Shown in pieces: positions 1 to 64,000 of a stretch of 64,000 bases of DNA. The position numbers and the translations under genes were made by a program. The DNA is from Listeria monocytogenes (GTDB lineage: Bacteria; Bacillota; Bacilli; Lactobacillales; Listeriaceae). Each line of letters opens with the position of its first letter. Within the stretch, counting starts at the first letter, position 1. The stretch covers positions 2,481,501 through 2,545,500 of the forward strand of contig NZ_LT906436.1 in assembly GCF_900187225.1 (NCBI RefSeq). The letters run 5' to 3'. Under the pieces are notes generated by a model. That model was given only the letters and a program-made list of their open reading frames with translations. It was not told the origin of the DNA and made no database searches.

Positions 1-1603
1 TTAAGGAACGCTCGGAACGAAGGAATCCTTCTTTGTCCGCATCTAAAATAGCGACAAGAGATACTTCAGGTAAATCGATTCCTTCACGAAGTAAGTTAAT
101 TCCAACGATAACATCATACACACCAAGTCGAAGGTCACGAATGATTTCGATTCGCTCGAGCGTCTTCACTTCCGAGTGGAGATACTGTACTTTAACACCA
201 GCTTCTTTGAGATAGTTGGTTAAATCCTCGGACATTTTTTTCGTTAAGGTGGTGATTAAAACACGTTCGTTTTTCTCGACGCGATCGTTAATCTCATCCA
301 TTAAGTCATCAATTTGTCCTTGAATCGGACGGATTTCTACGATTGGGTCTAGCAAGCCAGTTGGTCGAATGATTTGTTCAATGACATCTGGATTTTTTTC
401 TAATTCGTAAGGGCCTGGTGTAGCGGATATAAACATAATTTGATTGATATGCTTCTCAAATTCTTCTAAACGAAGCGGCCTATTATCTAGAGCGCTAGGC
501 AATCTAAAGCCATGATCAACTAGCATTTGTTTTCTGGCTTGGTCCCCGTTAAACATACCACGAATTTGCGGCATCGTAACGTGTGACTCATCAATTACCA
601 TTTGGAAATCATCTGGGAAGTAATCGAGTAACGTGTATGGTGTAACTCCCGCTGGACGAAGGGATAAATGTCTAGAATAGTTCTCAATACCAGAGCAATA
701 GCCCATTTCTTCCATCATTTCCAAATCATAATTCGTTCGCTGTTCAAGGCGCTGAGCTTCTAGCAATTTATTATCTGCACGTAAAACTTTAAGACGGTCT
801 TCGAGTTCAGCTTTTATATTAACAATTGCTTTTTTCATAATATCAGGTCTGGTGACAAAGTGAGATGCCGGGAAAATGGAAACATGTTCTCTTTCTCCTA
901 TAATTTCACCAGTAAGTGCATCTACTTCTCTAATTCGTTCAATTTCATCACCGAAAAATTCAATCCGCATACAGTGTTCATCTCTTGAAGCTGGGAAAAT
1001 TTCGACAACATCACCGCGAACACGGAAGCGTCCACGTTGAAAATCTATATCATTTCGATCATATTGAATATCTACTAATTTGCGCAGTAGCTGATCACGG
1101 CTAATTTCCATGCCAACACGAAGCGAAACGAGCATCTCTCCATATTCAATCGGCGAACCTAAGCCATAGATACACGATACACTCGCAATGATAATTACAT
1201 CGCGACGTTCAAAAAGCGCAGCAGTAGCAGAGTGACGAAGCTTATCGATTTCATCATTGATACTTGCATCTTTTTCGATATATGTGTCACTTTGCGGAAC
1301 ATAGGCTTCTGGTTGATAGTAATCATAGTAACTGACAAAATATTCTACAGCGTTATTTGGGAAAAACTCTTTAAACTCGCTATACAGCTGTCCCGCTAAC
1401 GTCTTATTGTGAGCCATGACAAGTGTCGGCTTATTTACTTCTTGAATCACATTGGATACGGTAAAAGTTTTCCCTGTACCGGTTGCACCAAGTAAAGTTT
1501 GGTGTTTCAAGCCTTTTTTTAATCCCGCAACTAATTGTTCTATCGCTCTAGGTTGGTCTCCTTGTGGGCTATACTTAGAAACTAACTCAAATTTATCCTT
1601 CAA
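1..1603 (-). CDS. uvrB: Excinuclease ABC subunit B, 5' part (cut by window edge)
   Basis: UvrB is the damage-verification helicase of nucleotide excision repair; it receives DNA from UvrA2 and recruits UvrC. About 534 codons are present out of a usual 660, and the frame runs open off position 1. The N-terminus begins [17 protein letters not shown] as in Bacillus UvrB. Walker A GATGTGKT lies near residue 40, and the last residues visible (GFLRSERSL) belong to the C-terminal helicase motifs. The start is TTG at 1601-1603, chosen from homology and a GGGGG ribosome site eight bases upstream. A LexA-type site and a promoter lie upstream. uvrA is expected to follow outside the window. Confidence 0.95.
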
Positions 1604-1717
1604 CTCGGATTCCCCCTATTCTGTATCTGTCCGATTCTGGTATCTGAAAAGCTTTGTTTGTAAAAGGTCTAGCAAAGCAAAAAGCGGATTTTTCAGATCC
1701 GTTAATGTTTCTATTTT

Positions 1718-1745
1718 ATCATAAATATTTTAATTAGCCTAGCAA
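1718..1745 (-). promoter_or_regulatory. Putative uvrB promoter with leader hairpin
   Basis: On the minus strand a TTGCTA -35 (1740-1745) and TATGAT -10 (1718-1723) are 16 bp apart. Between this promoter and the uvrB start, a short inverted repeat (1685-1689 with 1697-1701) is followed by five T residues, so the leader may carry a weak terminator-like hairpin. The promoter assignment is by consensus only. Confidence 0.5.
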
Positions 1746-1749
1746 AAAC

Positions 1750-1763
1750 CGAACATATTTTCG
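1750..1763 (-). promoter_or_regulatory. LexA (SOS) operator candidate upstream of uvrB
   Basis: CGAACATATTTTCG differs at one base from the Gram-positive LexA palindrome CGAACATATGTTCG and sits just upstream of the predicted -35 of uvrB. uvrBA is a classical SOS operon in Bacillus and Listeria, so repression by LexA is the natural reading. Confidence 0.65.
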
Positions 1764-1775
1764 CATTTGTTGAAA

Positions 1776-1808
1776 AATAAAAAACGCAACCTGTTGATTA
1801 CGCTTTTC
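1776..1808 (-). terminator. Terminator after csbA
   Basis: On the minus strand CGTAATC pairs with GGTTGCG across an AACA loop, extended by A-T pairs and followed by a T-run. It lies about 50 bp past the csbA stop codon. Confidence 0.7.
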
Positions 1809-1853
1809 TTTATTTTATCACTTTTACGCTTTTCTACCTATATATTTGCTTTG

Positions 1854-2093
1854 TTAAAAATCACTGCCACTCTTCTTTAAACGTCGCAACATATACGTTG
1901 CAAGCACAAAACCAATGGTCATCGAAAAAGCATCAATAATAATTAGCCACATAGAACTCGTATAACCTAACTTGGCAGAAGCAGCAATCAAAATCACCAT
2001 CAAAAGCAAGCCGACATAACGATTATAAGTGATTCTCGCAAAAAGAATAACAAGGAGGCAAGGGAAAATAAGCGCAGATATAATTTGATCCAT
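1854..2093 (-). CDS. csbA: CsbA-like small membrane protein
   Basis: A 79-residue protein that is almost entirely hydrophobic, with about three membrane helices (roughly residues 4-20, 27-44 and 48-68) and a basic C-terminus (RRLKKSG). Length, topology and position beside uvrB match B. subtilis CsbA, a sigma-B-controlled membrane protein of unknown function. A strong ribosome site (GGGGGAGG) precedes the ATG. It follows the HD hydrolase gene by 20 bases and probably shares its transcript. I found no clear sigma-B promoter immediately upstream. Confidence 0.8.
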   Translation of the reverse strand: MDQIISALIFPCLLVILFARITYNRYVGLLLMVILIAASAKLGYTSSMWLIIIDAFSMTIGFVLATYMLRRLKKSGSDF

Positions 2094-2113
2094 CTTACTT
2101 TCCTCCCCCTTTT

Positions 2114-2761
2114 TTATGCGTCTCGTAATGCTTTGGTCGTTATTTCCGTTGTAAGCTGTGGTAATTCTGTTTTTTCGATACCTTTTTCAGCAAGCATATC
2201 TGGTAAAATTTCTTTTAAAAAGTACTTAACGCTCGCCATTTCTCGGTACTCATAAATGGTTGCAAGTGCCTCACTATAGATTTCCACAAAAATATTTTCT
2301 GGATTTCCTTTTTGAATTTCGCCAAAGGATTCATATAACAAATCTACTTTATCAGAAATTGCGAGGATTTTCCCTTCCAACGTACTGTCCTTACCTTCTT
2401 TTAGCAAATGACGATAAATCGGCTGGTACGTTTCTGGAATTTCCCGTTCAATAAAGTTTTTTGTCATGCTTTCTTCCACTTCGGAAAGCATTTCGCGGAG
2501 TTCTGTCGTTGCGTATTTTACAGGCGTTTTTATATCACCGATGAAAAGCTCTGAATAATCGTGGTTTAGCGCTTTTTCGTATAGCGCACGCCAATTCACT
2601 TCATTCCCAGCTTCTTCCTCTACAGCGCCGAAAAATTGAGCAATGGAAGTAACTTTATATGAATGTTCTGCAACAGAGTGCTCTTGATATTTAAATTTTC
2701 CTGGGCAACGATAAATGTTTTCTAAATCTGATAAACTTTGGAAATATTGATGAATTCCCAT
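2114..2761 (-). CDS. YfbR-like HD-domain hydrolase
   Basis: 215 residues. EHSYKV near residue 32 and NHDYSELFIGDIKTPVK near residues 66-82 supply the metal-binding H...HD motif, and SDKVDLLYE near 136 gives the distal Asp. This arrangement is typical of the YfbR/YpgQ-type HD phosphohydrolases; E. coli YfbR is a 5'-deoxynucleotidase. Nucleotide hydrolysis is inferred from the family, and the substrate cannot be read from the sequence. A Gram-positive ribosome site precedes the ATG. It sits in a co-directional run with the small membrane protein before it and csbA after it. Confidence 0.75.
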   Translation of the reverse strand: MGIHQYFQSLSDLENIYRCPGKFKYQEHSVAEHSYKVTSIAQFFGAVEEEAGNEVNWRALYEKALNHDYSELFIGDIKTPVKYATTELREMLSEVEESMTKNFIEREIPETYQPIYRHLLKEGKDSTLEGKILAISDKVDLLYESFGEIQKGNPENIFVEIYSEALATIYEYREMASVKYFLKEILPDMLAEKGIEKTELPQLTTEITTKALRDA

Positions 2762-2782
2762 ATTATCCCTCCATTCTTCGTT

Positions 2783-3169
2783 TTATTCTTCACGTTTTTG
2801 TTTTTTATTGGCCGGATTAGTGTTTTCGATTTCACGCATCATCAGCGCCGCAGCATAACCAATTAAAGCAATCATAGCAGCTGAGTAAGTTCTGAAGTTA
2901 TCGGTAGCAAAGATAAAAATAATTGCTGAAAATAAAAGTGTCGTCAGTATTCCCCAGCTAAACAGCTTTGTCCCGCGAGCTGTCCCTATTTTCATATGTG
3001 AATAAATCCCGACATAACAAACGAGCTGAATCATAATAAATTGCACGATAGATAATCCGATGACTACCGTAAGATTGTTATTCCATATTACTGCTAAAAT
3101 CGCAATAATAGTCATTACAATAATTCCAGTAATAACAATAAATTTCTGCATTGGTGATAATTTCTTCAA
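2783..3169 (-). CDS. Uncharacterised four-helix membrane protein
   Basis: 128 residues with four predicted membrane segments (about residues 10-30, 34-54, 68-88 and 93-110) and a charged C-terminal tail rich in Lys and Glu (ENTNPANKKQKREE). I recognise no family signature. A GGAGG-type ribosome site precedes the ATG. It lies 21 bases upstream of the HD hydrolase gene, so co-transcription is likely. The tail suggests a cytoplasmic C-terminus. No function is assigned. Confidence 0.7.
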   Translation of the reverse strand: MKKLSPMQKFIVITGIIVMTIIAILAVIWNNNLTVVIGLSIVQFIMIQLVCYVGIYSHMKIGTARGTKLFSWGILTTLLFSAIIFIFATDNFRTYSAAMIALIGYAAALMMREIENTNPANKKQKREE

Positions 3170-3274
3170 AATACTTCCTCCAAGCTTTTATTTGTTACTT
3201 ACTTTACCATAATCTCTGTTTAATTGGGATAAAAAACACCCATCATTCCTAAAAAGGTTTTCTGAGCGTCCCAC

Positions 3275-3580
3275 TTAATGATGGTGCACGTGTCGAATTG
3301 CTTGCGTAAGTAATTCTAATACGTGATTATCATCTTGCATATAATAAATCGTCGTTCCTTCACGTCTCGATTTCACAAGCCTTAAATTTTTTAAAAATCG
3401 CAACTGATGCGAAACTGTTGTCTGGTTAAACGCAAGTGTTCGCGCAATTTCATTCACAGAGTACTCGCGGTCCTGAAGCAAATTTAAAATTTGCACACGT
3501 GTTGGATCAGAAAGCGCCTTAAAAATCTGCGTGACACTAAATAGCGTTTCTTCATCTAAAGGTTGTTTTGCGTTTTCCAT
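3275..3580 (-). CDS. ArsR/SmtB-family metal-sensing repressor, CzrA-like
   Basis: A 101-residue winged-helix protein. [15 protein letters not shown] (helix 2) and the recognition segment [18 protein letters not shown] are characteristic of ArsR/SmtB repressors. The C-terminal helix reads D-x-H followed by His 11 and 14 residues later, reproducing the alpha-5 zinc/cobalt ligands of S. aureus CzrA (Asp84, His86, His97, His100). There is no CxC alpha-3 arsenic site. Zinc or cobalt sensing is therefore inferred. No metal-efflux gene is adjacent, so its targets, apart from probable autoregulation through the nearby inverted repeat, are not visible. The ATG lies just downstream of that repeat. Confidence 0.85.
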
Positions 3581-3608
3581 TGAATATCACTCCATTTTCC
3601 ATATATGT

Positions 3609-3624
3609 TCATATACTCATATGA
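3609..3624. promoter_or_regulatory. Inverted repeat, probable autoregulatory operator of the ArsR-type gene
   Basis: TCATAT-N4-ATATGA lies 29-44 bases upstream of the regulator's start codon, where its promoter should be. ArsR/SmtB proteins bind AT-rich imperfect inverted repeats of this kind overlapping their own promoters. No binding data are implied. Confidence 0.5.
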
Positions 3625-3804
3625 TACTTAAATAGGAATGATTCCGCAAGTTTAACAACATCTCTACTAAAAAATGATTAAATATGAGCAAAAACAAGAT
3701 TTTCTCTGTTTCAATGATATAATTTTTTTATCATTAAGAAAGGAGAGCTGGGGAATAAAAGGGTTTTAAATATTGAGAAGTTATTTAAACCGCCTAACAC
3801 ACCA

Positions 3805-3850
3805 AAAAGAGCCCGATTAACCTGTGGAAAGGAAAATCGGGCTTTTTTTT
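3805..3850. terminator. Bidirectional-looking terminator at the 3' end of the pst-phoU operon
   Basis: AGCCCGATT (3810-3818) pairs with AATCGGGCT (3835-3843). Reading minus, the hairpin is followed by five T's and ends the phoU transcript. Reading plus, it is followed by eight T's that overlap the phoU stop codon, so it would also stop a plus-strand transcript although no plus-strand gene is annotated before it. Confidence 0.8.
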
Positions 3851-4508
3851 ATCTGTTCAAATCTTCAATTTCGCCACTCTTCAAGTAAACAATCCATTCG
3901 CACACATTTGTTACATAGTCACCAATACGTTCGATATACTGGGAAACTAAGAGTAGTTGGGAAACATCTTCTATATGCTCTGGCTCTTCTTGCATGAAAT
4001 GAATACATTTTTGATAAACGATTTTATGAAGCTTATCGACTTCATTATCTCGCTCAGCAATTTCGCGAGCTGCACCTTCATCTTCTGCAAGGTAAGCTTT
4101 TAATACATCTTGCAACATTGATTTTACAATTTCTCCCATTTCTGGTATTTCAGGAATTGGCTTTAAAACTTTACTTTCGCCAATTAAAATAGCTGTTTTA
4201 GCAATACTTACTGCGTGGTCACCAATGCGTTCTAAATCCGAACTTGTTTTTAGTACCGTGACGATTTTTCGCAAATCCATACCAACTGGCTGTTGCAAAG
4301 CGATCAGCTCAAAAGAGCGTTGTTCCAGTGAAAGCTCCATGTTATTGATTGCTTTATCTTCTGCGACTACTTGTTTAGCAAGCTCGGTATCGCGGTGTAC
4401 AAGTGACTTGACTGCTTTAAAAATAGCTTCATTTGCAAGCATTCCCATTTCCATTAGATGTTGGTGCAAGTCGTTTAACTGTTCCGTAAAAATTTTTCTG
4501 ACTACCAT
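3849..4508 (-). CDS. phoU: Phosphate transport regulator PhoU
   Basis: 219 residues forming two tandem three-helix PhoU repeats (about 1-105 and 115-219). The repeats carry the family's conserved acidic/Arg motifs, SSDLERIGDHAVSIA near 89-103 and SQYIERIGDYVTNV near 190-203, which bind metal clusters. PhoU couples the Pst transporter to the PhoR kinase and restrains phosphate uptake when phosphate is plentiful. It is the last gene of the pst operon, 12 bases after the second pstB. B. subtilis has no phoU in its pst operon, so this layout resembles the streptococcal one. Confidence 0.95.
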   Translation of the reverse strand: MVVRKIFTEQLNDLHQHLMEMGMLANEAIFKAVKSLVHRDTELAKQVVAEDKAINNMELSLEQRSFELIALQQPVGMDLRKIVTVLKTSSDLERIGDHAVSIAKTAILIGESKVLKPIPEIPEMGEIVKSMLQDVLKAYLAEDEGAAREIAERDNEVDKLHKIVYQKCIHFMQEEPEHIEDVSQLLLVSQYIERIGDYVTNVCEWIVYLKSGEIEDLNR

Positions 4509-4520
4509 AATAACACTCCT

Positions 4521-5300
4521 TTATCCAAATCTTCCTGAAATATAATCTTCTGTTTCCTTTTCTGCTGGGTTGGTAAAAATACTCGTCGTATCCGCGAACT
4601 CCACGATGCGACCGTTTAAGAAAAAGGCAGTTTCATCGGAAATCCGGGATGCTTGTTGCATATTATGCGTCACAATGACAATCGTATAGTCTTTCTTTAA
4701 TTCTAAAATTAAATCTTCTACTTTTGCTGTCGAAATTGGGTCTAGTGCCGAAGTTGGCTCATCCATCAAGATAACATCCGGCTTAACAGCTAGAACTCGT
4801 GCGATGCAAAGTCGCTGCTGTTGTCCACCTGACATCCCAATCGCCGAACGATCCAGCCTATCATGCACTTCTTCCCAAAGAGCCGCTTGACGCAAACTTC
4901 TTTCTACAATCTCATCAAGTACTTTTTTGTCTTTTATACCATGCATCCGCGGACCATAAGCAACATTATCATAAATCGAAAACGGGAACGGGTTCGCTTG
5001 TTGGAAAACCATACCCACTTTTTTTCGTAAGTTAACCATGTCAATTTTAGGATCTTGCACATTTTCGCCGCCAATATGGATTTCTCCGGTCGTTTTCACA
5101 TTGGGAATTAAATCGTTCATTCGGTTAAGCGTTCGCAGGAAAGTAGATTTCCCACACCCCGATGGACCAATTAAGGCGGTCACTTGATTCTTCTTAATAT
5201 TTAAAGCGATTTTTTGTAGTGCTTGTTTGGAACCATAAAATAAATCTACATCTTTTGTTTCAATGATATACTCTACTTTTTCAGCAGTTTCGGTTGTCAT
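4521..5300 (-). CDS. pstB: Phosphate ABC transporter ATP-binding protein PstB (second copy)
   Basis: 259-residue ABC ATPase energising the PstCA permease. It has Walker [10 protein letters not shown] near 43, signature MSGGQQQRL near 155, Walker [14 protein letters not shown] near 175 and the switch His in VTHNMQQ near 210. The region after Walker A ([11 protein letters not shown]) is the PstB-specific signature. It is the downstream member of a tandem pair of pstB genes; the partner ends 14 bases before it. Whether the two form a heterodimer or alternative homodimers cannot be told from sequence. Confidence 0.93.
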
Positions 5301-5314
5301 AAGAAAGCTCCTTT

Positions 5315-6133
5315 CTAGCCAAAGTTACCAGAAATATAGTCTTCGGTTTGTTTTTGTTGCGGATTCGTGAAAAGTTCGGATGTTCCTGAGAATTCCACGA
5401 CTTCTCCTAGATAGAAGAAAGAAGTGTAGTCGGATACACGAGCCGCTTGTTGCATATTATGCGTCACGATAATAATAGTATATTTATTTTTCAACTCATT
5501 AATTAAATCTTCAATTTTGCTTGTCGAAATTGGATCAAGTGCAGATGCCGGTTCATCGAGTAACAATACTTTTGGCTGCATTGCGACAGCTCTAGCGATA
5601 CAAAGTCGTTGTTGCTGTCCACCAGAAAGGGATAGTGCGCTTTTTCCTAAATCGTCTTTTACTTCGTCCCAAAGAGCTGCTCGGCGCAAACTTTTCTCCA
5701 CACGCTCCATAATTTCTTTTTTATTCTTCATGCCATGACGTTTGAGTCCAAAAGCAACATTTTCATAGATAGATTTTGTAAATGGATTTGGTTTTTGGAA
5801 TACCATGCCTATTTCTTTACGAACATTGTATAGATCAACTTCTTTACGATTAATATTAATGCCATCGTATAAAATTTGACCTTCCATACGGCAACCATCA
5901 ATTTCATCGTTCATCCGGTTTAATGCTCTTAAATAAGTGGATTTACCGCAACCAGATGGTCCGATTAAAGCTGTCACTTTATTTTCGGGGAACGTTAAAT
6001 CGACGCCTTTAATTGCATGATTGTCCCCATAGTATACGTGCAAATCCTCTGTCGCCATTGCAGCAGGAAGTGAATGAGGATCTGGTGTTGCTTGTAAAAT
6101 TGTATTAATTTCAGGTTTCTTCGTTAACATCAT
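5315..6133 (-). CDS. pstB: Phosphate ABC transporter ATP-binding protein PstB (first copy)
   Basis: 272-residue ABC ATPase with Walker [10 protein letters not shown] near 57, signature LSGGQQQRL near 169, Walker [14 protein letters not shown] near 189 and [12 protein letters not shown] near 224. It has an N-terminal extension of about 25 residues compared with its downstream paralogue. Tandem pstB genes occur in many Firmicutes, including B. subtilis (pstBA/pstBB). It follows pstA by 24 bases inside the pst operon and should be induced with it under phosphate starvation. Confidence 0.93.
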
Positions 6134-6157
6134 TTAAAATCTCCTTTTCCTGGCTTT

Positions 6158-7042
6158 TTACGACGAGGTCATGCGTTTATAAACAAACTTTCCAAGCAAA
6201 CGAGCTAGGACATTGAAAAGTAATACGGAAAGAATTAATACCGCAGAAGCTCCGTCAGAAACAGCTTGGGCATCTGGCATAATTCCCTCACCATTAATTT
6301 TCCAAATATGAACAGCTAAAGTTTCTGCTGGGCGGAAAATATTTAACGGTGAAGCTGGATTGACCGGGTTCCAGTCAGTGAAATCAAGAATAGGTGTGCT
6401 TTGACCTGCTGTGAAAATAAGCGCCGCTGCTTCACCAAATACCCGTCCTGCTGCTAAAATAACGCCGGTAATAATGGCAGGAAGCGCGGCTGGAACAAGT
6501 ACTCGAGTTATGGTTTCCCATCTGGATAAACCGAGAGCAAGTCCTGCCTCACGCTGCGTGTTTGGAATAGCATTTAGCGCCTCCTCCACAACACGAATTA
6601 ATAGTGGTAAATTGAAAATCGTTAGTGTAAGCGCCCCAGAAATAACGGAGAAGCTCCACCCCATTTGAATAACAAAAACAAGGAAACCGAATAGCCCTAC
6701 GACAATAGACGGAAGTGAGGAAAGCACTTCAATCGTTGTGCGAATTAAATCTGTAATCCAATTTTTACGCGCGTATTCTGCCATATAGATTCCCGCACCG
6801 AGCGAGATAGGAACAGAAATTATCATCGTGATAACGAGCATATAAAATGAATTCCAAATTTCCGGACCGATTCCGCCGCCAGCTTGGAACGACTGTGGTG
6901 GGGTCGTCAAAAACTTCCAGCTAAGTTGCGGAACACCTTTTACTAAAATATAGCCTAATAAACCAGCTAAGATAATAACAATTAATACAGCAATAGCATA
7001 GAAAACGCCTGTTGCGATTTTATCTTTTGTTTTTACATTCAT
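6158..7042 (-). CDS. pstA: Phosphate ABC transporter permease PstA
   Basis: 294 residues with six membrane segments, the first near residues 13-35. The cytoplasmic EAA loop reads EALNAIPNTQREAGLALGLSRWETI (residues about 154-178), the coupling helix that contacts PstB. PstA pairs with PstC to form the membrane channel of the high-affinity phosphate importer. Its start codon overlaps the end of pstC by four bases, so translation is coupled. The C-terminus ends in a basic stretch (KFVYKRMTSS). Confidence 0.94.
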   Translation of the reverse strand: MNVKTKDKIATGVFYAIAVLIVIILAGLLGYILVKGVPQLSWKFLTTPPQSFQAGGGIGPEIWNSFYMLVITMIISVPISLGAGIYMAEYARKNWITDLIRTTIEVLSSLPSIVVGLFGFLVFVIQMGWSFSVISGALTLTIFNLPLLIRVVEEALNAIPNTQREAGLALGLSRWETITRVLVPAALPAIITGVILAAGRVFGEAAALIFTAGQSTPILDFTDWNPVNPASPLNIFRPAETLAVHIWKINGEGIMPDAQAVSDGASAVLILSVLLFNVLARLLGKFVYKRMTSS

Positions 7043-7989
7043 TTGACTTTCCTCCTACGTCCGATGAAGCGGATCACAATGATGAAGAATAGTGACATTG
7101 CTAGTAGCACCATTGCAAGTGACCAAAGGATATTATTATCAAGCGTACCCATAACTGTATTTCCCATACCCATTGTTAAAATACTAGTTAATGTGGAAGC
7201 TGGCTCAAATAATGATGTTGGAATAACAGCAGAGTTCCCGATAACCATTTGTACAGCAAGAGCTTCACCGAATGCACGTGCCATCCCAAACACAATCGCT
7301 GTCAAAATCCCTGAACGTGAACTACGAAGTACTACTTTCCAAATCGTTTGGAAACGTGTTGCTCCAAGCGCCAAAGAAGCTTCGCGGTAATGACGTGGCA
7401 CAGATTTAATCGCATCTACGCTAAGTGAAGTAACCGTCGGTAAAATCATGACCGTCAAAACAACTGTCGCAGCTGCAATACCAAAGCCACTTCCCGAAAT
7501 ATGATCTCGAATAAACGGAACAACAACGCTTAGTCCAATGAATCCATAAACAACAGATGGAATACCAACTAAAAGTTCCATAACTGGTTGCAAAATCTTC
7601 TTACCAAACTTAGGTGATATTTCCACCATAAAAATGGCTGCACCGATTGCTAGTGGTCCTGCAATACAAGCGGCAAAAAGCGTTACTGCAAAGGAACCAA
7701 TAATCATTGGTAAAGCGCCAACTAATGGATTACCACTTGCATCTTTTTGCGAAGGATTCCAGTCTGTCCCAGTTATAAAATCAACAAAAGACACTTTATT
7801 GACAGTAAATGTTGCTAAACCTTTCGATATAACAAAAAATAAAATAGACGCTGCGGCAATAACCATAATAGAAATACAGATGAATGTAATAATTTTGCCT
7901 CTAGTTTCTAGATGCGCCTTTTTAGAAGTTTGTGTAAGCTTCTTTTCTTTTATCGCTTCCAAGTCACGTAAGCTCCTTTCTCCTCCCAT
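7039..7989 (-). CDS. pstC: Phosphate ABC transporter permease PstC
   Basis: About 316 residues with six membrane segments after a basic cytoplasmic N-terminus. The EAA loop is DAIKSVPRHYREASLALGAT. The start is uncertain. The ATG at 7989 has AGGAG six bases upstream. An ATG at 8004 has no ribosome site and sits against the upstream hairpin. A TTG at 7962, preceded by AAAGGAG ten bases away, is also credible and would give 307 residues. The gene lies downstream of pstS with a stem-loop between, an arrangement that usually lets the binding protein be made in excess over the permease. Confidence 0.9.
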   Translation of the reverse strand: MGGERSLRDLEAIKEKKLTQTSKKAHLETRGKIITFICISIMVIAAASILFFVISKGLATFTVNKVSFVDFITGTDWNPSQKDASGNPLVGALPMIIGSFAVTLFAACIAGPLAIGAAIFMVEISPKFGKKILQPVMELLVGIPSVVYGFIGLSVVVPFIRDHISGSGFGIAAATVVLTVMILPTVTSLSVDAIKSVPRHYREASLALGATRFQTIWKVVLRSSRSGILTAIVFGMARAFGEALAVQMVIGNSAVIPTSLFEPASTLTSILTMGMGNTVMGTLDNNILWSLAMVLLAMSLFFIIVIRFIGRRRKVK

Positions 7990-8011
7990 GTTTACTCCTA
8001 ACATGGGTATA

Positions 8012-8040
8012 CGTCTATCCCGATACTACTAGGATAGACG
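8012..8040 (-). promoter_or_regulatory. Intercistronic stem-loop between pstS and pstC
   Basis: CGTCTATCC (8012-8020) is perfectly complementary to GGATAGACG (8032-8040) with an 11-base loop and no T-run. Such hairpins after binding-protein genes commonly protect the upstream mRNA segment from 3' decay, or cause partial termination. That role is inferred from position. Confidence 0.65.
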
Positions 8041-8055
8041 CCCATTTCATTCTTT

Positions 8056-8964
8056 TTATTTTACGTCAGTTAGTTTACCAGATGCATCGCGTTCCACTTT
8101 CATGGATTTGATTGATTGGTAACCAAGTTGTGGTACGATATTGTTTTGCACTTCATCAGAAGTCATGTATTTTAAGAAAGTTTTTGTTAGACCTTTTGGT
8201 TCGCCATTAGTATACATATGTTCATAAGACCAGATTTTCCAGTCGTTTGTTGCTACTTTATCTTCAGTTGGCTCAACACCATCTAATGAAAGTCCAACTA
8301 CGGAAGCATCAATGTAAGAGAATGCTAGGTAACTGATTGCCCCTGGAGTTTCGCTTACGATTTTACGAACTGTACCAGATGAATCTTGTTCTTGTGCTTT
8401 AACTGGTGTTTTACCATCAAGTCCCCATTTTTCGAAAGTAGCACGTGTTCCGCTTCCTTCTGCACGGTTAATGATTGTAATTTTTTCGTCTTTACCGCCA
8501 ACGTCTTTCCAGTTTGTTGTTTTGCCAGTGAAGATATCGATTAATTGTTGTTTAGTGATGTTTTTAACGCCTACATCTTTGTTTACTACTGGTGCCATTC
8601 CGACAACCGCTACACGGTGATCAACTAGTTTCGAAGCATCTACGCCGTCTTTTTCTTCAGCGAATACGTCCGAGTTACCAATTTCTACTGCGCCTTGTTG
8701 TACTTGTGTTAAACCAGTTCCAGAACCGCCGCCTTGCACATTGATTTGTGCTTTAGGGTTAGTGTTTGTAAATTCTTTGGAAGCTGCTTCAACGAGTGGT
8801 TGAAGTGCAGTGGAACCGACTGCTGTTAATGAGCCAGAAACTTCTTTATCCCCTTTTGTTGATCCGTTTGCTTTATCTGATGAACTGCTGTCACTTCCAC
8901 ATGCTGCGAAGACAAGCATTACTGCTGCTAACATTGCTACTATTCCCAAATACTTCTTTTTCAT
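8056..8964 (-). CDS. pstS: Phosphate-binding lipoprotein PstS
   Basis: 302 residues. The signal peptide (MKKKYLGIVAMLAAVMLVF) ends in a lipobox AAC with the lipidated Cys at about residue 22, followed by a Ser-rich linker. The mature part has the phosphate-binding signature GSTALQPLVEAA near 51-62, GGGSGTGLTQVQQG near 79-92 and AEGSGTRATFEKW near 168. It captures phosphate outside the membrane and delivers it to PstCA. It is the first gene of the pst operon and is preceded by Pho boxes. Confidence 0.95.
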   Translation of the reverse strand: MKKKYLGIVAMLAAVMLVFAACGSDSSSSDKANGSTKGDKEVSGSLTAVGSTALQPLVEAASKEFTNTNPKAQINVQGGGSGTGLTQVQQGAVEIGNSDVFAEEKDGVDASKLVDHRVAVVGMAPVVNKDVGVKNITKQQLIDIFTGKTTNWKDVGGKDEKITIINRAEGSGTRATFEKWGLDGKTPVKAQEQDSSGTVRKIVSETPGAISYLAFSYIDASVVGLSLDGVEPTEDKVATNDWKIWSYEHMYTNGEPKGLTKTFLKYMTSDEVQNNIVPQLGYQSIKSMKVERDASGKLTDVK

Positions 8965-9012
8965 TATCTTATTCCCACCTTGTTTTTTTAATTGTTATTC
9001 CTTACAAGTATT

Positions 9013-9094
9013 ACTATAACGTCTGAGATTTAAGGTGGTGTGTAGCTAATGTTAAGTAATTGTAAATAACCGCATTTTTTGTCGAAAATGTAAA
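9013..9094 (-). promoter_or_regulatory. PhoP-dependent promoter of pstS (Pho boxes)
   Basis: Read on the minus strand, TTTACA (9061-9066), TTAACA (9050-9055) and TACACA (9039-9044) recur every 11 bp. This is the spacing and sequence of the TT(A/T/C)ACA repeats bound by PhoP dimers in Bacillus. A further TTTACA is at 9089-9094. A TATAGT -10 (9013-9018) lies 20 bases beyond the last repeat with no -35 of its own, as expected for a PhoP-activated promoter. Confidence 0.75.
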
Positions 9095-9171
9095 CTTTTT
9101 TATGAATATCTTTCAAACAGAAGGCAAACTAGTAAATTATTACACCAATTTTGTTTCTTTCGTAAATAAAA

Positions 9172-9218
9172 TAAAAATATCCTGTCCGAAAGATTACATT
9201 CTTTCAAACAGGATATTT
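9172..9218 (-). terminator. Terminator after phoR
   Basis: Reading minus, an 11-bp stem built on ATATCCTGT and ACAGGATAT encloses a second inverted repeat (GAAAGA/TCTTTC) and is followed by a T-rich run. It begins just after the phoR stop codon and separates phoPR from the pst operon. Confidence 0.85.
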
Positions 9219-9219
9219 A

Positions 9220-10995
9220 TTAGGCTTTTTTTGGTAAAGTAACACGGAATGTCGAGCCAACTTCTTCTTGGCTTTCTACTTCGATTCGTCCGCCGCAATT
9301 TTCGACGAGATGTTTGACGATGGAAAGTCCGAGGCCGGTGCCGCCTGAGTGTCTGCTACGTGCTTTATCCACTCGGTAGAAACGTTCAAACACGCGGTCA
9401 ATATCTTTAGCCGGAATACCTATTCCGTTGTCTGTTACTTCTATTATAACTTCTGCCTCTTGTTCAATTAATTTCACTTCTACTTTTCCGTCCACTGGGG
9501 TGTAGTTGATTGCATTAGAAAGCAAGTTAATTAAAATCTGTTGCAATTTGTCCCGATCTGTTTCAATAGTAACGGATGGGATTGTTTTTTCCGGAATAAT
9601 AACTTGAATATTTTTTTCGGTCGCCATTTCAAAAATAGTACGAGCAGATTGTTCGATTACGTCGTCCACCTCTACCAATTCAACGTTTTCCGGGACCGGA
9701 TTTTGTTCAATTCTGGAAAGTGCAAGAATATCCATAATTAAACGGTGCAATCGGTCGCTTTCTTCTTTAATAATCGTTAGGAATTTTTTTAGTAGCATTT
9801 CGTCGTACATTGCGCCGTCGAGCAATGTTTCCGCGAAGCCTTTAAGAGCTGTCACGGGGGTTTTTAATTCGTGTGATACATTAGTGACAAATTCAGAACG
9901 GACATTTTCCAAATGGCGAATTTGAGTGATATCATGCAGTAATAAAATAATCCCAGTAATTTCCCCATTCTCCCCTAAAATTGGTGAAACACTTGCATCT
10001 AAAATCATTTCGCGTGGGAAATAAAGAATAATTTCTTTTTGTTGAATGGTTTTTGTTTCAAAAGTGGCTTCTATTAACTGGCTCAGTGCAAAACTTTTAA
10101 TTACTTCATAAAATGGTTTGCCGGTGATTTCTGTCTCTCCTAAAATTTGATACATGGTGCGGTTGGTCATGATGACTTGTTTATCGACATTAATCAGCAT
10201 TACGCCACTTACTAAGTTTTGGACAATAGCATTAAGTCGTTGTTCATTCTGCTTGATTTCAAACATTTGTGTTTCCAAACTTTCTGCCAATGTGTTTACA
10301 CTAATGGAAAGATCTTGAAGTTCTCCGCTTATTTTCCCATGAATACGACTGTCATATTTATGATTGGCCAAATCTGTAGAAACTTCGATAATTTCGCGAA
10401 CCGGTCTAGTGATTTTCCTAGCTATGAATACACTAATTGCCGCGATAATAACAAGCGCAATACCGAAAATAAGTGCTAAGTTACCCCAGAGTTTAGCGAC
10501 AGCCGCGTCAACAGATTCAAGTGAAATAGAAATTCTCAGTACACCATCTGTTTTGCTTTGATGTTTAACAGGAACTGCGACATAAAGCATACTATAACCA
10601 AGTGAATCACTTTCACGGATTGAAATACCAACGCTTTCCCCTTTTTTCAGAATATCTGTTACTTCGGGCCGATTCATATGGTTATCAAGTTTTTCCGGGT
10701 CTTTTTTTGTATCAGCTACCACGTCGCCTTTGCTATCAATCACCGTAATGCGTGCATCAATGTCCTCGCCGAGTGGATCAAGACTTTTTTGGATAGTTGC
10801 GGCATCTTTATCTAAATCTAAATTCTCCATATTAGTTGTTTGAAGCAGAATTTTTGCGTCATCTTCTAATTGATTTTCTTTCATATTTAAGTACGTTGAT
10901 TTCATTAGTTCCCCGGAAAAAATCCCAACAATAACCATCACAACGAAAAATAAGATAAAAAAGGATAACCCGATTTTCAGCCATAATTTCTTCAT
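9220..10995 (-). CDS. phoR: Phosphate-sensing histidine kinase PhoR
   Basis: 591-residue membrane kinase. A first membrane helix (about 7-28) and a second (about 168-190) flank an extracellular sensor loop. A HAMP region (about 192-245) and a PAS domain (about 250-350) follow. The HisKA motif FVTNVSHELKTPVTALKG carries the phosphorylated His near 373, and the ATPase domain has ILINLLSNAINYT (N box), DNGIGIP and GGTGLGLS. It phosphorylates PhoP. Its start overlaps the phoP stop by one base. Placement next to pst, together with PhoU, makes it the phosphate-starvation kinase rather than the similar WalK. Confidence 0.92.
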   Translation of the reverse strand: MKKLWLKIGLSFFILFFVVMVIVGIFSGELMKSTYLNMKENQLEDDAKILLQTTNMENLDLDKDAATIQKSLDPLGEDIDARITVIDSKGDVVADTKKDPEKLDNHMNRPEVTDILKKGESVGISIRESDSLGYSMLYVAVPVKHQSKTDGVLRISISLESVDAAVAKLWGNLALIFGIALVIIAAISVFIARKITRPVREIIEVSTDLANHKYDSRIHGKISGELQDLSISVNTLAESLETQMFEIKQNEQRLNAIVQNLVSGVMLINVDKQVIMTNRTMYQILGETEITGKPFYEVIKSFALSQLIEATFETKTIQQKEIILYFPREMILDASVSPILGENGEITGIILLLHDITQIRHLENVRSEFVTNVSHELKTPVTALKGFAETLLDGAMYDEMLLKKFLTIIKEESDRLHRLIMDILALSRIEQNPVPENVELVEVDDVIEQSARTIFEMATEKNIQVIIPEKTIPSVTIETDRDKLQQILINLLSNAINYTPVDGKVEVKLIEQEAEVIIEVTDNGIGIPAKDIDRVFERFYRVDKARSRHSGGTGLGLSIVKHLVENCGGRIEVESQEEVGSTFRVTLPKKA

Positions 10996-11705
10996 TATTT
11001 TACGTTCTCCATTTTATAACCGAAGCCACGAATTGTTTTGATATATTTAGGTTGTTTCGTATCTAGTTCGATTTTATCGCGCAAATGGCTAACATGAACG
11101 TCTACAATTCGGGTTTCGCCAACGTAATCATAGTTCCAGACAGTATCGAGCAATTGGTCTCTAGAGAAAACTTTGCCACGATGATTCGCCAGGAATAATA
11201 ACAACTCAAATTCTTTCGGTGTTAGGTCAAGTAAATCATCTTGTAAATACACTTCGTAACTATCTGGCAAAATTTTCAAATCACCAATTAATATAGCGGC
11301 TTCCACATCTTCGGTTAATTCTTCTATTATTTCTGCTTTTCCTTCTGTTCGACGCAGGATAGCTTTAATTCTCGCCACTACTTCTCTTGGACTAAAAGGC
11401 TTAGTCATATAATCATCTGCTCCAAGTTCAAGTCCAATAATTTTATCTAACTCTTCATCTTTTGCTGTTAACATTAAAATTGGTACATTTACTTTATCTT
11501 GACGAAGTTTTTTTGTTACTTCGATTCCGTCCATCTCAGGAAGCATTAAATCAAGCACAATTAAATCTGGCTTTTCGGACAAAGCGAGCTCATACCCAGT
11601 TCTACCATCTTCAGCTGTCACCACTTCAAATCCTGCTTTTTCAATATTAAATTGTAGCAAGGTAACAATAGAAGCTTCATCATCAACTACAAGAATTTTT
11701 ACCAA
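10995..11705 (-). CDS. phoP: Response regulator PhoP (OmpR family)
   Basis: About 236 residues. The receiver domain starts VKILVVDDEAS, with the phospho-acceptor Asp in LIVLDLMLPEMDG near 53 and the Lys in MLTAKDEE. The C-terminal winged helix ends GETRIVDVHVSHLRDKI...IKTIRGFGYKM. The TTG start at 11705 is preferred because a purine-rich ribosome site (AAGAAGGGATGGG) lies at good distance. The upstream in-frame ATG at 11717 is inside that site and would add four residues. It is the activator expected to bind the Pho boxes before pstS. Confidence 0.9.
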   Translation of the reverse strand: MVKILVVDDEASIVTLLQFNIEKAGFEVVTAEDGRTGYELALSEKPDLIVLDLMLPEMDGIEVTKKLRQDKVNVPILMLTAKDEELDKIIGLELGADDYMTKPFSPREVVARIKAILRRTEGKAEIIEELTEDVEAAILIGDLKILPDSYEVYLQDDLLDLTPKEFELLLFLANHRGKVFSRDQLLDTVWNYDYVGETRIVDVHVSHLRDKIELDTKQPKYIKTIRGFGYKMENVK

Positions 11706-11810
11706 CGTACTTCCCATCCCTTCTTTATGTAACCCTTTTATCTAAAATATAGCATGAATTAACCTTTTTCGGGTAGAAATGCATTTATATTAATCTTATC
11801 TTTACAAAAA

Positions 11811-11848
11811 CTTAAAACACCAATGCTGCTTTCAAACAACACTGGTGT
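11811..11848 (-). terminator. Terminator after minJ
   Basis: ACACCAGTGTTG pairs with CAGCATTGGTGT (two G-U pairs) across a short loop on the minus strand, followed by TTTTAAGTTTTTG. It lies just past the minJ stop codon. Confidence 0.85.
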
Positions 11849-11854
11849 CCTAAA

Positions 11855-13030
11855 TTATCTTGGTTCTATTAATAACAAACCAAGTTCAAATGATTCATTC
11901 TCATAAAGTGCTGTTTGTTCAAAGCGTGGTTCACCAGCGTTATCAATTACTTTCAGCTTGCAAAATGCTCGGTTTAAGTTTAGCGCTTCGTATAGTTCCT
12001 CGCGAGTACGCACTGGTTGACTGTTTACTTCTGTAATTTTTTCACCAGCTTTCAAGTTTAGTCGCGCAGACGGAGTGGCCGCACGAGCACCCAAAACTAC
12101 AAGCCCATCTGGCTGAGGACCAAATTTCTTCGGTGCTAATTGTTCGGAACGATAGTGGCGATAAGAAATCCAAAATCGGCCAATTACAGCGAACATGAAA
12201 GCGAACAATGTCAGTACTGGCATCACAATTCCTAATAAACCAGCTACAGCAATAATCGTTGCTAATGTTGTTACTTCAATAGCAATTTTACGGCTTGCTT
12301 CTTCCGGAAGTTGTGTCTGTACTTGTTGTTGAAAGCCGATGAATAACGGTAAAATGATTAATGAATACGACTGCGAACCAATAGCAAAGACTGGCCACCA
12401 CTCAAAAATTTTCGTAAACACATCTCCTGGTACAAACATAACAATCGGTACAAACCATAATTTTCTTAATTGAAAGGAACCGATTAATTTACCGCGCTTA
12501 CTTTTCCGAAGAGATGGAGAGGGATTTTTTGCGCTTGTATACTGGATTAAGAAAGCTTCTACAAATAACAATACTGCGAGCAGAAATGTCATGGAAATCA
12601 TAAAGTTATCAATAAAAACCGAGTCATATGTGAATACCTCATTCGTAAACGGCGCTAAACTCACATCAAAATAATAGCAGAAATAAAAAATCAAACTCGT
12701 AATCCCGATAGTAAATGCCGTTGAACTCAAACGGAACATTCCTACAATTAGCAAGAAACAAGCTACCACATTGAAAATAGCAACCCACTCTATCATCACA
12801 CCAAATCCAATGAGAGAAGTAATGACAGAAATAGCTAATCCAAATAACAAACTCACACCAAAGAAATTTTTCAATTCTAACCAAGGTGAATAAATACTGA
12901 TACTAAATGATTTTCGTTCCCACTTCACACGGTTAAAACCAGCCAATATCGCTAAAAGAATTCCTACATACAATGCTGGTTGTAGAAGTAGTCTCCCTAT
13001 TCCATTTAGTATTTCAACAAAAACATCCAT
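11855..13030 (-). CDS. minJ: MinJ-like membrane protein with C-terminal PDZ domain
   Basis: 391 residues with about seven to eight membrane helices over residues 10-275 and a cytoplasmic PDZ domain at about 300-390 (LKAGEKITEVNSQPVRTREELYEAL is the ligand-groove region, residues about 327-351). Length and architecture match B. subtilis MinJ (397 residues), which links DivIVA to MinCD and controls septum placement. The link to ftsEX nearby is the same as in B. subtilis, where ftsE, ftsX, ctpB and minJ are neighbours. Function is inferred from architecture and synteny, as overall identity in this family is modest. Confidence 0.75.
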   Translation of the reverse strand: MDVFVEILNGIGRLLLQPALYVGILLAILAGFNRVKWERKSFSISIYSPWLELKNFFGVSLLFGLAISVITSLIGFGVMIEWVAIFNVVACFLLIVGMFRLSSTAFTIGITSLIFYFCYYFDVSLAPFTNEVFTYDSVFIDNFMISMTFLLAVLLFVEAFLIQYTSAKNPSPSLRKSKRGKLIGSFQLRKLWFVPIVMFVPGDVFTKIFEWWPVFAIGSQSYSLIILPLFIGFQQQVQTQLPEEASRKIAIEVTTLATIIAVAGLLGIVMPVLTLFAFMFAVIGRFWISYRHYRSEQLAPKKFGPQPDGLVVLGARAATPSARLNLKAGEKITEVNSQPVRTREELYEALNLNRAFCKLKVIDNAGEPRFEQTALYENESFELGLLLIEPR

Positions 13031-13057
13031 TTTCTACACCAGCTTTCCCTAATACTT

Positions 13058-14505
13058 CTATAATATAGGCGATAAAAGTCGGCTTACCGCTTCTTTAAAT
13101 TTAATCCATAAAGATCGTTTTGCATATAATTCAGGTGTTAGTTGATACGATTTTAAAATATCTTCCAAAAAGGCATCTTCTAGTTTTTGCACCATTTGTT
13201 TTTCATAAATAAAAGCATTTACTTCAAAATTAAGTCGGAAACTACGGAAATCCATATTTGCGGTTCCAACTGAAGCAATTTCACCATCTACAACGAGGGT
13301 TTTTGCGTGAATAAAGCCATTATCGTAAATAAAGATTTTCGCACCTGTTTCCATTAACTCACCGGCATAATTAGTTGTTGCGCGGTAAACAAAAGCATGG
13401 TCTGGCTTATTAGGAATCATAACACGGACATCTACCCCAGAAAGTGCTGCGATTTTGATTGCTTCAAGTAAACTTGCATCTGGAATAAAATAAGGTGATT
13501 GTAAATAAATTGTTTTTTTGGCGGCATTGATCATTTTGATGTAACCATTTTTGATTTGTTGCCATTCGGAATCAGGGCCACTCGAAACAATTTGCATACT
13601 TGTATGACCTTTCCCATGAAAAGTCGGGAAGTATCGCGCTTTGTAATCAATTTTATGTGTGGACGATGCAGAATTCCAATCCATAATAAAACGAGTTTGC
13701 ATCGCATAAACAGCTTTTCCATGTACACGCAAATGTGTATCACGCCAGTAACCAAATTTCTTCGATGCCCCAAGATATTCATCACCAATATTAAAACCAC
13801 CAATATAACCTACGTCTCCATCAATTATAGCTAATTTTCTATGATTTCGGTAGTTGAGACGGAAATTAATCAATGGTAATTTAGATGGAAAAAATGGTCT
13901 GACTAAACCGCCATTTTTTTGGAAGGTGCGGAAAAATGATTTTTTCGTTGTCCTTGATCCCATTGCATCATAAATAATTTTCACATTTAAACCTTCTGCT
14001 GCTTTTCTTTCGAGCACGCGCATTAAGCGATTGCCTAGTTCATCGGAATGAAAAATATAATAGATGAGATGTATATGATCTTTCGCTTTTTCAATATCAG
14101 CAATTAGCGCATCGAATTTCTCATGTCCGTCCACAAAAAGTTCCACTTCATTATCTTGCGTTAAAATAGCACCATCGTTCACGAGCAATAAATAAATTAA
14201 ATCACGATGTTTTTTACATTCGGATCGCTAAATGGAAATTCTTTTTGCCGTATCATTTCTATTTGATTGGCAGTAGATTCCTGTATCCCAATTTTTTCTT
14301 GTCCCTTCCAATCAAAAATCTTTTTGCCTGATAGTTTTCTCCCAAAAATCAAATAGATAATGAAACCAAATATCGGAACAAAAGTTAAGACTAGCAACCA
14401 AGCCCAAGTGGCGGATGTATCGCGTCTTTCTAAGAAGACCGTCACTGCCGCAAAGAATACATTTAAAATTAGCAAAATCACTAATAGATAAGCCAACAGT
14501 CCCAT
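13058..14505 (-). pseudogene. cls: Cardiolipin synthase, interrupted by a one-base frameshift
   Basis: The first frame (start ATG at 14505) encodes two membrane helices and the PLDc_N segment (residues to about 99, SDPNVKN), then hits TAA at 14197-14199. The second frame continues with two PLD motifs, [16 protein letters not shown] and [15 protein letters not shown] (HxKxxxxD), which catalyse condensation of two phosphatidylglycerols. The frames meet at a run of six A's (14210-14215, minus strand) where Bacillus homologues imply seven. Joining them by a -1 shift gives exactly 482 residues, the usual Cls length. It may be a true mutation, a sequencing error, or a decoded frameshift at the in-phase A-AAA-AAC. 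Listeria has another cls elsewhere, so loss could be tolerated. Confidence 0.85.
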
Positions 14506-14591
14506 TGTGTTCCCCCTTTTCTTACACAAACTGATAGTAGTATCATATCATAAAATCCGCATTTAGCCTATTCCAGTTCGTTTCTATGCAA

Positions 14592-14623
14592 GAAAAAACC
14601 ATTGATTTATCATCAATGGTTTC
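14592..14623 (-). terminator. Terminator after the M23 hydrolase gene
   Basis: AACCATTGAT pairs with ATCAATGGTT across a short loop on the minus strand and is followed by six T's, five bases beyond the stop codon. It also separates this transcript from cls. Confidence 0.88.
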
Positions 14624-14627
14624 TGAA

Positions 14628-15938
14628 TTAAATATATGGTGCTGGATCGACTGGAATACCGTTTTTATGTATTTCAAAATGTAGATGTTGTCCTGTCGAT
14701 TGACCTGTTGATCCCATAATACCAATTGGTTGGCCTTGGGAAACTTGTTGACCGGTAACTACTTTCAAACTGCCTGCACGCATATGTCCATATAGTGTCT
14801 GGAACCCGTTGCCATGGTCAATTTTTACTACATAGCCATAACCCCCAAATCCACTACCTGATGCACCAAACCCAGAAAATACAACTGTTCCGGATGCTGC
14901 AGCTGAAACAGTAACTGTACCACCACCAGCAATATCTTGACCTTTATGGGATTCGTATTTGCCAGTCACGGGATTTGTTCGTTCACTAAATCCAGAAGTT
15001 AAAATACCAGAAGCTGGTTTAATAAATTGGCCTCCACCGGAACTTACTGTTTCTGTAGCTTCATTTGATGACGAACTTGGTTGTTTGACAACAGCGGCAC
15101 TCTTAGCGCTTGATGCTGCCGCAGCTTCTTGCATTCGTTTTTCTTCGGCAGCTTTAATTGCAGCTTCTTGTTTTGCTTTTTCACCAGCAATATTAGAAGC
15201 AAGTCGTTTTTCTTCATCAGTAAGCGCACCTTGTTCACTAGCTAAAAGAGTTTGTTCGCTCTTAGTTAAGTCTTTTTTGTTTGCTAAAGCCATAACTAAA
15301 TCATTTTTTTCTTGTTTTTGACTTTCCATATTGTTTTTCGAAACTTCTAATTCCACTGCAAGTACTTTTAGATTCTCTAGTTTTTTCTCAGAAGTAGATT
15401 CTGCTACTTTTAGCTTATCTTGATCATCTTTTTGGTCTTGCATAATATTTTGGTCCGCTTTTACAATTGCTGATACAACTGTCACGCGGTCAACAAGTTC
15501 TTTAAAATCATCTGCTTCAAAAATCATATCTAAATAAGAAGTGGCTGTTCCAGTTGTTTGGATAGCACGCGCTCGATTATCAAGTACTTTTTGACGATCT
15601 CGAATGTCATTGCGCAGTTTTTCCATTTCTTTTTGCAATTTCTTTAGTTTCTCGTTTTCAGAGCTCACTTTATCTTCCTGCTCTTTTAATTTCTTGTTAG
15701 TATCATCAAGACTTTTCATAAGCGATTCTAATTCTTTAGCAGCGTCTTTTTCAGCACTTTCTAAATGATTTAATTCTGAGTTTTTCGAGTCTATATTCTT
15801 ATCTATTTCTGATTTTTTTTGTTCAATTTCATTTTGACGCTTTTGCATATCATTGATGGTATCCGCGTGTGCACCAGTCAGCGGCGCAGAAATAATCAAA
15901 AGGCTAAGTGCCGTTGCTACCCCATATTTTTTTAACAT
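14628..15938 (-). CDS. Secreted coiled-coil M23 peptidoglycan endopeptidase
   Basis: 436 residues. A signal peptide (about 1-25, cleavage after AHA) is followed by a long coiled coil (about 27-265, Lys/Glu/Gln rich) and an Ala/Ser linker. The C-terminal LytM/M23 domain (about 305-436) carries the zinc ligands of HKGQD and HLHFE plus YGHM, so it looks catalytically complete. The coiled-coil half resembles that of the neighbouring P45 protein (RARAIQTTGTATSYLD against [16 protein letters not shown]). Architecture is EnvC-like, pointing to peptidoglycan cleavage under FtsEX control. The ATG follows AAAAGGAG. Confidence 0.88.
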   Translation of the reverse strand: MLKKYGVATALSLLIISAPLTGAHADTINDMQKRQNEIEQKKSEIDKNIDSKNSELNHLESAEKDAAKELESLMKSLDDTNKKLKEQEDKVSSENEKLKKLQKEMEKLRNDIRDRQKVLDNRARAIQTTGTATSYLDMIFEADDFKELVDRVTVVSAIVKADQNIMQDQKDDQDKLKVAESTSEKKLENLKVLAVELEVSKNNMESQKQEKNDLVMALANKKDLTKSEQTLLASEQGALTDEEKRLASNIAGEKAKQEAAIKAAEEKRMQEAAAASSAKSAAVVKQPSSSSNEATETVSSGGGQFIKPASGILTSGFSERTNPVTGKYESHKGQDIAGGGTVTVSAAASGTVVFSGFGASGSGFGGYGYVVKIDHGNGFQTLYGHMRAGSLKVVTGQQVSQGQPIGIMGSTGQSTGQHLHFEIHKNGIPVDPAPYI

Positions 15939-16000
15939 TTTAAGCTCCTTTTCTATTCTCTATTTGACTAGGAACTTCATAATTCCCTTTACCATACCAT

Positions 16001-16042
16001 ATAAAAAAGCACCTTTGTTTAAAACGACAAAGGTGCTTTTTA
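16001..16042 (-). terminator. Terminator after spl
   Basis: AAAAAGCACCTTTGT pairs with ACAAAGGTGCTTTTT around a short loop on the minus strand and ends in six T's, 15 bases past the spl stop. Confidence 0.9.
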
Positions 16043-16057
16043 ACTTTTCAATAATAA

Positions 16058-17263
16058 TTAGAAGTTAGCTACGCGGCCATATCCTACAAGATATTTAGCC
16101 CAGTAACCGCTAGTGATGTTGTCATATTTAACGCCATTGTTTTGAGCATTGATCATTTGACCGCCACCCACATAAATTCCTACGTGAGCAATTCCGCTGC
16201 CATAGTTAAAGAATACTAAGTCACCTGGTTTTGCTTGGCTAGCGCTGATTTTAGATGCTGCTGCATATTGTCCACCAGATGTTCTTGGAAGAGAAACACC
16301 CGCTGCACGGAATGCATAAGAAGTAAATCCAGAACAGTCAAATGCGCTTGGTCCAGTTGCTCCAAGGCTATAAGGTTTTCCTAGTTGTGCGTTAGCTGCA
16401 GAAATCATTGCTGAGTATCCGCCACTAGATGGTGTTGCTGCGCTTGGTGCTGAATTGTTGTCATTTGACGCAACATTTTTTGTTGTATTAGATTTTTTGC
16501 TTGGTGTAGAAGTATCCGAACTACTTGATTCTTGTCCAACGTTTGAAGATGTTGCTTCACGTAATGCTGTCGCACGTGCTGTAGCTTCTTTAGCTGCTTT
16601 ATCACGTTCACTTACAAGACCAGCTTTTGCATTTTCAGCACTTGCTTGATCAGAAGCTAGTTGAGCAACGATTGCTTCTTTTTCAGCTTTTTGTGCTTCG
16701 ATTTTATTTTGTTGTGCTTCATATTCATGAATTGCTGTTGCTTGATCTTCTTGTTTTTTCTTAACAGCAGTTTGTTTTGTTTTTAAAGCTTTTTCATCAT
16801 TTTGTTGATCTTCTAAAATAGATTTATCAGAATCAACTAATTGGTTAACTGCAGAAACACGTCCAACTAAGTCAGAAAGATTTTCTGCATCTAAGATAAC
16901 TTCAAGATAAGCATTAGAATTAGAAGTTTTTTGCATCGCACGAGCACGTTCTTTTAAAACAGTTTCGCGTTCTTTAATACGTTCATTGATACTTTTAATA
17001 TCTTCATTAAGTTTTTTTAGTTCTTTGCCTGTTTTATCAAATTCTCCTTGTAGAGATTTAGCTTTTTCTTGAGCTTTCTCAAGGTCTGCTACTAAACCAG
17101 AAAGATCTGATTGTAAATCTGTTTTTTTAGACTTGATGTCGTTAATTTTTTTATCTTGGTTTTGAATGTCTGTATTCACGTCCGCGAAAACATTAGTCGT
17201 AAAAGCTGGCGTCAAACTGATAACTGCTGCGAGTGAGATCGCAATAAACGTATTCTTTTTCAA
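16058..17263 (-). CDS. spl: P45 secreted peptidoglycan hydrolase (NlpC/P60 family)
   Basis: 401 residues. A signal peptide (about 1-27, ends NVFA) precedes a coiled coil (about 28-220), a Ser/Thr/Asn linker (230-280) and an NlpC/P60 domain (about 285-401). Catalytic residues are visible: the Cys of FDCSGF, the His of HVGIYVG and a following polar residue in NAQNNG. The domain order equals B. subtilis CwlO and pneumococcal PcsB, which FtsEX activates. The start is TTG (17261-17263) behind an excellent AGGAGG site. ftsX ends 75 bases upstream with a hairpin between. It matches the Listeria P45/Spl described as a surface peptidoglycan-lytic protein. Confidence 0.92.
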
Positions 17264-17277
17264 AAAGTTTACCTCCT

Positions 17278-17297
17278 AAAAAGCTCCCTAGCTTTTT
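17278..17297. terminator. Short hairpin between ftsX and spl
   Basis: AAAAAGCT and AGCTTTTT form an 8-bp stem with a four-base loop, directly followed on the minus strand by the spl ribosome site AGGAGG. It could attenuate ftsEX read-through or shape spl translation. The T-run is inside the stem, so termination is probably partial. Confidence 0.5.
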
Positions 17298-17338
17298 CTT
17301 TTAAATTATTTTTATTTCGATTCAAGTAATTTTCTGAG

Positions 17339-18223
17339 TTAGACTTTCAAGAATCTGCGGATAGATATTACGCTTCCCCAAATCCCGATTAGTACGCCGA
17401 TTGCAATAATCAAGCCACTAATTTGATAAGCGAATGGTGTTGGAGGAAGAAGTGATAGCGAGCTTGTCACTAACTTCGGATTCACCAAGTTGTAAATATT
17501 AACATAGCCTATAAATGTTAACACCACTGGTAAAATCGAGCCAATTAATCCTAGCCAAGCACCTTCTAAAACGAAAGGCCAGCGTATGAACCAGTTGGTC
17601 GCTCCTACTAATTTCATTATTTCTATTTCTCTTCGACGGGAGAAAATTGCAATCTTGATTGTGTTTGATATTAAGAACATCGCTGTTAGTAATAACCCAA
17701 TGCTTAGTATAATACCAGCATATCGTCCCCATTTCAAGGTATCAAACAATTTATCGACTGTTTTCTCACCATATTCTACATTATCTACGTACTGTAATTT
17801 TTCTACTTTTTTAGCAATAGTCTTCGTTTGTGTGGGCTCTTTAGCCTCTACAACAAACACATCGTATAGTGGATTATCTTGTTTAAACAATTCGAAGTTT
17901 TTGCCGTACGCACCAACTAATTTCTTCAATTCGTCATCCTTAGAAGAAAAGCTGACACTATCAACTCCATCAATCTTCTCAATGTTTTTCTCAAGTTCTT
18001 GCTGCTGTTTCTTGTCTGCGCTTAGAGAAATATGTACGTTAATTTGTACATTGTTTTCTACATCTGTTGCAAGCTTGTTCATGTTGATCAATATTGCAAA
18101 AAACACGCTGACTAAGATAAGTGTTACTGTTACTGCACTCGCTGCTGCAAAGGTCATCCAACCATTCCGGTAAAGGCTCTTAAAACTTTCTCTTATATGT
18201 CTTCCTACAGTCCTAAATTTCAT
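17339..18223 (-). CDS. ftsX: Cell division ABC transporter permease FtsX
   Basis: About 294 residues with the FtsX layout: a basic N-terminus (GRHIRESFKSLYRNGWMT), a first helix (about 25-45), a large extracellular loop (about 45-160) that contacts peptidoglycan hydrolases, and three more helices. The ATG at 18223 lies nine bases after AAGGAG and overlaps the end of ftsE by 11 bases; an ATG six bases earlier is possible. FtsEX does not transport but transmits ATP hydrolysis to extracellular hydrolases; the two coiled-coil hydrolases downstream are its likely clients. Confidence 0.93.
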   Translation of the reverse strand: MKFRTVGRHIRESFKSLYRNGWMTFAAASAVTVTLILVSVFFAILINMNKLATDVENNVQINVHISLSADKKQQQELEKNIEKIDGVDSVSFSSKDDELKKLVGAYGKNFELFKQDNPLYDVFVVEAKEPTQTKTIAKKVEKLQYVDNVEYGEKTVDKLFDTLKWGRYAGIILSIGLLLTAMFLISNTIKIAIFSRRREIEIMKLVGATNWFIRWPFVLEGAWLGLIGSILPVVLTFIGYVNIYNLVNPKLVTSSLSLLPPTPFAYQISGLIIAIGVLIGIWGSVISIRRFLKV

Positions 18224-18899
18224 AGCCATATTCTCCTTGCTGCTCATCTCGAACAATTCTTCCATTCTCGATAGCGATTACCCGGTGTTTCAATGTGTTA
18301 ACAATTTCTTTGTTGTGGGTTGCCATCACGATGGTTGTTCCGCGATTGCTTATTTCTTCAAGGATATTCATGATTTCCCATGAAGTATCAGGATCTAGGT
18401 TACCGGTCGGTTCATCTGCTATTAATACTTTAGGCATATTTGCAATGGAGCGGGCAATGGATATCCGCTGTTGCTCACCACCGGAAAGTTCATCCGGCAA
18501 CATTCTTACTTTATGCTTAAGGTTGACTAAATCTAGCACTTCCATAACACGTTCTTTAATTACGGATGGTTCTGTCTCAACCACTTCCATCGCATAAGCA
18601 ATGTTTTCATAAACTGTTTTGCTTTGAAGTAATTTGTAATCTTGGAATACCACGCCTACATTACGACGTAAATATGGGATTTCACGATTTTTCATATTAA
18701 TCAAATCAAATTTGTCTACGATGATTTTGCCTTTTGTCGCTCGTTCTTCTCTGTAAATCATTTTGATGAAGGTAGATTTACCAGCACCACTCGGACCTAC
18801 TACATAAACAAATTCCCCTTCGCCAATGTTAATGTTGAGTCCATTGGCAGCTGTTATGCCGTTAGGGTATTTCTTATAAACATCTTCCATTAATATCAT
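18213..18899 (-). CDS. ftsE: Cell division ATP-binding protein FtsE
   Basis: 228-residue ABC ATPase. Walker A GPSGAGKST near 36, signature LSGGEQQRI near 138, Walker B VLIADEPTGNLDP near 158 and the switch His in MATHNKEIV. VGVVFQDYKLL is the Q-loop typical of FtsE. It drives FtsX-dependent activation of cell-wall hydrolases. AAGGTGAT precedes the ATG. It is first in an ftsE-ftsX-spl-M23 gene run on the minus strand. Confidence 0.95.
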   Translation of the reverse strand: MILMEDVYKKYPNGITAANGLNINIGEGEFVYVVGPSGAGKSTFIKMIYREERATKGKIIVDKFDLINMKNREIPYLRRNVGVVFQDYKLLQSKTVYENIAYAMEVVETEPSVIKERVMEVLDLVNLKHKVRMLPDELSGGEQQRISIARSIANMPKVLIADEPTGNLDPDTSWEIMNILEEISNRGTTIVMATHNKEIVNTLKHRVIAIENGRIVRDEQQGEYGYEI

Positions 18900-19156
18900 T
18901 TTATCACCTTACTATGCCTTTCTACTGAGTTACATTTTAGGTAATGCATGGTAACCATGAAGATGAGTTGTTTGTAGGTACGAATTTAAACTCACAACAT
19001 AAGCTTAATTATACCATGACAGTTTTTCATCTATAGGTTAATTGCATTACAATTATATTTCAGGGTGTGACAATATCTCGATTATTGTAATAGGAAATAC
19101 GATTATTACGTTGATTTCCAATTTATATTTGTCTGTGGTTTAGAGTTATTAAGACA
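18900..19156. other. ftsE upstream region
   Basis: About 250 bases with no open frame of note. It should hold the ftsE promoter, since a minus-strand terminator lies at its upstream end. AT-rich stretches are present, but I cannot choose one promoter with confidence. Confidence 0.4.
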
Positions 19157-19186
19157 AAATAAAAAAGAACCCACATTGGTCTTTTC
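19157..19186 (-). terminator. Orphan minus-strand terminator upstream of ftsE
   Basis: AAAAG-ACC pairs with GGT-(A)-CTTTT around a six-base loop. Read minus it is followed by TTTTTTATTTT, a convincing intrinsic terminator. The preceding gene already has its own terminator about 170 bases upstream, so this one implies a short transcript starting between 19187 and about 19357. Confidence 0.6.
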
Positions 19187-19355
19187 TACTGCTAACATTG
19201 TAACTTGTTTTTACCCTAAATAACATTACAGGTACATTAAAAATCATTACAGTTCTAGCTAGCGGAATAGACCAATCCAGTTAAAATAGCTCGAGGTCTG
19301 CAACTAGGCTAAACTCGTTTGTCATCAAATTGTCAAAAAGCTGGCCTAAAAACTT

Positions 19356-19403
19356 AAAAAAGTACCATTTCCTGACTAAAAAAGTTAGGAAATGGTACTT
19401 TTT
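19356..19403 (-). terminator. Terminator after the YitT-family gene
   Basis: A perfect long stem (GTACCATTTCCT with AGGAAATGGTAC, extended by A-T pairs) with a T-run on the minus strand, touching the stop codon of the upstream gene. Confidence 0.92.
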
Positions 19404-20266
19404 TATGATGTAAAACCTTCACCCATTACTTCACTTGCACTCATTACAACCACAAAAGCCTCTGGGTCTATCTCTTTTATAACTTCTTTTAACCTTGAAA
19501 ATTCGCTTTGCGCAATGACACATAATAAAATTTGCTTGTCATCCTCTGTATATCCACCTTTTGCGGAGAGCCGAGTAATGCCTCGGTCAATTTTAAACAG
19601 AATTGCTTGGCGGATTGCTTCTTGATTTTCAGAAATAATAAAGACTGTTTTGGATTGATTTAAACCAACTTGTACCAAATCAATTGTTTTACTTGTAGCG
19701 AATAATCCGACAAGTGCGTACAGTCCTGATTCAATATCAAAAACAAACATCGCCGAAATAACAACGAATCCATCAATCAAAGCCACACAAATCCCCAATG
19801 TTAGATGGGAATATTTATGCAAAATTTGTGCTGCGACATCCGTGCCACCAGTAGATGCTTTGCCTCGAAAAACGATTCCAAGTCCCATTCCCACAAGTAC
19901 GCCGCCAAACAAAGCAGCCACAAGAGGTTCATGCGTCCATGGTTCCAATCCTTGCGTTAAATACACAAAGAATGGCAAAAGCATTGTTCCAACAAAAGTT
20001 TTCAACCCGAATTGATAGCCTAAAAAGAATAATCCCGCTAGAAATAAAGGAATATTAAATGCCCACTGAATAAAAGCTGGATTCCAACCTGTTAAATAGT
20101 TAATAATCGTACTTATCCCACTCACTCCGCCAGAAGCAACGTGATTCGGGAGTAGTAAAACATTAAAAGCAAGTGCGATGAGAGCTGCACCTATAATGAC
20201 ATAAATATACTCAATTAATTTAGAAGCAACTGGGGATAGCGGTTGTTTCTTTCTTTTATTTGTCAT
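19403..20266 (-). CDS. YitT-family membrane protein (YvjA-like, DUF2179)
   Basis: 287 residues. Five to six membrane helices occupy about residues 15-175 and contain the YitT signatures LLPNHVASGGVSGIS near 50 and FRGKASTGGTDVAAQIL near 133. A cytoplasmic DUF2179 domain follows (about 210-287; RGITRLSAKGGYTEDDKQILLCVI). The family is widespread in Firmicutes and its function is unknown. The B. subtilis relative YvjA also lies near prfB and ftsEX. It starts five bases after the prfB stop codon, so the two are probably co-transcribed and translationally coupled. Confidence 0.85.
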   Translation of the reverse strand: MTNKRKKQPLSPVASKLIEYIYVIIGAALIALAFNVLLLPNHVASGGVSGISTIINYLTGWNPAFIQWAFNIPLFLAGLFFLGYQFGLKTFVGTMLLPFFVYLTQGLEPWTHEPLVAALFGGVLVGMGLGIVFRGKASTGGTDVAAQILHKYSHLTLGICVALIDGFVVISAMFVFDIESGLYALVGLFATSKTIDLVQVGLNQSKTVFIISENQEAIRQAILFKIDRGITRLSAKGGYTEDDKQILLCVIAQSEFSRLKEVIKEIDPEAFVVVMSASEVMGEGFTS

Positions 20267-20271
20267 CTCTT

Positions 20272-21373
20272 TTATCCAATCCTAGAACGCAAATATGCAT
20301 TGATAAAGTCGTCTAAGTCTCCATCCATTACTGCTTGAATATTACCGGTTTCGTAATTTGTGCGATGATCTTTCACCATGGAGTAAGGGTGGAAAACATA
20401 GGAACGAATTTGGCTTCCCCAACCAATTTCTTTTTGTTCTCCACGAATTTCTGCTAGCTCGCGTTCTTTTTCTTCTTGTTCTTTTTGATACAGCTTTGTT
20501 TTTAACATTTTCATTGCTTGTTCACGGTTTTTAAGCTGTGAACGTTCAGATTGACAGGTTACGACAATCCCGGACGGAATATGCGTCATCCGAACTGCAG
20601 AGTCGGTTGTATTGATATGCTGTCCACCGGCACCAGTTGCGCGGTACGTATCAATTTTCAAATCTTCTGTACGAACTTCGATTTCAATATCGTCATCTAA
20701 TTCTGGCATGACATCTACAGAAACAAATGATGTATGACGTCTACCTGATGAATCAAATGGAGAAATACGTACAAGACGATGTACTCCTTTTTCCGCTTTT
20801 AAATAGCCGTAAGCATTGTGGCCTTTTATAAGTAGCGTAACACTTTTTATTCCAGCTTCGTCCCCTGCTTGGTAATCGAGCATCTCTACTTTAAAGCCTT
20901 TTTTCTCAGACCAACGTTGATACATACGAAGTAACATCGAACCCCAGTCTTGTGATTCTGTACCACCAGCACCTGGATGAAGTTCTAAAATAGCATTATT
21001 TTTGTCATATGGATCACTTAGCATCAGTTTTAATTCAAATTCACTAATAGTCGCCATGTAAGCTTTAATATCTTTTTCTAATTCTTCTTGTAAATCTTCA
21101 TCCGCTTCTTCTTTTAACAGTTCCAGACTAATTTCCATGCTTTCTTGTTCTTCTTCTAGCGCATGGAACGCTTGGTATGTTTCTTTATATACATTGGATT
21201 CATTGATTACTTTTTGCGCTGCTTGTTGGTCGTTCCAAAAATTCGGATCCAACATTTGGTCTTCTAACTCAGCAATTCGAACTTCCATGCTGTCTAAGTC
21301 AAAGAGACCCCCTAAAGTCTTTGATTTGCTGTGCTGTTTTCTCTAGTTCATTACGAATTTCTGCTAATTCCAT
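20272..21373 (-). CDS. prfB: Peptide chain release factor 2 with programmed +1 frameshift
   Basis: RF2 releases peptides at UGA and UAA. The first 24 codons start at ATG 21371-21373 ([15 protein letters not shown]...) and end in CTT-TGA (TGA at 21299-21301). A +1 shift at CTTTGAC continues into the remaining frame, giving 366 residues. An internal Shine-Dalgarno AGGGGG (21308-21313) lies three bases before the CTT, the classic stimulator. Low RF2 therefore favours its own synthesis. The catalytic GGQ (GAGGQHINT) is near residue 250 and an SPF stop-recognition motif ([14 protein letters not shown]) is present. secA lies upstream, with a terminator between. Confidence 0.97.
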
Positions 21374-21415
21374 TCTAATTCCACCTTTTTTGAATTTACT
21401 TACAAACTTTCATAG

Positions 21416-21443
21416 CAAAAAGCGCCGTCTTGCAGGCGCTTTT
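21416..21443 (-). terminator. Terminator after secA
   Basis: AAAAAGCGCC pairs with GGCGCTTTTT across an eight-base loop; the minus-strand T-run follows. It sits 15 bases past the secA stop and 44 bases before the prfB start, so prfB relies on read-through or a promoter inside this gap. Confidence 0.88.
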
Positions 21444-21457
21444 TAAATTGTTTTAAT

Positions 21458-23971
21458 CTATGCTTCTTTACCATGACAATTTTTATATTTTTTACCGCTA
21501 CCACAAGGACATGGATCATTACGTCCAATGTGTTGATCTTTGCGGATTGGTTGGCGTTTCGCTTCTGGTTTACCTTCAGCAGGATTAATTGCTTCTCCCT
21601 TGGCAACTTGCTCGCGTTCAAGGTTTTGGCGAATTTCAGCTTTCATGATATAACGCGCCACGTCTTCATCGATGGAAGATACCATCGCTTCAAACATTTC
21701 GAAGCCTTCTGATTGATACTCACGAAGCGGATCAATTTGACCGTACGCACGTAAATGAATACCGTCACGTAAATGATCCATTGCATCAATATGATCAACC
21801 CATTTAGTATCAACAACACGAAGCAATACTACTTTTTCGAATTCGTTAAATTCTTCTGGAGGTAGTAGTGTTTCTTTTTCGTCGTAAGCCGCTTTGATTT
21901 TATCTAAAATTAGATTTTGAATATCTTCGCTTGTTCTATTTTGTAGATCTTCTAGTGTGATTGTACCTTCAGGAAGTAAGTTCGCATCCACATAGTCGAT
22001 AATTCCTTGTAAATTCCAAGCTTCTTCAGGTTCATGACTTGATGCATTACTAGAAACGATAAAGTTGACTGTACGTTGAATCATTTGTTCAATAATTTCA
22101 CGCAAACTGTTTTCTGCATTAATTACTTCATAACGCTGTTTATAGATAACTTCACGTTGTTGGCGAAGTACATCATCATATTGTAAAACTTGTTTCCGGG
22201 AATCAAAGTTATTTCCTTCCACACGTCTTTGTGCGGATTCAACTGCACGACTAACCATTTTACTTTGGATAGCATCTTCTGCCATACCAAAGCGTTCCAT
22301 CATTGATTTCATATTGTCCGAACCGAAACGACGCATCAATTCATCTTCCATAGAAAGATAAAATTGAGTCACACCAGGGTCCCCTTGACGTCCAGAACGA
22401 CCACGTAACTGGTTATCTATCCGACGTGATTCATGACGTTCTGTACCAATAACTGCTAAACCTCCAGCTTCAATCGTACCTTCACCAAGTTTGATATCCG
22501 TACCACGACCAGCCATGTTGGTTGCGATTACTACCGCACCACGTTCACCTGCATGTTTAATGATATCAGCTTCGCGTTCATGTTGCTTCGCGTTTAGTAC
22601 ATCATGCTTAATTCCTTTGCGTTTTAATTTGCTAGAAATAAGTTCGGATGTTTCAATCGCAACAGTCCCGACTAATACGGGTTGTCCTTTTGCATGACGC
22701 TCGGCGATATCTTCAACTACTGCATTAAATTTCGCTTCAATCGTTGTGTAAATTAAATCAGGACGGTCATCACGAATAATTACTTTATTAGTTGGAATTT
22801 CAATAACGCGCATATTATAAATATCGCGGAACTCTTCTTCTTCCGTTTTTGCAGTACCCGTCATCCCTGCAAGTTTTTTATACATACGGAAATAGTTTTG
22901 GAATGTAATTGTCGCCATTGTTTTGGATTCGTTTTGAATAGTTACGCCTTCTTTTGCTTCAAGCGCTTGGTGTAAGCCTTCACTGAAACGACGACCTTTC
23001 ATAATACGACCAGTAAATTGGTCAACGATTAATACTTCATCATCTTGAACAACATAATCGACATCTAGACTCATTGTATAGTTAGCTTTTAACGCTTGAG
23101 CAATATGATGTAAAATTACGGTATTTTCCAAATCAAAAAGGTTCTCTACATCAAAGTAGTTTTCTCCTTTTGTCATACCGTCTTCGGTTAATTGAACAGA
23201 TTTTGTTTTAATATCAACTGTATAATCTTCCTCTTCTGTAAGAGTACGGACAAAAGTATTTGCACGCACATATAGAATAGTCGATTTTTCCGCTTCTCCA
23301 GAAATAATTAATGGTGTTCTCGCTTCATCGACCAAAATGGAATCGACTTCATCGATAACAGCAAAAGCTAGCGGACGTTGTACCATTTCTTCTTTGTAAA
23401 CGACCATGTTATCACGCAAATAGTCAAATCCTAATTCATTATTTGTGCTATACGTAATATCACATGCATAAGCTTCTCGTTTTTCTGTACTCGATAAAGC
23501 ATTTAGGTTAAGCCCTACAGAAAGTCCAAGGAAATTGTATAAAACTCCCATTTCTTCGGCATCACGATGAGCTAAGTATTCATTGACAGTAACCACATGC
23601 ACCCCTTCACCAGAAAGTGCATTTAAATAAACTGGTAGTGTCGCTGTTAACGTTTTACCTTCACCAGTTTTCATCTCTGCAATGTTACCTTCGTGGAGAA
23701 CAATTCCACCCATTAATTGAACTTTAAATGGATACAATCCTAGCGCACGTTTCGCACCTTCTCTGGCAACAGCAAATGCTTCTACCAATAAGTCATCCAG
23801 CGTCTCACCTTTTTGAACACGCTCTTTAAACTCTACTGTTTTTTCACGTAGAGCATCATCCGAAAGAGCCGCAGTTTCATCCGCTAAAGCAATAATCTCA
23901 TCTGCTTTTCTCTCCAAATATTTAACATCTTTTTTTCCTGATTCAAAAATCTTTTTCAATAGTCCAGCCAT
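21458..23971 (-). CDS. secA: Preprotein translocase ATPase SecA (SecA1)
   Basis: 837 residues, the usual length of the essential SecA1. Walker [13 protein letters not shown] near 101, [19 protein letters not shown] near 208, a preprotein cross-linking domain (about 220-370), the helicase ATPase half with [12 protein letters not shown] and [13 protein letters not shown] near 490-525, and a C-terminal zinc tail [13 protein letters not shown] that binds SecB-like partners or phospholipid. It powers Sec-dependent export, including the hydrolases and lipoproteins in this window. GAGGAG precedes the ATG. The accessory Listeria secA2 is a different, shorter gene not in this window. Confidence 0.97.
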
Positions 23972-24150
23972 TTAAATTCTCCTCTACTGTTTTCGCTGTC
24001 ATCGCGCGGTTTCATCTATAATAACTTTCAGGAATTATCTTCACTTAAATATACAAACTAATTCTATCACTTATTAACTAAAATATACAACTGGTTATCT
24101 CTTTTTAGTCAATAAAATTATCAAAATGCCATAAATTCTTCATCTAAAAG

Positions 24151-24180
24151 TAAAAAAATGGAGACCTAGATTGGCCCCCA
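24151..24180 (-). terminator. Terminator after hpf
   Basis: GGGGGCC pairs with GGTCTCC (two G-U pairs) around a six-base loop, followed on the minus strand by ATTTTTTTA. It ends the hpf transcript before secA. Confidence 0.75.
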
Positions 24181-24201
24181 TCTGTAAATTATTATTTTAA
24201 A

Positions 24202-24765
24202 TTAGTTTGTTTCAATCAAACCATACTTACCGTCTTTACGAGAATAAACGATATTAGTACCATTTGTTTCTGCATCAGTGTATACATAGAAACTATGACC
24301 TAACAAGTTCATTTGTAAAACAGCTTCTTCACTATCCATCGGTTTCAATGAAAATTGTTTTGTTCTTACAATTTCAAGATCAAAATCTCCTTCATTTTCT
24401 TCTGGTGGTGTGCTGCCGTTAACATCAGAATAAGCAAAATAATCTCTTTCTGCACCTTTGTCGCGGAACTTGCGGTTTACTTTTGTTTTATGTTTGCGAA
24501 TTTGTCTTTCTAATTTATCTACAATTAAATCGATGCTAGCATATAAATCTCCACTTGTTTCTTCTGCACGTAGCACAAGATTTGGGAGCGGAATGGTCAC
24601 TTCAACTTTCGCATTTTTATCGGAATATACTTTTAAATTAACATGAACGTTAGCGTCTGGAGTCTCCGTAAAATATCGTTCTAATTTATCGATTTTCTTT
24701 TCAACATAATCTCGAATCGGTTCTGTTACTTCAATATTTTCTCCACGAATGTTGTACTTAAGCAT
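24202..24765 (-). CDS. hpf: Long-form ribosome hibernation promoting factor
   Basis: 187 residues. The N-terminal ribosome-binding domain (LKYNIRGENIEVTEPIRDYVEKKIDKL, about 1-100) lies in the decoding channel. A linker (about 105-130) joins it to the C-terminal dimerisation domain (FSLKPMDSEEAVLQMNLLGHSFYVY...). This long form pairs two 70S ribosomes into 100S particles in stationary phase. The ATG at 24765 is fixed by AAAGGAGG directly upstream; an in-frame extension reaching 24867 lacks a ribosome site. A sigma-B promoter lies upstream, in agreement with the stress role. Confidence 0.96.
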   Translation of the reverse strand: MLKYNIRGENIEVTEPIRDYVEKKIDKLERYFTETPDANVHVNLKVYSDKNAKVEVTIPLPNLVLRAEETSGDLYASIDLIVDKLERQIRKHKTKVNRKFRDKGAERDYFAYSDVNGSTPPEENEGDFDLEIVRTKQFSLKPMDSEEAVLQMNLLGHSFYVYTDAETNGTNIVYSRKDGKYGLIETN

Positions 24766-24818
24766 AGCAATTCCTCCTTTGAAATAAAACAAAATAACGA
24801 TAAAGAAGAGTATTCTTC

Positions 24819-24841
24819 TTACCCTTAGTCTACGTGAAAAC
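24819..24841 (-). promoter_or_regulatory. Sigma-B promoter of hpf
   Basis: On the minus strand GTTT (24838-24841), a 13-base spacer and GGGTAA (24819-24824) match the Listeria and Bacillus sigma-B consensus GTTT-N13/15-GGGWAW. It lies about 55 bases before the hpf start codon. hpf is known as a general-stress gene in these genera. Confidence 0.8.
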
Positions 24842-24959
24842 GATGTGTTTTGCAAACATTTGCACAAAGAGCTAAGAAGCTTACATTCACTTATCTTTAT
24901 TTAGTATTTTATTCCACTAATACCGCTTCCGCAAACCTCTTTTAGAAGATAAATATCAA

Positions 24960-25616
24960 CTATCTGAATATTGTTAGTGCGCTCACCTTGTGCACTCCAG
25001 CTTCTTTTAAGATTTGTGCTGCTAGGTTAAGTGTGCTTCCTGTGGTGTATATATCATCAAATAATATTACTTCTGTTGACTTCAAAATTTCTTTTCCTGA
25101 AAAGTAAAATGCTTGTTCAGATGCTAATCGTTCCCTCTTTGTCTTTTTAGATTGCTTCTCTGTATGCTTTTTGGCTAAAAGCTCTTCGTATAGGATGCCA
25201 GATTGTTTTAATATCGCGGTTGTTTGATTAAACCCGCGTTCTAATTTCCGCGTCTCGCTTACTGGAATTGGCACAATCTTCTCTTTCTTTTCTGATAGAA
25301 AGGTACTTAATTCCTTTTTGAAAATAGCCCCTATTTCATAATCCCCTTGAAATTTAAACTTCTTCATATATTCTTTGGCGAAATCATTGTAACGATAGAT
25401 GGATTTATTACTATCTAAAAAATGTGTTCTACTTTGGCAGTCCTCGCAGACATCATCTAAGGATTCTTTACTACAATTTTTACATAGTAAGCCAGTTAGT
25501 TTTTCAAACCCCGCTAAGCATAAATTACAACAAATTGGCAGAGGTTCAAATAACCAACTTGTTTCCCAACTGGCACTTTGCCTAACCGGCTGAAAACAAA
25601 GTAAGCAATTAGTCAT
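24960..25616 (-). CDS. comFC: Competence protein ComFC (phosphoribosyltransferase-like)
   Basis: 218 residues. An N-terminal zinc cluster (MTNCLLCFQPV, CCNLCLAGFEKL, CKNC, CEDCQ, residues about 4-60) is followed by a PRTase-type domain whose PRPP loop reads VILFDDIYTTGSTLN near 183-197. ComFC works with the ComFA ATPase in taking up single-stranded DNA during transformation. Its first codons overlap the end of comFA by eight bases, indicating coupled translation. Unlike B. subtilis, no comFB gene lies between the two. No own promoter is visible, so it depends on the comFA promoter. Confidence 0.9.
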   Translation of the reverse strand: MTNCLLCFQPVRQSASWETSWLFEPLPICCNLCLAGFEKLTGLLCKNCSKESLDDVCEDCQSRTHFLDSNKSIYRYNDFAKEYMKKFKFQGDYEIGAIFKKELSTFLSEKKEKIVPIPVSETRKLERGFNQTTAILKQSGILYEELLAKKHTEKQSKKTKRERLASEQAFYFSGKEILKSTEVILFDDIYTTGSTLNLAAQILKEAGVHKVSALTIFR

Positions 25617-26928
25617 CTAACATCCCTTCTATCACTCCTTGTTGATTCATTTTTTGAATGTGAGAGATAGCTTGCTTCATTTCTATTGTTTTACCGTAAT
25701 GAAAAAAACAAACGTCTCCAGTCGGATGGGATATTTTCCTACCTGCTCTTCCTGAAATCTGAACTAAAGCAGCTTCCGTAAAAATACGACCCTCACTTCC
25801 AAACACCGCTACTTGCACATCTGTAAAAGTAACGCCTCTCTCTAAAATTGTAGTTGTTAATAACAGTTTGATTTTCCCTTTTCGTAGCCATTCCACTTTC
25901 TCTTTGCGCAATTCATCGGCTGAATGGACTGTCACTGGGCGGATATAACCCTTATTTTCAAGTGCCTTTGCAAATTTATTCATAGCATCAATTTCTGGAA
26001 AGAAAATTAAAGCCGGCTGATCTTTCTTCTCCACACCATTCATCCACTGAATAAGCTTGGGAGATATTTTCCCTTTAGCTAAATTCTTTTTCCATGGACC
26101 AATCCAGCACGTTCTTGGCACAGGCAATTTCTTTCGGTGATATCGTCCAGGAATTTTCACAAAATTACGTTTTCCTTTTACACACTCTTCTTGCCACTTT
26201 TTCTCTGGTGTTGCTGTGATTATTATTGTGGAACCTTCTTTTGTCCTGGCTTTCATAACGGCATATTCTAAAAAAGGGTCTTTTGCATAAGGAAATGCAT
26301 CTACTTCATCAATAAAAATAACTTGAAACGTTTCATAAAAGCGAATAAGCTGATGGGTCGTCGCTATCACGAACTGCTCTCCTTGGTAGTTATCTTTTGA
26401 GTCTCCATATAGACAAACAATATCCATGCTAGGGAAAGCTTCTTTTAAACGAGGAAGAAGTTCTAAACAAACATCCACTCTCGGAGAAGCAACACAAATT
26501 CTAAAACCTTGTCGCAAAGCCCAGTCCATTCCTTCAAACATCATCTCCGTTTTTCCAGATCCGGCAACCGCCCAAAGCAACATATCCATTTTTCCTTTTA
26601 AATTAATGACTACCGCGTTTGATGCTTTTCGCTGTCCCGCTGACAAAACTCCTTCCCATCTCAATAATATTTCCTTTGTCTTTGGTAATAACATAGCTTG
26701 TTGATAGTATAATTTTTGGCAACTATTTACTCGTCCCATAACAATGCAATTTCTACAATAAATACAATCCTCTCTCTTACATAATGCACAGCACATTTTG
26801 CCAAATAACTGCGCATCCGTATTTCCACATCGAAAGCATTTGTTTGATTCTATTGCTACTACTTCTCTTAATCCCTCATTACTCTCTATTTCACGTTCTT
26901 GATACAGTCTTCCCGGGAAGATGTCCAT
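25609..26928 (-). CDS. comFA: Competence DNA-uptake ATPase ComFA
   Basis: 439-residue superfamily 2 helicase-like ATPase. An N-terminal four-Cys zinc motif (CFRCGNTDAQLFGKMCCALC, about residues 32-51) and a second Cys cluster precede Walker A VAGSGKTEM near 118. DEVDAFPY is the DEAD-like box, TATPEKK is motif III, and ISGRAGRK near 391 is motif VI. It drives import of transforming DNA through ComEC. It starts ATG and lies behind three ComK-type AT-boxes. Com proteins in L. monocytogenes have also been linked to phagosome escape, so expression may matter outside transformation. Confidence 0.92.
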   Translation of the reverse strand: MDIFPGRLYQEREIESNEGLREVVAIESNKCFRCGNTDAQLFGKMCCALCKREDCIYCRNCIVMGRVNSCQKLYYQQAMLLPKTKEILLRWEGVLSAGQRKASNAVVINLKGKMDMLLWAVAGSGKTEMMFEGMDWALRQGFRICVASPRVDVCLELLPRLKEAFPSMDIVCLYGDSKDNYQGEQFVIATTHQLIRFYETFQVIFIDEVDAFPYAKDPFLEYAVMKARTKEGSTIIITATPEKKWQEECVKGKRNFVKIPGRYHRKKLPVPRTCWIGPWKKNLAKGKISPKLIQWMNGVEKKDQPALIFFPEIDAMNKFAKALENKGYIRPVTVHSADELRKEKVEWLRKGKIKLLLTTTILERGVTFTDVQVAVFGSEGRIFTEAALVQISGRAGRKISHPTGDVCFFHYGKTIEMKQAISHIQKMNQQGVIEGMLDD

Positions 26929-26947
26929 CTGTATTCACCTCCCCTTA

Positions 26948-27050
26948 GTTATACACTTTTTCTTTTTTTATTGCAGAAACGAAATACTTGTTTTCGACCG
27001 CATACTTATAAACAAAACAAGTATTTCTTTTAGACGAAAACGAGTATTTT
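26948..27050 (-). promoter_or_regulatory. ComK-type operator and promoter of comFA (three AT-boxes)
   Basis: Three 13-bp near-palindromes of the AAAAN5TTTT type lie at 26982-26994 (AAATACTTGTTTT), 27014-27026 (AAAACAAGTATTT) and 27037-27049 (AAAACGAGTATTT). Each has one mismatch, and their centres are 32 and 23 bp apart. Downstream are a weak -35 (CTGCAA, 26971-26976) and TATAAC -10 (26948-26953) with a 17-bp spacer. A poor -35 beside AT-boxes is typical of ComK-activated promoters. The same geometry recurs before the ssb gene. Confidence 0.7.
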
Positions 27051-27090
27051 TGCTATCCAAAACTACTGAAAAAACAAATTTAGTCTCCAT

Positions 27091-27123
27091 GAAAAAATCT
27101 CCAGCTAAAAGCCGGAGATTTCT
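27091..27123 (-). terminator. Terminator after degV
   Basis: AATCTCCGGC pairs with GCTGGAGATT around a four-base loop and is followed on the minus strand by six T's. It separates degV from the comF operon. Confidence 0.92.
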
Positions 27124-27975
27124 TTATTTTATTGACCAAGTTAATCCAAGCGCACCTTCACCCAAGTGAGTTCCAATGACTGGACCAAAATAACTTAATT
27201 CAAATGTTACTTCTGGGAATTTCGCTTCTAATTGTGCAAGCCATGCTTCACCTTTTGCTAGATCATTACCATGAATGACATAAGCTTTTTCTGCCGTTTT
27301 GTTTTGAACGGCTTTTTGAAGAATATCTTCAATTCGTTTCAATGCCTTTTTTTGCGTTCTAACCTTTTCAAACAGGACAATTTGTTTATCATTAAAATGA
27401 AGAATTGGTTTAATTTGAAGCAAGCTACCAACAAGGGCTTGTGCTCCATTCAAACGGCCGCCACGCTGTAAATTATTTAAATCATCCACCATAAAATAAG
27501 CATCTTGTGCCTGTTTTATTTTATCTAGTTTTTGGATAATCTGGTCCAATGGCTCGTTTGCCAAAGCCATTTCAGCTGCTTTAACTGCAAACATTCCTTG
27601 CGCCATACAAGAAAGCTCAGAATCATAAGCGACTACATTTAGCCCTTCAATCAGTTCTCCAGCTGAAGCCGCATTCTGAAACGTTCCACTAATACCACTT
27701 GATAGATGAATACTAATTACAGTATCAAAACCTTGTTCTTTCAGGTTTTCAAACAAGTGAATGAATTCTCCTGGGGCAGGTTGAGAGGAAGTTGGGAAAT
27801 TCTCAGCTTCTTTTACTTTTCGATAAAAATCGGTTGCAGACAGTTCCTCACCTTCACGATAAGATTTCCCATCAATTATTACAGAAAGTGGCACGACATT
27901 GATTCGTAGCTGCTCTTTCACTTCGTCTGGCAAATAAGTTGTGCTGTCAGTAACCACTGCTATTTTTTCGTTCAT
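27124..27975 (-). CDS. degV: DegV-family fatty-acid-binding protein
   Basis: 283 residues with the DegV signature VVTDSTTYLPDEV at residues 7-19, FPTSSQPAPGEF near 60 and VISIHLSSGISGTFQNA near 84. DegV/FakB proteins bind a fatty acid and present it to the FakA kinase for incorporation into phospholipid. Whether this copy is the working FakB cannot be decided here. It follows degU by 20 bases and likely shares its transcript. The name reflects linkage to degU rather than regulation. Confidence 0.88.
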   Translation of the reverse strand: MNEKIAVVTDSTTYLPDEVKEQLRINVVPLSVIIDGKSYREGEELSATDFYRKVKEAENFPTSSQPAPGEFIHLFENLKEQGFDTVISIHLSSGISGTFQNAASAGELIEGLNVVAYDSELSCMAQGMFAVKAAEMALANEPLDQIIQKLDKIKQAQDAYFMVDDLNNLQRGGRLNGAQALVGSLLQIKPILHFNDKQIVLFEKVRTQKKALKRIEDILQKAVQNKTAEKAYVIHGNDLAKGEAWLAQLEAKFPEVTFELSYFGPVIGTHLGEGALGLTWSIK

Positions 27976-27995
27976 ATAGTCCCCCTGAGATTTCT

Positions 27996-28682
27996 TTAGC
28001 GAATGTATACCCAGCCGTGCTTGATTGCCGTTACCACCGCTTGAGTTCTATCATTCACTTTCATTTTTTGTAAAATACTACTTACATGGTTTTTTACTGT
28101 TTTTTCACTAATGAAAAGTGTCTCCCCAATTCCGCGGTTACTTTTTCCATCGGTAAGAAGTTGCAATACCTCGCACTCTCTATGCGTTAAGATGTGTAGT
28201 GGCATTTTGACTTCTGGTTGTTGGTAGCCATAAACACCTTGAGAAGTGTTAGTGCTTGCTAAATGGCGGTATTCACGAATTAATTTAATTGCTACACGTG
28301 GATGAATATACGCGCCTCCATTATCAACAATTTTTACAGCTTCTACAAGTTCATGAGCATCCATTTCTTTTAATAAATAGCCGACTGCTCCAGCTCTAAG
28401 TGCTTCTGTTACATATTCATCTGTATCATGAATAGTCAAGACGATTACTTTGATGCTAGGAAATTGACGTACTAGCATTTCAGTTGCATCTAGTCCGTTC
28501 ACAGTTGGCATATTAATATCCATTAAAACAATATCTGGTTTATATTCGCGAACTTTTGCTACGATATTTTTACCATTTTCAGCTTCCGCTACGACCTCAA
28601 AAGAATCTTCCAACTCTAAAATTCGCTTGATACCTTCGCGAAACAACTGATGATCATCTACAATCATGATTTTGAGTGCCAT
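27996..28682 (-). CDS. degU: Orphan response regulator DegU
   Basis: 228 residues. Receiver domain with acidic pair MIVDDHQ, phospho-Asp in [11 protein letters not shown] near 55 and Lys in VGYLLKEMD near 107. A LuxR-type helix-turn-helix occupies the C-terminus ([23 protein letters not shown], near 165-187). In B. subtilis DegS phosphorylates it. No degS gene adjoins here, as known for Listeria, where DegU can act without its kinase and controls flagellar motility genes. GGAGGAGT precedes the ATG. Confidence 0.95.
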
Positions 28683-29066
28683 AATGACTACTCCTCCTTC
28701 ACTTATCTAATTTCACCAAGCCTCTTTGCAATCGAAAACATCATCCTTTTTAAGTAGCAAAACCGCTTAACCTTATAATCCCTGCCATAAAATTGGCAAT
28801 TAAACATTTCTCTTTTAAGTACTATTTACTCAAACTTACCTATTTTCAACACAAACTATACCTTGATTATACTGCATAGCCCAAGAAAATTACTCCTATA
28901 TGCCTATAAAATGTAATTGAAAACCAGTCTAAAGTAATAGTAGTTTTTATTATAACACGAATTTGCCGTCACTTCATCCACTGCACTTAGAAAAATATCT
29001 ATACAATCGCTTTGCTTTCGGATAAAATAAAAGCAGACTAAATGCATCAACTTATGGAGGTTCCTT
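28683..29066. other. Divergent intergenic region between degU and the yvyE-like gene
   Basis: About 380 bases without a credible gene. On the minus strand a TATAAT element lies in CAGTATAATCAAGG (about 28865-28880) and could serve degU. On the plus strand TATAAC at about 28953 and TAAAAT at about 29023 could serve the other gene. The long 5' leader implied for degU suggests complex control, but I see no clear inverted-repeat operator. Confidence 0.4.
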
Positions 29067-29702
29067 ATGTTGGATCATTATTTAACCATCCATAGCGATG
29101 GAAAACACGAAATAATTATTGAAAAGTCCCGCTTTATCTGCCATATTAAGCGAGCTACAACAGAAACTGAAGCACAAACCTTTATTCAAGAAATCAAAAA
29201 AGAGCATCGTGATGCTACCCATAATTGTTCTGCTTATATTATAGGAGAAAATGACCAATATCAAAAAGCGCATGATGACGGAGAACCTAGTGGAACAGCT
29301 GGCGTTCCAATGCTAGAGATCTTAAAAAAGAAATCTTTAAAAAATGTCGCCGTTGTAGTTACTCGTTATTTTGGAGGAACAAAACTAGGTGCAGGCGGCC
29401 TAGTTCGCGCATATGGTAGTGCTGTTAGTGAGGCTATTCAAGCAATTGGTATTGTCGAATGCAAACTAGCCACTATTGTTGAATGCTCATTTGCTTACCC
29501 ACTTTTAGGCAAGGTCGAAAATGCGCTTGAACTAAAAGCATATCAAATTGACAAAAAAGAGTTCACTGAAAAAGTAGTACTTCATATTTTTGTTGATAAC
29601 GACGAACTGCAAGATTTTTTCAACTGGATCACCGAGATTTCAAATGGGCAACTGGAATATAAAGAAGGACCACAAAAATATAGAGAAAAGGATGTCACTT
29701 AG
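29067..29702 (+). CDS. yvyE: YvyE/YigZ (IMPACT) family protein
   Basis: 211 residues. The N-terminal UPF0029/IMPACT domain (about 1-115) has EKSRFICHIKRATTETEA, REHRDATHNCSAYI-type motif (EHRDATHNCSAYIIG near 46) and DDGEPSGTAGVPML near 68, followed by RYFGGTKLGAGGLVRAYG near 101. A C-terminal ferredoxin-like DUF1949 domain completes it. The eukaryotic relative IMPACT tunes GCN2 kinase; the bacterial role is unknown, possibly on ribosomes. The ATG is preceded by TATGGAGG. It is transcribed divergently from degU and runs into the acetyltransferase gene. Confidence 0.88.
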   Translation: MLDHYLTIHSDGKHEIIIEKSRFICHIKRATTETEAQTFIQEIKKEHRDATHNCSAYIIGENDQYQKAHDDGEPSGTAGVPMLEILKKKSLKNVAVVVTRYFGGTKLGAGGLVRAYGSAVSEAIQAIGIVECKLATIVECSFAYPLLGKVENALELKAYQIDKKEFTEKVVLHIFVDNDELQDFFNWITEISNGQLEYKEGPQKYREKDVT

Positions 29703-29703
29703 T

Positions 29704-30249
29704 ATGTCCACAAACGTATTTATCCAATTACCAGATACTATTCTTACTAAACGAACTACATTAAAAAAAACCTCTATTGCAGATGCTACTACATTATTTG
29801 ATATTTGGTCTGATGATGAGGTAGCTCAGTTTATGAACATTGAAAAATTCTCTACTATTCTTCAAGCAGAAGAAATGATTCAAGCAATTGAAAATGAACC
29901 AAATGCTTGCAGATACACCATTTTCACAACTGATGATTCTTTAAATGCGATTGGCTCGCTTGGGATTAATGATATTAACAAAACGAACCAGACAATCGAA
30001 ATTGGCTATGAACTAGCAAAAAGTCATTGGCGCCAAGGTTTTATGTTTGAAATTTTGACAACATTTTTAACCACTGTAAAGCCCTATCTTCCCTATAAAG
30101 TGCTTACAGCAAAAGTTCTACCAGATAATGTGGCTTCAATCAAACTACTGAAAAAGCTTGGTTTTGAGCTTACGACAACTGGGCAAGAACTAGATTTACA
30201 TTCTGGTAGAATTTGTGAAATCAGTAATTATCGAATGCTACTGAAATAG
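29704..30249 (+). CDS. GNAT-family N-acetyltransferase (RimJ/RimL-like)
   Basis: 181 residues. The pattern TKRTTLKKTSIADATTLFDIWSDDEV, then GSLGINDINKTNQTIEIGYELAKSHWRQGFMFE and ILPDNVASIKLLKKLGFE-type end (VLPDNVASIKLLKKLGFEL), is the RimJ/RimL/YjcK subfamily that acetylates protein N-termini or small amines. The acetyl-CoA loop is around residues 105-115 (SHWRQGF). The start at 29704 is chosen because GAGAAAAGG lies about eight bases upstream; it sits one base beyond the stop of the preceding gene. An ATG 12 bases earlier is possible but has no spacing for a ribosome site. Substrate unknown. Confidence 0.82.
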   Translation: MSTNVFIQLPDTILTKRTTLKKTSIADATTLFDIWSDDEVAQFMNIEKFSTILQAEEMIQAIENEPNACRYTIFTTDDSLNAIGSLGINDINKTNQTIEIGYELAKSHWRQGFMFEILTTFLTTVKPYLPYKVLTAKVLPDNVASIKLLKKLGFELTTTGQELDLHSGRICEISNYRMLLK

Positions 30250-30424
30250 GACAAATATTACATTTTTGAAAGATATCATCTTTTTTGTATTTTTTTTCGA
30301 GTAATTTCTGTATAATAACATCAAAGTTTAAAAATTAAAGAAACCGTAAATCGGGCGTAACATTCTTTAGTGCAGCAAATGATACAATAAAACTTAGAAA
30401 AGTGACTATAAGGAGAATTAATAT

Positions 30425-31483
30425 ATGAGTAAAGGCACTGATGATAGCCGAAGAAGCAGCAAGAAATACAAACGCAGAAGAAAAATTTTATTCTGGATTC
30501 TAATTCCTGTAATGTGCTTAGTACTTGCAGGCGTCGGATACGGCACTTATCTTTTTAGTAAAACAAAACTCGCAGCAGATAACTCTTATGATAATGTAAG
30601 GAACGGAAAAGCCTCTACACTTCGAACGAATGACATTGAACCTATAAAAGATAGTTTTTCTATTTTAATTATTGGTGTTGATACCAGCTCTACACGGGCC
30701 GAAAATGGTAACCCTCGAAGCGATTCACTAATCCTAGCAACATTTAATGTCAAAGATTCACGCGTAGAGATGACTAGTATCCCTCGTGATTCCTATGTTC
30801 ATATTGAAGATTCCGCCAAAGACATTGATAAATACACGAAAATTAATGCAGCTCATGCATATGGTGGTCCAGAACTCACAATGAAAACCGTAGAAGAAGA
30901 ATTTAAGATTCCAATTGATTATTATGTTCGTTTTGACTTTGATGCATTCTTAAAAATTGTGGATGCTTTAGACGGAATTGATGTAGATGTTCCAGTGGAC
31001 TTCACTGAGCAAGACTCTAAAGACAACGCCGGTGCAATCACTCTAAAAAAAGGGCCTCAACACCTTAACGCGGAGCAAGCTTTAGCACTAGCTCGTACAA
31101 GACACATCGATAGCGATATCGAACGTGGTAAACGACAACAATTAATCATTAAATCTATTGTAAGCGAAGCGACCTCCATTTCTTCTGTAAGCAAGTATTC
31201 TGATATCATTGAAGTTGTTGGAGATAACATGAAAACCAACTTAACTTTCAATCAAATGCTTTCTATCGCAAAATATGGAATGACAAATAAAATTGATATT
31301 AAATCCCTTAACTTAAAAGGGGATAGCAATCCAATGGACGGTATTTATTACTACAAACTTGATGAAAGCTCCGTGCAAAGTATTTCGAATGAATTTGCTG
31401 ATGAACTTGGAATTAAACAACCATTCCCTGGTGCAGCACCGTATTCAGACGAAAGTTCTAGCACAACTAGCAGTTCTAATTAA
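30425..31483 (+). CDS. lytR: LytR-CpsA-Psr family cell-wall glycopolymer transferase
   Basis: 352 residues. A basic cytoplasmic N-terminus (RRSSKKYKRRRK) and one membrane helix (about 18-41) anchor an extracellular LCP domain (about 78-235). Conserved Arg/Asp residues occur in GNPRSDSLILATFN, MTSIPRDSYVHI and the segment LARTRHIDSDIERGKRQQ (about residues 216-233). LCP enzymes attach wall teichoic acid to peptidoglycan. Facing tagO and tarA with a shared terminator fits this role. A Ser-rich tail ends the protein. AAGGAG precedes the ATG, and a TATAAT lies about 110 bases upstream. Confidence 0.9.
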   Translation: MSKGTDDSRRSSKKYKRRRKILFWILIPVMCLVLAGVGYGTYLFSKTKLAADNSYDNVRNGKASTLRTNDIEPIKDSFSILIIGVDTSSTRAENGNPRSDSLILATFNVKDSRVEMTSIPRDSYVHIEDSAKDIDKYTKINAAHAYGGPELTMKTVEEEFKIPIDYYVRFDFDAFLKIVDALDGIDVDVPVDFTEQDSKDNAGAITLKKGPQHLNAEQALALARTRHIDSDIERGKRQQLIIKSIVSEATSISSVSKYSDIIEVVGDNMKTNLTFNQMLSIAKYGMTNKIDIKSLNLKGDSNPMDGIYYYKLDESSVQSISNEFADELGIKQPFPGAAPYSDESSSTTSSSN

Positions 31484-31521
31484 AAAAAGACCAACAACTA
31501 ATAATTAGTTGTTGGTCTTTT
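31484..31521. terminator. Bidirectional terminator between lytR and tagO
   Basis: AAAAAGACCAACAACTA and its complement form a near-perfect stem of about 17 bp with T-runs on both strands. It abuts both stop codons and serves both convergent genes. Confidence 0.95.
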
Positions 31522-32574
31522 TTATTTTCGTTTTCGATGTATTTTTTGAAGTAAATTTAAGATTGGCCGGTAATCCTCACCAATTAACCCAATAAATTCA
31601 ACAATAATTTCAATACTAAAAATTAATAATAACAGTAATAACATTGCTCCCCAAGTAGTGGAGAACGAAAATACAAATCCAGTCATAGAAAATAGTAATG
31701 CCATACAGTAGATTAGTAACACCGTCTGCTTCTCTGTAAATCCTAGCGCCATCAACCTATGGTGAATATGAGATCTATCTGCTGAAGATATCGGCATCCG
31801 CTCTTTTAGCCTTCTTACAATAGCAAAAAAAGTATCTGACAAAGGTACACCTAAAATAATAAGTGGTACTAACAATGAGATGAAAGTAACGTTTTTAAAA
31901 CCCATAAGTGATAAAACAGCAATCATATAACCGAGGAATAACGCTCCCGTGTCTCCCATAAAAATACTAGCAGGCGGGAAATTATAAATCAAGAAAGCCG
32001 CAACTGCTGCTACAAGAATTAATGCAACCGGAGCAACAAAAACATCTTTCAAAAGCAAAGCCATACCTGCAATAGTCATTAAAGCAATAATAGAAATACC
32101 ACCCGCTAGACCGTCTAATCCATCAATTAAGTTTAACGCATTCACAATTGCAACTATCCAAATAATCGATAATGGAATCGCAAAATACCCAAAATCTACT
32201 TGTCCGTAAAATGGGACGTTAATAAAATTAATAGTAATGTCTCCCCAAACAGTTACGCAAAGAGCAGCTAAAATCTGTCCTAACATTTTCCATTTTGGTG
32301 ATAAATCAAATATATCATCTATAAAGCCTGTCGCAATAATAATTAATGCTCCGAAATAAATTGGCAAGAAACCTGATTTATCTATTGGGGCTAAAATCAT
32401 CCCTACCGAAAAACTTATAAAAATAGCTAATCCACCTAAAGTGGCTGTAGTTTTTGTATGTTTGTGTCTTTCACGCGGTGTATCAACCGCATTAATTCGG
32501 AAAGCAAACTTCCTGATTATCGGCACCATAATGATACCTACTGCAAAGCTAATCAATATACTCCATATTAGCAA
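31522..32574 (-). CDS. tagO: Undecaprenyl-phosphate GlcNAc-1-phosphate transferase TagO
   Basis: 350 residues, about 11 membrane helices. The catalytic features of the MraY/WecA family are visible: TATLGGLAIF near 43, the DDIFDLSPK aspartates near 87-88, NALNLIDGLDGLAGG near 144-158, and the loop HIHHRLMALGF near 272. It transfers GlcNAc-1-P to undecaprenyl phosphate, the first step of wall teichoic acid synthesis; TarA acts next. The start appears to be TTG (32572-32574). tarA and a menC-like gene lie directly upstream in the same run. Confidence 0.93.
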   Translation of the reverse strand: MLIWSILISFAVGIIMVPIIRKFAFRINAVDTPRERHKHTKTTATLGGLAIFISFSVGMILAPIDKSGFLPIYFGALIIIATGFIDDIFDLSPKWKMLGQILAALCVTVWGDITINFINVPFYGQVDFGYFAIPLSIIWIVAIVNALNLIDGLDGLAGGISIIALMTIAGMALLLKDVFVAPVALILVAAVAAFLIYNFPPASIFMGDTGALFLGYMIAVLSLMGFKNVTFISLLVPLIILGVPLSDTFFAIVRRLKERMPISSADRSHIHHRLMALGFTEKQTVLLIYCMALLFSMTGFVFSFSTTWGAMLLLLLLIFSIEIIVEFIGLIGEDYRPILNLLQKIHRKRK

Positions 32575-32581
32575 TATTTTT

Positions 32582-33706
32582 TCAGCTCCATCCTTTATTT
32601 AGCAAAATTCTTTCTGTTGATTTAGTATATTTTTGTAACACATCTAAATCTAAAGCCACTCCAATCCCTTGACCGGTTGGCACAGTGAGTTTTCCTTGAT
32701 TTAATACAAATGCTGATGAAACAATATCTTCATTAAAATAACGATTTGATGCAGAAATATCTCCTGGGAAAGTAAATTCCGCTCTAGCAGCAAGCGCAAT
32801 ATTATGAGCCCTACCGATACCAGCTTCAAGCATGCCGCCACACCAGACAAGCAAATTATTATCGCTACAATACTTCGCTATCTTAAGAGCCTCAGACATA
32901 CCACCAACGCGCGCTAATTTTAAATTAACTGCCTGACAGCTTCCTAACATATGGGCCTGTTTCAAATCATCTAATGACCTAATATTCTCGTCCAAACAAA
33001 TACGCGTTTTTAATTTTTTTTGCAACCAAGCATGATCCACAAAATCTTTAGCTCCAAATGGTTGCTCAATCATTTCTAAATTAAAGTGATCTAATTCTTT
33101 TAATAACAAGAAATCTTCTCTATTATACGCTGAATTCGCATCAGCCATCAAGCTTAGATTAGGAAATTTTTCTCGAACAGCTTTGACAAATTGAATATCT
33201 TTCTTAGGTGCTATTTTTAACTTCACTCTTTCGTAGCCCTCATCCATATATTGACTAACTAACCGGACTAACGTTTCCGCATCAGGCTGCAATCCAATGC
33301 TCACGCCAACAGCAATCGAGTCCTTCTCTGCGCCAATCATTTTAGCCAATGAGAGCTTCTCGTTGTTTGCAAAAGCATCCCAAACAGCAAGCTCCACAGC
33401 CGCTTTCGCCATTTCATTTCCTTGAATCCAGCTAAACATCTGATTAATCTCTTGAGGAGTTCGTATTTCTTTCTGCGCAAGAATTGGTAATAAATGCTGT
33501 TTAACAATAGAAATAGCAGTGCTCAAAGTCTCTTCTGTATAGTCAGGTAACGGAAAAGCTTCCAACTCTCCATAACCACGTATACCTTCCTCATTCACTA
33601 ACTCAATAATATAAAAATCTTTACTATTTAGCTCACCATAACTTGTTTTAAACGGTGCAATAAGAGGAAGTTCTACATGAATTAGTCTTGCTTCTTGAAA
33701 ATACAT
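32582..33706 (-). CDS. menC: o-Succinylbenzoate synthase (MenC, enolase superfamily)
   Basis: 374 residues. An N-terminal capping domain precedes a TIM barrel of the muconate-lactonizing/MenC group: acid-base Lys in VKLKIAP near 163, metal ligands in LMADANSAY (Asp), LEMIEQPF (Glu) and CLDENI (Asp), and the second Lys in VNLKLARVGG near 262. It dehydrates SHCHC to o-succinylbenzoate in menaquinone synthesis; enzymes of this type may also racemise N-succinylamino acids. Its ATG follows the tarA stop codon with no gap (TAG-ATG), so it is transcribed with a teichoic-acid gene, which is an odd setting. Confidence 0.85.
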   Translation of the reverse strand: MYFQEARLIHVELPLIAPFKTSYGELNSKDFYIIELVNEEGIRGYGELEAFPLPDYTEETLSTAISIVKQHLLPILAQKEIRTPQEINQMFSWIQGNEMAKAAVELAVWDAFANNEKLSLAKMIGAEKDSIAVGVSIGLQPDAETLVRLVSQYMDEGYERVKLKIAPKKDIQFVKAVREKFPNLSLMADANSAYNREDFLLLKELDHFNLEMIEQPFGAKDFVDHAWLQKKLKTRICLDENIRSLDDLKQAHMLGSCQAVNLKLARVGGMSEALKIAKYCSDNNLLVWCGGMLEAGIGRAHNIALAARAEFTFPGDISASNRYFNEDIVSSAFVLNQGKLTVPTGQGIGVALDLDVLQKYTKSTERILLNKGWS

Positions 33707-34441
33707 CTACTCACCCTTTTTCAAACGCTTGCGCTCTTTTCGAATGGCAAGCATAAATTGAGGTATTGCAAAAAAACGTTTCCATCTTGAGGGATTAGAA
33801 AGAAGCCTGTATACCCATTCTAACCTTAATTTTATCCATATTTTTGGTGCGCGCTTTACACTATCTGTTAAAACATCAAAGCTTCCACCTACACCAATAA
33901 AAATGCCTTTAGTAAAATTAGCAATCTGAGACAAAATCCATTTTTCTTGAGCAGGGGAACCTAAAGCAACAAAAATCACATCTGGTTGTGAGACGAGTAT
34001 TTCCTTAGCAATTCCTTCACTTTCTAATACATCAAAGTAACCATGATGAACACCACAAACAACTGCCTGTGGAAATTTTTCCCGCACTTTGGCCTCTACA
34101 ACCTCACTAATTTCCGGTTTTGCTCCTAAAAAATAACAATTTAGTGGCTTATTTAATAGACCAACCATCGTGTCATAACCAGTAACTCGTTCTTTTAAAG
34201 GCTCTCCAAGTTTTTCTGAGGCCATTATTATCCCAATACCATCGGGTACAATATAATCAGCTTGCCCTAATATTGCTTCGAACTCCTTATCCGTGCGAGC
34301 ATGCATAACAATTTCTGGATTAGCCGTCACAACAAATCGACGTTCCCCGTTCTTCGCGGCCATGTAAAGCTCCTCCACAAATCCTGCTTGCGTCGTATTA
34401 TAGAAAGGTATATTTAAAATTGAAATTTCCTGCTTTTTCAT
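33707..34441 (-). CDS. tarA: N-acetylmannosaminyltransferase TarA (WecG/TagA family)
   Basis: 244 residues. Family hallmarks are TANPEIVMHARTD near 39, DYIVPDGIGIIMAS near 61, and GVGGSFDVLTDSVKRAPKIW near 189-208. TarA adds ManNAc to lipid-linked GlcNAc, the second step of wall teichoic acid linkage-unit assembly after TagO. UDP-ManNAc comes from MnaA, also encoded in this window. AGGAG precedes the ATG. It lies upstream of menC and tagO. Confidence 0.93.
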   Translation of the reverse strand: MKKQEISILNIPFYNTTQAGFVEELYMAAKNGERRFVVTANPEIVMHARTDKEFEAILGQADYIVPDGIGIIMASEKLGEPLKERVTGYDTMVGLLNKPLNCYFLGAKPEISEVVEAKVREKFPQAVVCGVHHGYFDVLESEGIAKEILVSQPDVIFVALGSPAQEKWILSQIANFTKGIFIGVGGSFDVLTDSVKRAPKIWIKLRLEWVYRLLSNPSRWKRFFAIPQFMLAIRKERKRLKKGE

Positions 34442-34511
34442 ATGTATCTCCTAAAAAACTTTATTATGTATAAGTTTATCATAAAACAAGGATGCTTCCT
34501 ATTTTTAATCT

Positions 34512-34555
34512 ATAAAAAAGACTGCAAATAGCATTACGCCATTTACAGTCTTTCA
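34512..34555 (-). terminator. Terminator after the LysM-3D gene
   Basis: AAGACTGTAAAT pairs with ATTTGCAGTCTT (one G-U-type pair) around a loop of about ten bases, followed on the minus strand by TTTTTTATAG. Confidence 0.88.
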
Positions 34556-34566
34556 TATGGAACGAA

Positions 34567-35400
34567 TTAATCTAAAATTTGTACTTTAACTTGTTTTACA
34601 CCCCAGTTGTTAGCTTCTTGTACTGAGTTTAAATGTACATCGATTTTATTACCTTTAATTGCGCCACCAGTATCAGCTGCAATTGCTTGTCCGTATCCTT
34701 CAACATAAACTTTTGAACCTAAAGGAATAACAGATGGATCAACTGCAATTACTCGTGAATTATCATTTAAATCAATCCCTGTCGCTGTCATGTGGCCCAT
34801 GCCAGGTTCAGCTTTACTATATGCTGTTGCAGTTACCGTTAACTCTTTTGAAACATTACCTTGTGCTGAAGAACTATTCGAAGATGCTTCATTAGAAGAA
34901 GTTGATTTTTGAGTTGTTGGAGCTGCTTTTTCTTCTTTCGGTTGTTCTGTTACTTTATTATTGGCTGAATTATTTGCTGTTGAATTGTTTTTTGAAGTAT
35001 TACTTTCACTTGCTGAAGCTTTATTACCAATAGATAATTTTTGACCAACTATTATTAAATCTGAAGAAAGATTATTCCACGATTTAAGTTGATTAACTGT
35101 TACACCATTATCAACGGCGATATGTCCAAGGGTATCTCCTGCAACAACTGTGTATTCAGAATTGTTATTAGTAGTGGATTTTTTCTCACTACTATTTACT
35201 TGCAATGTTTGGTTCGGAAAAATAATGTCAGAACTCAAATTGTTATCTTCTTTCAATTGTTTTATAGAGACATTATTTTCATTTGATATTTTCCATAGTG
35301 AATCACCATCTTGCACTTTATACTCAGCTGCAAAAGCTTGAGTTGAACCAGATCCTGCAATAATTAAACCTGCCGCAATGGCTACTACTGTCTTTTTCAT
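34567..35400 (-). CDS. Secreted LysM and 3D-domain cell-wall protein (YocH-like)
   Basis: 277 residues. A signal peptide (about 1-25, ending AFA) precedes two LysM peptidoglycan-binding repeats (about 27-70, EYKVQDGDSLWKI; about 83-126, EYTVVAGDTLGHI), a Ser/Asn/Glu linker and a C-terminal 3D domain (about 187-277). The 3D hallmark acids are in AVDPSVIPLGSKVYV and ADTGGAIKGNKIDVH. The fold is shared with MltA-type lytic transglycosylases and Rpf/Sps-like muralytic proteins, so peptidoglycan cleavage is inferred. B. subtilis YocH has the same layout and is WalR-controlled; I found no clear WalR box here. Confidence 0.9.
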   Translation of the reverse strand: MKKTVVAIAAGLIIAGSGSTQAFAAEYKVQDGDSLWKISNENNVSIKQLKEDNNLSSDIIFPNQTLQVNSSEKKSTTNNNSEYTVVAGDTLGHIAVDNGVTVNQLKSWNNLSSDLIIVGQKLSIGNKASASESNTSKNNSTANNSANNKVTEQPKEEKAAPTTQKSTSSNEASSNSSSAQGNVSKELTVTATAYSKAEPGMGHMTATGIDLNDNSRVIAVDPSVIPLGSKVYVEGYGQAIAADTGGAIKGNKIDVHLNSVQEANNWGVKQVKVQILD

Positions 35401-35790
35401 GTAATTATTTTCCCTCCTTGATAACTTTCGAGAATAATCGTACCATACGAAACTATCAGCTTGGTTACTAAAAAATTAAGCATGTATGACACACTTTCAA
35501 ATAGTATCCGTTTTCCTGCAATATTTGTAAATTGCCTTTATTGTCTGATTTCTATAACTACTGTTCGTATTTTTTGTGAAAATCAATCTAGCATAACTCG
35601 CCGTAAAGGTTTAGCCAATTAATAAAAGCGTTCTTGATTGTTCACTTAATGAATTAAATGTGCAAAGTAACTGAAATTGGAAAATTTTTCCATTACAAAC
35701 AGAACTGATAATTTATTGATTTTGTTGTTTTTTAAGGCGAGATTTTTAAAATTCATTATGAAATATGGCTCTTTATAACAAAGTATTACA
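35401..35790. other. Gene-free region between the ssb and LysM-3D genes
   Basis: About 390 AT-rich bases with no credible open frame. It should contain the promoter and leader of the LysM-3D gene and the 3' end of the ssb transcript. A short palindrome (TGGAAAA/TTTTTCCA near 35672-35690) is present without a good T-run. I identify no terminator for the ssb gene. Confidence 0.4.
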
Positions 35791-36156
35791 TCATTCATCC
35801 TCTTCCTGAGGTATATTAACTACTCTTTCATCTTTATTTCGACTTGATAAATACCGAATCTGATGAACTAAAACTTCCGTAATATAAATTTTCTGTTCTT
35901 CTTTATTTAAATAATTACGAGATTGTAGTTCACCAACTACTCCTACTAATTGTCCTTTAGTACAGAACTCTGCAGTGGCTTCTGCTCTTTTACCCCAAAT
36001 AACACATTGAATAAAGTCAGCATCATTATCAACTCTTTTATTTTTACCAAACCGATTTAAAGCCAGGGTTAAATTCAAAACAGCCCTGTCTTCCGTGGTC
36101 CATTTCAATTCTGGTTCCTTAGTTAATCTGCCTACTAAAGTTACTTGATTAATCAT
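35791..36156 (-). CDS. ssbB: Competence-type single-stranded DNA-binding protein
   Basis: 121 residues, an OB-fold SSB without the long Gly/Gln tail of the housekeeping SsbA. MINQVTLVGRLTKEPELKWT and FIQCVIWGKRAEATAEFCTKGQLVGVVGEL are characteristic. Length and location beside fabZ and mbl match B. subtilis SsbB (YwpH), which protects incoming DNA during transformation. The C-terminus ends EEDE, an acidic tip that could still contact partners. It has its own promoter with three ComK-type AT-boxes directly upstream, supporting membership of the competence regulon. Confidence 0.9.
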   Translation of the reverse strand: MINQVTLVGRLTKEPELKWTTEDRAVLNLTLALNRFGKNKRVDNDADFIQCVIWGKRAEATAEFCTKGQLVGVVGELQSRNYLNKEEQKIYITEVLVHQIRYLSSRNKDERVVNIPQEEDE

Positions 36157-36186
36157 ATAATCGCCTCTTTCTTTTGGTGTAAAGCG

Positions 36187-36290
36187 ATTGTATTAGATAA
36201 AAAGTTTATTGTAAAATAGCTAAAACTGTATTTTCACTAGGCCGAAACCTTCCAAAATGTTATTTTCTCATAAGAGAAAAATATCATTTT
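36187..36290 (-). promoter_or_regulatory. ComK-type operator and promoter of ssbB (three AT-boxes)
   Basis: On the minus strand TTTACA (36210-36215) and TACAAT (36187-36192) are spaced by 17 bp. Upstream are three perfect AAAAN5TTTT boxes: 36222-36234 (AAAACTGTATTTT), 36254-36266 (AAAATGTTATTTT) and 36278-36290 (AAAATATCATTTT), with centres 32 and 24 bp apart. The first box starts 30 bp from the -10. This is ComK K-box material, although the 19-bp gap differs by one from the canonical 18. Confidence 0.78.
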
Positions 36291-36363
36291 ATGTATGTAA
36301 TTACATCCAAAGCATCATTTTAGTACTTTGAAAAATTTTTAAACCAATGTTATTCTGAGAACA

Positions 36364-36400
36364 TGAAAAAAGCACTAAAACCCATTTGGGCTTCAGTGCC
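36364..36400 (-). terminator. Terminator after fabZ
   Basis: GCACTGAAGCCC pairs with GGGTTTTAGTGC around AAAT on the minus strand and is followed by six T's. It isolates fabZ from the ssbB promoter. Confidence 0.92.
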
Positions 36401-36407
36401 AATCTTT

Positions 36408-36848
36408 TTATTTAGGTAGATCTGATAAAGCAAACATAATTTCAGCTTCACAAACCAAATCGCCTTCTACTGTTGCTTTGACTTTCGCTTTTGCAATCGC
36501 GCCCCTCATCCGAGTTATTTCAGCCTCAAGCAAAAGTTGGTCCCCTGGAACAACTTGACGTTTAAATCGGCAGCCATCAATTCCAGCAAATAAACCAATT
36601 TTACCTTTATTCGCTTCACTCTGCATCATTGCAATTCCACTTGTTTGCGCCAGAGCTTCCACTATTAATACTCCTGGCATTACAGGATACTCAGGAAAGT
36701 GCCCGTTAAAAAATTCTTCATTGGCTGTTACATTCTTAATAGCGGTAACTTTTTTGCCTTCTTCAACAGAAATAACTCTATCTACTAACAAAAATGGATA
36801 ACGATGAGGCAAAATCTCTTTGATTTTCTTAATATCTAACATGTACAT
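36408..36848 (-). CDS. fabZ: 3-Hydroxyacyl-ACP dehydratase FabZ
   Basis: 146 residues, single hot-dog domain. The catalytic His is in [13 protein letters not shown] near 14-26 and the catalytic Glu in [19 protein letters not shown] near residue 64. It dehydrates beta-hydroxyacyl-ACP in each cycle of fatty-acid elongation. Length is typical. It follows mbl by 15 bases and a GGGG-type ribosome site precedes the ATG. In B. subtilis the same genes (mbl and fabZ/ywpB, then ssbB) are neighbours. Confidence 0.96.
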
Positions 36849-36863
36849 CCCCCAAATTCAAAT

Positions 36864-37859
36864 TTAGAATCTATTACGCTTTTTATTTGTAAGTGAGTCA
36901 AGTAAAATGCCGGTACCAAGTGCTACAACATCTAAAGGATTCTCTGTAATTAAAACTGGAACCTTCAGCTGTTCAGACATTAATTCATCTAAACCATGTA
37001 ATAAAGATCCACCGCCAGTCATGATGATTCCTCTATCAATAATATCCGCTGAAAGCTCTGGAGGTGTTTGTTCCAACACCTGTTTAGCAGCTAGTACCAT
37101 TAGGTGTAATGAATCGTGAATCGCTTCCTCTACTTCGGAACTTGTAATAGAAATTGTTTTCGGTAAGCCACTCACTAAATCTCTACCACGAATTTCCATT
37201 TTCTCTTCTTTGGCTCCTTGACATGCAGTACCGATTGTTACTTTAATATTTTCAGCCGTTCTTTCACCAATAAGTAAGTTATATTTACGTTTAACATAAT
37301 TTAAAATATCTGCGTCCCATTTGTTACCAGCGACTTTTACTGATTGACTAGTTACAATATCACCCATAGACAATACAGCAACATCTGCAGTACCTCCACC
37401 AATATCAATAATCATATTACCGGAAGGCTCAAAAATCTCCATACCCGCACCAATAGCAGCAACTTTAGGTTCTTCTTCTAAGAATACTTGTTTCCCACCA
37501 CTTTTTTCAGCAACTTCACGAATTGCTTTTTGTTCGACAGAAGTTATATTTGTTGGACAACAAATTAAAATACGTGGCCGTGAAAAAAAAGTTTTTAAAT
37601 TTAACTTTTGTATGAAGAAACGTAACATTTCTTGAACAATATCAAAGTCAGCAATAACCCCATCTTTCATAGGTTTAATTGCCGTAATGTCTCCTGGAGT
37701 TCTACCGACCATATCTCTTGCTTCAGTCCCAACGGCTAAAACTTGTCCCGTCTTATTGTTAATAGCGACAACTGCAGGTTCATTAACGACGATTCCTCTT
37801 CCTTTAACATGAATTAATACATTGGCTGTACCTAAATCGATACCAACATCTTTTGCCAT
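36864..37859 (-). CDS. mbl: Actin-like rod-shape protein Mbl
   Basis: 331 residues of the MreB/Mbl family. Phosphate loops IGIDLGTANVLIHV at residues 6-18 and IDIGGGTADVAVLS near 155-168, and the adenosine-binding segment IIMTGGGSLLHGLDELM near 283-299. It forms membrane-associated filaments that guide lateral wall synthesis. I call Mbl rather than MreB from location next to fabZ and murA and from Bacillus synteny. It has its own upstream region beyond the murA terminator. Confidence 0.92.
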   Translation of the reverse strand: MAKDVGIDLGTANVLIHVKGRGIVVNEPAVVAINNKTGQVLAVGTEARDMVGRTPGDITAIKPMKDGVIADFDIVQEMLRFFIQKLNLKTFFSRPRILICCPTNITSVEQKAIREVAEKSGGKQVFLEEEPKVAAIGAGMEIFEPSGNMIIDIGGGTADVAVLSMGDIVTSQSVKVAGNKWDADILNYVKRKYNLLIGERTAENIKVTIGTACQGAKEEKMEIRGRDLVSGLPKTISITSSEVEEAIHDSLHLMVLAAKQVLEQTPPELSADIIDRGIIMTGGGSLLHGLDELMSEQLKVPVLITENPLDVVALGTGILLDSLTNKKRNRF

Positions 37860-37976
37860 TTACATTTTAACTCCTTTCGTGGTGTACACCTAATTTTACA
37901 TCTCATTCTGAATTATAGCATAATTTATGTGCGGCTGAAATGTATATTTTATAGCAATGCGGAATTTTTCATGACA

Positions 37977-38012
37977 AATAAAAAAACCGCATCAAAAAGA
38001 TACGGTTTTCAA
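37977..38012 (-). terminator. Terminator after the first murA
   Basis: AAAACCGTATC pairs with GATGCGGTTTT (G-U included) across a five-base loop and is followed by a long T-run on the minus strand. Confidence 0.9.
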
Positions 38013-38021
38013 CATTTGAAT

Positions 38022-39314
38022 TTAGAATAAAGACGCTAAGTTTGTTACATCGACTTTGGAATCATCTACACGTTCCACATCAGCACCAAGCGCTTGTAGT
38101 TTTCCGTGGAAATTATTATAGCCTCGATCAAGGTATTTCAACTCAGTTACTTGTGTATAGCCATCTGCAACCAAACCAGCAAGAATAAGCGCTGCTGCTG
38201 CACGTAAATCTGTCGCTGCAACTTCTGCTCCTTGTAACTTAGCTGGACCAGAAATAATAACAGAATGTCCTTCAATTTTCATATCAGCATTCATTCTGCG
38301 CATTTCTTCTACATGCATAAAACGATTCTCAAAAACAGTTTCAGTCATGATGCTTGTGCCTTCACTCAGCATTTGAATAACCATCATTTGCGATTGCATA
38401 TCTGTTGGGAAACCTGGATGCGGCATCGTTTTAACATCTACAGCTTTTAATTTATCAGGGCCAATTACACGAATCCCGTTCTCTTCTTCAATGATTTGAA
38501 CGCCCATTTCTTCAAGTTTAGCAATTAACGAACTAATATGTTCAGGAACTGCATCTTCAATTAAAACATTTCCACCAGTAATCGCCGCAGCAATCATAAA
38601 TGTTCCTGCTTCAATACGGTCTGGAATAATAGAATGTTCAGTCGCAGTTAATTCCTTAACTCCTTCAATTCTAATTACTTCTGTTCCTGCACCGATAACT
38701 CTAGCACCCATTTGGTTAAGGAAGTTTGCCAAGTCAACAATTTCAGGTTCACGAGCAACGTTTTCAATGACTGTTGTACCTTCTGCAAGAGTCGCAGCCA
38801 TCATAATATTTTGCGTCGCTCCAACACTCGGGAAATCTAAGTATACTTTAGCACCTACTAATTTTTCAGCAGTTGCTTCAATATAACCATTTTCAATTTT
38901 CACGACTGCGCCCATTGCTTCAAAGCCTTTTAAATGTAAATCAACAGGTCTAGAACCAATTGCACATCCACCAGGTAAAGCTACACGCGCTGAACCAGTA
39001 CGTGCCAAAAGTGGTCCCATTACAACAATGGAAGCACGCATTTTACGAACGTACTCAAAAGGTGCATCAGAAGTAATTTCTCCTGTCGCATCAACTGTTA
39101 CTTCATCATTTACAAAAGAAACATCTGCATTTAGATATTTAAGAACCTCATTGATTGTGAATACATCAGACAAGTTTGGGACATTTTTTAATACGCTAGT
39201 ACCTTTACTCGCAAGTAATGTAGCAGCTATTACCGGTAATACAGCATTTTTGGCACCTTCCATTTTCACAGAACCATTTAACTGTTTTCCACCGCGTACA
39301 ATAATTTTTTCCAA
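38022..39314 (-). CDS. murA: UDP-GlcNAc 1-carboxyvinyltransferase (first paralogue)
   Basis: 430 residues, full length. [14 protein letters not shown] near 22 holds the conserved Lys-Asn pair. The catalytic Cys is in [24 protein letters not shown] near 117. [12 protein letters not shown] near 305 is the third signature. It commits UDP-GlcNAc to peptidoglycan by adding enolpyruvate and is the fosfomycin target; Cys at the active site means it is of the sensitive type. It lies next to the atp operon, as does B. subtilis murAA. A second murA is at 62-63 kb. Confidence 0.95.
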
Positions 39315-39495
39315 AAAGAACCCCTCCGCGTTACTAATAACTAAATCATTTATCGAATTTTATTAATCAAAATTTGAATTTAAAACATATCTAAGTAATT
39401 TTACCACTTATCACCCTAAAATATCAACTGATTTTAACGTAATATTAAAGTTGTTATAAGCTTCTATTAATTTTTGACTACTATAGTACCTTTTT

Positions 39496-39732
39496 CTAAC
39501 TAAAAAAATTAATTAACTGTTTGGAAGCTGTCAAATAATCCAAGAAAAAATTGCTTAATGTATAACCTAACACAATCGAAATAATCACAAATAATAATCT
39601 AGCTTGTGTTACATGATTTTTCTTGATGAATTTTTCATAATTAATAGCTTGAAGTGCCCAAAAAGTAATTACAATAAATAGTAAATGTGAAATGATGATG
39701 ACATATGGTGATTCCATAATAATATTATACAT
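39496..39732 (-). CDS. DUF1146 (YwzB-like) small membrane protein
   Basis: About 78 residues, two membrane helices (about 9-30 and 44-66) with a basic loop between (NYEKFIKKNHVTQARLL). Size, topology and its position between the atp operon and murA match B. subtilis YwzB (DUF1146), whose function is unknown. The ATG at 39732 is preferred: GAGGAG lies seven bases upstream, whereas the in-frame ATG at 39747 overlaps that site. No clear terminator follows. Confidence 0.82.
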   Translation of the reverse strand: MYNIIMESPYVIIISHLLFIVITFWALQAINYEKFIKKNHVTQARLLFVIISIVLGYTLSNFFLDYLTASKQLINFFS

Positions 39733-39812
39733 GCGTTCTCTCCTCATATTTCGCTACTACCCATTTTAACAAATACCTCTAGAAAAAAACAGTTAATACA
39801 CTTATGCGTATA

Positions 39813-39848
39813 TAAAAAAACTTCCCGGCACTGTGGCCAGGAAGTAAT
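39813..39848 (-). terminator. Terminator of the atp operon
   Basis: ACTTCCTGGC pairs with GCCGGGAAGT around a six-base loop, followed by TTTTTTTATA on the minus strand, close after the atpC stop. Confidence 0.92.
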
Positions 39849-39855
39849 ATGATTA

Positions 39856-40278
<423 letters not shown>

Positions 40279-40281
40279 TTA

Positions 40282-41721
<1,440 letters not shown>

Positions 41722-41763
41722 TTACCTTCCCATTTATTGGGACGTTACAAGAAACGCCGGCTT

Positions 41764-42642
<879 letters not shown>

Positions 42643-42673
42643 TCACCACCTTTGAATTTATTCCGAGTCTAAA

Positions 42674-44203
<1,530 letters not shown>

Positions 44204-44214
44204 TTAAACGGAAA

Positions 44215-45263
<1,049 letters not shown>

Positions 45264-45350
45264 GCCAGTTTCACTCCTTTCTATACATTCGCTTGAATTA
45301 TTCGTTCAAAACGAAAGAGATGAGGTTTTATTTCCTCAACTTCCTTCAAA

Positions 45351-45581
<231 letters not shown>

Positions 45582-45640
45582 CTAATTTTTCTTAAAATTA
45601 TTTTTTATTACTTTTATAAGTGACTTAATTGAAAGTTAGT

Positions 45641-46357
<717 letters not shown>

Positions 46358-46363
46358 TTAGGT

Positions 46364-46762
46364 TCACCCCTCTCTTTTTAAAAACTTTTTTCTGCGGTAC
46401 ATGGAATACGCAAAAAAATCTAGAAAAATAATTGCATATGCAAGCCCAAGTCCGATTACCATGCTATAAACATGAAAATATTCCGGCAGTTGCGTCGCTA
46501 TTATTGTTGCAAGTAACACGCTTCCCATTCTTAACGTCATTCCCATGCCATAAAAAGAACGATTTTCAGCCAAAGCCCTTGTCATTGCTTGTGTGCGTCT
46601 CATTAATATCCAGTAATTAAACCAGCCGACGATTAAACCCAATTTAAGTCCCAAAAAAATATGTATATGAGGGGTTAAAAACCATCCACAAAGACAAACA
46701 GCAATAAAAAGAACCATATACTTTTGATGACGATGATACATGCCAATTAGCGATTCTAACAT
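46364..46762 (-). CDS. atpI: ATP synthase assembly protein AtpI
   Basis: About 132 residues with four membrane helices (HQKYMVLFIAVCLCGWFL; HIFLGLKLGLIVGWFNYWILM; SVLLATIIATQLP; MVIGLGLAYAIIFLDFFAY), the layout of AtpI, which helps assemble the c ring and is not essential. The ATG at 46762 aligns with Bacillus AtpI length; an in-frame ATG at 46813 adds 17 hydrophilic residues but has no good ribosome site. It is first in the atp operon. Confidence 0.85.
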   Translation of the reverse strand: MLESLIGMYHRHQKYMVLFIAVCLCGWFLTPHIHIFLGLKLGLIVGWFNYWILMRRTQAMTRALAENRSFYGMGMTLRMGSVLLATIIATQLPEYFHVYSMVIGLGLAYAIIFLDFFAYSMYRRKKFLKREG

Positions 46763-46918
46763 TCGGGGCGCAATCCTTTCTTTTTCAAAAGATTTTTCTT
46801 TCCAGATGACCATTTTGAAATCTCAGGGAGTAAGTTCAGTTTGTGAAAACAAGCACATTTTCCCCAATTCATCCCAATCCCAAACACACATGAAAGCCTT
46901 ATCAGCGTGTCAGTTCTT

Positions 46919-46948
46919 AGCATACAACAGCCAAAAGAGAAAAGTCAA
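46919..46948 (-). promoter_or_regulatory. Probable promoter of the atp operon
   Basis: TTGACT (46943-46948) and TATGCT (46919-46924) on the minus strand, 18 bp apart, about 155 bases before atpI. In the leader, TTGTGA-N6-GCACAT (46841-46858) resembles half of a Rex palindrome, a weak hint of redox control. Confidence 0.65.
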
Positions 46949-47550
46949 TACACTTTCACAAATTGTGCGTACATCTACTACTAATAGTACCACAATCGGA
47001 CCCATCCATAAAAGAATAGCCTATTATTTCTGAGATTTTTTTGATTTCAAAATCTATCTGTTTCCTAGATTGCCACGCCAGAATTATTTTTGTCCATTTA
47101 ACAGCAACCAACACCTCCGTAATCATTGGAAAAACTAGTTGACCGTTCGTGTGTTATTTCACAAAAAAGGCCAAAACCACTTTCTTTCGCACAAATAAAA
47201 AAACTTCTACCACTATTGGTAAAAGAATTCGATACGATTATTCGCAAATTTCGCGACCGAAAGTTCTTTTCCCAAGAAAAAGAACGGAAAAAACAGCCGG
47301 ACTCACTTATCATGAGCTGCATTTTGATATAGAGTGCCCGTATAAATTCCAATTCAGTCAACGCAAACCTAGCGTCGGCGGGATTGTAGTGAATACTGAG
47401 CGCAGTCTTCTATCCCTATGCTACAAACAAGCTATTTTTTGGGCTCTTATATTAATAACATTGACCATCTTATCACATGTAACATAAAAGAACTAGTGAA
47501 AATCGAGCGTGTAACATATCTGTAACAATAAGGCGCTTTCATTCCAAATA
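46949..47550. other. Unassigned region of about 600 bases upstream of the atp operon
   Basis: No convincing gene. On the plus strand two frames follow each other: one of 68 codons from a TTG at 47126 (Lys-rich, ending QPDSLIMSCILI) and an overlapping one ending at 47487 (TYHELHFDIECPYKFQFSQ then a hydrophobic tail). Joined by a frameshift they would look protein-like, but neither has a ribosome site and I recognise no family. It could be an eroded gene or plain spacer. Confidence 0.3.
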
Positions 47551-47586
47551 AAGAGGAAAACTAGACTTTTAACGCCTAGTTTCCCG
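47550..47586 (-). terminator. Probable terminator after mnaA
   Basis: AAACTAG...CTAGTTT forms a stem with an 11-base loop on the minus strand, about ten bases past the mnaA stop. The T-run (TTTTCCTCTTT) is imperfect. Confidence 0.6.
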
Positions 47587-47593
47587 CGGTGTT

Positions 47594-48733
47594 TTACACG
47601 ATAAAATCTTCTGGGCGATCAGTTTCTTCAAAGTGACTCTTGATTGCTGCTAAAATTCTGTTCGCAGCGAAACCATCGCCATATGGATTAGCTGCTTGCG
47701 CCATTTTATCGTGGCTTTCTTTATTATCAAGTAAATCTAATGCTTCTTTGATCAGATTTTCTTTATTCGTTCCAATTAGTTTCAACGTCCCAGCTTCGAT
47801 TCCTTCTGGACGCTCCGTTGTATCACGTAAAACTAAAACTGGCACGCCCATGCCTGGCGCTTCTTCTTGAACGCCGCCTGAATCAGTAAACACAAGATAA
47901 GATTTGCGCAAGAAATTATGAAAATCAATCGCATCTAATGGTTCGATTAAATGAATGCGTTCATGTCCGCCTAAAATGCTCATTGCTTTTTCCCTAACAG
48001 CTGGATTCAAATGCATCGGGTACACAAGTTCAACGTCCTCACGACTTTCCACGATTTCTCGAACCGCCTCAAACATCCCTTGCATCGGTTCGCCTAAATT
48101 TTCCCTGCGGTGAGCCGTCATAAGTATTAAACGATTGTCGCCAAGATTTTCCAAGATTGGATGGTGGTAATCTTTTTGCACAGTTGTTTTAAGGGCATCA
48201 ATCGCCGTATTTCCAGTCACAAAAATAGTAGCCGGATCTTTTCCTTCCGCAAGCAGATTTTCTTTCGCTTGTTTGGTTGGAGAAAAGTGAATATCCGCCA
48301 TTACACCAGTTAACTGGCGATTCATCTCTTCTGGAAACGGCGAATATTTATTCCATGTTCTAAGTCCAGCTTCAACATGACCTAACATCTTTTGTTGATA
48401 AAAAGTAGCCAGTCCAGCAGCAAAACTAGTTGTTGTATCGCCGTGAACTAAAACGATATCAGGATTTTCGGCAGCAATAACTTCATTAATTCCATTCATT
48501 ACACGCGAAGTTATATCGGCTAAGGTTTGGCCTTTTTTCATAATATCTAAGTCAATATCTGGTTTAATATCAAAAATCTCTAAGACTTGATCTAGCATTT
48601 CACGGTGTTGAGCTGTAATCACTACTGTTGACTCAAATGTTTCTGGTTCTTTTTCTAGTGCCAAAACGAGTGGTGCCATTTTTATTGCCTCTGGTCTTGT
48701 CCCAAAGATACTCATTACTTTGATTTTAGCCAA
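47594..48733 (-). CDS. mnaA: UDP-N-acetylglucosamine 2-epimerase
   Basis: 379 residues, non-hydrolysing WecB/MnaA type. IFGTRPEAIKMAPLV at 9-23 (active-site Arg and Lys), VHGDTTTSFAAGLA near 95, HVEAGLRTWNKYSPFPEEMNR near 118-138, and LIEPLDAIDFHNFL and TDSGGVQEEAPGMGVPVLVLR near 257-305. It makes UDP-ManNAc, the TarA substrate for wall teichoic acid linkage. The start is TTG (48731-48733) after AAGGAGG. A structured leader with a T-run lies between upp and this gene. Confidence 0.93.
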   Translation of the reverse strand: MAKIKVMSIFGTRPEAIKMAPLVLALEKEPETFESTVVITAQHREMLDQVLEIFDIKPDIDLDIMKKGQTLADITSRVMNGINEVIAAENPDIVLVHGDTTTSFAAGLATFYQQKMLGHVEAGLRTWNKYSPFPEEMNRQLTGVMADIHFSPTKQAKENLLAEGKDPATIFVTGNTAIDALKTTVQKDYHHPILENLGDNRLILMTAHRRENLGEPMQGMFEAVREIVESREDVELVYPMHLNPAVREKAMSILGGHERIHLIEPLDAIDFHNFLRKSYLVFTDSGGVQEEAPGMGVPVLVLRDTTERPEGIEAGTLKLIGTNKENLIKEALDLLDNKESHDKMAQAANPYGDGFAANRILAAIKSHFEETDRPEDFIV

Positions 48734-48749
48734 TTTCGGGCCTCCTTAT

Positions 48750-48842
48750 AAAAAAACTCCTCAGAAATAGCTCGACAAAAAATTTCCCAGTCTGTTAAAA
48801 AGCAGTACTGTTTATAATTCCTTATCTCACTATACCGAGGAG
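48750..48842 (-). promoter_or_regulatory. Structured leader or terminator between upp and mnaA
   Basis: On the minus strand CTCCTCGGTATAG (48842-48830) can pair with CTATTTCTGAGGAG (48770-48757), enclosing about 60 bases and directly followed by seven T's and then the mnaA ribosome site. The inner part contains further complementarity (CAGTACTG). It may be the upp terminator with an unusually large loop, or a cis-regulatory element controlling mnaA. Confidence 0.45.
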
Positions 48843-48850
48843 ATTGTTAA

Positions 48851-49480
48851 TTATTTAGTTCCGAATAATCTATCGCCAGCATCTCCTAAGCCTGGACGGA
48901 TATAACCATTTTCGTCTAACTTCTCGTCTAAACCTGCTACGTAGATTTCTACGTCTGGATGTGCGTCTTGAAGAGCTTTAACGCCTTCAGGAGCTGCTAC
49001 TAGACACATGAATTTCATGTTGCGAGCGCCGCGTTTTTTCAAGCAATCGATAGCCATAATTGCGGAGCCGCCAGTTGCAAGCATTGGATCTACAACAATG
49101 AAAAGACGTTCTTCCACGTCAGAAGGTAGTTTTACAAAATATTCGACTGGTTCAAGTGTATCATGGTCACGATAAAGACCTACATGTCCTACTTTTGCTG
49201 CAGGAATAAGTTTTAAAATACCATCTTGCATACCAAGACCAGCTCTTAAAATAGGCACAATCCCTAATTTTTTACCAGTAAGTGTTTTAGCAGTTGTTGT
49301 TTGTAGTGGTGTTTCCACTTGAATGTCTTCTAGTTCCATATCACGTGTAATTTCGTACGCCATTAATGTAGCGACTTCATCTACAAGTTCGCGGAATGCT
49401 TTTGTTCCCGTATTTTTATCTCGAATAATTGTTAATTTGTGTTGTACTAGTGGGTGATTAATTACGTGTACATTTGCCAT
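48851..49480 (-). CDS. upp: Uracil phosphoribosyltransferase
   Basis: 209 residues. The PRPP loop is [20 protein letters not shown] near 121-140, and the uracil-binding C-terminal segment is [20 protein letters not shown] (190-209). It converts uracil plus PRPP to UMP for pyrimidine salvage. AAAGGAGC precedes the ATG. It follows glyA, as in B. subtilis, with the glyA terminator between. Confidence 0.97.
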
Positions 49481-49567
49481 CGATTAGTTCGCTCCTTTGA
49501 TATTGAAAATTTCCTTCTCTTATTGTATCAGAACAAGACACAAGTGCAAGGATTAATTTGCTATACA

Positions 49568-49608
49568 TGAAAAAAACCGGTTTTCTCTATTTATAGAAAA
49601 AACCGGAT
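49568..49608 (-). terminator. Terminator after glyA
   Basis: CCGGTTTT pairs with AAAACCGG, with an internal TCTATAAATAGA hairpin, followed by seven T's on the minus strand. Confidence 0.93.
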
Positions 49609-49616
49609 CACTTATT

Positions 49617-50858
49617 TTATAAACTTGGATAAAGCGGATATTCATTTGTTAAAGTAGCCACGCGTGCTTTTACATCTGCGAGAACTTCTTCATTTTCTAA
49701 GTTATGCAGTACTTCCGAAATAAGTACGCCGACTTTTTCAATCGCAACTTCATCGAATCCACGAGTCGTCACTGCAGCAACACCTACACGAATACCACTT
49801 GTTACAAATGGGCTTTCCGTTTCGAATGGAATGGTATTTTTATTCACGGTAATACCAACTTCATCTAATACTTTTTCAGCTGCTTTTCCTGTTAAGCCAA
49901 GTGGTTTTAAATCAATTAATAATAAATGATTATCCGAACCACCTGTTAAAACAGCAACATCATTCGCTTGAAGAGTTTCTGCTAATTTCTTAGAATTACG
50001 AATAATTTGCTCGCAATACGTTGTGAATTCAGGTTGTAACGCTTCACCAAACGCCACTGCTTTCGCTGCGATTACGTGCATTAATGGTCCACCTTGAATT
50101 CCTGGGAAAATCGATTTATTTAATTTTTGTTCCCATTCTGCTTTGGCTAAAATCATTCCACCGCGAGGTCCACGAAGCGTTTTATGGGTAGTTGTCGTTG
50201 TAAAATCAGCATAAGGAACTGGATTTTGGTGTAAACCAGCAGCAACAAGACCGGCGATATGCGCCATATCTACCATTAAGTATGCGCCAACTTCATCAGC
50301 AATTTCACGGAATTTAGCAAAATCAATTTTACGTGGATAAGCACTTGCGCCAGCTACAATCATTTTTGGTTTATGTTTTAAAGCAGCTTCACGGACGATA
50401 TCATAATCAATCTCTTTTGTATCTTCACGAACGCCGTATTCAACAAAATTGTATAAAACGCCGCTAAAATTAACTGGACTACCATGTGTTAAATGTCCAC
50501 CATGTGAAAGGTTCATACCAAGTACGGTATCACCTGGTTCAAGCACTGTATGATAAACCGCCATATTCGCTTGAGCACCTGAGTGTGGTTGAACGTTCGC
50601 ATATTCAGCTCCAAATAATTTTTTCGCGCGGTCGCGTGCTAAATCTTCCACGATATCCACGAATTCACATCCGCCGTAATAGCGTTTTCCTGGGTAACCT
50701 TCTGCATATTTATTCGTTAATACAGAACCCATTGCTTCCATTACTTGCTCACTAACAAAATTCTCAGATGCGATTAATTCGATATTCGCGCGTTGTCTAC
50801 CAAGTTCTAACTTAATTGCATCAAAAACTTCCTTATCTTGCTTTTGTAAATAGACCAT
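49617..50858 (-). CDS. glyA: Serine hydroxymethyltransferase
   Basis: 413 residues. [25 protein letters not shown] near 31-55, and the PLP Lys in [15 protein letters not shown]-type motif ([18 protein letters not shown], Lys near 226). It interconverts serine and glycine and charges tetrahydrofolate with one-carbon units. AAAAGGATGGGG precedes the ATG. An upstream terminator belongs to ywlE, so glyA has its own promoter in the 100 bases before it. Confidence 0.97.
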
Positions 50859-50959
50859 CTGTGGACCCCATCCTTTTCTGATAAATTTTTCAAGTGAACT
50901 ATTATGTATTATCTTTAATAATTACTTAAATTGGGTAGAAAAGCAAGCATTTTGGAATA

Positions 50960-51018
50960 AAAAAAAGCAATTTCCGATAGTGAAGCGCTTCACTTATAGA
51001 AAACGTTCGGAAATTGCA
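50960..51018 (-). terminator. Terminator overlapping the 3' end of ywlE
   Basis: GCAATTTCCGA (inside the last codons of ywlE) pairs with TCGGAAATTGC beyond the stop, with an inner AAGTGAAGCGCTTCAC hairpin, followed by eight T's on the minus strand. One arm therefore encodes protein. Confidence 0.85.
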
Positions 51019-51401
51019 CTTTTTAGTTCGTAATAGGTAATTTCATATTGCTCAATTGATCCACCGTAAGGGTCTGGAATATCTGTTTTTTCTTCGGAAA
51101 TTAGTTGAATCTTATCATTCTCTTTCGGAAAAAGGCTTTTTAGTTCCGCTTGATGATTTTGAGTCATTACGTAAATTTGATCTGCCCAATCTATATCTGC
51201 TTCTGTGATTTTTTTAGCTTGATGCGTTGTTGGCAAATTCATCTGCGCGAGAATTTGACGTGAATTTCCAGAGATAGCGTCCCCGTTCAAAGCACGTGTC
51301 CCAGCTGAACGAACATCTAAATCTGGGCGCAAGTTTTGCAAGATTTTTTCAGCTAAAGGGCTTCGGCATGTATTTCCTGTACAAACAAATAAGACGTTCA
51401 T
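50994..51401 (-). CDS. ywlE: Low-molecular-weight phosphatase YwlE (probable protein-arginine phosphatase)
   Basis: 135 residues. The P-loop is VCTGNTCRSPLAE, Cys near residue 7 and Arg near 13, and the general-acid Asp is in DIPDPYGG near 107-114. Thr after Asn in the loop (CTGNT) is the B. subtilis YwlE feature that selects phosphoarginine; tyrosine phosphatases of this family have Ile there (CxGNI). It would oppose McsB arginine kinase. It overlaps sua5 by four bases. Confidence 0.88.
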   Translation of the reverse strand: MNVLFVCTGNTCRSPLAEKILQNLRPDLDVRSAGTRALNGDAISGNSRQILAQMNLPTTHQAKKITEADIDWADQIYVMTQNHQAELKSLFPKENDKIQLISEEKTDIPDPYGGSIEQYEITYYELKSAISERFL

Positions 51402-52435
51402 TCAGTAATCCTCCTATCACCAGCAGCTTTTTCTAATCGGTTCATAATCGCTGCTCCAAGTTCCATTTCTGGATACACTTCCGCAAAAATCATATCTACA
51501 TCGGCATGGTCGAAAGCCCGTAAACCTTTGTAAAGACTTGTAGCGATTTCGTCCAATGCCTTTATACTACCAGTTGTTTCGATGGTACCGCTGGTGTTTA
51601 GTTGATTTATCAGTTCTTTTGTCGCCAAAATACCGAGTTTTTTATTCGCAGCTTCCGCTTTATTTATTTCACTTTGCCAAAATTGGGTAGATCCTTCTAT
51701 TAGATAAACTGGCGCTTTCGGGGCATAGTGAGTATATTTCATGCCCGGAGCTTTTGGTTTTTCTGTTTCTTTCGTGTTGTTTGTCGATATATCCACAGGA
51801 CCAATTATTTGTTCAATCTGTTCTTTTGTAACACCGCCCGGGCGTAGAATAATTGGAATTTCTAATGAACAATCAATAACGGTGGATTCTAAACCTACAC
51901 CAGTTGCGCCGCCATCGATAATTCCGGCAATTTTTCCATCTAAATCTTCTATTACATGACTCGCCGTTGTCGGACTTGGTTTTCCTGAACGATTCGCGCT
52001 TGGAGCCGCAATAGGAATATTCGCTGTACCTATCAACGCTAGACTAACAGGGTGTTCCGGCATACGGACGCCTACTGTGGATAAACCAGCAGAAACATTA
52101 GTTGCCAAACTATCTTTTTTCAATGGAAGAATAACCGTTAACGGACCTGGCCAAAACTTTTCCATGAGTTGGATGGCTTTCGCTGGATAACTTGCTACAA
52201 ATTGATCCATTTGTTCACGACGGGCAATGTGGACAATTAATGGGTTATCAGACGGACGGCCTTTTGCTTCATATATTTTTTGAACAGCAGCTTGGTTGGT
52301 TGCGTCTGCGCCAAGACCGTACACTGTTTCAGTTGGAAAAGCCACGCATTCACCGCCTTGGAGTAATTTGGCCGCTTCCTGAAAGATAGCTTGATTTGAT
52401 TGTTGCTTATTTATGTTCCAATGAATGGTTTGCAT
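51398..52435 (-). CDS. ywlC: L-threonylcarbamoyladenylate synthase (Sua5/YwlC)
   Basis: 345 residues, long Sua5 type. The YrdC domain (about 14-205) has GGECVAFPTETVYGLGADA, KGRPSDNPLIVHIA and FWPGPLTVIL, plus SANRSGKPSPTTA. A C-terminal Sua5 domain (about 225-345; PGMKYTHYAPKAPVYLIEG) follows. It makes threonylcarbamoyl-AMP for the t6A37 modification of ANN-decoding tRNAs. It starts ATG, and the upstream 300 bases carry a DnaA-box cluster, as next to B. subtilis ywlC. Confidence 0.93.
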   Translation of the reverse strand: MQTIHWNINKQQSNQAIFQEAAKLLQGGECVAFPTETVYGLGADATNQAAVQKIYEAKGRPSDNPLIVHIARREQMDQFVASYPAKAIQLMEKFWPGPLTVILPLKKDSLATNVSAGLSTVGVRMPEHPVSLALIGTANIPIAAPSANRSGKPSPTTASHVIEDLDGKIAGIIDGGATGVGLESTVIDCSLEIPIILRPGGVTKEQIEQIIGPVDISTNNTKETEKPKAPGMKYTHYAPKAPVYLIEGSTQFWQSEINKAEAANKKLGILATKELINQLNTSGTIETTGSIKALDEIATSLYKGLRAFDHADVDMIFAEVYPEMELGAAIMNRLEKAAGDRRITE

Positions 52436-52541
52436 TAATTCCGGTCCCCTTTACATAACTTCTATTATATTTTAACGTTTTCTGTCTTATTTTTACAGTA
52501 TTGTTTTTTAAAATCTGGAAATCGCTATTTTTGAACAAAAG

Positions 52542-52916
52542 TTATCCCCAAACTGTGGATAATAACTTTGTCAATGGGGATAACTTCTTGTGAAATGTGG
52601 ATAATTCGTAAAGATAAGTAAAAAAGCCATTTTTTTATTAAGATTTGATTAAAAAAAATTTTTTGCACAACATTTTATCCACAGTTTTGTGGATAACTTC
52701 CAAAAGAAAAAGACGCTTCTTTTATAGAAACGCCTCTATACCAATATATTAGAGCATGTTACATAGCGGTCTTTGGAATTGATATCTTTGTGGATAACAA
52801 CAGTAGTATGTGGATAACTTTTTTCAAATAATTGTTTTACACGTTCACCTTGTGTATAACCTATCTCCACACCCACCCAAAATGAAGAATTTAGGACATA
52901 TTTTAAGTTATCCACA
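52542..52916. other. DnaA-box cluster
   Basis: Eight perfect TTATNCACA boxes on either strand: 52554-52562, 52596-52604, 52675-52683, 52688-52696, 52789-52797, 52809-52817, 52851-52859 (TTATACACA) and 52908-52916. One-mismatch boxes lie at 52542-52550 and 52575-52583. Four perfect boxes are intergenic and four lie inside the 3' end of prmC. An almost pure A/T stretch (about 52629-52664) separates the groups. B. subtilis has oriC-proximal DnaA-box clusters that titrate DnaA, one of them near ywlC, so this is probably its counterpart. Confidence 0.88.
52705..52737 (-). terminator. Terminator after prmC
   Basis: GGCGTTTC pairs with GAAGCGTC (G-U pairs included) around a seven-base loop on the minus strand, followed by TTTTTC. 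It lies inside the DnaA-box cluster. Confidence 0.8.
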
Positions 52917-53587
52917 AATCGCTCATAGATAGCAAGTCCATCATTTTCAGCAAACAATGCTAATGAAGGTTCGTTTTTTAGCACATAATCCGACATTTCT
53001 GCTTTTTCTGCTTCAGAAATATAGGGCGGATTGGCGACAATCATATCGAATCGTTCTTCGTTTTGTTTAAATGCTTCAAGTAAATCTGTTTCCACAAAAC
53101 GCACATCCGCATTTAATAACAACGCATTCTTTCTGGCCACTACAAGTGCTGGAGCGGAAATATCAGAAGCCGTCACTGAAATCTCAGGAAATGCTTTTTT
53201 GAGTGCAATCGCTATAATCCCGCTTCCAGTGCAAACATCTAGCACATTTTTAACTGGATGTTTTTTCAAAAAAGCTTCCGCACAAGCGACTAACTCTTCT
53301 GTTTCGGGGCGAGGAATAAGGACATCTTCTGTTACTAAAAAATCATAGCCATAAAAAGGGGCTGTTTTTAAAATATACTGGACCGGCTCGCCAGCCAAAT
53401 ACCTAGCAAAATCTTCCTCAAACTGCTTTTCATGATTCGGTTCAAGTTCACGACTTATTTCCATCCAAAGCTCAGAACGAGAAAGCCCCATTCTGGTTTC
53501 TAGTAAAATTTCCGCCGCATTTTGGTCCAGCCCTTTTTCAAAAAGGATGGCCTCCGCTTTTTTTAACAATTGACTAATTTGCGTCAT
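52736..53587 (-). CDS. prmC: Release factor glutamine methyltransferase PrmC (HemK)
   Basis: 283 residues. SAM-binding [20 protein letters not shown] near 115-134, and the catalytic NPPY in [14 protein letters not shown] near 182. It methylates the Gln of the GGQ motif in release factors RF1 and RF2, both encoded in this window. Its ATG lies inside the last codons of prfA (14-base overlap) with GGAG upstream, so it is translated with its substrate. Four DnaA boxes are within its last 60 codons. Confidence 0.95.
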
Positions 53588-54650
53588 TTAAATGCTCCAG
53601 TTTACTTGTTTGATCTTCTAGGATGAGCGCGTCAATGATTTCATCGAGTTTGCCTTCCATGATTTGATCTAGCTTTTGAATGGTTAAGCCGATACGGTGG
53701 TCGGTTACGCGGTTTTGCGGATAGTTATAAGTCCGGATACGTTCGGAGCGGTCACCCGTTCCAACAGCTGACTTACGGTTGGCATCGTATTCCTCGCGAG
53801 CCTCACGCTCAAATTTATCATAAACACGTGCGCGCAATACTTTCATCGCTTTATCTTTGTTTTTCAACTGAGAACGCTCATCTTGCATCGAAACGACAAT
53901 TCCGGTCGGAATATGCGTTAAACGTACAGCTGACATCGTTGTATTGACACTTTGTCCACCGGCACCAGTGGATGCGAATGTATCTGTACGGATATCTTTG
54001 TCATGCAACTCGATTTCCACTTCTTCCGCTTCTGGCAAAATGGCCACTGTCGCTGTTGATGTATGGATTCGACCACCTGATTCTGTTTCTGGTACACGTT
54101 GAACACGGTGCGCCCCGTTCTCATATTTCATTCGCGAAAAGGCGTCATTTCCGTTCATCATCGCAATAATTTCTTTGTAACCGCCAATACCAGTCGGGTT
54201 CGCGTCCATGATTTCTACTTTCCAGCCGCGTGATTCCGCATATTTACTGTACATGCGGAATAAATCGCCGGCAAATAAAGCTGCTTCATCTCCACCAGCT
54301 GCTCCGCGGATTTCTAAAATAACGTTTTTGTCATCATTAGGATCTTTTGGCACGAGTAATAGTTTTAGTCGTTCTTCTAAGTCTGCCTTTTCTTTTTGAA
54401 GTTCCGCGAATTCTTCTTTGGCCATTTCGCGCATTTCATCGTCTAGTTTTTCTCCTAGGAGTTCTTTTGTTTCGTTAATTTGTTCGTTTACATTTTTGTA
54501 TTCGCGGTACGTTTCGACTGTCGCGGTAATGCCGGATTGTTCTTTGGAAAGGTCGCGTAGTCGTTTTGGATCCGATACTACATCTGGATCACTTAATAAC
54601 TCATTTAGTTCATCATAACGGTCTTCCACCGCCTGTAATCGATCATACAT
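53574..54650 (-). CDS. prfA: Peptide chain release factor 1
   Basis: 358 residues. The GGQ catalytic motif is in [18 protein letters not shown] near 228-245 and the stop-codon reader [23 protein letters not shown] contains a PxT-like element near 187. It releases peptides at UAA and UAG. This is the housekeeping gene prfA; it must not be confused with the Listeria virulence regulator PrfA, which is a Crp-family protein elsewhere. It lies between tdk and prmC, as in B. subtilis. Confidence 0.97.
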
Positions 54651-54672
54651 TGTATTCCAACACCTCTTTAAC

Positions 54673-55248
54673 TTATTTTATTGGTGGATTGGCATGACAT
54701 TTGCGACACACAGGGTAATAGTGGTCATTTCCGCCAATCATAATTTGTTCACCTGTATAAACTGGCTTTCCTTTGTCATCAACGCGCAGAACCATCGTCG
54801 CCTTTTTGGCACAGAACCAGCAAATTGTTTTCATTTCTTCTAGTTTATCTGCATATAGCAGCAAGTATTTCGACCCTTCGAATAATTCGTTTCGAAAATC
54901 ATTTTTTAAACCATAAGCAATTACTGGGATATTTAATTCATCCACAATTTTCGCTAACTGAAATACGTGTTCTTTTTCTAGAAATTGCGATTCATCTAAA
55001 AGAACGCAATTTGGTTTTGGTTTAATATTCACTACGATTTCAAAAATATTTGTGTCACTAAAAATAGGAGTTGCTTCTCGTTTCAGTCCAATTCGACTTG
55101 AAATGAAGCCAACTTGGTCTCTATCGTCAATACCTGAAGTAAAGATAGCTACTGTTTTATTTTGTTCTTCATAATTATGTGCGACTTTTAGAATTTCAAT
55201 GGTTTTCCCACTATTCATGGAACCATAACGGAAAAATAATTGTGCCAT
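54673..55248 (-). CDS. tdk: Thymidine kinase
   Basis: 191 residues. P-loop [18 protein letters not shown] at residues 5-22, and [20 protein letters not shown] near 83 with the catalytic Glu. Four Cys (CWFC near 142, CRKC near 183) bind structural zinc. It phosphorylates thymidine in DNA precursor salvage. The ATG at 55248 is preferred for its AAAGGGAGC ribosome site; the open frame continues 34 codons further upstream without one. Confidence 0.94.
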
Positions 55249-55321
55249 TAAGACCGCTCCCTTTAACTTTATAAACTCTTTTCCTATTTTATCATAGAGC
55301 GGCACAAATTGGGACATATAG

Positions 55322-55355
55322 TTAAAAAAAGCTACGCCGCATATGGGCATAGCTT
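55322..55355 (-). terminator. Terminator of the hom-thrC-thrB operon
   Basis: AGCTATGCC pairs with GGCGTAGCT around a loop of about six bases and is followed by seven T's on the minus strand. Confidence 0.9.
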
Positions 55356-55359
55356 GATT

Positions 55360-56226
55360 TTAACGAAAAACTTCTGCGCCGCTTCCTTCGACATCAAGAA
55401 GAAGAACGTCCGCGTCTATTTCTAACGTTTGTAAAGATGTTTGCAGTGTGTTAGCAACCTTGCGAGGAGCGAACACTAGGACAGTTGGGCCCGCACCGCT
55501 CAAACAAGCAGCATAGGCTCCTTGACTTTTGGCCACGTCGCGAATTTGTGTTAAATGTGGTACTAATTGGCTGCGATATTTTTCATGCCATAAATCACGT
55601 TCCATCATTTCACCAGCTAGCGTCATATCATTACGTAAAATTGCTGCAATCATTACATTGGCGATACTACTCGCTTGGACAGCTTCTTTGAACGGAAGCG
55701 TATCAGGTAAAACACCGCGACTTTCCGAAGTAAGAAGTTCTGCCTTTGGAATAAACGCAATTAAAGCACAATCCGGAAAAAGGTGGCGGACATAGAAATC
55801 TTCTCCATCTAATTTCGCTCCTACGACCCAGTTTCCAAGAACAGCAGGCGCAACATTATCAGGATGCCCTTCTATTTCGGCAGCTATACGAACTTTTTCC
55901 TCTTTTGAAAGGTTAAGTTCAGCAAGTGTATTGGCTAATTCAATTCCCGCAACTACCGCCGCAGAACTACTGCCTAGTCCACGAGCGGGCGGAATATCAC
56001 AGGTCATCACTAAATGATGCGGCGTTAAATTAGGGGCTAGGTTTAAGGCAGTTTCGATAATCACATTGGTTTCGTCATGCGGAATCCCGCCGCCAATATT
56101 ATGTTCGATATACCAAGAATCCGCTTCCGCTCCAATATCAAGCGTTAAATATAATGTTAACGCCAAGCCACAAGAATCAAAGCCTGGACCAAGATTGGCT
56201 GTTGTTGCCGGGACACGAATACGCAT
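55360..56226 (-). CDS. thrB: Homoserine kinase
   Basis: 288 residues, GHMP kinase family. IRVPATTANLGPGFDSCGLAL at the N-terminus, the ATP loop PPARGLGSSSAAVVAGIELA near 84-103, and CLSGAGPTVLVFAP near 242. It makes O-phosphohomoserine for threonine synthase. Its start overlaps the thrC stop by one base. Confidence 0.96.
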   Translation of the reverse strand: MRIRVPATTANLGPGFDSCGLALTLYLTLDIGAEADSWYIEHNIGGGIPHDETNVIIETALNLAPNLTPHHLVMTCDIPPARGLGSSSAAVVAGIELANTLAELNLSKEEKVRIAAEIEGHPDNVAPAVLGNWVVGAKLDGEDFYVRHLFPDCALIAFIPKAELLTSESRGVLPDTLPFKEAVQASSIANVMIAAILRNDMTLAGEMMERDLWHEKYRSQLVPHLTQIRDVAKSQGAYAACLSGAGPTVLVFAPRKVANTLQTSLQTLEIDADVLLLDVEGSGAEVFR

Positions 56227-57281
56227 TAAGCTTTCACTCCTGAACGTAAATGTGTGCGCATTGCTTCGATATCATCCACATGGGAAATTGGAATTTCATG
56301 CACACTCATCGCAGTATCTGGATCTTTTAAGCCATTTCCAGTGAATACACAAACAACTGTTTCCCCTTTTTTAATTGTTCCATTTGCTACATGTTGAATG
56401 ACACCAGCTAATGAAGCGGCAGAACCCGGCTCGATAAAGACACCATCTTGTGCTGCAATTTTTTTATAAGCATTCACAATTTCATCATCTGTTACAGAAT
56501 GAATGTATCCGCCAGATTCATCGCGAGCTGCTTCTGCAAGCCCCCAACTAGCTGGGTTTCCGATACGAATCGCTGTTGCAATTGTTTCCGGGTTATCAAT
56601 TGGTTTCCCTTGAACAATCGCCGCAGCTCCTTCTGCTTCAAAACCATGCATCCGCGGCAGTCCAGAAGCTTTAGCCTCATTCCATTCTTTAAACCCCTTC
56701 CAGTATGCAGAAATATTCCCGGCATTACCGACTGGAATTGCAAGTACATCTGGCGCGGAACCTAATTGCTCACAGATTTCGAATGCAGCTGTTTTTTGAC
56801 CTTCTAAACGATATGGATTCACGGAATTTACAAGTGTTACTGCTTCTGTTTCAGCTAATTCACGAACCGATTTTAATGCTTCATCAAAATTACCTTGAAT
56901 CGAGATAATATCTGCGCCATACATAACTGCTTGCGCTAATTTTCCTAGAGCGACTTTGCCTTCTGGAATAACAATGTACGCTTTTAATCCCGCACGTGTT
57001 GCGTATGCCGCAGCCGCAGCAGAAGTATTCCCAGTGGATGCACAAATAACCGCTTCGGCACCTTCTTCTTTCGCTTTAGCAACAGCCATAACCATTCCAC
57101 GATCTTTAAAAGAACCGGTTGGATTTAAGCCTTCGTATTTTCCGTATAAAGTAACCCCAAGTTCTTTGGACAAATTCGGTAATGGAATAAGTGGTGTATT
57201 TCCTTCCGCAAGTGAGATCATTGGCGTTTTATCAGTTACTGGTAGATATTCTTTATATTTTTCTAGTAAACCTTTATACAT
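56226..57281 (-). CDS. thrC: Threonine synthase
   Basis: 351 residues, short Gram-positive form. The PLP Lys is in [19 protein letters not shown] near 53-71, and [19 protein letters not shown] near 184 binds the phosphate. It converts O-phosphohomoserine to threonine. It lies two bases after hom and overlaps thrB by one base, so the pathway genes are tightly coupled. Confidence 0.96.
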
Positions 57282-57283
57282 AT

Positions 57284-58570
57284 TTAACCCTCCACAACGG
57301 AATATTTTGCGAGCATTTGCATTTCTGGCTCATCTTTGACCCTAGCGATTGCTTGTTCTAATTGCGCTTGACTTGTTGAGTGTGTCACGATAACAACGGT
57401 CGCCGTGAAATCATCATACGGTTGTTGTAAAATTTTATCAAAACCAACGCCGGCTTCTGCAAAAATTTGCGTCAACTTAAGGAAGGTTCCTGTTTTATCG
57501 TCCATTGTTAGACGAAGATAGTATTTAGAGAAAACTTGTTCCTTTGGTGTATGTTTTGTTTCGTGTTTGTAGCTGTTGAAAGCATTACCGTTTGTACCTA
57601 GACGGCTATTTTTCGCAACAGTAATCAAATCACTAACAACACTTGTCGCTGTTGGTAATTCGCCGGCTCCGGGACCATAAAACATTGTTTCTCCGACAGC
57701 TGCACCTGTTACAAATACGGCATTATTTTCATAGTTAACGCCGGCAAGTGGATGTGCTTTTGGTAATAACACTGGCCCAACATTGACATTAACTGTGCCA
57801 TTTGTTTCTTCGGCAGTACCTACTAGTTTAATTTTATATCCTAATTGGTACGCTACTTCGATATCTTCAGGAGAAATCCCACGAATACCGTTTGTTTCTA
57901 CATTATCTAAATTCACATTCATTCCAAATGCGAGTCTTGTCATAATAACCATTTTTCTAGCTGCATCGATTCCGTCCACGTCATTCGTTGGGTCAGACTC
58001 GGCAAATCCTAGTGCTTGGGCTTCTGCTAAAACATCTTCGTATGACTTTTTCTCTGTCGTCATTTTTGTTAGCATGAAATTGGTTGTCCCGTTGACGATA
58101 CCCATTACTTTTTGAATTTTATCTGCCGCTAGGCTGTTTACGATAGTACGTAAAATCGGAATTCCACCTGCAACGCTCGCTTCATAAAACAAATCACAAT
58201 TATTAGCTTGTGCAACTGCCACTAATTCGTCGCCGTGTAGCGCAATCAAATCCTTATTCGCAGTTACTACATGTTTTCCAGCTTTCAAGGCCTGCAAAAT
58301 GTATTCCCGCGCAGTTGTGATGCTGCCCATAACCTCGACAACAACAGCAATTTCTGGATCATCCAGTACATCAGACGGATTGGTGGTTAGTTCAAAACCT
58401 TTTGTTTCATAACGGCGATTTTTTTCTAAGTCACGAACTAGCACTTTCTTTACAGAAATATGGTATCCAGTTACTTGACTAATTTTTTCTTGATGCTCTT
58501 CTAAAATATGAATAACACCGCTACCTACCGTTCCAAATCCTAACACACCTACTTGTAACTTTGCTTCCAC
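57284..58570 (-). CDS. hom: Homoserine dehydrogenase with ACT domain
   Basis: 428 residues. NAD(P) loop [14 protein letters not shown] at 7-20, catalytic [11 protein letters not shown] near 185 with Lys in [17 protein letters not shown] near 213, and a C-terminal ACT domain (about 348-428; [28 protein letters not shown]) that senses threonine. It reduces aspartate semialdehyde to homoserine at the branch to methionine and threonine. GGAGG precedes the ATG. A promoter is visible upstream. Confidence 0.96.
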
Positions 58571-58652
58571 TTGAAAACCTCCTTATTATTGTTTAACAAA
58601 ACAGAAAATTTAACTTTTTTATTACCTACTCATAAAAAAAGTAATTAGTGAT

Positions 58653-58682
58653 ATTATACGCAACTTCACAGGGAAAAGTAAA
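58653..58682 (-). promoter_or_regulatory. Probable promoter of the hom-thrC-thrB operon
   Basis: TTTACT (58677-58682) and TATAAT (58653-58658) on the minus strand, 18 bp apart, about 80 bases before hom. The leader has a weak CTTTTTT/AAAAAAG hairpin but no T-box or leader-peptide features that I can see. Confidence 0.65.
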
Positions 58683-58730
58683 CCCTTGAAAGGAAAGTTT
58701 TTATTTTTAGTAGTTCTGAGAAATAATTCC

Positions 58731-58765
58731 ATAAAAAAACACACCCAGCAAAAGCTGAGTGCGCA
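58731..58765 (-). terminator. Terminator after rpmE2
   Basis: CGCACTCAGC pairs with GCTGGGTGTG (G-U pairs) around TTTT and is followed by seven T's on the minus strand. Confidence 0.92.
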
Positions 58766-58791
58766 AATTATTTCGTTCGTTACATACAGTC

Positions 58792-59037
58792 TTATTTGAG
58801 ACCGTATTTTTTGTTGAAGCGGTCCACACGGCCATCTGCAGTCGCATGTTTTTGTTTACCAGTATAGAACGGGTGCGAATCAGAAGAGATTTCGACACGT
58901 AGTAATGGATACTCGTTGCCATCTTCCCATTTAATTGTTTCGCTTGAGCTCTTAGTAGAACCTGACAAAAATTTGAAATCAGTACTAGTATCAACAAATA
59001 CCACTGGACGGTACTCAGGATGAATTCCAGTTTTCAT
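58792..59037 (-). CDS. rpmE2: Ribosomal protein L31, type B (zinc-independent)
   Basis: 81 residues. [19 protein letters not shown] and [20 protein letters not shown] are the bL31 signatures. The CxxC zinc ligands of the A-type protein are absent, which defines the B-type. In organisms with both forms the B-type is under Zur control; I see no convincing Zur box here. A strong ribosome site (GAAGGAG) precedes the ATG. Confidence 0.96.
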
Positions 59038-59107
59038 TTCTTTTCAACTCCTTCGCCCTGAATCATCTGAAACAGAGTAATTAAGTGCTTTTACACACAG
59101 TATAGAT

Positions 59108-59136
59108 ATTATAACAATGTTGAAGCAAACAAGCAA
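59108..59136 (-). promoter_or_regulatory. Promoter of rpmE2
   Basis: TTGCTT (59131-59136) and TATAAT (59108-59113) on the minus strand with the ideal 17-bp spacer, about 70 bases before the start codon. Confidence 0.7.
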
Positions 59137-59138
59137 GA

Positions 59139-59576
59139 TTATTTTTTCACTTTGAAAATGATCCATTTACTAAACACATAATTAAGTACAAGGACAATTA
59201 CATTCGTCCAAATTTTTGCCCATAATTCATTTATAGATAAAACTTCAATTAGAAGAATCATTACTAAAATGTCCACTAAATAAGTCAAAAAGCGGAAACC
59301 GAAAAATGATGTAACTTCTCGAGCGCGTTCTTTCCAAGTAGGTGTATAGCTTTCAAAAACATATTTTTTATTAGAAAAATATGCAAAAAGGACGGATGCA
59401 ACCCATGCAATGGTGTTTGCGATACGATAATCCCAGTTCAATACATAAGTACATAACCAAAATGTCACGATATTAATAAGTGTTGTAAAACCACCCATGA
59501 TTAAATACATCAAGATACTATGAATCTCATCCGTATACCACGGAATCTTGTCTAACCATTTTCTTATTTTGTTCAT
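59139..59576 (-). CDS. gtcA: GtcA, teichoic-acid glycosylation protein (GtrA family)
   Basis: 145 residues, four membrane helices (about 18-40, 46-68, 90-112 and 118-138). The GtrA-type hallmark FTTLINIVTFWLCTYVL and a C-terminal NYVFSKWIIFK (residues about 132-142) are present. GtrA proteins are thought to flip undecaprenyl-phosphate-sugar outwards. In L. monocytogenes GtcA is needed for sugar decoration of wall teichoic acid and is serotype-related. It overlaps the preceding glycosyltransferase gene by four bases, its probable partner. Confidence 0.93.
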   Translation of the reverse strand: MNKIRKWLDKIPWYTDEIHSILMYLIMGGFTTLINIVTFWLCTYVLNWDYRIANTIAWVASVLFAYFSNKKYVFESYTPTWKERAREVTSFFGFRFLTYLVDILVMILLIEVLSINELWAKIWTNVIVLVLNYVFSKWIIFKVKK

Positions 59577-60520
59577 ACTATGTCTTCTTTCTCTCCGTTA
59601 TATTCTTCTACAAAATAAAGCGGGCGTTTTTTCACTTCATTAAAAATCCGACCCAAATATTCCCCAATAATACCTATACTAATAAGTTGAATCCCGCCTA
59701 AGAACAGTATTGTAATCATTAAAGTCGGAAATCCGCTAACGTCAGAACCAACGATAAGCGTTTTTATTACTATATATATCAAATAAATAAAAGTGCCTAA
59801 TGAGATAGCGAAACCAGCAATAGTTGATAATCTAAGTGGCAATGTCGTATAAGAAGTAATTCCTTCAAGAGCCAAATTAATCAAGGACCGGTAATTCCAT
59901 TTGGTTTCACCAGCATGTCTTGGCGCTGCATCAAAAGTAACTTCCACTTTTTTAAAGCCAATCCAATTGTACAACCCTTTTGTATAACGTTGTGTTTCTC
60001 TTAATTTTTTCAATGCATCTACGCATCTTCTATCGAGCAATCTAAAATCACCTGTATCTGGAAGAACCGGGGTTTTAGTCACTTTTTGTAAAGTTTTATA
60101 GTACCACTTTGAAGTTGCTTTCTTTAACCAGCTTTCGCCATGACGTTTATTTCTTCTTGCATAAACATCTTCATATCCTAATTCCCATAGTTCAATCATT
60201 TCTTTAATTAGCTCTGGCGGATGTTGTAAATCTGCATCCATTGTAATCACAGCATCGCCTTTTGCATAATCAAATCCGGCAGCCATTGCTATTTCTTTCC
60301 CGTAATTTCTTGAAAGATCTACAAAACCCACTCGATTATCTTCTTTATGTAGCTGCTTTACTATTTCCAGTGTCTTATCCTTACTACCATCATTGATAAA
60401 TAATAATTCAAAAGTATATTTATCTTTAATGGAATCCATAACATTCACAATAGTTTCATATAATGTGGTAATTGATTCTTGCTCATTATATGCAGGAACA
60501 GATATTGTAATTAGTTTCAT
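59573..60520 (-). CDS. Polyprenyl-phosphate glycosyltransferase (GT2, CsbB/GtrB-like)
   Basis: About 315 residues. GT2 catalytic domain (about 3-225) with ITISVPAYNEQESITTLYETI, LLFINDGSKDKTLEI, VITMDADLQHPPELI (DxD-like) and RRCVDALKKLRETQRYTKGLYNW; two C-terminal membrane helices (about 230-255 and 267-290). It should charge undecaprenyl phosphate with a sugar that GtcA then translocates for wall teichoic acid modification. The ATG at 60520 has AAAAGGAGAAAG upstream. Which sugar is used cannot be read here. Confidence 0.88.
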   Translation of the reverse strand: MKLITISVPAYNEQESITTLYETIVNVMDSIKDKYTFELLFINDGSKDKTLEIVKQLHKEDNRVGFVDLSRNYGKEIAMAAGFDYAKGDAVITMDADLQHPPELIKEMIELWELGYEDVYARRNKRHGESWLKKATSKWYYKTLQKVTKTPVLPDTGDFRLLDRRCVDALKKLRETQRYTKGLYNWIGFKKVEVTFDAAPRHAGETKWNYRSLINLALEGITSYTTLPLRLSTIAGFAISLGTFIYLIYIVIKTLIVGSDVSGFPTLMITILFLGGIQLISIGIIGEYLGRIFNEVKKRPLYFVEEYNGEKEDIV

Positions 60521-60600
60521 TATCTTTCTCCTTTTCTTTTTTCCACTCATTACTCTAAAAACGATAGTATCAAACCTAGTAAAAAAAGTACAGTTTCAAT

Positions 60601-61872
60601 TTATTTTTTAAACATTTCCTCTTGTAGTAATTCATAAAAAGCTTCATTGTTGTCGGTTTTCTTTAAGTAACGGACAAAGCGTTCTGAAATATCAAGTCCA
60701 TCACCTTGTTTTGGCATGGCTTTACGGATTTTCCATAGTTGTTCTAAGCGTTCTTTGGATAATAAAAGTTCTTCTTTTCTTGTTCCAGATCGACGCATAT
60801 CAATCGCAGGAAAGACACGACGTTCAGCAAGTTGACGATCAAGATGCAATTCCATGTTCCCAGTACCCTTGAATTCTTCGTAAATAACATCATCCATCCG
60901 TGAGCCTGTGTCAACTAACGCAGTAGCAAGGATTGTTAAACTACCGCCCTCTTCTATATTTCGTGCTGCTCCAAAAAACCGTTTTGGTCTATGAAAAGCT
61001 GCTGGGTCAATCCCCCCTGAAAGTGTTCGGCCACTTGGTGGTATAACTAAATTATACGCTCGTGCGAGACGCGTGATACTGTCCATCAAAATAACTACAT
61101 CGCGTTTTTGCTCCACTAATCTCATTGCGCGTTCAAGCACAAGTTCTGCAACTTTAATATGATTTTCTGGAACTTCGTCAAATGTGGAACTGACTACATC
61201 CGCTTTTACAGAGCGCTCAATATCAGTTACTTCTTCTGGACGCTCATCTATTAGCAAAACAATCAATTCAGTATCTGGATGATTAGTCGTAATCGCATTC
61301 GCAATTTCTTTGAGCAAAACAGTTTTCCCTGCTTTTGGTGGCGCTACAATAAGTCCACGCTGTCCAAATCCAATTGGAGAAATCAAATCAATTGTACGTG
61401 TTGAAATTGGATATTTTTCTGTTTCTAAATGAATTTGACGATCCGGATAAAGTGGCGTCAAACCAGGAAAATGCACTCTTTCTTTCGCTACTTCTGGGTT
61501 TTCTCCGTTAACTGCCTCAACATGCAGTAAACCAAAATAACGTTCATTTTCTTTTGGTGGACGAACTTTTCCTGAAACTCTGTCTCCCGTTCTTAATTCA
61601 AAACGTCTGATTTGAGAAGCGGAAATATAAATATCTTCCGAGCTAGAGGAATAATTAATAGGTCGTAAAAAACCAAATCCCTCATTCGGAATAATTTCCA
61701 AGACACCTTCCATAAAAAAGAAACCTTCTTTTTCGGCGTTTGACTTAAGTAAAGCAAAAATAAGTTCTCGTTTGGTAAGCTTACTATAATAAGCAATCTT
61801 ATGTTCTTTAGCTAGGGAATATATATCTTTAATTGTTAAGCTTTCTAAGTATGCAATGGAGAGTTTAGCCAT
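60601..61872 (-). CDS. rho: Transcription termination factor Rho
   Basis: 423 residues. An N-terminal Rho_N helical domain (about 1-50) and a cold-shock RNA-binding domain (about 52-120; [17 protein letters not shown]) precede the ATPase. P-loop [15 protein letters not shown] near 180, [16 protein letters not shown] and [24 protein letters not shown] near 265-288 are motor and RNA-loop motifs. It terminates untranslated transcripts. A GGTGG site precedes the ATG. No terminator is evident before the gtcA genes, so they may be read from the same transcript. Confidence 0.96.
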
Positions 61873-61929
61873 TATGTACCACCTTTTTGAATTTAATAAT
61901 TTTATTGGAATAAATGAGGGTGAGGTAAA

Positions 61930-61972
61930 ATTGAGGAGAGGCTGAAACGAGTTGTTTCGCTCAGCCTCTAAT
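61930..61972 (-). terminator. Probable terminator after the second murA
   Basis: AGAGGCTGA pairs with TCAGCCTCT with an inner GAAAC/GTTTC pairing. The following T-run is weak (CAATTTTACC), so termination may be partial and rho may receive read-through. Confidence 0.65.
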
Positions 61973-61974
61973 TA

Positions 61975-63246
61975 TTAGATATTTGTTTCTGCTGTACTAC
62001 TACGAGTTATATCTGCACCAATCGCAGAAAGTTTTTCGATAATTTTACTGTAGCCACGTTCAATATGTTCGACACCATGAATTTCTGTTCTTCCTTCTGC
62101 CAAAAGTCCAGCAATAACAAGTGCTGCACCTGCTCTTAAATCAGTTGCTGTTACTTTAGAACCTTGTAATTTTGCTGGACCACTAATCACAGCAGATCTA
62201 CCTTCTAATTTAAACTTACCGCCCATTCGTTCCAGCTCAGCAATGTGCTTGAAGCGACTCGGATAAATCGTGTCTGTAATGACGCTGCTACCTTCTGCAC
62301 GAGTTAAAAGCGCCGTGAGTGGCTGTTGTAAATCAGTTGGAAATCCAGGATAAGCGTATGTTTTAATATCAACTTTTTTTATATTCTCTACTTCACCAAT
62401 AAAAATGGAATCTTCCTCAATATCCATAGGAACACCCATTTCTGTTAGTTTCGCAATGATTCCCTCTAAGTGAGTTGGGATAACATTTTCGATTCGTATG
62501 CCTTTTCCTGAGGCCGCTGCGAGCACCATAAAAGTTCCCGCTTCGATTCTATCAGGAATAATCGTATGATGGCAACCATGAAGATGATCCACACCAGTAA
62601 TTCGAATGGTATCTGTTCCAGCACCTTTAATAATTGCTCCCATATTTGTTAAAAGAGTAGCTACATCAATAATTTCTGGTTCTTTTGCTGCATTTTCAAT
62701 CACTGTTTTTCCTTTTGCACGAACAGCTGCTAACATGATGTTAATTGTGGCTCCAACACTTACGACATCTAGGTAAATGCGCGCGCCTTTTAATTCATCT
62801 GCCCGTAAATAAATCGCACCCTGTTCATTGGTTACTTTTGCGCCAAGTGCTTCAAATCCTTTAATATGTTGATCGATGGGACGCGGCCCCAAATAACAGC
62901 CCCCTGGAAGTCCAATGACCGCTTTTTTAAACCTTCCAAGCATAGCACCCATTAAATAGTAAGAAGCTCTCAATTTCTTCACATTTCCTGATGGAAGTGG
63001 CATTGAAAGCATATCAGTTGGATCAATAATTGCTGTTTTGTTATCATAACGGACGCTGCCGCCAAGTTCTTCTAAAATATCATAAAGAGTATATACATCA
63101 GAAATATCCGGTAAACCTTCTAAAACAACTTCAGATTCCGCCAAAATAGCAGCTGGAATCAAGGCAACCGCGCTATTTTTCGCACCGTCTACTTGCAAAG
63201 TGCCTGATAATTTTTTGCCACCTTGAATAATTAATCTATCCGTCAC
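61975..63246 (-). CDS. murZ: UDP-GlcNAc 1-carboxyvinyltransferase (second paralogue)
   Basis: 423 residues. [17 protein letters not shown] near 22, catalytic Cys in [24 protein letters not shown] near 117, and [18 protein letters not shown] near 304. It performs the same reaction as the other murA in this window; most low-GC Firmicutes keep both. Position before rho matches B. subtilis murAB/murZ. The start is GTG (63244-63246) with GAAGGG upstream. An intrinsic fosfomycin-resistant Asp at the active site is not present. Confidence 0.95.
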
Positions 63247-63324
63247 AACGTACCCTTCTTTCTTGAAGCTAGTAATACTTTATTCATTATCCATTAATTT
63301 GTTTTACTTTGCAAGATTCTTTCT

Positions 63325-63360
63325 CCAAAAAAAAGCTAGGAACAAATCATTCCAAGCTTC
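63325..63360 (-). terminator. Terminator after the lafC-like gene
   Basis: AGCTTGGAA pairs with TTCCTAGCT (one mismatch) around a seven-base loop, then eight T's on the minus strand. Confidence 0.85.
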
Positions 63361-63366
63361 AATCTA

Positions 63367-64000
63367 CTATGGTAAATTTTTTGCAGGTGTTTTTGCAAGC
63401 GCTTCTATGCGCGGTTTGATTTTTTGGGACGCTGTATCTTTTATTAATAAAGCTCCTGCACCAAAAACGATACAACTATAATAAGTTATAATTCGCCATA
63501 AGACTAGAGCCATGAGTAGTTTGGCAGGTCCAAGTAACATACCGAATAACAATGTAAAAGTGTACTCAGCTCCACCGGCCCCGCCTGGAGTTGGCATCAC
63601 CGTTGCGAACATAATAATAAACGCATGATAAGTAATCGCCATATACAAACCAATTCCTGTCACACCAATCGCTTGTAAAATAAAGAATGGGATTGAGAAG
63701 TAAATCCAAAGTTGCAACGTTGTATAAAAACAACAACGAACAATTAATTTCCAATCTTTACCAATTCGGCTACTTTCTTCATGGAAAGTAATAATCTTCT
63801 CATCTAACGTATTTCTTAAATTGGAAACTTTTTCTTTTTTCATAAATAAACGTGTTGGTATAAGTAAAATGTGCACTAATTTTGTCGTGAACTTTTGGCT
63901 TCTTCCTACTAAAATAAGCGCAGCAATGACAATCACATGCACACCAAACCCTAGTAGAACAAGGAATTTCAATTGTGTCACGCCAGTCATTAAGTAATGA
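63367..64000 (-). CDS. lafC: YbhN/AglD-type membrane protein, 3' part (lafC-like)
   Basis: About 210 C-terminal residues of a polytopic protein; the frame runs open past the window edge. Five or so membrane segments are visible. VMPTPGGAGGAEYTFTLLFG (about 120 residues into the visible part) is the UPF0104/lysylphosphatidylglycerol-synthase-type transmembrane signature. By position beside murZ and from Listeria gene order as I remember it, this is LafC of the glycolipid-anchor locus for lipoteichoic acid (lafA, lafB, lafC). The first two lie outside the window, so the symbol is an inference. Confidence 0.75.
   Translation of the reverse strand, partial: HYLMTGVTQLKFLVLLGFGVHVIVIAALILVGRSQKFTTKLVHILLIPTRLFMKKEKVSNLRNTLDEKIITFHEESSRIGKDWKLIVRCCFYTTLQLWIYFSIPFFILQAIGVTGIGLYMAITYHAFIIMFATVMPTPGGAGGAEYTFTLLFGMLLGPAKLLMALVLWRIITYYSCIVFGAGALLIKDTASQKIKPRIEALAKTPAKNLP

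Follow-up and report, generated by a model that had tools for sequence, protein, structure and literature searches.

DnaA sites outside oriC that control replication in Gram-positive bacteria are known mainly from B. subtilis, whose ywlC and yydA genes we take to be sua5 and rlmH, respectively. In vitro, the region upstream of ywlC (nine sites, tabulated at 3,772,105) is among the eight regions of B. subtilis that DnaA binds most strongly, as are those of yydA (seven sites) and trmE (four sites) (PMC4447404), so the published record bears out the sequence-only reading of our locus where it mentions a DnaA-box cluster near ywlC. The activity of PywlC-lacZ drops as DnaA rises, that is, ywlC is repressed by DnaA in this species (PMC12112137). 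Deletion of six clusters leads to early initiation, the effect being strong only when all six are removed, and a single cluster partly relieves it (PMC5295017; PMC13220808). The review that reports this early initiation nevertheless assigns the B. subtilis clusters no significant role in initiation (PMC5295017), and ten-fold extra DnaA was found not to cause over-initiation (PMC13220808). The clusters have been called analogous to datA of E. coli in a review that also notes how prominent head-to-head boxes are in DARS (PMC5742627), while a review of 2026 presents B. subtilis as being without IHF, datA and DARS (PMC13220808). The DnaA protein of Listeria has been purified in other work (PMC8287927); a search of titles and abstracts, outside the coverage of which the key B. 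subtilis studies lay, returned no report of DnaA clusters outside oriC in Listeria.

The 64-kb window analysed here, a stretch of 64,000 nucleotides from Listeria monocytogenes, contains eight exact TTATNCACA boxes at 52554-52916 (363 bp), between sua5 and prmC. Compared through the published description, this cluster very probably corresponds to the ywlC cluster of B. subtilis. Both are found upstream of the sua5 orthologue, on the same arm and close to the origin, and the numbers of sites are alike (nine in B. subtilis, eight exact and three weak ones in Listeria). In Listeria, however, the other neighbour is prmC and four of the boxes lie within prmC codons; DnaA binding is known for the B. 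subtilis cluster, whereas the Listeria sites are predicted. The datA and DARS1/DARS2 loci of E. coli also consist of DnaA boxes clustered away from oriC and are tied to initiation; what distinguishes them, as far as the sequence of the Listeria cluster can tell, is that they act on the DnaA nucleotide with IHF and Fis. Three features expected of an extra-oriC cluster of the B. subtilis type were found, namely a box density beyond chance, a position upstream of ywlC/sua5 and nearness to oriC; as to those of a replication origin, the locus is not beside dnaA, and no DnaA-trios were noticed on unscored inspection by eye.

Conservation was followed in a close set of 14 genomes (PrmC at least 86% identical, the window's own included) and a distant set of 10 Listeria genomes (PrmC 58-67% identical). 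PrmC was found in 25/25 genomes of the genus; the position and codon counts exclude G016, whose odd box order was discounted because six runs of about 100 N interrupt the prmC-sua5 region (G016:C1:2493651-2497382), and the apparent rearrangement is therefore not taken as evidence. The features of the locus are as follows.

51398-52435, minus strand: sua5 (ywlC orthologue), L-threonylcarbamoyladenylate synthase (TIGR00057)
52076-52084, minus strand: single exact DnaA box in the sua5 body, outside the array; exact in 14/14 close genomes
52464-52469, minus strand: probable -10 element of sua5, TATAAT, from the alignment read by eye
52542-52550, plus strand: weak box TTATCCCCA, one mismatch; same 9-mer in 14/14 close and 7/10 distant Listeria, at most one mismatch in 24/24
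52554-52562, minus strand: exact DnaA box; exact in 24/24 aligned Listeria genomes (14 close, 10/10 distant)
52575-52583, minus strand: weak box TTATCCCCA, one mismatch; at most one mismatch in 24/24 Listeria genomes
52596-52604, minus strand: exact DnaA box; exact in 14/14 close and 3/10 distant, at most one mismatch in 10/10 distant
52661-52669, plus strand: weak box TTTTGCACA, one mismatch; same 9-mer in 14/14 close and 4/10 distant
52675-52683, plus strand: exact DnaA box, left half of the convergent pair; exact in 13/14 close and 10/10 distant, 23/24 overall
52688-52696, minus strand: exact DnaA box, right half of the convergent pair; exact in 14/14 close and 4/10 distant
52709-52737, minus strand: terminator-like hairpin after prmC; one found against 0.2 expected in shuffles
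52736-53587, minus strand: prmC, release factor glutamine methyltransferase (TIGR03534), four boxes in its 3' end
52789-52797, minus strand: exact DnaA box within prmC; exact in 14/14 close and 4/10 distant
52809-52817, minus strand: exact DnaA box within prmC; exact in 14/14 close and 0/10 distant
52851-52859, minus strand: exact DnaA box TTATACACA within prmC; exact in 14/14 close and 4/10 distant
52908-52916, plus strand: exact DnaA box within prmC, the least conserved of the array; exact in 9/14 close and 0/10 distant

All eight exact boxes counted in the sequence-only reading were located, and the coordinates and four-base spacing of its head-to-head pair (52675-52683 and 52688-52696), its AT-only segment (17 bp, 52648-52664) and its four perfect boxes in the prmC coding sequence (52789, 52809, 52851 and 52908, within 52736-53587) were reproduced; the one-mismatch boxes, which it gave as two, number three (52542 and 52661 on the plus strand, 52575 on the minus strand). 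The likely -10 element of sua5 reads TATAAT in 11 of the 14 close Listeria genomes and TATAGT in the other 3, and the ribosome site before the gene is invariant in 14/14 of them, again as read by eye. These two conserved elements indicate that sua5 is probably transcribed from its own promoter. The -10 call rests on the alignment because the promoter scan listed one plus-strand candidate and not the conserved TATAAT; no convincing -35 for sua5 was seen in the alignment of the close genomes. The boxes and the likely -10 do not overlap, the nearest weak box being about 70 bp upstream. A block TTTTTACAGTATTGTTTTTTA at 52490-52510 of the window, upstream of the -10, is near-invariant in the 14 close Listeria genomes and not in the distant ones. 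An RNA element at the locus was considered and rejected, no Rfam match reaching the gathering threshold in 51000-54000.

The assembly consists of a single 2,864,663-bp contig that begins at dnaA. It holds 171 exact boxes in its 2.86 Mb, against 120 occurrences of the pattern read in reverse, and the seat of the excess is the C form TTATCCACA, with 73 sites against 27 read backwards, 23 of the 73 falling at oriC, sua5, rlmH and trmE; the remaining three forms together give 98 against 93. There are 10 exact boxes in the window, where shuffles held 3.6 (sd 1.8) and none of 100 reached 10. When the 171 boxes were placed at random 20,000 times, the densest 375-bp stretch had at most 4 boxes, compared with the 8 observed here. 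Three clusters in the genome have at least four boxes in 500 bp: the one upstream of dnaA (8), the sua5/prmC cluster (8) and one at 314185-314617 (6). Only oriC thus matches the sua5/prmC density, the next cluster having 6 boxes in 433 bp, and both the earlier expectation that chance would give far fewer boxes and the genome-wide count it proposed as a check come out in its favour. An origin in chance or AT-rich composition could draw on the low G+C content of 52540-52735 (29%), but it is rejected by the shuffles, by the random placements and by 7,560 simulated sequences of dinucleotide make-up like that of the sua5 neighbourhoods, none of which had three boxes; with the boxes and their codons conserved across Listeria as well, we regard its probability as negligible.

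The cluster is genuine, and its conservation far exceeds what chance would give. The position and orientation of the boxes are kept across the alignment of the 24 Listeria genomes without gaps; seven of the eight exact boxes are exact in 13-14 of the 14 close genomes and two in at least 23 of 24, so the locus withstands the test of conservation in other Listeria by which the sequence-only reading could have failed. In columns 52538-52735 of the close genomes, 62 of 63 box positions are invariant vs 98 of 135 others. The convergent pair, with its 4-bp spacing, is exact in 13/14 close and 4/10 distant genomes. The suggestion that prmC codons are constrained by something besides the protein is upheld by a test on codons with an invariant amino acid, Met and Trp excluded: such codons with their third base in one of the three best-kept prmC boxes are unchanged in 8/8 cases (9/9 when all four boxes are counted), compared with 37/187 outside the boxes and 10/44 within the final 80 codons (Fisher tests, p 5e-6 and 1e-6, values that overstate independence because the genomes are related). 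The frozen prmC codons under the boxes are new to us, and they offer a case in which protein-binding sites limit codon choice in an adjacent translation gene.

The search for Sua5 spanned 148 order and 161 class genomes, and neighbourhoods were taken from 40 genomes of the order outside the genus and 69 of the class outside the order; 29 of the loci were the best-scoring ones of the search and the others were picked to cover families before their boxes were seen. Counting as a cluster at least three boxes within -500 to +150 of the start of the Sua5 match, we found one in 37/69 class genomes (23/29 best-scoring, 14/40 picked) and in 9/40 order genomes, 3 of them from the family of Listeria itself. 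At this cut 22 of the 46 sampled Bacilli families have the cluster beside sua5, and it is absent from 32/69 class and 31/40 order genomes. We also examined 80 named records, 30 of them classed as Bacilli by genus name and 50 others, the latter mostly Clostridia and Negativicutes, together with one Apilactobacillus and some assemblies of poor placement; a record labelled Roseburia (L244) was put among these 50 by hand. Thirteen of the 30 named Bacilli carry the cluster, including Litchfieldia, Cytobacillus, Lysinibacillus sphaericus, Brevibacillus and Virgibacillus halodenitrificans; it was found in 0/6 named Paenibacillus and 0/1 Exiguobacterium. Two or more boxes beside sua5 occurred in 0/50 of the mostly clostridial records and in 0/109 control windows at +300 to +950 of the same loci. 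From these counts the sua5-side cluster is common in Bacilli, if not universal; its extent across them was not found in the literature searched and is new to us. In a Peribacillus the genes run prmC, spoIIR, an acetyltransferase-like gene and sua5. To judge by this order, Listeria probably lost the genes between prmC and sua5, whereupon the boxes came to lie in prmC.

Sister sites were found at two more genes. The six-box cluster at 314185-314617 (L001:4686-5118) is situated between htrA and rlmH, and 25/25 Listeria genomes carry 5-9 exact boxes ahead of rlmH or of the genes that have inserted in front of it. Among the 29 best-scoring rlmH loci of the class outside the genus, the stretch from -700 to +100 has at least three boxes in 16 and at least two in 24; a control stretch had one box in 2/29. 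Upstream of trmE/mnmE there are three boxes at 2815914-2816279, including an abutting convergent pair (2815914-2815931; L313:3415-3432) that occurs upstream of this gene in 24/25 Listeria genomes, the exception being L335; the Listeria trmE site comprises 2-4 exact boxes. These sites agree with the yydA and trmE DnaA sites of B. subtilis in lying upstream of rlmH and trmE, but in Listeria the rlmH site is on the right arm and fewer boxes remain at trmE. Each of the genome's three extra-oriC box sites, upstream of sua5, rlmH and trmE, adjoins an RNA-modification gene. Another t6A gene is gcp. In B. subtilis, gcp also has a DnaA cluster nearby (PMC4447404).

Distances from dnaA were tabulated for 17 of the 36 genomes searched. 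The sua5/prmC locus of the genome analysed lies at -0.116 of chromosome length; in all 10 single-contig Listeria genomes the sua5/prmC site falls at -0.088 to -0.127 and the rlmH site at +0.105 to +0.118, on the other arm, a symmetry that is weak evidence of positional selection because gene order is conserved in the genus. In two other members of the family sua5 was found at +0.152 and +0.074, and in five class genomes at -0.058, -0.053, +0.142, -0.037 and -0.072, the site thus being on the opposite arm in some relatives (G101, G058 and G213).

The match to B. subtilis together with retention at the same gene implies that the cluster probably controls sua5, replication timing, or both. The reading that we favour, with a probability of roughly 0.6, combines the two effects: DnaA would assemble on the array, tune sua5 and restrain re-initiation. 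By the consensus and the B. subtilis precedent, DnaA would bind the strong boxes and then assemble cooperatively on the fixed strong and weak boxes upstream of sua5; the conserved weak TTATCCCCA boxes and their constant spacing point to an ordered complex more than to a simple sink. The linkage and the ywlC result suggest that such a complex may tune, and most likely repress, the sua5 promoter. The locus is copied early because it lies at about 11% of the chromosome from oriC; consequently, if the B. subtilis deletion result carries over, it would take up DnaA after initiation and lower the free DnaA, restraining re-initiation in concert with the rlmH cluster of the opposite arm. A density equal to that of oriC and boxes that stay in register in the 14 close and partly in the 10 distant genomes support this combined reading, as do the frozen prmC codons, the clusters beside sua5 in other Bacilli, the B. 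subtilis results and the steady distance from dnaA in Listeria. Against it stand the likely sua5 -10, which no box overlaps, the patchy occurrence of the cluster in Bacilli and the varying arm, as well as the six deletions required for a strong effect in B. subtilis, the doubts of the review about a role in initiation (PMC5295017) and the ten-fold DnaA experiment (PMC13220808).

Either effect might operate alone. Regulation of sua5 accounts for the linkage across Bacilli no less well than a sink that controls initiation, and an array through which DnaA regulates sua5, or prmC also, with no influence on initiation timing would explain why the cluster stays with sua5 in 22 of 46 families on either side of oriC, why weak boxes and spacing suggestive of an ordered complex are conserved, and why ywlC is DnaA-repressed in B. 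subtilis (PMC12112137). We nevertheless think it unlikely, since eight strong boxes over 360 bp, some about 480 bp from the start codon, exceed the needs of an operator and since deleting six clusters alters initiation in B. subtilis (PMC5295017). That same deletion result (PMC5295017), the number of boxes and their early-copied position are what one would expect if the boxes simply titrated DnaA and the neighbouring gene were incidental; a sink, however, predicts turnover of positions with the number kept, while here the positions, even of the weak TTATCCCCA boxes, are retained and the link with sua5 is old, which makes this the poorer account of the two. It is quite improbable that the convergent pair drives nucleotide exchange or hydrolysis on DnaA in the manner of E. 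coli DARS or datA: the prominence of head-to-head boxes in DARS (PMC5742627) and a 4-bp spacing exact in 13/14 close genomes speak for it, but the pair is exact in only 4/10 distant Listeria, and B. subtilis is described as lacking IHF, datA and DARS (2026 review, PMC13220808). Finally, DnaA occupancy of the Listeria sites is read from their sequence, which leaves room for another protein; the motif, however, is the consensus for DnaA in B. subtilis and in the genome's own oriC, and DnaA does bind the corresponding sites of B. subtilis (PMC4447404), so that we give this idea very little credence.

Since Listeria and many other Bacilli share clusters at these genes, the choice between a sink and a gene regulator becomes testable by comparison, and three loci, sua5, rlmH and trmE, can be named for work on the Listeria cell cycle. 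It is tempting, though doubtful, to extend the combined reading to an ancestral Bacilli DnaA regulon that might tie the RNA-modification genes sua5, rlmH and trmE to replication status, with ordered DnaA complexes, not mere sinks, adjusting translation-related genes while the origin region is copied; Listeria, although not a spore former, would have kept its core.

A scan of viral contigs for RlmH gave no relative and is uninformative. In five Listeria genomes the rlmH box cluster sits further upstream of rlmH, and in two of these (L159 and L160) three genes separate the two, which in L159:6921-11272 are a family 1 glycosidase, an antiterminator-like protein and a PTS permease. Just after rlmH in the genome analysed, L001:6132-9937 encodes a Recombinase-domain ORF (PF07508), an ORF without a Pfam match, and a type I restriction specificity protein and methylase, a gene content that suggests a mobile element at rlmH in this genome.
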